Source of the DNA: Nitrospirota bacterium
GTDB taxonomy: Bacteria; Nitrospirota; Nitrospiria; Nitrospirales; NS-4
Direction: 5' to 3'
DNA: 35,684 nt
NCBI GenBank assembly: GCA_005877505.1
Contig: VBOO01000002.1
Location: forward strand, 1 to 35,684
Of the stretch, positions 1 to 35,684 are shown one piece after another; the stretch's first letter is position 1; every line of letters begins with the position of its first letter. A program made the translations under genes and the position numbers. The notes beneath the pieces were generated by a model. That model saw only the letters and a list, made by a program, of their open reading frames with translations, was not told the origin of the DNA and searched no databases.

Positions 1-90
1 GGGTATGGGATAGATATCAAAGGCGGCGCAGGCAGACAAGCCCAATGAAATGAACAGGAGAATCGCCATCAAGCTGCGTGTGAGAAACAT
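1..90 (-). CDS. N-terminus of a lipoprotein, truncated by the window edge
   Basis: Minus-strand ATG at 88-90 reads MFLTRSLMAILLFISLGLSACAAFDIYPI..., a signal peptide with lipobox LSAC; GGAGG lies upstream of the ATG. Too short for the ORF track. Confidence 0.6.
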   Translation of the reverse strand, partial: MFLTRSLMAILLFISLGLSACAAFDIYPIP

Positions 91-230
91 GCCCAGCCTC
101 CCTTCCATGAAAGGGTCATCACTGGCAAGGAGTGTACCAAAAGACAGACTGACTGTCCATGAAAAAATTTTGGCCGGAAGTCACTGAAGGTGCTGGATAT
201 CTTGAGAAGCACCGGATTCGCCAAACTTTG

Positions 231-358
231 CACTGGTGGTATTGGAGGGATCACTGGTGGTATTGCATATCCGCCCCTATTTGATCGAAAGGGGCGGGTT
301 CGTTCATGAGTTTACTGGAGGTATTGCATATCCCAGTACATTTGATCGAAGCACTGGG
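231..358. repeat. Tandem hairpin repeats: ACTGG(T/A)GGTATTGCATAT followed by a stem-loop with invariant loop ATTTGATCGAA
   Basis: Two full units (252-297 and 314-358) plus a partial unit (231-244). Stems differ (CCGCCCCT/AGGGGCGG versus CCCAGT/ACTGGG) but both pair; loop and 5' arm are conserved. Confidence 0.75.
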
Positions 359-374
359 CTCAGCAAGCTCGGTG

Positions 375-449
375 TGGTGGGCGATACAGGTTTTGAACCT
401 GTGGCCTCTTGCGTGTGAAGCAAGCGCTCTCCCACTGAGCTAATCGCCC
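375..449 (-). tRNA. tRNA-Val (anticodon CAC), CCA encoded
   Basis: Minus strand GGGCGATTAGCTCAGTGGGAGAGCGCTTGCTTCACACGCAAGAGGCCACAGGTTCAAAACCTGTATCGCCCACCA: 7-bp acceptor stem, anticodon stem CTTGC/GCAAG with loop TTCACAC, T stem ACAGG/CCTGT. Confidence 0.95.
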
Positions 450-474
450 ACTCCGAATCCGCAGCAAGGCATGA

Positions 475-503
475 ACGGTAGCACAGCGTTTCCGCGCAGT
501 CAA
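475..503 (-). promoter_or_regulatory. Sigma70-like promoter for tRNA-Val
   Basis: Minus strand TTGACT (498-503), 17-nt spacer, TACCGT (475-480), about 25 nt upstream of the tRNA 5' end. Confidence 0.5.
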
Positions 504-515
504 TCGCGGGCTCCG

Positions 516-1700
516 CTAGAGGATCTGCAACACGCAACACTTGAGGTACTCGCTTTCGGCCAGCCCGAGCAGGACCGGGTGGTCGGAGCCTTGAGCCCCC
601 TGCGCCACCAGCTTGGCTGTCCGCCGGACATCCCTGGCGGCGTCCCAGAGCATGCGGCGAAACTGCTCGACGGGCAGGTGATACGAGCAGGAGCAGGTGA
701 CCAGGAACCCGCCGGGGCGGAGCAGCCGCATCGCCCGGAGGTTGATCTCCTTGTAGCCGGCCAGGGCTTCCGGTAACCGGGTGCGCGCCTTCACGAACGC
801 GGGAGGATCGAGGATGACCAGGTCGAAGGCTTCGCGCCGTCTGTCGCGCTCTCTCAGCTCATCGAAAACGTTGCCGACGCGGAAGGCGCAGCGATCCGCC
901 AGACCAGTCCGTTCGGCGAGGGCGGTCGCCTGCTTGATCGCAGCCGGCGACTGATCGATCCCGGTGATGCGGGTTGCCCCGTACCGGACGGCATGGAGCC
1001 CCCACAGCCCCACGTAGCAGAAGCAGTCCAGCACGTCCGCCCCGCCGGCCATCCGTTCGATCAGGGGATAGTTGTCAATTTGGTCGAGGAAGAGGCCAGT
1101 TTTTTGCCCCTCTAAGAGATCAACTGCCACCTCCAAACCGTGGATCGTCACGACGGGATCGGGCGGAATCTGCCCGACGAGGACGGTCCGTTCCCGGGGA
1201 AGGCCTTCCCGCTCGCGCATCGTCGAATCGTTTCGGGCCACGATCGTTCGGGGTCGCAGGACCTCTTCGACGGCCGTGAGGATGAGATCGCGGCGGCGGT
1301 CCATGCCGGCGGTGAGGAGTTGGATCGCCACCGCATCGCCGTAGCGGTCCACGACGAGTCCGGGCAGGCCGTCTGCTTCTCCGTGAACGACCCGGTAGGC
1401 GACCCTACCCCCTAGCAACCTTTCCCGCAAGGCCGTAGCCCGACGGATGCGGGCGAGGAAAAACTCCTGATCGACGGGCACGCGGTCTCGCGCCAGCACG
1501 CGGACGGCGATGGTGGTGCGCGGGTTGAGATAGCCGCGTCCCAGGAATCGGCCTTGGCTATCGTGGAGGTCAACGAGGTCGCCGGGCGCCGCGTCCTGGG
1601 ACCAGCCCTCCAGTTCGTTCTGGTAGATCCAGGGATGCCCGGCCAGCAGCCGGTCCTGCTCACCTGGCTTCAGCCGGATCGTGTGGATCGGCTCCATCAC
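516..1700 (-). CDS. rlmI: Class I SAM-dependent rRNA methyltransferase, RlmI-like (23S rRNA m5C1962)
   Basis: N-terminal PUA-like GHPWIYQNEL..., Rossmann VLDCFCYVGLWGLHA, and motif LVILDPPAF. Confidence 0.85.
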   Translation of the reverse strand: MMEPIHTIRLKPGEQDRLLAGHPWIYQNELEGWSQDAAPGDLVDLHDSQGRFLGRGYLNPRTTIAVRVLARDRVPVDQEFFLARIRRATALRERLLGGRVAYRVVHGEADGLPGLVVDRYGDAVAIQLLTAGMDRRRDLILTAVEEVLRPRTIVARNDSTMREREGLPRERTVLVGQIPPDPVVTIHGLEVAVDLLEGQKTGLFLDQIDNYPLIERMAGGADVLDCFCYVGLWGLHAVRYGATRITGIDQSPAAIKQATALAERTGLADRCAFRVGNVFDELRERDRRREAFDLVILDPPAFVKARTRLPEALAGYKEINLRAMRLLRPGGFLVTCSCSYHLPVEQFRRMLWDAARDVRRTAKLVAQGAQGSDHPVLLGLAESEYLKCCVLQIL

Positions 1701-1781
1701 TAGAGTTCAAAATCCAAAATGCTCTTGAAGACCGCTGTCGCGATGCGGGCCATTGGTTGAACACCCAGTGTGGGGCCAATG

Positions 1782-2297
1782 TTATTCGTGCGGCCGCTCG
1801 GCGGCCATGAGCCGCTTTTTCAGGATCCACATCTCATACAGCGGCACGCCCGCCATCACCAGGAACGAACCCACCATCAGCACGTCGCCCAACAGCATGG
1901 CCAGCGCGAAGTGGGGACTCACGTAGAGGATGAGCCACGGCGACACCAGGTCGAGGGCGACGCCCGCGAAGGCCAGCACGGTCATGCTTACTTTTAATGA
2001 CTGGCTGGCCAGCGTCAGATAGAACACGTGGCAGAGGATCAGGAAGACGACCGGCATCGTGAAGAAATGGAAGTGGGTCGTCTCGGCCAGTTCCTGGAAG
2101 GACTTGGGCTGCCCGAAGGTCTCATCCGAGCCGAGGTAATGCTGCGCGATGCCGGTATAGGAGAGACCGGTCATGCTGTGCGCCCAGTAGATGGTGAACA
2201 GAAACCCGGCGAAGATTGTCGCGATGAACAGCGTGTAGAGCAGGCGGATGTTGCGGTCGGTGTCGAGGAGCCGGAACCGGGTGTTGAAGTGGCGCAC
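1782..2297 (-). CDS. Four-TM integral membrane protein with His-rich TM2 region
   Basis: 171 aa with four hydrophobic segments; THFHFFTMPVVFLILCHVFYLT. Confidence 0.7.
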   Translation of the reverse strand: MRHFNTRFRLLDTDRNIRLLYTLFIATIFAGFLFTIYWAHSMTGLSYTGIAQHYLGSDETFGQPKSFQELAETTHFHFFTMPVVFLILCHVFYLTLASQSLKVSMTVLAFAGVALDLVSPWLILYVSPHFALAMLLGDVLMVGSFLVMAGVPLYEMWILKKRLMAAERPHE

Positions 2298-2304
2298 GGC
2301 GGCG

Positions 2305-2922
2305 TCAGTGGGGAGTGAGGTAGAACTCGTCGATCAGGACGAGGGCGCGCTTCACGCCTGCGCTCACCGACCGGACCGACATCGTGGCGCCCGTGATGTT
2401 GATGATGTCCTTGTTGATGCGGATCGGGTCCAGCACGGTCTTGCCTTCGTACTGCGAGTTGAACCGTTTCTTCCGCACCTCGCTGCCCTTGCTCTCCCGG
2501 TATACCAGGATCTCGACGTCGGAGACCTTGCCGTCCGGCGTCACGCCGACAAGGTAGGTGATGGGCCGATGCTTGCCGATAGTCTCTTGAAGGACGGCGT
2601 AGCCGTCGATCTTGCCGTTGGTTTCCGCCTTGAAGGCGTGGAAGCTCTCTTCGGGGAACTTCCAGCCGATCCGCTCCTGGATCCGGGCCTTTTGCTCGGG
2701 CGTGAGCCGGAGCTCCTCAGCCTTGATGTTTTGGGACTTGGGGAACAGGAGCTTCAGGGCCTGCTCCTCGGTGAGGTACACCTCAACCTTGCCGATCTCT
2801 TCCTCGGTGAGATAGCGCTTCAGGTCGGGATCCCAGATGTGGTGGCTCGGCTCGGAGGCGTCGGCGATCGGAGCGAGGGCAACCCAGATGGGCAATGCGG
2901 CGGTCACCACGAGCCTCAGCAT
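2305..2922 (-). CDS. Exported FMN-binding domain protein
   Basis: Start MLRLVVTAALPIWVALAPIADA (signal peptide). C-terminal NITGATMSVRSVSAGVKRAL matches the (S/T)GAT-type flavinylation motif of RnfG/NqrC FMN-binding domains. Start overlaps the upstream gene's stop. Confidence 0.75.
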   Translation of the reverse strand: MLRLVVTAALPIWVALAPIADASEPSHHIWDPDLKRYLTEEEIGKVEVYLTEEQALKLLFPKSQNIKAEELRLTPEQKARIQERIGWKFPEESFHAFKAETNGKIDGYAVLQETIGKHRPITYLVGVTPDGKVSDVEILVYRESKGSEVRKKRFNSQYEGKTVLDPIRINKDIINITGATMSVRSVSAGVKRALVLIDEFYLTPH

Positions 2923-3374
2923 CCCTTTTCCTTGAGGCGCCGGGCGATCTCGGCGGCCACCGCCTCTTCTTCCTGAGGGTTGCCGGGGACGGAGCGCCAC
3001 TGGCGCATGCGGGCACCCATGGGCGACCAGGCTTCGCGGAGCTGCAGCACCGTGGCCGCGGCCCCGGTCCTTTTCCGTTTCACCTCCACCACGTACCGCA
3101 CTCGTTCTTTGTTGACGTCGCGTTGCATGACGCCCGCGCGCGTCGAGCTGTCGACTTCCACCCAAGCTGTCTCCAGGACCCCCGTGGTTTTGTCGGCCGA
3201 TTGCAGACGCACCCCTGCGAGCGCGGCGATGGAGGTGTCCCACACCTGCTCGAAGGCGCACGGCGATGTCGCGGTCGGCTTTCCCTCCAGGGATGCGCAC
3301 CCGGCCAGCAGCAGACAGATGAACACGGCAAGCAATGTATGGGTTGCCACGACCATCTCGCAAAGGCGCGGCAT
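2916..3374 (-). CDS. Lipoprotein of unknown function
   Basis: Signal and lipobox LLLAGC near the N-terminus; 152 aa; translationally coupled to the FMN-binding gene. Confidence 0.65.
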   Translation of the reverse strand: MPRLCEMVVATHTLLAVFICLLLAGCASLEGKPTATSPCAFEQVWDTSIAALAGVRLQSADKTTGVLETAWVEVDSSTRAGVMQRDVNKERVRYVVEVKRKRTGAAATVLQLREAWSPMGARMRQWRSVPGNPQEEEAVAAEIARRLKEKGC

Positions 3375-3385
3375 CTTAGCATGGT

Positions 3386-4810
3386 TTAGAAGTAGGTGGC
3401 CACGGACAGGACCAGTCCGTCGTTTCTGATGCGGTTGTTCTTGCCGTCCTCAAAGTTGAATTGATAATCCACCTTGAAGACCGTGTCCTCGACCGGGCGG
3501 AAATTCAGCCCCAGCGTCAGGCGCTCCCGTTTGGTGTCCGAGAACTCGCTGTTCGTGTTGATCTGATCCCATCGGGCGACGGCCGTGAAGGTGGACGCTT
3601 CCGTGAAATAGGACGGGGCCCAGCGCCGGAGGAATTGCGGCATGAAGTGGTAGTTGCCTTGCACGTAATAGCCGTCCATGCGCCGCGGCAGAAGCCGGAA
3701 ACCTGGAGCACAGGTGAACGTAGGAGGGTTGTCGCACGCGAAATTTCCATTTATCAGGCGGTCGTTGTCGCGGGCATAGACCCAGGCAGCCTCGCCGATG
3801 AGCTCAAAGGCTCCCCGCTGGAAGGTCCAATCGGCCGCCCAGATGCTGAGCGGCCGCTTGCTGGCCGGATCGTACGTGCCGAAGTACCCGGAGCCGCCGA
3901 CCTCGATACCCAAAATCGGACTGAAGGCCACACGGCCGACGACAGCTTTGCCATTGTTGTTGTCCAGCCCATCATCCTCCGTCGACACGCGTTGCCGCGC
4001 GTCCCTGAGGCCTGCACCGGCTGTGATGACCGGCGTCTCGTCTTTTTTGTAACCGTTGAAGCCTTGCGTCGCGTACAGTTCGTAATCCAGCTTCGACAGG
4101 CGGGTCGGGTAAAACGTCCCGTAAAACCCGGCGCCGGTTTCCGATAAGGTGGAGGGAATGATGGCCGTGGCGACCAGCGGGCGGTCCGAGAGGTCGTTGA
4201 GCGGAGAGTCATGCAGCAGGTTGAACTTGCCGACCGGCAACAGGATGATGCCCGCTCGGAAATTGAGCGGTTCTGCGATCAGGTAGTCGATGGTCGCGAA
4301 CTCAAGACTCACCTCGATGCCTCCGGAATCTTCCTGGGTTGACTTGGACCGGATTCCATGTTCGATCTCCAGCTCAGCGGCAACCTTGAGACGGTCGGTG
4401 ATGTCCGAGTAGAAGAACGGCACGAACCGCTGCTGGTCAAAACTGCTACTGCCTGCTCCGGTGCCGGGTTGTCCGACGCCAGTGGAATTGCTGCTGTTGA
4501 ACAACCGGTACTGCAGGTCCATGTAGCCGCCGACTGTCGTCCGGGGCGAGGAGAGGAACGGCTTGGCGTAGATAAGCTTGCCGCTGCCGGTGCTGCCGAA
4601 ACTCAGCGGCTTCTCGCCGATTTTTTTCTCCTTTTCCTTGGATTCTTTCTCCTCTTTGGCCTCGTGCTCCGTGAGCTCCTCCACCAACCTTTCCAGCCTC
4701 CTGATCCGTTCTTCGAGCGCCTTCTCGGTCTTCTCGTCGGCTACGGCTTCGAACGAGGCGCCGCCCAAAAGACAGGCTGTGAGGGCCCCGAGGATGACTA
4801 ATCGCCGCAT
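3386..4810 (-). CDS. Outer-membrane porin-like beta-barrel protein
   Basis: Signal peptide, short coiled-coil (LEERIRRLERLVEELTEHEAKEEKE), then long amphipathic barrel ending in ...LSVATYF (C-terminal aromatic). Confidence 0.75.
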   Translation of the reverse strand: MRRLVILGALTACLLGGASFEAVADEKTEKALEERIRRLERLVEELTEHEAKEEKESKEKEKKIGEKPLSFGSTGSGKLIYAKPFLSSPRTTVGGYMDLQYRLFNSSNSTGVGQPGTGAGSSSFDQQRFVPFFYSDITDRLKVAAELEIEHGIRSKSTQEDSGGIEVSLEFATIDYLIAEPLNFRAGIILLPVGKFNLLHDSPLNDLSDRPLVATAIIPSTLSETGAGFYGTFYPTRLSKLDYELYATQGFNGYKKDETPVITAGAGLRDARQRVSTEDDGLDNNNGKAVVGRVAFSPILGIEVGGSGYFGTYDPASKRPLSIWAADWTFQRGAFELIGEAAWVYARDNDRLINGNFACDNPPTFTCAPGFRLLPRRMDGYYVQGNYHFMPQFLRRWAPSYFTEASTFTAVARWDQINTNSEFSDTKRERLTLGLNFRPVEDTVFKVDYQFNFEDGKNNRIRNDGLVLSVATYF

Positions 4811-4824
4811 GGTGATCCTCCTAA

Positions 4825-4862
4825 TTGATAATGTAATTGCGATTCGTTCTCATTACTTTCAG
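4825..4862 (-). promoter_or_regulatory. Candidate Fur box upstream of the porin operon
   Basis: Minus strand ...AATGAGAACGAATCGCAATTACATTATCAATTAGGAGG...; resembles Fur operators of the type AATGAGAAT.ATTCGCATT and lies between the fbpC stop and porin start. Confidence 0.45.
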
Positions 4863-4870
4863 TAAAAAAA

Positions 4871-5911
4871 CTAACTCTTCGGGAACGTGACGATGTGGGT
4901 CGCCACGATCTTGAGGTCCACCGAAGTGCTGATCGGATAGACCGTTGTGGAGGCTTCGCTACTGTGCAGATGCTGCCCGGAGGGCAGGATCATCGTGTAG
5001 AGGTTCTCGGAGCCCCGGAACTGACGCCCCACGATCCGCGCCCCGCCCGGCGAGGCCGGCACGATGTGGACGTCGTCGGGCCGAATCATGATCTCGACGG
5101 CCGCCCCGGCTGGATGTCCCCTGACATTTTCAAAGACGCCCACCTCGGTGTGGATCTTGCCGTTGTCCACGCGGCCCAAGAGAAAATCGGCCTGGCCGAC
5201 GAAGTTGGCGACGAAGGGCGTCGAGGGCGTGTGGTAGATGGCCTCGGGCGCGTCCACCTGCTCCAGCCGGCCGTGATTGAGAACGGCGACCCGGTCGGCC
5301 ATGGCGAAAGCTTCGTCGTGGTCGTGCGTGACCAGCACGGCCGTCGTGCCGGTGAGCCGGAGGATTTCCTCCACCTCTTCCCGCATCTGGCCCCGCATGT
5401 CCGGATCCAGGTTGCTGAACGGCTCGTCCAGGAGCAGGACGATGGGCTTGGGAGCGAGCGCGCGGGCGAGCGCCACCCGTTGCTGCTGGCCGCCTGAGAG
5501 TTCGTGGGGGTAGCGGTCCCCAAAGCCGGAAAGCCCGACGAGGTCCAGCGTCTGGGCGACGGTGCGTGCGGCAGCTTCTTGCGGGAGGCGCTGAAGCCCG
5601 AAGGCAACGTTTTCCGTTACGGTGAGGTGCGGGAACAACGCGTAGTCCTGAAAGACCATGCCCACGCCGCGCTCTTCCGGCACCACCCAATGGCCGGCGT
5701 CGCAGACCGGCCGGCCGGCGATCGTGATCGCGCCGGCCTGGGGCCGCTCGAAGCCGGCAATGGCGCGGAGCACCGTGGTCTTGCCGCAGCCGCTGGGGCC
5801 GAGGATCGACAGGGTGGCGCCTTCGTCCACCTCAAGGGTGAGATCCACCAGGGCCGGCGTGGCGGCGTTGGTATAGGTGAGCGAGATCTGGCACAGCTCA
5901 ATCAGCGTCAT
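4871..5911 (-). CDS. fbpC: Iron(III) ABC transporter ATP-binding protein
   Basis: Walker A GPSGCGKTT, signature LSGGQQQR, Walker B VLLLDEPFSNLD; start MTLIELCQISLTY overlaps the permease stop (ATGA). Confidence 0.85.
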   Translation of the reverse strand: MTLIELCQISLTYTNAATPALVDLTLEVDEGATLSILGPSGCGKTTVLRAIAGFERPQAGAITIAGRPVCDAGHWVVPEERGVGMVFQDYALFPHLTVTENVAFGLQRLPQEAAARTVAQTLDLVGLSGFGDRYPHELSGGQQQRVALARALAPKPIVLLLDEPFSNLDPDMRGQMREEVEEILRLTGTTAVLVTHDHDEAFAMADRVAVLNHGRLEQVDAPEAIYHTPSTPFVANFVGQADFLLGRVDNGKIHTEVGVFENVRGHPAGAAVEIMIRPDDVHIVPASPGGARIVGRQFRGSENLYTMILPSGQHLHSSEASTTVYPISTSVDLKIVATHIVTFPKS

Positions 5912-7530
5912 ACGAGTTTCTTCTCCCGCAGCCGCGTGACCACCATCCACGGGAGCGCCGTGAAGGCGATGAGCAGCAGGGCCATGACCGCCGCCCGCGC
6001 GTACTCCGCCTCCACGGTGTGGATGTAGACCCGCACCGGCAGCGTGTCGAACCCGGCCGGCCGCAGCAGCAGCGTGGCGTCGAGCTCCTTCATGGCGGAG
6101 ATGAACACGAGCGCCCAGACCGCAAACAGCGTGGGGCGGACCAGGGGCGCGAGGATGCGGCGCAGCACGCGCCACGGGGAGGCGGCGAGCGAGCGGGCCG
6201 CTTCTTCCAGATGCGGGTTGATGCCAGCGAGCGCCGCGTCCACGCCCTGGACCGCCTGGGTCAGGAAGCGGATCAGATAGGCCACCACGAGGATCCCGAC
6301 CGTGCCGTACACCCACGGGACGTAGGTGTTGTACAGGAGGATCAGACTCAAGCCGAGGACTGTGCCCGGGATGGCATAGCCGATTTGGATGGTGCCGGGC
6401 AGCAGCGCGCCGGTCCAGGGCGGCGTATGCCGGGCGGTGAACGCGATGAGGAGTCCGAGGATCACCGCGAGCGTGGCGGCGAGGCCCGCCATCAACAGAC
6501 TGTTCTTGATGTAGTCGTTTTGCTCGCGGACGACGTCCAGGAAGTGGCCGACTGAGCCGGTCTGCGCCAGCAGCACGCCCAGCGGGATGAACACCGACAG
6601 GCCCAGGACCGCGCCCGTAAGCAGGGCGGCGGGCCAGCGCCACCGGCCGAGGTGCAGCGGCCGCGCGAGCCGCGCCGTGCCGGTGATCGTGACGTACGAG
6701 CGACGGTGCAGGAGCATCTGTTGCCCCACCAGGATGGCGATGGTGATGAGGACGAGCACGAACGACAGCAGGGCGGCGGCGGCCTGATCGAACCGCGTGT
6801 TGAGTTGATGGTAGATGGCGGTGGTGAACACCTGCACGCGGAGCAGCGACGGCGAGCCAAAGTCCGACAGCGCGTAGAGGAAGGCCAGGAGCCCGCCCGC
6901 CAGGATGCTTGGCCGGAGCATCGGCAGCGTGACGCGGCGGAACACGCCCCAGGGGCTTTCGCCCAGCGAGCGGGCGGTCTCTTCCATGGAGGGATTGGTC
7001 GCCTCCAGCGCCGCGCTGACGAGCAGGAAGATGTACGGATACGTGAAGAGGCCCAGCACGAAGACCCCGCCCCAGAAGCCGTAGATGTTCACCCACTGCT
7101 GTGGGGACCCAGTCAAAGCGCTCAGCCAGTTGTTCACTGAGCCCACGGGCCCCAGCAGCGCGATATAGGACATGGCGCCGATGTAGGACGGGATCGCGAG
7201 CGGGATCACCGCCAGCCACCGACAGAGATTCCGGAAAGGCAGGTCGGTGCGGACGACGAGCCAGGCGAGCGGCAGGGCCAGGAGCATCGCCCAGATCGTC
7301 GCCAGCGTCGCGAGCGACAGGGTCATGGCGGCCAGGCGGACGAGCGAGCCGATCGTGACGGCGCCGAGTTCGCCAGCCTTCAGGGCCACGGCGACCAGGT
7401 AGAGCAGCGGGGGCAGAACCAGCAAGCCCACGCCGGCCAACAGCACGAAGGTGCCGGTCCGAGCAAGCGAGCCAGACGCCGGGGCCAGCGGCGCCGAGGG
7501 TGTGAGGGTGAGGGGGCCGGCCTGCGTCAT
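5908..7530 (-). CDS. fbpB: Iron(III) ABC transporter permease (duplicated permease domain)
   Basis: 540 aa, about 12 TM, two EAA loops (EETARSLGESPWGVFRRVTLPML and EEAARSLAASPWRVLRRILAPLV). Confidence 0.85.
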   Translation of the reverse strand: MTQAGPLTLTPSAPLAPASGSLARTGTFVLLAGVGLLVLPPLLYLVAVALKAGELGAVTIGSLVRLAAMTLSLATLATIWAMLLALPLAWLVVRTDLPFRNLCRWLAVIPLAIPSYIGAMSYIALLGPVGSVNNWLSALTGSPQQWVNIYGFWGGVFVLGLFTYPYIFLLVSAALEATNPSMEETARSLGESPWGVFRRVTLPMLRPSILAGGLLAFLYALSDFGSPSLLRVQVFTTAIYHQLNTRFDQAAAALLSFVLVLITIAILVGQQMLLHRRSYVTITGTARLARPLHLGRWRWPAALLTGAVLGLSVFIPLGVLLAQTGSVGHFLDVVREQNDYIKNSLLMAGLAATLAVILGLLIAFTARHTPPWTGALLPGTIQIGYAIPGTVLGLSLILLYNTYVPWVYGTVGILVVAYLIRFLTQAVQGVDAALAGINPHLEEAARSLAASPWRVLRRILAPLVRPTLFAVWALVFISAMKELDATLLLRPAGFDTLPVRVYIHTVEAEYARAAVMALLLIAFTALPWMVVTRLREKKLV

Positions 7531-7531
7531 C

Positions 7532-8533
7532 TCACCAGTTCTGATTCAGCGAGGTGAGCAGCTTGAGGGTCGCCTCTTCCAGGTCGGCGAGCCGCTGGGC
7601 GGTGACGGCGGTCCGCTTGATGGACTTGAGCGGGGGGACCTCGCTCGAGTCCACGTGACCGGCCAGGGGGAACTCATAGTCCTGCGTGACGAGAATGCGC
7701 TGGCCTTCTGGTGACAGGACGAAGTCGATGAACTTGCGGGCGGCCTCAGGATTGGCGGCGCCTTTGATCACGGCAACGGCGTTGGGGTTGACCGGCGTGC
7801 CGATCCCGCCCGAGTCCTGGTCCGGGTACACCACACCCACGGGCAGGTTGTTCTGTCGCGCGAGGTAGTAGTTGGGCGAGTTGGTCAGGCCGATCGCAAA
7901 CTCGCCGCGCCCCACGCCCTGCCAGACCTCGGTGTTGTCCGTCAGGATCTTGAGGTCGTTCGCGTGCAGGCCCTTGAGGTAGTCGCGGGTGAACGCTTCC
8001 CCTTTGAGTGCGACGAGCGCGGTGGCCCACGCCAGGGTCGTTCGCTCGCGGGTCCCGGCAATGGCGAGCTTCCCTTTCCATTTGGGGTTGGTCAGGTCGA
8101 AGATCGACTTGGGCACGTCCTTCTCAGGAACCAGGGTCTTGTTATAGAGGATGACCCGCGCCCGGCCGGAGATGCCGGTCCACGTGCCCGCCGCGCTCCG
8201 GAAATCGTCAGTCACGGCCTTGGTCGCGGCCGACTGGTACGGGTCCAGCAGACCCTCCTTGGTCAGGATCTCCACGATCCCGCTTTCAGTGGAGATGAAG
8301 AGATCGCCGCGCGGGGGGGCCTTCTCCATGCGGATCTCGTTGGCCAGGCCCGAGGTTTTGCCGATTTTCAGATCCACCTGGATGCCGGTCTGCTTCGTGA
8401 ACGCGTCCACGACCGGCTTGACTGCCTTCTCCTTACGCCCCGAATAGATCACCAGGGAGTCGGCCGCGTCGGCCGGCAGAACGGGCAGCAGGCCCGCCAC
8501 GAACGCGAAGAGAACGCCGGCTAGCACGACCAT
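7532..8533 (-). CDS. fbpA: Iron(III) ABC transporter substrate-binding protein
   Basis: Signal peptide, YSGRKEKAVKPVVDAF, and NSPNYYLARQ tyrosine pair typical of FbpA/FutA; start chosen at MVVLAGVLF. Confidence 0.85.
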   Translation of the reverse strand: MVVLAGVLFAFVAGLLPVLPADAADSLVIYSGRKEKAVKPVVDAFTKQTGIQVDLKIGKTSGLANEIRMEKAPPRGDLFISTESGIVEILTKEGLLDPYQSAATKAVTDDFRSAAGTWTGISGRARVILYNKTLVPEKDVPKSIFDLTNPKWKGKLAIAGTRERTTLAWATALVALKGEAFTRDYLKGLHANDLKILTDNTEVWQGVGRGEFAIGLTNSPNYYLARQNNLPVGVVYPDQDSGGIGTPVNPNAVAVIKGAANPEAARKFIDFVLSPEGQRILVTQDYEFPLAGHVDSSEVPPLKSIKRTAVTAQRLADLEEATLKLLTSLNQNW

Positions 8534-8546
8534 TCCAACACGCCCT

Positions 8547-8975
8547 TCAATTTTTGCACTTGCTGCAGAGGCCGTAGAGCTCCAGCTTGTGCGTGGTGAT
8601 GGTGAACCCGTGCCGGCGGGCGACCTCCTCCTGCAGATGCTCGATGTCACAGTTCTCGAACTCGATGATCGCCCCGCAGTGGGTGCAGATCATGTGATCG
8701 TGGTGGCGCTTGTGAACCACGTTGTCGTAATGGGTCTGCGAGCCGAAGTGCCGCTCCTGGGCGATGCCCGATTCGCACAGCAGATTCAGGGTCCTGTAGA
8801 TGGTCGCCAGGCCGATGTGCGGCTTGTGGCGGCCCAGCATCCGGTAGAGCTGCTCGGCCGTGATGTGCTCATTGCGGAGGAAGGCGTCCAGGATGACCTC
8901 CCGCTGCTTGGTGACCTTCAGCCCGTGCTTGGAAAGGTGCTCCCGCAGTATCCCCAGCTCCTTTGCATGTCTCAT
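8547..8975 (-). CDS. fur: Fur family transcriptional regulator
   Basis: LSKHGLKVTKQREVILDAFL, HHDHMICTHCGAIIEF, LYGLCSKC (two CxxC motifs). Confidence 0.85.
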   Translation of the reverse strand: MRHAKELGILREHLSKHGLKVTKQREVILDAFLRNEHITAEQLYRMLGRHKPHIGLATIYRTLNLLCESGIAQERHFGSQTHYDNVVHKRHHDHMICTHCGAIIEFENCDIEHLQEEVARRHGFTITTHKLELYGLCSKCKN

Positions 8976-8984
8976 GGGCGGCCG

Positions 8985-9034
8985 TTTCTAGTTGAGAACG
9001 ATTATTATTACCGTATTCTTCTGGTGGCCGTCAA
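8985..9034 (-). promoter_or_regulatory. fur promoter with overlapping Fur-box-like operator
   Basis: Minus strand TTGACG (9029-9034), about 17-18 nt, TAATAA; GGTAATAATAATCGTTCTCAAC overlaps and follows the -10. Confidence 0.5.
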
Positions 9035-9113
9035 GTAGGGGCGCACCTATGTGTGCGTCCGCCTTGTGGGTGGCCACGCGGGACATGGGCGGACACACAG
9101 GTCCGCCCCCTAC
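9035..9113. repeat. REP/REPIN-like inverted repeat element (GTAGGGGCG...CGCCCCCTAC)
   Basis: GTAGGGGCGCACCTATGTGTGCGTCCGCC ... GGGCGGACACACAGGTCCGCCCCCTAC, imperfect terminal inverted repeats with GTAG/CTAC feet. Confidence 0.65.
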
Positions 9114-9117
9114 GCCG

Positions 9118-9148
9118 TTGACAAGGATTGCGGGGGTGTGGCCATAAT
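9118..9148 (+). promoter_or_regulatory. Possible promoter of the 9154 gene
   Basis: TTGACA (9118-9123), 19-nt spacer, CATAAT (9143-9148). Confidence 0.35.
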
Positions 9149-9153
9149 CCGGC

Positions 9154-9750
9154 GTGCGTTCGTCCGCCGAGACTATCGTTGACCGCCTCCTGTTATTGTT
9201 CCTCCTCAAGACCGCCGCGCCATACGGCATTGACGGGGATGTCAAGTTCCAGCAGCTCGTCTTCCTCTCCGAATTGCAGATGCTGTATGGCCGGCAGTGC
9301 AAGGGCTTCCATTACCGGTTCTTCCGGTATGCCTACGGAGGCTACAGTAAGGACCTGCAGGACGACTTCGTGGCGCTCGGTGCCAAGAAGTTCCTGGACC
9401 CGGCGGCCTGGAAGCTCACGCCGGCGGGGGAGACCGTGGTGAAGGTCATGCCGAACGCGGTGAAGGGCCAGTCGCACAACGAGGACATCGTGGCGATCAT
9501 CCAGGACATCGTCAAGGCATACGGGAGGTTCGACAGCTCGACCATCGTGCCGGAGGTTGAGAAGATCGAGCTAATCCTGCCGGAGAAGGCGGACGCCGCG
9601 GCCGAGGGCGTGGTCCACCAGCAGGAGTCCCTGCCCATCGGGCACGTGTCCTTCCATGCGCACCTGCTGGTGCCGGAGCGGATCGAGACGTCCAAGGAGT
9701 TCAAGCTGAAGGACGACCTGCTCGCGGTGCTCCAGGACATCCTGAAATGA
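9154..9750 (+). CDS. Uncharacterised protein, possibly YwgA/SocA (Panacea)-like N-terminal fold
   Basis: Contiguous ORF with GTG start; VDRLLLLFLLKTAAPYGIDGDVKFQQLVFLSELQM...FFRYAYGGYSKDLQDDFVAL resembles the K(L/F)QK-(L/V)(L/F)(L/Y)L...YGP(Y/F)S pattern of that group. Confidence 0.6.
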   Translation: MRSSAETIVDRLLLLFLLKTAAPYGIDGDVKFQQLVFLSELQMLYGRQCKGFHYRFFRYAYGGYSKDLQDDFVALGAKKFLDPAAWKLTPAGETVVKVMPNAVKGQSHNEDIVAIIQDIVKAYGRFDSSTIVPEVEKIELILPEKADAAAEGVVHQQESLPIGHVSFHAHLLVPERIETSKEFKLKDDLLAVLQDILK

Positions 9751-10757
9751 GCGCGCCGATCGCGGTGATCGGCGCGGGCGCCTGGGGAACCGCCCTGGCC
9801 TGGCACCTGGCCGGGAAGGGCGAGCGCGTCCGGCTGTGGGCGTTCGAGCCCGAAGTGGCGTCCGGGATCGTGGCCCATCACGAGAACAGGTGGTATCTGC
9901 CCGGGGTCTCCCTGCCGGCCGCGTTGGAACCCACCACCTCGCTGGCGGAAGCGGTTGATGGCGTCAAGCTGGTCGTCTTTGTGGTGCCGTCCCACGCGGC
10001 CGCCAAGGTGGCGGCTTCGCTGGCGCCCGATCTTCCCGCGGCGGTTCCGGTCGTCACCGCGACCAAGGGGATCGAGCCGGAGAAGCTCCGGTTCATCTCA
10101 GCGCTGCTCGAAGAGACGCTCCCTGCGCGCCGCGGACCGGTGTTCGCGCTCTCCGGCCCGAGTTTCGCCGCGGAGGTGTGCCGGCACCTCCCCACGGCGG
10201 TCGCGCTGGCCGGGCCGCCGGGCGTGCAGGCGGAAGCCCTGCAGCGCTTGTTGATGACGTCCACGTTTCGCGTCTACCTGAGCGAGGATCGGATTGGCGT
10301 CCAGCTCGGCGGCGCGTTGAAGAACGTGATCGCACTGGCGGCGGGCGTGGCGGACGGACTCGGGCTCGGGCTCAACACGCGCGCCGCGCTCATCACACGC
10401 GGCCTGACCGAGATGGTCCGCCTCGGCGCGGCGATGGGCGCCGATGCGCGCACCTTCGCGGGTCTCTCGGGGATCGGCGACCTCGTCCTCACCTGCACCG
10501 GAGGGCTCAGCCGGAACCGGTCGGTGGGGATCCAGCTCGGACAGGGGAAAAAGCTCGCCGATATCCTAGCGGGGACGCGCACTGTGGCGGAGGGGGTCGG
10601 GACCGCCAAGGCGGCGAAGGCTCTCGCCGAACGCCACCTAGTGGAGATGCCCATCGTCCGGGAGGTGTGCGCGGTGCTCTTCGAGGGCAAGGATCCCCAG
10701 CGGGCCGTGAGCGATCTAATGGAGCGGGCCGCGCGCCCCGAGTTCGACCCACCATGA
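9747..10757 (+). CDS. gpsA: NAD(P)H-dependent glycerol-3-phosphate dehydrogenase
   Basis: IAVIGAGAWGTALAWHLA, LSGPSFAAEV, LKNVIALAAGVADGLGLG. Confidence 0.93.
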   Translation: MSAPIAVIGAGAWGTALAWHLAGKGERVRLWAFEPEVASGIVAHHENRWYLPGVSLPAALEPTTSLAEAVDGVKLVVFVVPSHAAAKVAASLAPDLPAAVPVVTATKGIEPEKLRFISALLEETLPARRGPVFALSGPSFAAEVCRHLPTAVALAGPPGVQAEALQRLLMTSTFRVYLSEDRIGVQLGGALKNVIALAAGVADGLGLGLNTRAALITRGLTEMVRLGAAMGADARTFAGLSGIGDLVLTCTGGLSRNRSVGIQLGQGKKLADILAGTRTVAEGVGTAKAAKALAERHLVEMPIVREVCAVLFEGKDPQRAVSDLMERAARPEFDPP

Positions 10758-11524
10758 CGTCCGAGCGCATCCGGCGGTTGCTGGCGCAGGTGCAGGCCGG
10801 CCGCCTCAACGCCGAGGAGGCAGCGCGGCGCCTGAAGAGGCTGCCGTATGAGAACCTCGGGTTTGCCGCGGTGGACCACCATCGCGTCTTCCGGCAGGGG
10901 ATGGCGGAGGCGATCTTCTGTGAGGGGAAGACGGTCGGCCAGGCGGTCGCGATCGCCCGCCGGCTGCTGCGCAACCGTCATCCGGTGCTGGCCACTCGGG
11001 TCGAGCCGGCCGTGGCGCGCGCCCTGTTGCGGTTGGACCGCCGCGCCCGCTACGAACCGCTCGGGCGAACCGTCGTGCTCGCGCCGCCGAAAGGTTGGGG
11101 CACCCGCGCACTGCAGGGCGCGGGCCATGTCGTGATCATGACGGCCGGAACGGCGGACGTGGCGGTGGCCGAGGAGGCGCGCGTGACGGCGCAGGCGCTG
11201 GGCGACCGCGTGACGACGCTCTACGACGTCGGCGTGGCAGGGCTGCACCGGTTGCTGGACCGCTTCGAGCTCTTGGAGACAGCGAAGGTGCTGGTCGTGG
11301 TTGCCGGCATGGACGGGGCCCTGCCGAGCGTCGTGGGCGGCATGTTCGGCCAGCCGGTGATCGCCGTGCCGACGAGCCGCGGTTACGGGGCCAGCTTCGG
11401 CGGGCTCTCGGCGCTGCTCGCCATGCTCAATTCCTGCGCCGCCGGCGTGGGGGTCGTCAACATTGATAACGGGTACGGAGCCGCCTGCCTCGCCCACCGC
11501 GTCAATTCGCTCAGCGCGTCCTGA
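10754..11524 (+). CDS. larB: Nickel pincer cofactor biosynthesis protein LarB
   Basis: RLLAQVQAGRLNAEEAARRL..., VIMTAGTADVAVAEEA, VVVAGMDGALPSVVGGM, VINIDNG-like VVNIDNGYGAA; start ATG overlaps the gpsA stop. Confidence 0.9.
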   Translation: MTSERIRRLLAQVQAGRLNAEEAARRLKRLPYENLGFAAVDHHRVFRQGMAEAIFCEGKTVGQAVAIARRLLRNRHPVLATRVEPAVARALLRLDRRARYEPLGRTVVLAPPKGWGTRALQGAGHVVIMTAGTADVAVAEEARVTAQALGDRVTTLYDVGVAGLHRLLDRFELLETAKVLVVVAGMDGALPSVVGGMFGQPVIAVPTSRGYGASFGGLSALLAMLNSCAAGVGVVNIDNGYGAACLAHRVNSLSAS

Positions 11525-12089
11525 CTTCGAACTTACCCCTCTTCTTCAGCGAGGCTTCCCGCATCAGGGGGCCGTTCTTCCCCGGCACCAGCAGCTTGGC
11601 CTGCACCTGGTAGTCGTACAGCCCATCGGCGACGAGGCGCCTGGTGTGGTCGGTCCCGTCCCACGACTGCATGACTTGGACCTGCAGCGGGACGCTCTTC
11701 GCGCCGTTGGTCCCGGCCGCAGCGTCGCCCGCGACCGCCTGGCGGCTCGTCAGCAGGCGGAACGATGTCCTCGACGGCGAGGTGATCAGCGTCGTCACGT
11801 CCAGCAGCGCGTCACCCGGAACGCTCTTCGGCAGCGCGATCGTGATCGTCAGGGTCAACGGGTGTTCGTTGAGAAAGAAAGGCGCTGGGGCCGCCTCGAC
11901 GGACAGGATCTTGAGCTCCGGAAACTTCCCCCTGGGCTTGACGGTGAAGGCGTGGCTGGGGACCTCAAGGGACGTGGCGAGGAGCCCGACGCTGATGGCC
12001 AGCGCCACCGCGGCGGTTCGCATCATCGGGGTCGACGCGGGTGTGGCATGCTCGTGAATCACATAACACAGCGCGCCCGTCCTGGTCAA
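11511..12089 (-). CDS. Exported protein of unknown function
   Basis: Signal peptide MMRTAAVALAISVGLLATSLEVPSHA, beta-rich body; convergent with and overlapping larB by 14 nt. Confidence 0.55.
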   Translation of the reverse strand: MTRTGALCYVIHEHATPASTPMMRTAAVALAISVGLLATSLEVPSHAFTVKPRGKFPELKILSVEAAPAPFFLNEHPLTLTITIALPKSVPGDALLDVTTLITSPSRTSFRLLTSRQAVAGDAAAGTNGAKSVPLQVQVMQSWDGTDHTRRLVADGLYDYQVQAKLLVPGKNGPLMREASLKKRGKFEVRTR

Positions 12090-12130
12090 CGCATAGCAAA
12101 GGCCCAGGCGCTCTGCTAATATCCGCTGGT

Positions 12131-13306
12131 ATGCGCATCGCCTACTTCGACTGCTTCTCCGGCGTCAGCGGCGATATGTGCCTGGGCGCGCTCGTGGACG
12201 CCGGGCTGCCGCTCGCCGATCTTGTGAAGGGCCTCGAGGGTCTGCGACTCCGGGGCTTCTCGCTCCGCAGCCGGCGGGTGGCCCGCGGCGCGCTGTCCGG
12301 TACGAAGGTGGACGTCCTCGTCGAGAAGGGCCATGACCGGATGTTGAACTGGCGGGATGTCCACCGGGCGCTCACGGCGGCGCACCTCCCCGAACCGGTG
12401 CGCGACCGGTCGCTCGCGGTCTTCGATCGCCTCGCCAAGGCCGAGGGTCGCGCGCACCGCACGCCGGCCACTCGGGCCCAGCTCCACGAAATCGGCGATC
12501 TGGATTCGCTCGTGGATGTGGCGGGCACCGTGCTTGGCTGCCACCTCCTCGGCGTGGAGGCGCTCTACGTTTCGGCGATCAACGTCGGCACAGGGACCAG
12601 CAAGACCGAGCACGGCGTGCTCCCGGCGCCGGGCCCCGCGACAGCGGCGCTGCTCAAGGGCCTTCCGGTGTACGCGACGGGGCCGCGCTTTGAGCTGACG
12701 ACGCCCACCGGCGCGGCCCTGATGGCGACCTTAAGCGCGGGCGCCGGCGCGATGCCGGCGATGACGGTTATGTCCATCGGCTACGGCGCGGGCGAGGCCG
12801 ATCCGCCCGGCTGGCCGAACGCCCTGCGGGTCTTCGTCGGCGAGACGCTAGCCCCGACGGAGTTCGATCGCGTCGCGGTGCTGGAGACCAATCTTGACGA
12901 CATGAACCCGCAGGGGTACGACCTGCTGATCGAACGTCTGCTGGCGCGCGGCGCGCTGGACGTCACGCTGACGCCGGTGATCATGAAGCGCGGCCGGCCC
13001 GGCATCGTCCTGAACGTGCTGACCGATCCGGCTAAGGTGGAGCCGATGCTCAAGGTCCTCTTCGCGGAGACGACGACGCTGGGCGTGCGCGTACAGGAGG
13101 TCGCTCGCCGCCTGCTGGCGCGAGAGCTGACCGAAGTGGCCACTCGGTTCGGACCGGTTCGCGTCAAGGTGGCGAAGGCGGGGGGACGGAGCGTGAAGGC
13201 CCGTCCGGAGTACCAGGACTGCAAGCGGATCGCGGAGCAGACCGGCCTGCCGCTGCGCGACGTCGTGCGCGAGGTCGAGCGCGCCCTCCGCCGGCTGCGG
13301 AGCTGA
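12131..13306 (+). CDS. larC: Nickel pincer cofactor biosynthesis protein LarC
   Basis: MRIAYFDCFSGVSGDMCLGALVDAG, ETNLDDMNPQGYD, VIMKRGRPGIVLNVL. Confidence 0.93.
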   Translation: MRIAYFDCFSGVSGDMCLGALVDAGLPLADLVKGLEGLRLRGFSLRSRRVARGALSGTKVDVLVEKGHDRMLNWRDVHRALTAAHLPEPVRDRSLAVFDRLAKAEGRAHRTPATRAQLHEIGDLDSLVDVAGTVLGCHLLGVEALYVSAINVGTGTSKTEHGVLPAPGPATAALLKGLPVYATGPRFELTTPTGAALMATLSAGAGAMPAMTVMSIGYGAGEADPPGWPNALRVFVGETLAPTEFDRVAVLETNLDDMNPQGYDLLIERLLARGALDVTLTPVIMKRGRPGIVLNVLTDPAKVEPMLKVLFAETTTLGVRVQEVARRLLARELTEVATRFGPVRVKVAKAGGRSVKARPEYQDCKRIAEQTGLPLRDVVREVERALRRLRS

Positions 13307-13314
13307 CCCTCGCG

Positions 13315-14307
13315 ATGCTCCTCTCGCTGCTGCTCTTCCTCGTGGCGATCGGAATCATCCTCGGCGGCGCCGCCGTCTTCACGAACGCCGTCGAGTGGCT
13401 GGGCCGGCGGCTCGGCATCTCCGACGGCGCCATCGGAAGCGTCCTGGCCGGCATCGCGACCGCGCTGCCCGAGACGCTCATCCCGATCATCGCCATCTTC
13501 GGCGGCGAGAGCCAGGCCGAAACGGACATTGGAATTGGCGCCATTCTGGGCGCGCCGTTGATGCTCGGCACGCTGGTCCTGCCGCTGCTGGCCGGCTTCC
13601 TTCTGCTGTTAGGCCGGATGCGGGAGCGCGCGGATCAGTTCGAACTGGACTATCGGGCCGTCAGCCACGACTTGGAGTTCTTCCTGGCGGCTTACGGGCT
13701 GGCGCTGCTCGTCTCGGCGGTGCCGGGGCGGGCCTTGCACGACGTGGTGGCTGTCGGGCTCTTGCTCCTGTATGCGTGGTACGTCCGGATTCACGTGACG
13801 AGCGGAGAGGTCAGCGGGTTGGAGCTGGATCCGCTGTACTTCTCGCGCCGCGCGGGCCGGCCGGCAACCGAGCTGATCGTCGCGCAGGTCGTCGCCGGGC
13901 TGGGGCTGCTCATTGGGGGCGCGCACCTGTTCGTCCACGTCGTCAAGGACGCCGCGCTCGGCATGGGTGTCTCGCCGCTCGTGCTGGCGCTGCTCGTCGC
14001 GCCGATCGCGACGGAGCTGCCGGAGACGATGAACAGCTTCTTCTGGGTCTATCGGAAGAAGGACACGCTGGCGGTGGGGAACATCACGGGCGCGATGGTG
14101 TTCCAGGGGACGTTTCCGGTCTCGGTGGGCCTGGTCGGCACCAACTGGAACCTGGATGCAGGCGCCATGCTGAGCATGGCGCTGCCGCTCGTCGGAATGG
14201 CGCTGTGCCTGGCCCAGCTCCGGAAGACCGGCCGGTGGGATCCGCGCATCGTGCTGTTATCAGTCCTGCTATATGCTGGGTATATGGGGTACCTGGTCTT
14301 GCGGTGA
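13315..14307 (+). CDS. Sodium/calcium exchanger family (CaCA) membrane protein
   Basis: Two repeats with GIATALPETLIPI and VAPIATELPETMNSF (alpha-repeat motifs). Confidence 0.85.
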   Translation: MLLSLLLFLVAIGIILGGAAVFTNAVEWLGRRLGISDGAIGSVLAGIATALPETLIPIIAIFGGESQAETDIGIGAILGAPLMLGTLVLPLLAGFLLLLGRMRERADQFELDYRAVSHDLEFFLAAYGLALLVSAVPGRALHDVVAVGLLLLYAWYVRIHVTSGEVSGLELDPLYFSRRAGRPATELIVAQVVAGLGLLIGGAHLFVHVVKDAALGMGVSPLVLALLVAPIATELPETMNSFFWVYRKKDTLAVGNITGAMVFQGTFPVSVGLVGTNWNLDAGAMLSMALPLVGMALCLAQLRKTGRWDPRIVLLSVLLYAGYMGYLVLR

Positions 14308-14314
14308 GGCGGCT

Positions 14315-15223
14315 ATGAGTCGGCGAGGTCAGACGAATGGAGAGAGGGCCTTCGCGGAGGATGCCGCCGCGCGCGAGACGCGGATGATCTTGTGGATCAT
14401 CCTCGGCCTGAATTGGGGGGTGGCGGCGGCGAAGCTGATTTACGGCTTGATGACCGGCTCCATCGGCATGCAGGCCGACGGCATCCATTCATCGTTCGAC
14501 GGCATGTCGAACGTGATTGGGTTGTTCGCCCTCTGGGTGGCCTCCTACCCTCCGGACGCCCGCTATCCCTACGGCCACAAGAAGTACGAGACCTTCGCGG
14601 CGGCCGCCATCGGCCTGCTGCTGTTCGGGACCTGCCTGTATATCCTCCAGAACAGCTACCTCCATTGGCGCGAGTCCGTCGTGCCGCAGGTGACCGGACT
14701 CAGCTTTGCCATCATGCTCGGGACGATGGCCGTCAATTGGGGGGTCATGACGTGGGAGCGCCGGCGCGGGGAAATCCTGAAGAGCGAGATTCTGGTGGCC
14801 GACTCTCTCCACACGGCCAGCGACATTCTCTCGTCCCTGTCGGTGCTGATCGGCCTCGCGGCGGTCGCCATGGGCTATCCGCTCCTGGACCCGATCGCCG
14901 GCGTGGTGATTGCAGGCTTCATCGGCCACACCGGCATGCTGGTGCTCAAGGAAGCGACGCAGTCCCTTGCCGACCGGGCGCGTCTGGACGCCGACGCGAT
15001 CCAGCAGGTGGCCCTCACCGTGGAGGGCGTGCGCTGCTGCGACGACATCCGGACCAGAGGGCTCGCCCGGCACGTCTTCATGGACCTGTGCATCCACGTG
15101 GACTCGGCCATGACGATCGCCCGCGCGCACATCGTCGCGCACGATGTGGAGGACAGGCTCAAGCAGGCGTTCCCCGGCGTGGCCGAGGTGGTTGTGCACG
15201 TCGAGCCGGAAGACCATGCATGA
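14315..15223 (+). CDS. Cation diffusion facilitator family transporter
   Basis: LMTGSIGMQADGIHSSFDGMSN, YPYGHKKYETFAA, ADSLHTASDILSS; C-terminal cytoplasmic domain ending in VVVHVEPEDHA. Confidence 0.88.
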   Translation: MSRRGQTNGERAFAEDAAARETRMILWIILGLNWGVAAAKLIYGLMTGSIGMQADGIHSSFDGMSNVIGLFALWVASYPPDARYPYGHKKYETFAAAAIGLLLFGTCLYILQNSYLHWRESVVPQVTGLSFAIMLGTMAVNWGVMTWERRRGEILKSEILVADSLHTASDILSSLSVLIGLAAVAMGYPLLDPIAGVVIAGFIGHTGMLVLKEATQSLADRARLDADAIQQVALTVEGVRCCDDIRTRGLARHVFMDLCIHVDSAMTIARAHIVAHDVEDRLKQAFPGVAEVVVHVEPEDHA

Positions 15224-16475
15224 CGCGCTCTCATCCCATCTTGAGGCCCTGATCGCCGAACGCCATCCGGTCACCGCTCCCGCCTCCCTCCGCCGCGCTG
15301 AAGCCTATCTCACCGAACAGTTCACGAACCTGGGCCTGGACGTCTCGACCCATGCGTTCAAGGCGCTGGGAGAGACGTACCGCAACGTCATCGGCGTTCT
15401 ACCGCCCGCGGAAAAGGGGGACAGTCCCCATGAAGAAATGGGACAGTCCCCTTTGCCGCCCCTGATCATCGCGGCGCACTACGACACGGTGGAAGGGTCG
15501 CCCGGCGCTGACGATAACGCCAGCGCGCTGGCGGTGCTGCTCGACGTCGCCCGCAGTCTTCGGGGCGTTCCACTGGTCAGAACCGTCCGCTTCATCACGT
15601 TCTGTTTGGAAGAGGAAAACTTGTTGGGGAGCCTGGCCTACGTGTCATCGCTCCGGGCCGCCGGCGAAGCGATCTGCGGCGCCATCGTGCTGGAGTGTGT
15701 GGGCTACGCATGCGAGGAAGAGGGCTCACAGCAGAAACCGCCGATTCCCGTCACCGTGCCAACCGTGGGAGACTTTCTTGGGATCGTGGGGAACGCCGCG
15801 TCCGCGCCCTTGGTCAAAGCAGTGGAAGCCGCCGCTAACCACGCCGTGCCAGCTCTCAGGACGGTCTCGCTCGTGGTGCCCGGCAACGGCGAGCTGCTGC
15901 CGGACACGCGGCGCAGCGACCACGCGGCCTTCTGGCACCACGGCTATCCGGCGGTGATGCTGACCGACACCGCCAACTTCCGCAATCCCCACTACCACCA
16001 GCCGACGGACACGCTCGAGACATTGAACCTCGCGTTCATAGAGCAGGTCGCCCGCGCGGTCACCGCCGCGGCGATTGTCCTGTGCTCCACCACGGCGGCG
16101 ACGCCGCCTCGACGCGCGTCCGTCTGGAAAGAAGCGGCGCTCACGGTCCCGCACTTGGCGGCGCTGGTAGCCGGCCTTATGGCGGACAAGCGCGTGCCGG
16201 CGCAGACGAAGGCCACGCTCGCCGGCGTCGCGGCGTATCTCGCCATGCCGTTCGATCTGATCCCGGACTTCATCCCGGTCCTCGGCTATTTGGACGACCT
16301 CGTGCTCGTGGTCCTGGTCTTCGACGGCGTGGTGAATCAGATTGACGAGGCGATCGTGGCGGAATACTGGAAGGGCGATCCAGCCACGCTGCAGCGACTC
16401 AAGGCGGTGTCGCGGCGGGCGGCGCGGTTCATTCCGGGGTGGATCAAGAAGAAATTGTTCGGGCGGAGCTTGTAA
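15216..16475 (+). CDS. M28-family metallopeptidase fused to a C-terminal DUF1232 (YkvA-like) membrane domain
   Basis: AAHYDTVEGSPGADDNASA, FCLEEENLLGS, HHGYPAVMLTDTANFRNPHYHQPTDT (M28); C-terminal AAYLAMPFDLIPDFIPVLGYLDDLVLV (DUF1232). Start overlaps the CDF stop. Confidence 0.85.
   Translation: MHDALSSHLEALIAERHPVTAPASLRRAEAYLTEQFTNLGLDVSTHAFKALGETYRNVIGVLPPAEKGDSPHEEMGQSPLPPLIIAAHYDTVEGSPGADDNASALAVLLDVARSLRGVPLVRTVRFITFCLEEENLLGSLAYVSSLRAAGEAICGAIVLECVGYACEEEGSQQKPPIPVTVPTVGDFLGIVGNAASAPLVKAVEAAANHAVPALRTVSLVVPGNGELLPDTRRSDHAAFWHHGYPAVMLTDTANFRNPHYHQPTDTLETLNLAFIEQVARAVTAAAIVLCSTTAATPPRRASVWKEAALTVPHLAALVAGLMADKRVPAQTKATLAGVAAYLAMPFDLIPDFIPVLGYLDDLVLVVLVFDGVVNQIDEAIVAEYWKGDPATLQRLKAVSRRAARFIPGWIKKKLFGRSL
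15412..15454. repeat. Paired GGGGACAGTCCCC palindromes inserted in frame in the peptidase gene
   Basis: AAAAGGGGGACAGTCCCCATGAAGAAATGGGACAGTCCCCTTTG. Confidence 0.7.
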
Positions 16476-16477
16476 GA

Positions 16478-16619
16478 GCGGGTCCTGCCCCCGCATAGCC
16501 CAGATCAGCTGGGCGTTTCGCCGTCGAAGCCCCGCAGACCCGGCTGTACGCCCCACGCTGGGCACCCGTTGCATTCCGGGAGCAACGGGTAACCCGGGCG
16601 CCCATGCGGTGTCACCCGC
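16478..16619. repeat. Possible MITE-like or structured intergenic element
   Basis: Terminal GCGGGT...CCGCAT.GCCC inverted repeats (imperfect) plus internal hairpins GCCCAG/CTGGGC (498-514) and ACCCGTTGC/GCAACGGGT (16564-16590). Confidence 0.4.
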
Positions 16620-16622
16620 AAT

Positions 16623-17408
16623 ATGAAAAATATTTCGCGCCGTGGTGAGAGGAGTGGTTGGATGAGGTGTTGGACGTTCTGGATCTCCGTTGTGCTTGGA
16701 GCGCAGTTTGTGGTGCTGGGGTGCGGGGACGGCTTCGATGGTTCCGATACTGGCTTGCCTTCATTAGATCCCACGCGCCAAGCGGAGCGGGAGCGGATGG
16801 TCGAGCGGCAGATCGTGGCGCGCGGCGTCAGGGACACGGTGGTGCTCAGAGCGATGCGTCAGGTGCCGCGTCACCTGTTCGTGCCGGTCTCCTATGCGCC
16901 TCAGGCTTACTGGGACGGTCCGCTGCCGATCGGCCACGGCCAAATGATCTCCCAGCCTTATGTCGTGGCCTTCATGGCCGAAGCGCTGCGCTTGCGTGGC
17001 GAGGACAGGGTGCTCGAGGTCGGCACCGGCTCTGGCTACCAGACCGCGGTCCTGGCCGAACTTGCCCGAGACGTGTTCTCCATCGAGATCGTGAAGCCGC
17101 TGGCGGAACGGGCCGCCGCGCAGCTCACGAAACTGGGCTATACAAACGTGCAGGTGCGGACCGGCGACGGCTATGAAGGCTGGCCGGAACACGCGCCCTA
17201 CGACGCGATCCTCGTCAGTGCCGCGCCGGACCACATCCCGCAACCGCTGCTGGATCAGCTCGCCGTCGGCGGGCGGTTGGTCCTTCCCGTGGGCCAGAAG
17301 TTTTCCCAGAGCCTGTTGCTGATCCGCCGCACCCATTCGGGCAATGAGCGCACCACGCTCCTGCCTGTCGCCTTCGTCCCCATGACCGGTGCGGCCGAAG
17401 AAAAATAG
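16623..17408 (+). CDS. pcm: Protein-L-isoaspartate O-methyltransferase-like protein with N-terminal lipoprotein/signal sequence
   Basis: MISQPYVVAFMAEALRLRGEDRVLEVGTGSGYQTAVLAELA (PCMT motif I). N-terminus MRCWTFWISVVLGAQFVVLGCGDG looks like a signal peptide plus lipobox. Confidence 0.85.
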   Translation: MKNISRRGERSGWMRCWTFWISVVLGAQFVVLGCGDGFDGSDTGLPSLDPTRQAERERMVERQIVARGVRDTVVLRAMRQVPRHLFVPVSYAPQAYWDGPLPIGHGQMISQPYVVAFMAEALRLRGEDRVLEVGTGSGYQTAVLAELARDVFSIEIVKPLAERAAAQLTKLGYTNVQVRTGDGYEGWPEHAPYDAILVSAAPDHIPQPLLDQLAVGGRLVLPVGQKFSQSLLLIRRTHSGNERTTLLPVAFVPMTGAAEEK

Positions 17409-17414
17409 TGCTGA

Positions 17415-18125
17415 TCATCGCACGCGCTTGCGCTTCCTGGGCGGGGCGAGCTTCGCTTGCGCGGGGTAGGGGCAGAGGTGGTTGATGGGGCAGCCCGGAC
17501 AGTCCGGCTTGCGGGCGAGACAGATCGTTCGGCCATGCGCCTGGAGCAGATGGCAGAAGCGGACCTTGTGCTCGTCGGGCACCAACGGATTCAAATCCGC
17601 TTCGATCTTGTCGGGGTTGGTCTCGCAGGACAATTCCAGGCGCTGTGCCAGCCGGCCCACGTGGGTATCCACGCCGATGGCTGGTTGGCCAAGCGCATTG
17701 CCCCGGAGGATGTTGGCCGTCTTCCGGCCCACGCCCGGCAAGGAGATCAGCTCCTCGAGCTTGTCCGGGACTTTGCCCCCGAAGCGGTTGACGAGTTCCT
17801 GGCAGCACTCCTGGACTGCCTTGGCCTTGTTGCGGAAAAACCCAGTGCTCCGGATTTCGGCTTCCAACGTGCTCCGCGGAAGGCCGGCCCAGTCTTGCGG
17901 GGTCCGGTTCTTCTTGAACAGCGTGGCGGTGACCTGATTCACGCGTTCGTCCGTGCACTGCGCGGCCAGGATCAGGGCGATCAGGAGCTCCAAGGGCGTC
18001 GTGAAGTTCAGCGCGAGGATGGTAGTCGGATAGGTGCGATCCAGGATCTCGATGATCTTCAAGGCCCTGCGCTTTTTGTCTTCCGGCGTTTCCTTGCGAC
18101 GAGGTTTGGTGACGGTGGGGTTCAT
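17415..18125 (-). CDS. nth: Endonuclease III
   Basis: LILAAQCTDERVNQ, LPGVGRKTANILRGNALG, VDTHVGRLAQRL, CLARKPDCPGCPINHLCPY (4Fe-4S cysteines). Confidence 0.92.
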   Translation of the reverse strand: MNPTVTKPRRKETPEDKKRRALKIIEILDRTYPTTILALNFTTPLELLIALILAAQCTDERVNQVTATLFKKNRTPQDWAGLPRSTLEAEIRSTGFFRNKAKAVQECCQELVNRFGGKVPDKLEELISLPGVGRKTANILRGNALGQPAIGVDTHVGRLAQRLELSCETNPDKIEADLNPLVPDEHKVRFCHLLQAHGRTICLARKPDCPGCPINHLCPYPAQAKLAPPRKRKRVR

Positions 18126-18254
18126 GGCAGGGATGCTAGGGCATCCGTGGTTCCATCGCAACAGCCGGAGTCACTGATGTGCTAGCTCGCGTGCCTTCCT
18201 CGCCCGCATCCCTGATCTCTTGCCTGCCCATCCGGGGTGGAAGTAAGAAGCCAG

Positions 18255-18698
18255 TCATCGTTTCCGCGACGCCGTCTTTTTCCCCGGCTCGGTCGCGAAT
18301 GTGATGCCGAGCGTCTGGACTTCGCGATAGGGAAGCAGCCAGATGAGCGACTCGTCCTGCAGGTCCCCCACCTGGATGCGGTTGCCCCACGGATCGCGGA
18401 AATCGCAGCGGAAGTGCGGCTCCAGCTTCAGCCCGTACTTCTGGGTGAGCTTCTCCCGCACCTCGTTGATCTGCGCCTCGTCGCGCACCATGAGGCCGAA
18501 GTGCTTCACGCGGTCCGGGCGGAGCTCTTTCACTTCGAAGATGGCCAGGAACTGGTGCTCGCCCAGCTTGCACCAGACCGCGCCTTCGCCGCCTCGTAGC
18601 ATCTCCAGATTGAACACGTCGGCATAAAACGCCGCGGCCTTCTCGGCGTCGTCCACCTCAATGGCGACGTGGTTGCATCCATAGACCTGCGCAGCCAT
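18255..18698 (-). CDS. VOC (glyoxalase/bleomycin resistance) family protein
   Basis: CNHVAIEVDDAEKAAAFYADVFNLEML...FRDPWGNRIQVGDL. Confidence 0.85.
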   Translation of the reverse strand: MAAQVYGCNHVAIEVDDAEKAAAFYADVFNLEMLRGGEGAVWCKLGEHQFLAIFEVKELRPDRVKHFGLMVRDEAQINEVREKLTQKYGLKLEPHFRCDFRDPWGNRIQVGDLQDESLIWLLPYREVQTLGITFATEPGKKTASRKR

Positions 18699-18837
18699 AG
18701 CGATCCCCCCTGAGTTGAATCTGTCCCTCTCCTCACGCCGGGCCTCCGGCGCCTCCGGCCATCATAGCAAACGAGGCTGAGCGAGAGGCGTGGAAAAAGT
18801 GTACAATGGGGAGACTCCCTAAGGAGCGGGGAATGCC

Positions 18838-19221
18838 ATGTCCCTGTTACGTCGCGTGTGGGACTTCCTACGACGCCGACCCGTTCAGCCGGATTGCCGG
18901 GAGCGGCGCGCATTCGAACGGATCCTGGTGCGGTTTGCCGTCGCGTTTGCGGGAGAGCACAAAAAAGGCAGGGGGATCGCGCGCGATCTTTCGCTCTGGG
19001 GCTGCATGATTGAGTCGGACGCGGCGCTGCCTGCGGACACGCTCCTTGAGCTCAAGCTGTTCTTGACCGAGCAAGACATGCCCATCGAGGCCGCGGCGTC
19101 AGTGCGGTGGGCTGACGGCAAGCAGATGGGGGTCAAGTTTCTCCGCATCCGCGATGAAGAGCGCTTGCGGAAGTTTCTCGGTGTTGGCGAGCCTCAGGAC
19201 GCGGTACAATATCCTCGCTAG
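18838..19221 (+). CDS. PilZ-domain protein
   Basis: RERRAFERILVRFAVAF...ARDLSLWGCMIES...VRWADGKQMGVKFLRI; RxxxR and DxSxxG-like PilZ motifs. Confidence 0.75.
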   Translation: MSLLRRVWDFLRRRPVQPDCRERRAFERILVRFAVAFAGEHKKGRGIARDLSLWGCMIESDAALPADTLLELKLFLTEQDMPIEAAASVRWADGKQMGVKFLRIRDEERLRKFLGVGEPQDAVQYPR

Positions 19222-20252
19222 TGGGAAAAACTGGCACAACCTCCCAGAAACCTGCGAAGCCCCTGCTCGGCATCACGATGGGCGATCCGGCAGGGATCGG
19301 CCCGGAGGTCATCGTGAAGGCCCTGGCGCGCCCGGGCGTGCGGCGCCTCTGCCGGCCGCTGGTCATCGGCTCGCCCGAGGTGCTGGCCAGGACGGTCAGC
19401 GCGCTGAAGGCGCCGCTGAAGGTTCGTAGCGTGGATCTGTCCGGCTTCGAGGCGCCGGACGGGGTCATTCCGGTGCTGGACCCGCTACCGCAGCCGCTCG
19501 GGCCGTTCACGCCGGGAAAAGTGTCCCACGAGACCGGCGCCGCCCAGGCCGTCTATGTGGAAGAGGCGGTCGAGCGGGCCCTGGACGGCAGCATCGCCGC
19601 GATCGTGACGGCGCCTATCAACAAGGAAGCGATCAATCTCGCCGGCTACAGCTATCCCGGCCATACCGAGATGCTGGCCGACCTGACGGGCGCCAAGGAG
19701 GTCGGCATGATGATCGTCGGCGGGCCGTTGCGCTTTTTCTTCGCCACCATCCATGCGGCGATCAAGGACGTGCCGGCGCTACTCACGCCGGAGCGGATCG
19801 AGCGCGCGATCCGGCTGTGCCATCGCGGGCTGACGGAGTTCTTCCGCATCAAGCACCCGCTGATCGCGGTGGCGGCCCTGAACCCGCACGCCGGCGAGGG
19901 CGGGCTGTTCGGGACCGAGGAGCGCACGGCCATCGGGCCTGGCATCGAGCGGGCGCTGGCGCGGGGGTTTCCAGCCGTAGGCCCGTTGCCGGCGGACACG
20001 CTCATCGGGCAGGCGGCGCAGGGCAAGTACGACGCGGTGGTGGCTATGTACCACGACCAGGGCTTGATCCCGCTGAAGCTCGCCGCCTTCGGCAAGTCGG
20101 TCAATATCACGGTGGGGCTGCCGATCATCCGCACGTCCGTGGATCACGGGACCGCCTACGACATCGTCGGCAAGGGCATTGCCGACGACGGCAGTCTCAT
20201 CGAGGCGATCACGCTCGCCGCGCAGTTCGTGGAGAACCGTCCTCGTCGATGA
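19221..20252 (+). CDS. pdxA: 4-hydroxythreonine-4-phosphate dehydrogenase
   Basis: GITMGDPAGIGPEVIVKAL, YPGHTEMLADL, YHDQGLIPLKL, TSVDHGTAYDIVGKG; GTG start overlapping the PilZ stop. Confidence 0.93.
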   Translation: MGKTGTTSQKPAKPLLGITMGDPAGIGPEVIVKALARPGVRRLCRPLVIGSPEVLARTVSALKAPLKVRSVDLSGFEAPDGVIPVLDPLPQPLGPFTPGKVSHETGAAQAVYVEEAVERALDGSIAAIVTAPINKEAINLAGYSYPGHTEMLADLTGAKEVGMMIVGGPLRFFFATIHAAIKDVPALLTPERIERAIRLCHRGLTEFFRIKHPLIAVAALNPHAGEGGLFGTEERTAIGPGIERALARGFPAVGPLPADTLIGQAAQGKYDAVVAMYHDQGLIPLKLAAFGKSVNITVGLPIIRTSVDHGTAYDIVGKGIADDGSLIEAITLAAQFVENRPRR

Positions 20253-21073
20253 CGCGCCCCGGTTCTCGTGCCAATGTCGCGCCCGCTCACGTCCCCCGAA
20301 AGTCCCTCGGGCAGCACTTCCTCATCGACAAGAACATCGTCCACAAGATCGTCCGCCTGGCCGAGCTCCAGCCGGGCGACACGGTGCTGGAGATCGGCCC
20401 GGGCCGGGGGATCCTGACGGAAGCGCTGCTGGACAGCTCCGGGCTCGTCGTCGCCGTAGAGCTGGATGCCGTGCTCTGCGCGCACCTCCGCGCGATGCTG
20501 GGGCACCGGTCGAACTTCCGCCTGATCGAGGGTGACGCGCTGACATTCGAGTACGCGCAGGTGCCGAGCCCGTTTCTGGTAGTGGCCAACCTGCCGTATT
20601 CTGTCTCGACGCCGCTACTGTTCCGCCTGCTGGAGGAGCGGCGGCGCATCGGCCGTCTGGTGCTGATGCTCCAGGAGGAAGTGGTCTCGCGCCTGGCCGC
20701 GACGCCCGGCGGCAAGGACTACGGGGCGCTCTCCATCGCGGCGCAGTTCTACTGCGAGGTGCGCCAGGCGTTCCGGGTGCCTCCCACGTGCTTTCGTCCG
20801 AAGCCCCAGGTCGGGTCGGCGGTCGTCGTGCTCACGCCGCTGCCGAAGCCGCGCGTCTCGGTAGCGGACGAGGCGTTCTTCTTCCGGGTCGTGCGCGCCG
20901 GGTTTGCGCACCGGCGTAAGGCCCTGCCGAATTCGCTGCGTGACGAGGGCTTCGAAGGTGCGCCGACGGCCGCGGCGTTGGAGCGGGCCGGCCTCGATCC
21001 CCTCCGCCGAGCCGAGACCCTCAGCGTCGAAGAATTCGCGGCGCTGGTGGATGGGCTTATGGGCCTGCCTTGA
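20249..21073 (+). CDS. rsmA: 16S rRNA (adenine1518/1519-N6) dimethyltransferase
   Basis: KSLGQHFLIDKNIVHKIV, VLEIGPGRGILTEALL, VVANLPYSVSTPLLFRLL. Confidence 0.93.
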   Translation: MTRPGSRANVAPAHVPRKSLGQHFLIDKNIVHKIVRLAELQPGDTVLEIGPGRGILTEALLDSSGLVVAVELDAVLCAHLRAMLGHRSNFRLIEGDALTFEYAQVPSPFLVVANLPYSVSTPLLFRLLEERRRIGRLVLMLQEEVVSRLAATPGGKDYGALSIAAQFYCEVRQAFRVPPTCFRPKPQVGSAVVVLTPLPKPRVSVADEAFFFRVVRAGFAHRRKALPNSLRDEGFEGAPTAAALERAGLDPLRRAETLSVEEFAALVDGLMGLP

Positions 21074-22091
21074 ACGACGACGCTTCGATGAGACCGTTCT
21101 CTCCGTCTTTCCGTGTTCCTATCCCCGTCAGCAGCCGCACGCGCCGATAGCCGGCCTTTCGCAGCCAGCGCATCACGTCCCGCGACGCATACGTGTTGCC
21201 GGTGTCGGTGAAGAGCAGCATGGTCAGGGCGAATGCCGTCGTGTCGATGGGATTCAGCCCGTGCGGGTCGGTGAGGAACGAATCGTGGATGAGCAGGCGC
21301 CCGCCCGGGGCCAGGGCCTTGCGGATCTTGCGGAAGAGGCCCACGTTCTGCGCCGGCGCATAGATGTGGATGATGTTCGACAGCCAGACCACGTCGTAGC
21401 GGCCGGGCAGAGCATCGAGCATGAAATCCAGCGGCGCGAAGCTCAACCGGGCCTTGGCGGGATGCGTCGCCGCGATCTCGCGCGCGACCTTGAGGGCGGC
21501 GGGCCGATCCGCCACCGTGGCGCGCAGGGAGGGGTTGGCCGCGAGGAGGGCCATGGCGTAGGTGCCGGGCCCGCCGCCCAGGTCCAGAAGGGTGCGCGCC
21601 CGGCTCAGATTGAGGAACCGGGCGACCGTCTTCGCCTGCTCCCGGCTCCGGTGGTGCATGGCCCAGGTGAAGTTGCGGCGCCAGACGGACGACTCGGGCT
21701 CGTCCGCATCCAGCGGCTTCCCCGAGCGCACGGTGTCGGTGAGCTGCGTGAAATCGTGCCACTGGTTTGTGATGAGCTCAAGGTAGGCGCCGCGATAGGC
21801 CGGGCTCCGCCGGTTCAGCTCCGTGCGCGCGAGCAGTGTGTTCCGATAAAACGAGCCGCGTTTGACCAGCAGGCCCAGCACAGCGAGGTTCCGGCAAAGG
21901 ATATCGAGACCCCGCCGGTCGGCCCGGAGGGGTCGGGCCAGCGCGGCAATTGGCCAGGAGCGGGCTCCGAGGGCGGTGAAGAGGTCCAGCTCCAGCGCGG
22001 TGAGGATGGCGCGGGAATACTGATAGAGCTGGGCTACGTGACGGAAATCATCGAAGGTCTTGATCGGGTAGGCGCCGAGAGGGTACGTCAC
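21057..22091 (-). CDS. O-methyltransferase-family class I SAM methyltransferase
   Basis: N-terminal dimerisation/winged-helix region then LLDLGGGPGTYAMALL, WLSNIIHIYAPAQNVGLFRKIRKALAPGGRLLIHDSFL; GTG start inferred. Confidence 0.8.
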   Translation of the reverse strand: MTYPLGAYPIKTFDDFRHVAQLYQYSRAILTALELDLFTALGARSWPIAALARPLRADRRGLDILCRNLAVLGLLVKRGSFYRNTLLARTELNRRSPAYRGAYLELITNQWHDFTQLTDTVRSGKPLDADEPESSVWRRNFTWAMHHRSREQAKTVARFLNLSRARTLLDLGGGPGTYAMALLAANPSLRATVADRPAALKVAREIAATHPAKARLSFAPLDFMLDALPGRYDVVWLSNIIHIYAPAQNVGLFRKIRKALAPGGRLLIHDSFLTDPHGLNPIDTTAFALTMLLFTDTGNTYASRDVMRWLRKAGYRRVRLLTGIGTRKDGENGLIEASSFKAGP

Positions 22092-22169
22092 CCCCGAAGT
22101 ATAGCATCCGCGGAGACGCCGCGGTCTGAGGTCGGCGGGTCCGTAGTCTCTCGTGAGGGAAAGGTCGAC

Positions 22170-22198
22170 TTGACAGGACAACCGGAGGGGATTAGGAT
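22170..22198 (+). promoter_or_regulatory. Sigma70-like promoter
   Basis: TTGACA (22170-22175), 17-nt spacer, TAGGAT (22193-22198). Confidence 0.65.
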
Positions 22199-22247
22199 CA
22201 CCTTGCACCCGACAAGGGTGTATCTCTCAGCGAGAGGAGGTACTTGT

Positions 22248-22346
22248 ATGAGCGACCTTACTCCTCCGGGCCAGTCGGGCCCGCCCGCGACGGGTGACAC
22301 CTCGCCGCGGTGGGCCTTCCGCTCAACGCCGGACCCCTCTGCGTAA
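22248..22346 (+). CDS. 32-aa small protein MSDLTPPGQSGPPATGDTSPRWAFRSTPDPSA
   Basis: AGAGGAGG Shine-Dalgarno with 7-nt spacing to ATG, own promoter and terminator. Confidence 0.5.
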   Translation: MSDLTPPGQSGPPATGDTSPRWAFRSTPDPSA

Positions 22347-22535
22347 GCCCCGACGGTGGCGCCCCATGGCGCGTAGTCGCTGAAAAGCGACGATCGGATG
22401 CTCAGGGCCTCGGAAAACAGCCTCCAAAGTGAGGTGCGTGGCTCCGGCGGCGACGGAAGTTCCCACTGACTGTCGTAGGCGGGTCGACCACATAAGGCGA
22501 CCCATAATGGCAAGTGAGGCGCCCCAAGCGCCGAG

Positions 22536-22575
22536 AAGGGCTCCCGTCACGGGACGGGAGCCCTTCCTATTTTCC
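22536..22575 (+). terminator. Rho-independent terminator
   Basis: AAGGGCTCCCGT-CACGGG-ACGGGAGCCCTT (12-bp perfect stem) followed by CCTATTTTCC. Confidence 0.8.
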
Positions 22576-22617
22576 GCCTGCGACCGCCAAGGGAATCATT
22601 GATCTTGCCCCCTTGTT

Positions 22618-25035
22618 ATGGTAGCCTGCCCCACAATGGCCGCTGCTGGTATGAGCAGAAGCGGAGCGGCAGGGACTCGCCATGAGATGGCGGGAGTGGT
22701 GCTCCTCACCTTGGCGCTGCTCCTCGGCCTTTCGCTGCTGTCCTACTCTCCACGCGATCCGATCCTGTTCGAAGAGTCCTTTCATCCGGCGTCCGTTCAC
22801 AACCTGATCGGCCGGGTCGGGATGACGCTGGCCACCGTTGTCTTTGCGGTCTTCGGGGGCGGGGGCTATCTCGCGCCGATCGCGCTGGGAATCCTCGGAA
22901 GCCGATGCTTCCTCCGTGGCGGATTGGGCATCACGCTCCGCAGCGCCGGCGGCTTCACGGCGTTGCTCCTGTTCTTGTCCATGCTGTTGGCGCTGCACGT
23001 GCCTGGCGTGCCGACGATCAGTAGCGGGTGGATTCAGGAAGGACTGGCGGGCGGGCGTGTCGGCAGCTCCCTTAGCGGGATGCTCGTGCTGTACTTCGCG
23101 CCGGTTGGCGCCCACATCGTGATCATTGCCGGGTTGCTCCTGTCCGTGCTCATCGCGACTCCGTTCTCGCTGTTCACGCTCGGCCGGCAGTGGGCGGAGA
23201 TGGCGGCGACTCTGCGCGAATGGGCGCAGGAACGGTGGAGCCTGTTCCAGGCGTGGGCGGGCGACAGGCCCAAGCGCGTCAAGGCCAAACCAGTCAAGAT
23301 CATCAGGCCGAAGCCGGCCGTGCCGGATGAGGTGGAGATCACTCAGGCGGCAGGCAGCGCCGAAACCGTGGAACCGGTGCCGCTGAACCAGCCGGCGTAC
23401 CGTCGTCGCAAGAGGAAGCTCGCCCTCGCGGATCATCGTTCGGCGCAGCTTGTCTTGCCTCAGGTCGTGGACGGAGCCGGGTACGTGCTGCCGGACCCGG
23501 CGGTGTTGCTGCGCGAGCCGGCGACGCGGGTGGATCGGGTCACCGATGAGGAGATCCGTGCGCAGGCGCAGGTGCTCACCCAGGCCCTGGCGAATTTCGG
23601 GATCGACGGCCAGGTGATCCAAACGCACGTGGGCCCCGTCGTGACGATGTACGAATTCGAGCCGGCCCCCGGCGTCAAGGTGGCCCGCATCGTGAACCTC
23701 GCCGACGATCTCGCGCTGGCCATGCGGGCGACCAGCCTCCGCATCGTCGCGCCCATCCCCGGCAAGTCGGTGGTCGGCATTGAAGCGCCCAACCCGCGGC
23801 GCGAAGACGTGATGCTCAAGGAACTCGTGCTGAGCGAGGCGTACAGCGGCGCTCGCTCGCGGTTGAAACTGGCGCTGGGCAAGGACATCTTCGGCGCGCC
23901 CGTCGTGGCGGATCTCCGGAGCATGCCGCACCTGCTCGTCGCGGGCGCCACGGGATCGGGCAAGAGCGTCGGCCTCAACACGATGATCCTGAGCCTCCTC
24001 TTCGCGGCGCGCCCCGATGAGGTCAAGTTTCTGCTGATCGACCCCAAGATGCTCGAGCTGACGGTGTACGAGGGCATCCCGCATCTGTGGCGTCCGGTCA
24101 TTACGCAGCCCAAGGCCGCCTCGCGCGGGCTTATGCTGGCCGTCAAGGAGATGGACCGCCGCTACAAGCTGATGGCCGAGTTCGGCGCCCGGAACATTGA
24201 TGCGTACAACCGCGCCGTCGCAGAGGCCCAGGGCGTTGCACTGCCGCACCCCTTGGAGACGCCGGAGGGGGAGGTCGTGCCCTGCACGGAGCCTCAGACG
24301 GCGTATTTCTCGGAAGAGGAGCGGCTGGCGTTGGGCGGGACGGCGGCTCCCGGCATCTCGGAGGCGCAGACGCCGCCGGCCCCGCTTCCCTACCTGGTCA
24401 TCGTCATCGACGAACTGGCCGACCTGATGATGGTCGCTTCAAAGGAGGTCGAGGACTCCATCACCAAGCTGGCGCAGATGGCAAGGGCCGCCGGGATCCA
24501 CCTGATCCTTGCCACGCAGCGGCCCTCCGTGGACGTGCTGACGGGCCTCATCAAGGCGAACTTCCCGGCTCGTATCGCGTTCCAGGTCGCATCGAAGACC
24601 GACTCGCGCACGATCCTCGACCAGAACGGCGCCGATCAGTTGCTGGGCCGCGGCGACATGCTCTACCTTGCCACGGGCAGCGGCAAGTTGATCCGCGTGC
24701 ACGGCGCCTACGTGCCGGAGGGAGATCTGCGCAGGGTCGTGGAGTTCGTCAGGGCCCAGGGCAGTCCGGCCTTTGCCGAGGAGGCGGTGCCGGTGGGGGC
24801 GGAGGCGCCCGGCGCCGACGGCGAGCGGGACGAGATGTACGAGAAGGCCAAGGAGATCGTGGTCGGCACCGGGCAGGCCTCGGCCTCGTTCCTGCAACGC
24901 CGGCTCCGCATTGGCTATCCCCGCGCGGCTCGCATGATCGAGATGATGGAACAGGACGGCCTCGTCGGCGCGATGTCACGAGACGGCCGCCGTGAAGTGC
25001 TGGTCAAGCGCGTGGGCGTTGATGAGGGGTTATGA
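22618..25035 (+). CDS. ftsK: DNA translocase FtsK
   Basis: N-terminal TM segments, GATGSGKSVGLNTMILSLLF, VIVIDELADLMMV, LATQRPSVDVLTGLIKANFPARIAFQV, C-terminal gamma domain. Exact start uncertain. Confidence 0.93.
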   Translation: MVACPTMAAAGMSRSGAAGTRHEMAGVVLLTLALLLGLSLLSYSPRDPILFEESFHPASVHNLIGRVGMTLATVVFAVFGGGGYLAPIALGILGSRCFLRGGLGITLRSAGGFTALLLFLSMLLALHVPGVPTISSGWIQEGLAGGRVGSSLSGMLVLYFAPVGAHIVIIAGLLLSVLIATPFSLFTLGRQWAEMAATLREWAQERWSLFQAWAGDRPKRVKAKPVKIIRPKPAVPDEVEITQAAGSAETVEPVPLNQPAYRRRKRKLALADHRSAQLVLPQVVDGAGYVLPDPAVLLREPATRVDRVTDEEIRAQAQVLTQALANFGIDGQVIQTHVGPVVTMYEFEPAPGVKVARIVNLADDLALAMRATSLRIVAPIPGKSVVGIEAPNPRREDVMLKELVLSEAYSGARSRLKLALGKDIFGAPVVADLRSMPHLLVAGATGSGKSVGLNTMILSLLFAARPDEVKFLLIDPKMLELTVYEGIPHLWRPVITQPKAASRGLMLAVKEMDRRYKLMAEFGARNIDAYNRAVAEAQGVALPHPLETPEGEVVPCTEPQTAYFSEEERLALGGTAAPGISEAQTPPAPLPYLVIVIDELADLMMVASKEVEDSITKLAQMARAAGIHLILATQRPSVDVLTGLIKANFPARIAFQVASKTDSRTILDQNGADQLLGRGDMLYLATGSGKLIRVHGAYVPEGDLRRVVEFVRAQGSPAFAEEAVPVGAEAPGADGERDEMYEKAKEIVVGTGQASASFLQRRLRIGYPRAARMIEMMEQDGLVGAMSRDGRREVLVKRVGVDEGL

Positions 25036-25724
25036 CCCGCCGCACGCTCGCGAGGAGCGTCGCCCTGGCGATGCTCGGGCTGGGGATTGCCTGGCTGCCC
25101 GCACCCGTCCGAGCCGGAGATCCCGTGAAGGATCTGGTGAGGAAGGTCGAGGCCCGCTACCAGAAGACGACAGACCTCACCGCTGAATTCTCCCAGTCCA
25201 CGGACATCCGGGGGTTTGCCAAGCCGCTCCAGTCGTCCGGCCGGGTCTACCTCAAGCGACCCGGCAAGCTCCGGTGGGACTACCTGGCGCCCACGCTCGA
25301 ACAGATCTTCGTGGACAACGACAAGGTCCAGTTCTACATCCCCGAGCACAAGCAGGTGATGGTTGGGCAGCTGTCCAAATTGGCCGACTCCCAGGCCCCG
25401 CTCCACCTGCTCCAAGGCATCGGGCGGCTGGACAGTCACTACCTCGTCGCGACCGCGCCTGACGGAGCTAAAGGGAACGGCGGCCTCCCGCTCCTGAGCC
25501 TGACTCTGCGCGACGGCGGGCCGGACCACCCACGGATCGTCGTCGAGGTGGACCCGGGCTCCTTCTTCCTGCGCCGGGTCGAGCTGCATGACGTGAACGG
25601 GAACGTGTCCACCTTCACGTTCGGCGCGTTCCGCCCTAACACCGGCCTCCAGGACAGGCTGTTCGCATTCACCGTGCCCCAGGACGTGGAAGTCGTCGAC
25701 GCCCCGACACTGGCGGTCCCCTGA
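25032..25724 (+). CDS. lolA: Outer-membrane lipoprotein carrier protein
   Basis: LTAEFSQSTDIRGFAKPLQSSGRVYLKRPGKLRWDYLAP. Confidence 0.85.
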   Translation: MTRRTLARSVALAMLGLGIAWLPAPVRAGDPVKDLVRKVEARYQKTTDLTAEFSQSTDIRGFAKPLQSSGRVYLKRPGKLRWDYLAPTLEQIFVDNDKVQFYIPEHKQVMVGQLSKLADSQAPLHLLQGIGRLDSHYLVATAPDGAKGNGGLPLLSLTLRDGGPDHPRIVVEVDPGSFFLRRVELHDVNGNVSTFTFGAFRPNTGLQDRLFAFTVPQDVEVVDAPTLAVP

Positions 25725-25734
25725 CCGCTCCTCG

Positions 25735-26124
25735 ATGCCCTGGAACGCCAAATGGATTGCCGCCATCGTGGGGACGTTCGTCCTCCTGGTCATTGCCGAC
25801 CGCATCAGGTATGTCCAGGAGATGAAGACCCTGGCGGCCCGACTCGGCGTGGAATGGTCCAAGATCGAGCGGCGAGGGACCTTCCCCTACGAATACTACA
25901 AGAAGGTGGTCCACTACGGCATGACGAAGGACGAGGTCCACAATGTCATGGCCTATTTCGCCAGCGTTGAGGAGAAGCAGTTCGGGCGCTATCTCTACGA
26001 GATCTATTACTATCGCTTCGGGACCCTGAGCCGCCACGGCGTCAGGGTTGAGTATGACCAGTTGGGAAGGGTCCGCAAAGTGGACGACGCGCCGCCCGTC
26101 CCGCCACAGGACCTCTCGAAATGA
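25735..26124 (+). CDS. Small BamE/SmpA-like membrane-anchored protein
   Basis: One N-terminal TM then YGMTKDEVHNVM...YYYRFGTLSRHGVRVEYDQLGRVRKV, resembling the BamE-like fold pattern. Confidence 0.55.
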   Translation: MPWNAKWIAAIVGTFVLLVIADRIRYVQEMKTLAARLGVEWSKIERRGTFPYEYYKKVVHYGMTKDEVHNVMAYFASVEEKQFGRYLYEIYYYRFGTLSRHGVRVEYDQLGRVRKVDDAPPVPPQDLSK

Positions 26125-26138
26125 ATTGGAAATGAATT

Positions 26139-26216
26139 GGGGACAGATTTATTTTTCAATTGCATTGCACCGTCTGCTAGTCTGCTTGCGTGATCATGGA
26201 AAATAAATCTGTCCCC
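26139..26216. repeat. Inverted-repeat element GGGGACAGATTTATTTT...AAAATAAATCTGTCCCC
   Basis: Perfect 17-bp inverted repeats around a ~44-nt spacer. Confidence 0.85.
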
Positions 26217-26227
26217 CTTAAAAGACG

Positions 26228-28042
26228 ATGTGGCTGAAGCGCTGGCTGCTCGGCCATCCTCTCGCGACCAAGCAGGCCGTCCACGAGCGGCTGTCGAATC
26301 CCGTGGCGCTCGCGGTCTTCTCGTCGGACCCGCTCTCCTCGGTCGCCTATGCCACTGAAGAAATTCTGCTCGTCCTGGTCTTGGCCGGCACGGCCGCCCT
26401 GCACTACTCCATCGGGATCAGCCTCGTGATCGTTGGATTGGTGGCCATTCTCACCGCGTCCTACCGTCAGACCATCTACGGCTATCCGTCCGGCGGCGGG
26501 GCGTTTGTCGTGGCAAAATCCAACCTCGGCGAAGCGCCCGGGTTGGTCGCCGGGGCGGCGCTGCTCATCGACTATGTGTTGACCGTGGCCGTGAGCGTCG
26601 CGGCTGGGATTGCCGCGATTACTTCGGCGGTGCCGGGGTTGCACGAGCACCGCATCGGTTTGGGCCTCCTGGCGATCGCCATCCTGACCTGGGGCAATCT
26701 TCGAGGCGTGCGGGAATCGGGCAAGATCTTTGCCTTGCCGACCTACCTGTTCGTCGGTGGCCTCGGTGTGGTGATCCTCGTCGGTTTGGGGCGGGTGCTC
26801 TTTGGCGTTGAGGAACAACACCCGCTTCCCTCTGTTCCGGCCGTGGAAGGACTCACGCTCTTTCTGCTCCTTCGCGCGTTCTCCTCCGGCTGTACCGCCT
26901 TGACCGGCATCGAGGCGATCTCGAACGGCGTACCGGCCTTCCGGCCTCCGGCACCGAAGAATGCCGCAACCACCATGATCTGGATGGCCACGATCTTGGG
27001 TGGCCTGTTTCTCGGGATCACCATCCTCGCCCATATCTACGGAGTCGTGCCGCGCCAAGACGAGACCCTGATCTCCCAGATCGCGCGAATCTCGCTCGGC
27101 GGGGGCGTCCTGTACTACTTCATGCAGGTCGCGACGATGCTGATCCTGATCCTCGCGGCGAACACGAGCTACAACGGCTTTCCCCGACTGGCCTCCCTGC
27201 TGGCTCAGGACAGCTTTCTGCCGCACCAGATGCGGAGTGTCGGTGACCGGTTGGCCTTCTCAAACGGGATTTTCATCCTGGGTCTGAGCGCAGCGCTCCT
27301 GCTGATCGTTTTTCGCGGCGAGACACACGCGTTGATCCCGCTGTACGCCGTCGGCGTCTTCCTGTCCTTCACGCTCTCCCAGGCGGGCATGGTCCGTCAT
27401 TGGCAGGACCGAAAAGGCCGTGGCTGGCGGAAGAAGCTCGCGATCAATCTGACCGGCGCCGTCGCGACCGGCGTGGCCACCGTGGTGCTGGCCATCACCA
27501 AGTTCACGCATGGCGCCTGGATGGTGATCTTTCTGATCCCCCTCCTCATCGTTATGTTCAAGAAGATCCAGTGGCACTACAAGATGGCCGACTGGCAGCT
27601 CTCCCTGACCATGTATGAGCGGCCCAAGAACCCGCCGCCGAACATTGTGGTGATGCCGATCGGGAGCGTGAACCGGGCGGCCGTCATCGCCTTGGACTAC
27701 GTCCGGCAGCGGGCGCAGGACATCCGCGCGGTGCACGTGGACGTGGATCCCGACGAGACGATGAAGATCAAGCAAGACTGGGAGAAGTGGGGGGGCGGCA
27801 TTCCCCTGGTGATCCTGCCCTCGCCGTATCGGTCGTTCATCCAGCCGTTGCTCGACTATGTCGAAAAAGTCCGGCAGGAGAATCCCGGCGGGTGGGTCAC
27901 GGTCGTGCTGGGAGAAGTCTTGCCCGCACGCTGGTGGGAGAACCTCCTGCACAATCAACGCGCCTTGCTGATCAAGGCCGCGCTGCTCTTCAAGTTCCGC
28001 GTGATCGTGACCGACGTCCCCTATCACCTGGGACCGTACTAG
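26228..28042 (+). CDS. APC-superfamily permease, KimA-like (putative K+ importer)
   Basis: NPVALAVFSSDPLSSVAYATEEILLVL, SYRQTIYGYPSGGGAFVVAKSNLG; about 12 TM and a C-terminal soluble domain. Confidence 0.8.
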   Translation: MWLKRWLLGHPLATKQAVHERLSNPVALAVFSSDPLSSVAYATEEILLVLVLAGTAALHYSIGISLVIVGLVAILTASYRQTIYGYPSGGGAFVVAKSNLGEAPGLVAGAALLIDYVLTVAVSVAAGIAAITSAVPGLHEHRIGLGLLAIAILTWGNLRGVRESGKIFALPTYLFVGGLGVVILVGLGRVLFGVEEQHPLPSVPAVEGLTLFLLLRAFSSGCTALTGIEAISNGVPAFRPPAPKNAATTMIWMATILGGLFLGITILAHIYGVVPRQDETLISQIARISLGGGVLYYFMQVATMLILILAANTSYNGFPRLASLLAQDSFLPHQMRSVGDRLAFSNGIFILGLSAALLLIVFRGETHALIPLYAVGVFLSFTLSQAGMVRHWQDRKGRGWRKKLAINLTGAVATGVATVVLAITKFTHGAWMVIFLIPLLIVMFKKIQWHYKMADWQLSLTMYERPKNPPPNIVVMPIGSVNRAAVIALDYVRQRAQDIRAVHVDVDPDETMKIKQDWEKWGGGIPLVILPSPYRSFIQPLLDYVEKVRQENPGGWVTVVLGEVLPARWWENLLHNQRALLIKAALLFKFRVIVTDVPYHLGPY

Positions 28043-28103
28043 CGCTCTTCCGCGCCGCCCTCGCTCTTTCGGTGTCAAGCGGTCCCGTGCTAAAGTACCG
28101 TTC

Positions 28104-29804
28104 ATGCGTGTGTCTGCTTCCCGAATCATGCTGGCAGCCGTGGCGGTGTCAGTCGCGACCGGCCTGTGGTGGCCGCCGTTGTTTGCCCCGGCTTCGGGAG
28201 CGGCGCCGGCGGCCGAGTACATAAAGAAGGGCAGGCGGCCGGCGGCCAAGACCACGCCGGTGATCGCGGCGGCCAAGCAGTATGCGGAAGCCATCGCCTC
28301 GGGCGATCGGGTGGGGTTCGGGCGCCTCGATTTCGGCTGCCAGTTCGCGCTGGTTTCGGCCGCTGCCGCGCCGTTCAAGGACTTTCCGCCTGGGTCCGAT
28401 CCGATCTACGGGCAATGCTGGACGACACTGGTCCAGGCCCAAGACACCGCTGTCGAGCAACGGGACGAGGGGGTGAACGCGATCTGGCCGGGCAAGGGAT
28501 TCCTGGTGTTCTACAGGAACCAGCTCACCAGCTACGCACCGTCGTTTTACGTGATGGCGCGAATGGGCCTGTCCCCGCCGGGCACTGGAATTCGGGTCGA
28601 GCCGGTGGACAGCGCGCCCATACCGGCCGCCTCGTTCCGGATGCGCTCGGGCGCGCCCCTGGTGTCCGTGCCGGCCTCGGTGGTCAGGCTCCGGGTCACC
28701 TATAAGGATCCGATCACCTCGCCGGTGACGTACGCGCCCGAGGAGTACAACCTGACCGCCACGGTCACGACCACCACGCAGGCGCTGAAGGCGGTCACCG
28801 TCAAGTGGGTGGTGCTGTCGGGCCTGCGCAAGCTAGGGTTCCCGGGTGATACGGCGGTGCTGAATCTGCCGATGGCCGGCCGCGAGGGAGAGGCCGTGCC
28901 GTCCGTCACCGAGACCGGCGGCTATATCCCCGGCTCAGGCGAGTGGTGGAAGCCGACCGACGCGCCAGAAGTGCTCAGCGCCGCGCTCCAGCGCATGGCG
29001 CACTACGCCGAGCAGCGGGACCGCATCGCGCTGTTGAACCGGGTGCTGATCGTGGACCCCGGCCAGGTGGCCGCGTTGACGATTCTCACGGGCGGCCTCT
29101 ACCACACGCTGGTGAGCGCCGGCGCCGCCGTACACCGCGTGCCGATCGGCGATACGGCGCTGGCCGACCGCTTCAACGAGCTCTATTGGAACGCCTACGC
29201 CCAGGAGTCCCGCATCGACATCTCCTACCCAAGGAGCATGATCGGGAAGGACGGCATCGCCACGCCGACCCCGGCCGACTATCTGTACCGGATGCTCCCC
29301 GCGATGGAGCGACTCGCGCGCCTGCAGCCGGACGATCTGGAGAGCCGGATTCGCCTGGGGAATGCCTATCGGTGGAATAACGATCCGCAGGCGGCGATCG
29401 CCACGCACGAGGCGGTGCTGAAGGACATCCCGCCGGAGCGCGCCGCGCTCAAGGCGCGCGTCCTGCTGGAGCTGGCATGGTCCCGCATCGCGAAGGTCGC
29501 CTGGAGCCGCATGTTGGATGATCCTACCCTCGTGCAGGCCAACAAGGCGGCGGAGGAGGCGTTCACGCTGACGGATCGGCCGCTGGACAAGTTCACGGCC
29601 ACCTATACGATGGCGTATGCACAGGCCTATATGCCGAACCGCGACAACCACGCGATGCTGGAGAAATTGACCGAGGCGCGCCGTTGGTATTTGCAACTGG
29701 CCGGCGCCTCCGTGGACTCGTGGCTCTTCCTGCTCCAGAACGACACGCTCAAGGGCGTGGTCGAAGCCGACCCCGCCTTCAAGCCCCTCCTCACCGCCTC
29801 ATAG
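28104..29804 (+). CDS. Exported protein of unknown function with TPR-like C-terminal region
   Basis: Signal peptide; LARLQPDDLESRIRLGNAYRWNNDPQAAIATHEAVLKDIPPE resembles TPR repeats. Confidence 0.6.
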   Translation: MRVSASRIMLAAVAVSVATGLWWPPLFAPASGAAPAAEYIKKGRRPAAKTTPVIAAAKQYAEAIASGDRVGFGRLDFGCQFALVSAAAAPFKDFPPGSDPIYGQCWTTLVQAQDTAVEQRDEGVNAIWPGKGFLVFYRNQLTSYAPSFYVMARMGLSPPGTGIRVEPVDSAPIPAASFRMRSGAPLVSVPASVVRLRVTYKDPITSPVTYAPEEYNLTATVTTTTQALKAVTVKWVVLSGLRKLGFPGDTAVLNLPMAGREGEAVPSVTETGGYIPGSGEWWKPTDAPEVLSAALQRMAHYAEQRDRIALLNRVLIVDPGQVAALTILTGGLYHTLVSAGAAVHRVPIGDTALADRFNELYWNAYAQESRIDISYPRSMIGKDGIATPTPADYLYRMLPAMERLARLQPDDLESRIRLGNAYRWNNDPQAAIATHEAVLKDIPPERAALKARVLLELAWSRIAKVAWSRMLDDPTLVQANKAAEEAFTLTDRPLDKFTATYTMAYAQAYMPNRDNHAMLEKLTEARRWYLQLAGASVDSWLFLLQNDTLKGVVEADPAFKPLLTAS

Positions 29805-29825
29805 TCGCCTTTCCTTGGCCCTGCT

Positions 29826-32800
29826 TTAGGGTGAGACAGCCGCGGCGTAGGCAGTGAGATCACCGACAGATTCTGCGACATCAAACCCAGCGGCCTCCAC
29901 GGCCGTTCTCAGTTCCAGGTCGCGCAGGCGCACTTCCCGGTTGGTCCGATACGCATCGACGAGTTCGAGGATTCCCCGAGCACCCTCGCGATACGCGGTC
30001 TGGGCGGTCCGCAGCAGCCGTTCCGCCCGTTGCATGACGGCCGTTTGGTAGCGATCCCGCTCCGCTACGCGCTGCTGGTAGACGGCGGTGTCCCGTATGA
30101 CTTCGGTGTGAATGCGGGTCTCCAGCGCCTGGACATCCAATCGGGCGGCGTCTGCGGTCGAGCGCGCGGCCTGAATTGTGCCCTGTCCTCGGCGAATGAT
30201 GGGGATGGGGATGGACACACCCGCGAGCACGTCGGTGCTGGTCGGCCCAGCGCTGTTGAGCAGGCCCAGACTGAAGGTGACGTCCGGGACCACCTCCCGG
30301 CGGGCCAAGATGGCCGATGCCTCGGCTCCGCCGTGGAGAGCCCGGGCGGCCCTCAGGTCGCCGCGATTGCTCAGGGCCAACACGGTCAGGGCGCCGACTT
30401 CCGCATACGGCGGGCTCAGGTCCACAGGGACCACGATAAAAGAACCCGCGGGCGCGGTCGGGCCGATGGCTTTCCGCAGTTCCTCGCGGGCCCCTTTTTC
30501 GTCCGCCAACGCATCGCTCAACTCGGTCCGCACTCGCTCCGCCTCGAGCTCGCCGCGCGTCAGATCGTACTGGGCCGTCGCCCCCGACGCGACACGCTTT
30601 TTGAGCACTTCCACGACCTCTTCGAGCGAGGCAAGGTCCTGGCGGGTGAAGAGGATACGCTGTTGGGCGGCGAGGAGGCGGGAATAGGCCCGGAGGACGG
30701 CGAGACGCAGCCCGATATCGCGGACCTGGAAGGAGCCCTCCGCGGCGTCTCGGTTCGCTTCGGTCACCTGCCGGCGCAGTCCAAGTTTTCCAGTGAGCGG
30801 CACTGTCTGCGAGAGCGTATTGGAGTAATAGTGGTCCCCACTGGTCGGCGTGCCGGTATTGTTGTGCCCCTGCATATGCGAGAGGACCGGGTTTTCCAGA
30901 AGACCGGCGGCGCGGACCTGCTGGCGGGCCGCCTCCACGATCGCTTGGGCTGACTTTCGTTCCAGATTGCCCGCCTCGTAGGCCTTGAATGCTTCGCTCA
31001 GGGTCATCACCGGAGGAGATGAAACGCCAGGGACCTGTGTCATCATGCTCGGCTGCCCCTGCGCCGTCCCGCTCGCCGGCCCGGCGAGCACTGCCAGTGC
31101 GACCAGCAGCATGAACGTGGTGGGGGCCGGATGCGGCACCACGCCGGGACGCTCGACCTTGGCGAAGATTCTGAAGCTGAACAGCACCGGGATCAGGAAC
31201 AACGTCAGGGCGGTGGAAGTCACGATCCCTCCGATGATCACCAACGCGAAGGGCCGCTGGGTCTCAGAGCCCATTCCATGTGACAGGGCCGCCGGGACCA
31301 GCCCGAGCCCGGCGAGCAGAGCCGTCATAAGAATCGCGCGCAGCCGCATGTTCACGCCCTTGCGGATCAGGTCGTTGAGCGTCATCGGTTCCTCCTCCTG
31401 CTGCAGTTGCCGGAAGGTAGCGACGAGCAGCACACCATTGAGTACGGTTTGACCCATCAGGGCGATCAGGCCGACGGCCGCGGAGACCGAGAAGACCGTC
31501 CCGGTCAGCCACAGGGTCGCGATGCCGCCGACGAAGGCGCAGGGCGCCACCAGGATGATCAGCAAGGCGTCCCGGATTGATCCGAATGCGAGATACAATA
31601 GGGCTATCACTGCCAGGATCGCCATGGGGACGACAACCTTGAGGCGGGACATCGCCCGTTGCTGATTCTCGAATTCGCCTCCCCATGTCATGTAATAGCC
31701 TTCCGGGAGTTTGACCCTCGCTTCCACCTGCGCCATCGCTGCCTCCACGAAGCTCCCCATGTCGCGGTCCCCGATATTGCACTTGACCGCGATGAATTTG
31801 CTGTTGTTCTGGCGCCAGATTTGCGCGCGGCCGTCGGCCACGCGGATTTTGGCCAACGTATCCAACCGGATCCGGCCTCCGTCCGACGTGCCGATGGTTA
31901 TTTCCCCGATCCGCGAGGAGGTGGCGCGGCTGGGCTCGGCCAGAAGCACGCGGACGCCGAACCGCTTTTCCCCTTCCCAGTACTCGGTGGCGACGCGGCC
32001 GCCGATCGCGGTCTCGATGACCCGCTCAATGTCGGCCACGGTCAACCCGTGCCGGGCGATTTGGGGGCGGTCCAGTTCGATGAGCAGGTTGGGCACCATG
32101 CCGGTTCGGTAGATCGCTGGATCTCTCACCCCGCGGACAGTCTTGAGTGCAACCAGGACCTCGGCGGCCTTCGCTTGCAGGACTTCGTTGTCCTCGCCGA
32201 ACACTTTGATGACGACCTGCCCGCGGATGCCGCTGATGGCTTCCTCGACGTTGTCGCGGATCGGCTGGGAGAAATTAAACAACACGCCGGGGATATTGGA
32301 GACAACACCGCGCATGGCTTCTACGAGCTGGACCTTGGTCCGTCCTGTCGTCCACCCTTCCTCTGCGTGCAAGTGAATGAACGTCTCGCTTTGATTGGGC
32401 CCGATCGTGTCGGTGCCGTCCTCGGGGCGGCCCTGTTCGGACAAGACACCCTCGACTTCCGGGAACTGCGCTAGGAGGCGACGAATCTCGGCCAGCAGAT
32501 GCTGGCCCTCGGGCAGGGAGATGGCATTCGGCATCTCGACGTAGACGTGCAGATCACCTTCATTCAGTTCCGGCAGGAATTCCGTGCCAAGACGGGTCAG
32601 CAGGAAGCCGGACGCGAGCAGCAGCGCAACCATGCCCGCGAGCACGACCCCGCGCACGCGGAGAGCGTACACGACTAAGGGTTCAATCACGCGGCGGGCG
32701 GCGACCATGAACCAAGGTTCCAGCTCCTGGTGTGGGATGCGCTTGATGAGCAGGGCCGCCAGCGCGAGGACCGCCGTGAACGAGAAGAGGAGGGCGCCGG

Positions 32801-34220
32801 TCAGCGCAAAGGCGTAGGTATAAGCCATCGGCCTGAAGATCCGACCCTCCACCCGCTGGAACGTGTAAATTGGAATGAGCGCCGCCATGATGATGCTCAG
32901 CGAGAAGAGCGTGGGCACCGCCACCTCTTTGGCGGCTTGGGCGATCACGATTGGGACCCGGTGCGGGTCGGGCCGGCGCTCCGTCAGGCGACGGTAGATG
33001 TTTTCGATCAGGATCACGGCACCGTCCACGATGATGCCGAAATCAATCGCCCCCATGGAGATCAGATTGGCCGGCACCTTGATGAGATACAGCCCCGCGA
33101 AGGCTGTCAGCAGGGAGGCGGGGATGATGATAGCGACGGCTACGGACCCGCGCCACGACCGCAGGAAGAGCCAGACGACCCCGGTGACCAGCAACGCGCC
33201 TTCCAGGAGATTCGTACGGACCGTGTGGAGGGTGCGTTGGACGAAGGTCGTGCGGTCGATAAACGGCACGATCTTGACGCCAGCGGGCAGGATGCCATTG
33301 TTGAGACGATCCACCTGCTGTCGAACCAGTTCCAGCACGATCGACGGGTTCTCGCCCCGCCGCATCAGCACGAACCCTTCCACGGCCTCGGGTTTCGTTC
33401 CTCGCCCGACCGCGCCCTGGCGCGGCGTATGGGCCTCGACCAGCGTGGCGACATCTTTGACACGGACCGGCGTGCCTTTCTCGGCCGTCAGCACGATCTC
33501 CTTGATGTCGTCAGGCGAACGGAGCAAGCCGAGCCCCCTCACGATGTATTGCTCCTGTCCGTGGAGAATGTGGCCGGCGCCGATATTGGCGTTGGACCGG
33601 GAGAGAGCGTCGTAGACGGTGGTGAGAGTGATGCCGTGCGCCTTGAGCCGGTCAGGGTCCACCAGAATGTGGATCTCCTTCCGGAACCCACCCTGGGCGA
33701 CGATATCGGCCACCCCGGGAATCTGCTTGAGGAATGGGACAATCGTCCAATCTAGGAGAGTGCGGAGTTCCGTTGGCGATTTTCCTCCGCCTTCGACCGT
33801 GAACTGATACACCTCGCCCAACGGCGTGATCTGTGGGCCTAGGACAGACACCACGCCGTCCGGCAGGTCCACCTGGCGCAGACGCTCCGTGACCACTTGC
33901 CGCGCGAAGTACATGTCCACTTCGTCGTCGAAGGTGACGATGATGTAGGACAGCCCGAAGACGGAGACGGACCGCATGTCGATGGCCTTGGGCAACGCGC
34001 TCAGGCCCCGCTCCAACGGGATCGTCACTTGCCGTTCCACTTCTTCTGAGGCCTGGCCGGGAAAGAGCGTGATGATGTTGACTTGAAGATTCGTGACGTC
34101 CGGATAGGCCTCGATCGGCAGGCTGAAATAGGCGTAGACGCCGTAAATGAGAAGCGCGAGCGTGAAGAGCAGCGTTGCAGTCCGGCGGTGTACCGCCAGG
34201 TCGATAAGTCGGTCCAGCAT
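29826..34220 (-). CDS. CusA/CzcA-family heavy-metal RND efflux pump fused to a C-terminal TolC-like outer-membrane factor
   Basis: RND: DVTNLQVNIITLFPGQASEEVERQVTIPLE, GAIDFGIIVDGAVILIENIYRRL. After the last TM: TFMLLVALAVLAGPASGTAQG, then OMF region VMTLSEAFKAYEAGN...NPVLSHM...LLAAQQRILFTRQDLASLEEVVEVLKKRVASGATAQYDLTRGELEAERV. Confidence 0.9.
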   Translation of the reverse strand: MLDRLIDLAVHRRTATLLFTLALLIYGVYAYFSLPIEAYPDVTNLQVNIITLFPGQASEEVERQVTIPLERGLSALPKAIDMRSVSVFGLSYIIVTFDDEVDMYFARQVVTERLRQVDLPDGVVSVLGPQITPLGEVYQFTVEGGGKSPTELRTLLDWTIVPFLKQIPGVADIVAQGGFRKEIHILVDPDRLKAHGITLTTVYDALSRSNANIGAGHILHGQEQYIVRGLGLLRSPDDIKEIVLTAEKGTPVRVKDVATLVEAHTPRQGAVGRGTKPEAVEGFVLMRRGENPSIVLELVRQQVDRLNNGILPAGVKIVPFIDRTTFVQRTLHTVRTNLLEGALLVTGVVWLFLRSWRGSVAVAIIIPASLLTAFAGLYLIKVPANLISMGAIDFGIIVDGAVILIENIYRRLTERRPDPHRVPIVIAQAAKEVAVPTLFSLSIIMAALIPIYTFQRVEGRIFRPMAYTYAFALTGALLFSFTAVLALAALLIKRIPHQELEPWFMVAARRVIEPLVVYALRVRGVVLAGMVALLLASGFLLTRLGTEFLPELNEGDLHVYVEMPNAISLPEGQHLLAEIRRLLAQFPEVEGVLSEQGRPEDGTDTIGPNQSETFIHLHAEEGWTTGRTKVQLVEAMRGVVSNIPGVLFNFSQPIRDNVEEAISGIRGQVVIKVFGEDNEVLQAKAAEVLVALKTVRGVRDPAIYRTGMVPNLLIELDRPQIARHGLTVADIERVIETAIGGRVATEYWEGEKRFGVRVLLAEPSRATSSRIGEITIGTSDGGRIRLDTLAKIRVADGRAQIWRQNNSKFIAVKCNIGDRDMGSFVEAAMAQVEARVKLPEGYYMTWGGEFENQQRAMSRLKVVVPMAILAVIALLYLAFGSIRDALLIILVAPCAFVGGIATLWLTGTVFSVSAAVGLIALMGQTVLNGVLLVATFRQLQQEEEPMTLNDLIRKGVNMRLRAILMTALLAGLGLVPAALSHGMGSETQRPFALVIIGGIVTSTALTLFLIPVLFSFRIFAKVERPGVVPHPAPTTFMLLVALAVLAGPASGTAQGQPSMMTQVPGVSSPPVMTLSEAFKAYEAGNLERKSAQAIVEAARQQVRAAGLLENPVLSHMQGHNNTGTPTSGDHYYSNTLSQTVPLTGKLGLRRQVTEANRDAAEGSFQVRDIGLRLAVLRAYSRLLAAQQRILFTRQDLASLEEVVEVLKKRVASGATAQYDLTRGELEAERVRTELSDALADEKGAREELRKAIGPTAPAGSFIVVPVDLSPPYAEVGALTVLALSNRGDLRAARALHGGAEASAILARREVVPDVTFSLGLLNSAGPTSTDVLAGVSIPIPIIRRGQGTIQAARSTADAARLDVQALETRIHTEVIRDTAVYQQRVAERDRYQTAVMQRAERLLRTAQTAYREGARGILELVDAYRTNREVRLRDLELRTAVEAAGFDVAESVGDLTAYAAAVSP

Positions 34221-34232
34221 CTGTGAGAAATC

Positions 34233-35330
34233 TCAGAGGAGCTTGTGGAATGCCGAATCGAGGAGAACGGCGCCTTCGACCACGATGCGCTCGCCTCCCT
34301 GGAGGCCTTTCACCACGGGCACCATCTTGCCGATTTCCGGACCTAGGATGACCGGGCGCGGGGTGTACGTCCGCTCTTTCCCGTCGTCCTCGACGTACAC
34401 GAAGAACTGGTCCCCTTTAGTCACGACGGCGGAAGTGGGAATGAGGATGTCGGCTTGGGGGCGGTGCAGCGTGACGTTCACGAACATCTCCGGCTTGAGC
34501 CGGAACTGAGGGTTGGGGATCAGGCACCGGAGCTTGGCGGTCCGCGTGGATTGGTCCAACAATTCGCTGAGGTACTCGACGGTGCCGGGAAACTTGACGC
34601 CAGGGTACGCCGGGGCTTCGACTTCGACTGGGAGGCCCGGATGCACGCCGCCCATCTCCCGCTCCGGCAGATCGGCCAGGACCCAGACCTTGGACAGGTC
34701 CGCGATGATGAACAACGTGCCGCTGCCGGGCTGGACTTCCGCCCCAACAAGTGCTGAGGGAGACCGACTGATGACCACGCCGTTAGTTGGTGCTGTAAGC
34801 TGGAAATCAGGAGAAGGTTTGTCCTGATTCCCGCCCAGGCTCGCCAGATCCGCCGCCGCCCGCTCATACTCGGCCCGGGCCTGGGCCAAAGCGTCCTCCG
34901 CCTCGGAGACTTCTCGTTGGGAGGAAGCCCCTTCCGCAAACAACCGCTTTAGGCGGGCTAAGTTCTTCTCGGCGACCAGAAGGGCAGAACGCGCTTTCTG
35001 CTCGGCGGACTCGGCCAACGTAAAATTCGGGCTATGGATGTTCAAAAGGGTTTGACCGTGATGCACCCGGTCGCCCGGCTTTGCCAGCACCTGGATCACC
35101 CGACCTTCAACCGGCGATCCGACGTGAGCGGTCCGGCTTTCATCGAAGGTGACCCGCCCGTTCAGGCCGATCGCGGTCCCCCCTTCCACCCTCCGGACCT
35201 CGGCGATCTTGAGGTACCTCAGGTTCTCCTCAGTCACTGTGAACTGTTTGGCCGGCTGCTTCGCGGGCCTGGGCGGTCTTTGGCTCGCGGCCGTCGCTAC
35301 AGCCGAACAGGGCTGCGCAGGTGAGGACAA
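34233..35330 (-). CDS. RND efflux periplasmic adaptor (CusB/CzcB-like); the authentic N-terminus appears to be in another frame
   Basis: AHVGSPVEGRVIQVLAKPGDRVHHGQTLLNIHSPNFTLAESAEQKARSALLVAEKNLARLKRLFAEGASSQREVSEAEDALAQARAEYERAAADL. The TTG start in the ORF track gives no signal peptide. Confidence 0.8.
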   Translation of the reverse strand: MSSPAQPCSAVATAASQRPPRPAKQPAKQFTVTEENLRYLKIAEVRRVEGGTAIGLNGRVTFDESRTAHVGSPVEGRVIQVLAKPGDRVHHGQTLLNIHSPNFTLAESAEQKARSALLVAEKNLARLKRLFAEGASSQREVSEAEDALAQARAEYERAAADLASLGGNQDKPSPDFQLTAPTNGVVISRSPSALVGAEVQPGSGTLFIIADLSKVWVLADLPEREMGGVHPGLPVEVEAPAYPGVKFPGTVEYLSELLDQSTRTAKLRCLIPNPQFRLKPEMFVNVTLHRPQADILIPTSAVVTKGDQFFVYVEDDGKERTYTPRPVILGPEIGKMVPVVKGLQGGERIVVEGAVLLDSAFHKLL

Positions 35331-35403
35331 GGAGGACTCTGAATGGGAACCGTTGGAAGGGCGAGGCGCGAACGAGGGGGAGGGCCGGTGCCTTTGATGG
35401 CAT
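35230..35403 (-). CDS. Lipoprotein signal fragment MPSKAPALPLVRASPFQRFPFRVLLVLTCAALFGCSDGREPKTAQAREAAGQTVHSD, apparent frameshifted N-terminus of the adaptor
   Basis: 57-aa ORF, lipobox LFGC, overlapping the adaptor 5' region in another frame; not in the ORF track because it is below 60 aa. Confidence 0.6.
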   Translation of the reverse strand: MPSKAPALPLVRASPFQRFPFRVLLVLTCAALFGCSDGREPKTAQAREAAGQTVHSD

Positions 35404-35416
35404 AGGTGGAGGACTC

Positions 35417-35684
35417 TTAGTGGTGGAGGTGCTTCAGGGTCGAGGCCATGAGCACGATGAAGATGCCGAACCAGAAGGACGCGCGAAGGAACGGAACGCC
35501 TTCCGGATCCTTCTCTTCGTCGCCGACCTTACCCTTCTCTTCTGGCTCCGGCGGAAAGATGACGTTGTAGAGGAAGAGCGTCATGATGCACATGACGAAG
35601 AAGAGCTTGATGCCCAGCGCGATGATGTACGGATTGGTGAAGCCTTCTCCGGTGGTCGCCTTCATCAGCCGGTTGACGTAGGCG
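35417..35684 (-). CDS. Membrane protein, N-terminus beyond window edge
   Basis: Open frame extends past the window (AYVNRLMKATTGEGF...); two TM segments, ends in TLKHLHH; 13 nt upstream of the adaptor signal ORF. Confidence 0.55.
   Translation of the reverse strand, partial: AYVNRLMKATTGEGFTNPYIIALGIKLFFVMCIMTLFLYNVIFPPEPEEKGKVGDEEKDPEGVPFLRASFWFGIFIVLMASTLKHLHH

Follow-up and report, generated by a model that had tools for sequence, protein, structure and literature searches.

The window analyzed in this study comprises 35,684 nucleotides of a Nitrospirota genome (assembly GCA_005877505.1, contig VBOO01000002.1; the assembly, G000, is 2.17 Mb and 87% complete). An earlier note had described a self-contained transcription unit upstream of ftsK, and our analysis located a promoter, a Shine-Dalgarno sequence, an ATG open reading frame (ORF), hairpins and a terminator, all on the forward strand, within positions 22170-22575. 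The near-consensus promoter of that description is present as TTGACA (22170-22175)-N17-TAGGAT (22193-22198) and is the sole sigma-70-like site within 1.7 kb, where shuffled sequences yield 0.1. A divergent O-methyltransferase gene (21057-22208) adjoins this promoter; in two related genomes, G006 and G007, a gene for a small CxxC zinc-ribbon-like protein takes that upstream position in place of the O-methyltransferase. Elsewhere in the window, a tRNA-Val(CAC) gene lies on the minus strand at 375-449.

The Shine-Dalgarno sequence, AGGAGGT (22235-22241), precedes an ORF of 32 amino acids that begins at ATG 22248 and ends at 22346. Codons 1-8, M-S-D-L-T-P-P-G (22248-22271), form a conserved core and, on the basis of pN/pS and Pro-Pro conservation, a predicted ribosome-stall site. 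The remainder of the ORF (22272-22346) is lineage-specific, overlaps hairpin P4 and is constrained at the level of the RNA rather than of the codons. P4 itself (GGCCCGCC...GGTGGGCC) spans 22278-22316 and is followed by a three-way junction (22341-22413) with two inner hairpins, one at 22359-22372 and one, GTCGCT-GAAA-AGCGAC, at 22376-22391. The stem of the latter had been singled out for its GAAA cap; the stem is conserved in relatives but the tetraloop is not. Further downstream are two small hairpins carrying the conserved GGCGGGTC (22471-22502), in which two pairs are changed on both sides, and a signature hairpin, GGCG-CCCCAAG-CGCC with the pentaloop CCYAA (22518-22532), at an offset of 270 from the ATG. 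The rho-independent terminator (22535-22566) is also present, with a weak U tract (CCTATTTTCC) and a stem of 14 pairs, not the 12 first reported. Folding of positions 22204-22570 gave a z-score of -5.4, to which the terminator contributes, and none of 100 shuffled sequences was equally stable.

BLASTN placed the element upstream of ftsK throughout the genus (g1; four genomes, the other three copies being 71-80% identical), and a second genus of the family, f1, contributed two further genomes that carry it there. Conservation in related genomes had been set as a test of the element, and it was found together with covariation. In the f1 alignment, compensatory changes occur in the closing and inner helices of the three-way junction, with 7 pairs changed on both sides and 13 cells so changed versus 4.9 in shuffled alignments (reached in 0 of 500); these changes come mostly from a single split, g1 versus g4, and alone are moderate evidence. 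A more divergent copy in a third genus (G005) keeps the promoter, the ATG, the TPPG codons and the 3' hairpin and has lost the rest of the ORF frame; we counted it as a divergent member. A hairpin at the predicted start of the RNA (22205-22221) is kept in the four g1 genomes only. The two 5' hairpins described before (22205-22236) are genus-specific, since the same alignment block is the promoter in G006 and G007, and we regard the 22205-22221 hairpin as no family feature.

Two further readings were rejected. Conservation of a SPRWAF block in the first six sequences pointed to a 32-amino-acid protein; however, pN/pS was about 0.6-1.5 for nearly all pairs, and the block is absent from distant members and corresponds to the RNA hairpin P4. 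Taken over its whole length, the ORF gives no sign of coding constraint within f1 alone, and the remaining 24 codons of the window look conserved within the family because they overlap P4. The proposed Shine-Dalgarno sequence and 32-amino-acid ORF do exist, yet the constraint in the wider family is limited to codons 1-8, and the stop codon is lost in G003. Sequestration of the Shine-Dalgarno sequence by the ACUCC of codons 5-6 is possible in f1; copies in genus g8 carry ACG, hence this pairing is no family feature.

Searches beyond the close relatives extended the element across the order Nitrospirales. A covariance model of its middle part (R1) matched two members of f3 at unrelated loci (G063, E 4.5e-6; G018, E 0.0012), each with a Shine-Dalgarno sequence, an ATG and the codons M-x-D-(L/F)-T-P-P-D; the ORF stops right after these codons in G063 and after 15 codons in G018. 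A DNA pattern for the ORF start was found in 38 of the 238 genomes of the order and a backward-read control in none. A peptide profile with 15 rows, one of them the window peptide, matched 165 of the 238 genomes, often twice, and scored the window MSDLTPPG at E 1.9e-11. Among the matches listed for a phylum-wide sample of 396 genomes, all lie inside Nitrospirales and none outside. In f2 there are two paralogue classes, MEDL[S/T]PPDHNGPPSHGR.. and MDD[A/T]TPPGPSGPPMQGR.., classes A and B with 23-residue peptides, and tandem pairs lie about 500 nt apart in genus g8. There was no clear match in some lineages, namely most of f3, f4 and G004. A looser pattern, TCNCCNCNGTGGGCCTTCNG, searched against genome contigs gave mostly chance matches and was rejected, and the loci L047 and L059 drawn from it are non-members.

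A hairpin of the form GGCG-YCCYAAG-CGCC lies about 250-280 nt past the ATG, and in general a terminator-like hairpin comes next; a strong hairpin stands 3' of it in the f1 copies and most f2 copies. This 15-mer alone (GGCGYCCYAAGCGCC) occurs in 156 of the 238 genomes, and the backward-read pattern gave about 10 scattered matches. We fetched 57 such hairpins while ignoring the ORF, roughly half coming from genomes in which the peptide search had given a weak result or none. At the right distance upstream, 53 of the 57, a figure free of peptide bias, have a Shine-Dalgarno sequence and an ATG ORF encoding M-x-(D/E)-x-(T/S)-P-P-(G/D), with a GGAGG/GAGG-type site upstream of the ORF. The other four are two copies of a third, diverged paralogue (L364 and L365) and two apparent chance matches (L361 and L366). 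The copies of the diverged paralogue (G062:C18 and G120:C40) retain a Shine-Dalgarno sequence and ATG and encode MEETSVHRI, in which Pro-Pro is lost. The promoter arrangement is likewise common to family copies: of 132 copies, 129 have TTGAC-N16-18-TA no more than 190 nt 5' of the ATG, 117 of them with exactly 17 nt, compared with 3 for a reversed control. Copies in genus g13 (f3) are without the CCYAA signature hairpin.

A covariance model (R3) built only from class-B-like copies of f2, with f1 excluded, matched the window at 22227-22347 (P4 and the GTGCC-type hairpins) with 30.8 bits and E ~6e-7, its E-values being rough. R3 also matched other f1, f3 and class A copies as well as L364 (38.5 bits), and the chance loci L361 and L366 scored nothing. 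The window copy retains P4 (in f2, GGCCCGCC..GGCGGGC), the inner hairpins, of which 22359-22372 equals GTGCC..GGCAC in f2, the signature hairpin and the terminator. The long-range closing helix P1 and the 5' hairpin P2 of f2 have no alignable counterpart in the window, where the f1 5' region is shorter, and we treat this, on alignment, as a lineage difference that does not define the family. By these comparisons, the window holds a divergent copy of an RNA family that spans the order Nitrospirales. The family, previously undescribed and to date recorded only in Nitrospirales, is well supported.

The consensus structure was taken from 30 full-length f2 copies and contains 60 pairs. Both sides were changed in 24 pairs (13.1 in shuffled alignments) and in 86 cells (29.8), and 94.5% of cells were paired versus 90.5%, the last figure being favoured by a structure partly derived from the same alignment. 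None of 500 shuffles reached any of these figures, and slid controls gave at most 14 pairs and 28 cells. The helices are the long-range P1, the 5' hairpin P2, P4, a long branched P5 that includes the GTGCC/GGCAC hairpin, P7 and the signature hairpin. The GGGUC-type motif of the small 3' hairpins is conserved in f2 too, and it is possible, from the model, that codons 8-9 (GRCC) pair with this conserved 3' GGGUC. An alternative helix between a 5' GGCCC and the Shine-Dalgarno region likewise has a good score, so a structural switch through alternative pairings is conceivable. Several f3 members (L195, L241-L243 and L305-L306) have a run of 4-7 T after P4 that resembles an internal intrinsic terminator; the window and most copies have no U run there.

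Within the mini-ORF, pN/pS for codons 2-8 was 0.44 across 126 distinct copies, a set partly biased by the peptide search, and 0.50 across 51 copies found without reference to the ORF. The other two frames gave 0.84-1.86. Pro-Pro is present in 126 of 126 copies while its third positions vary, 124 have Gly or Asp at codon 8, and codon 5 reads Thr, Ser, Asn or Ile. The Gly/Asp preference is partly explained by RNA pairing, since the purine at position 2 of codon 8 faces U or C. Together these comparisons make a translated core of eight codons well supported. A reading in which the transcript is a small mRNA for a functional micropeptide, with the rest as a structured 3' UTR, would account for the Shine-Dalgarno sequence, the start, conserved codons 2-8 and the 23-residue peptides of classes A and B. 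However, ORF length ranges from 8 to 43 codons, the ORF ends after codon 8 in 15 copies (leaving a product of 8 residues) and after codon 14 in 33, and codons 9-14 have a pN/pS of 1.2. Furthermore, most of the conservation falls in the 250 nt after the ORF, where the CCYAA loop is invariant and unpaired. We consider the micropeptide quite improbable.

The hallmarks of known RNAs, which the earlier note had looked for without success, were absent here as well. At the gathering threshold, 4227 Rfam families matched the whole window only at tRNA-Val; permissive settings gave weak terminator-only matches at the locus, attributable to chance, and ARAGORN found no tmRNA there. Rfam also had no match at 27 homologous or related loci. 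A 6S RNA counterpart (RF00013) was rejected for a misfit of both shape and sequence, although no f1 genome has a 6S match. At other loci in f2, L180-L187 (G024, G011, G030, G040, G032, G026, G034 and G038), partial 6S matches cover model positions 59-134 with E-values of 1e-7 to 1e-5, below the cut-off; perhaps these represent a divergent 6S or another RNA. Searches of the open-access literature turned up nothing relevant on a Nitrospira small RNA with a leader peptide or structured RNA, an absence that is weak evidence. In the published transcriptome of N. moscoviensis small RNAs were removed during preparation (PMC6606698), which may be part of the reason that an RNA of this kind could be overlooked. 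The Rfam negatives, the order-wide family and the covariation support the suggestion that this is a new structured noncoding RNA class.

The RNA adjoins and precedes ftsK in G000-G003 and G005-G007, an arrangement that invites a reading as a cis-acting ftsK leader, and a leader-peptide attenuator for ftsK had been put forward. That idea is not borne out. The terminator stands between the two, and ftsK has a separate promoter outside the RNA, TTGATC-N17-TAGCCT (22599-22627, forward strand), which is conserved across g1 and has a near-identical counterpart in G007. This promoter ends 8 nt before ATG 22636, leaving ftsK near-leaderless; 22636 is probably the start, and the upstream ATG 22618 probably is not. 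In f2 genomes without an intervening RNA, ftsK follows ksgA- or phoU-like genes with a similar promoter arrangement and is again near-leaderless. From the conserved promoter and this f2 layout, we conclude that ftsK has its own promoter and that the RNA is a separate unit. Flanking genes also differ by lineage, with PPK2 and an APC permease in many f2 genomes, a deaminase in f3 and FtsK in f1 (FtsK was identified by Pfam and the other names by sequence reading). We give the ftsK leader almost no credence.

Varied neighbours fit a stand-alone, mostly trans-acting RNA. In one such reading, the RNA is a trans-acting regulatory sRNA whose CCYAA and C-rich loops pair with the ribosome-binding sites of mRNAs, and whose mini-ORF merely recruits an initiating ribosome for protection or localisation, the Pro-Pro pause being incidental. 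The independent transcription unit, the changing neighbours, the tandem paralogues and the invariant, unpaired CCYAA loop all agree with this reading, yet it leaves unexplained why Pro-Pro is universal with free third positions and why Gly or Asp follows it. We consider it unlikely, though it retains appreciable weight.

We propose instead a free-standing structured RNA in which a translated mini-ORF with a Pro-Pro stall site couples the RNA to the status of the ribosome and EF-P, and we give this proposal an even chance of being correct. Its proposed stall-sensing mechanism is plausible. Nearly all copies carry a tiny ORF with Pro-Pro-Gly or Pro-Pro-Asp, a type of motif at which ribosomes are known to pause, and the RNA therefore probably senses or exploits ribosomes engaged in translation. 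The promoter and terminator would produce a structured RNA of roughly 370-430 nt (about 370 nt for the window copy), on which ribosomes would initiate at the strong Shine-Dalgarno sequence and pause once Pro-Pro occupies the P site and Gly or Asp the A site. The pause would fall directly before P4, on the segment able to pair with the conserved 3' GGGUC. Such a pause, which EF-P would normally relieve, could then switch or protect the RNA fold, and the activity or lifetime of the RNA would in this way reflect the state of translation. Effector function would reside in the 3' portion bearing the CCYAA hairpin, which would act in trans on mRNAs, on the ribosome or on a protein.

Diprolyl stalling is favoured by Asp or Gly following the prolines and is relieved by EF-P (PMC4176338), and efp is present in 20 of 21 genomes examined. 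On these grounds, the selected feature of the mini-ORF would be an EF-P-type stall motif situated a few codons ahead of P4. In E. coli, stalling is weaker when Thr precedes PPP (PMC4176338), and the pause at TPP(G/D) may therefore be no more than mild. Where f3 copies have a U tract behind P4, the pause may tie completion of the RNA to translation status. A rival reading is attenuation with EF-P-dependent read-through, in which translation of the leader peptide would decide whether transcription ends at P4 and hence how much full-length RNA is made. P4 lies just 3' of the stall site, 4-7 U follow it in L195, L241-L243 and L306, and when EF-P is lost, intrinsic terminators located 3' of polyproline codons cause premature termination more readily (PMC5021804). 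The lack of this U run in the window and most copies makes attenuation improbable as an account of the family.

The RNA proposed here, with its putative EF-P-responsive pause, shares features with several known systems. Dual-function sRNAs such as SgrS/SgrT and RNAIII/hld are free-standing, terminated RNAs that combine a small translated ORF with a structured noncoding part, and the family resembles them in each of these respects. SR1/SR1P is a further example (PMC8501984). The earlier suggestion of a dual-function sRNA is thus compatible with our results, except that the coding part is the eight-codon core and no 32-residue protein; the family differs additionally in its Pro-Pro-Gly/Asp motif and in lacking any sequence or model match. 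Arrest and leader peptides (TnaC, MgtL, ErmCL and the hisL type) are encoded by short upstream ORFs with conserved stall-type codons followed by hairpins, and the same elements occur here. In contrast to those systems, the window and most copies have no downstream gene in the same transcript, and the RNA itself would be the product. tmRNA (RF00023) is a structured RNA of similar size with an internal ORF; our RNA differs in having a Shine-Dalgarno sequence and ATG start, no tRNA-like domain and no Rfam or ARAGORN match. In G150, a true tmRNA lies about 1.2 kb from a family copy (L215). The large structured noncoding RNAs OLE, GOLLD, ROOL and 6S are likewise conserved, covarying and lineage-restricted, but the present family has an embedded translated mini-ORF and, even at permissive thresholds, matches nothing in Rfam.

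Structured small RNAs with an ORF already exist, and we have filed the family with that kind; whether it is strictly a new class hinges on function. The stronger claim, that it represents a new class of stable trans-acting structured RNA, a sensor of translation status (EF-P) in which a ribosome pausing on the internal, almost universally conserved eight-codon Pro-Pro-Gly/Asp ORF determines folding or activity, is a tentative one that we doubt somewhat more than we believe. Nitrospira and its relatives drive nitrite oxidation and comammox, and their regulatory RNAs are little known. The family occurs in about two thirds of the genomes of the order, often in two copies, with a mini-ORF shrunk to what may be a ribosome-pausing motif, and if the proposal is true this would be an unusual junction of noncoding RNA and translation control. 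A covariance model of the family is ready for annotation.

At three loci the mini-ORF and P4 module is positioned directly upstream of a gene (L219 at 1500, L229 at 1500 and L310 at 2012, oriented coordinates), and in L219 and L229 the gene behind the module begins MKPRILQLLVFVLLVG. Such copies could represent a form of the RNA that has come to act in cis.
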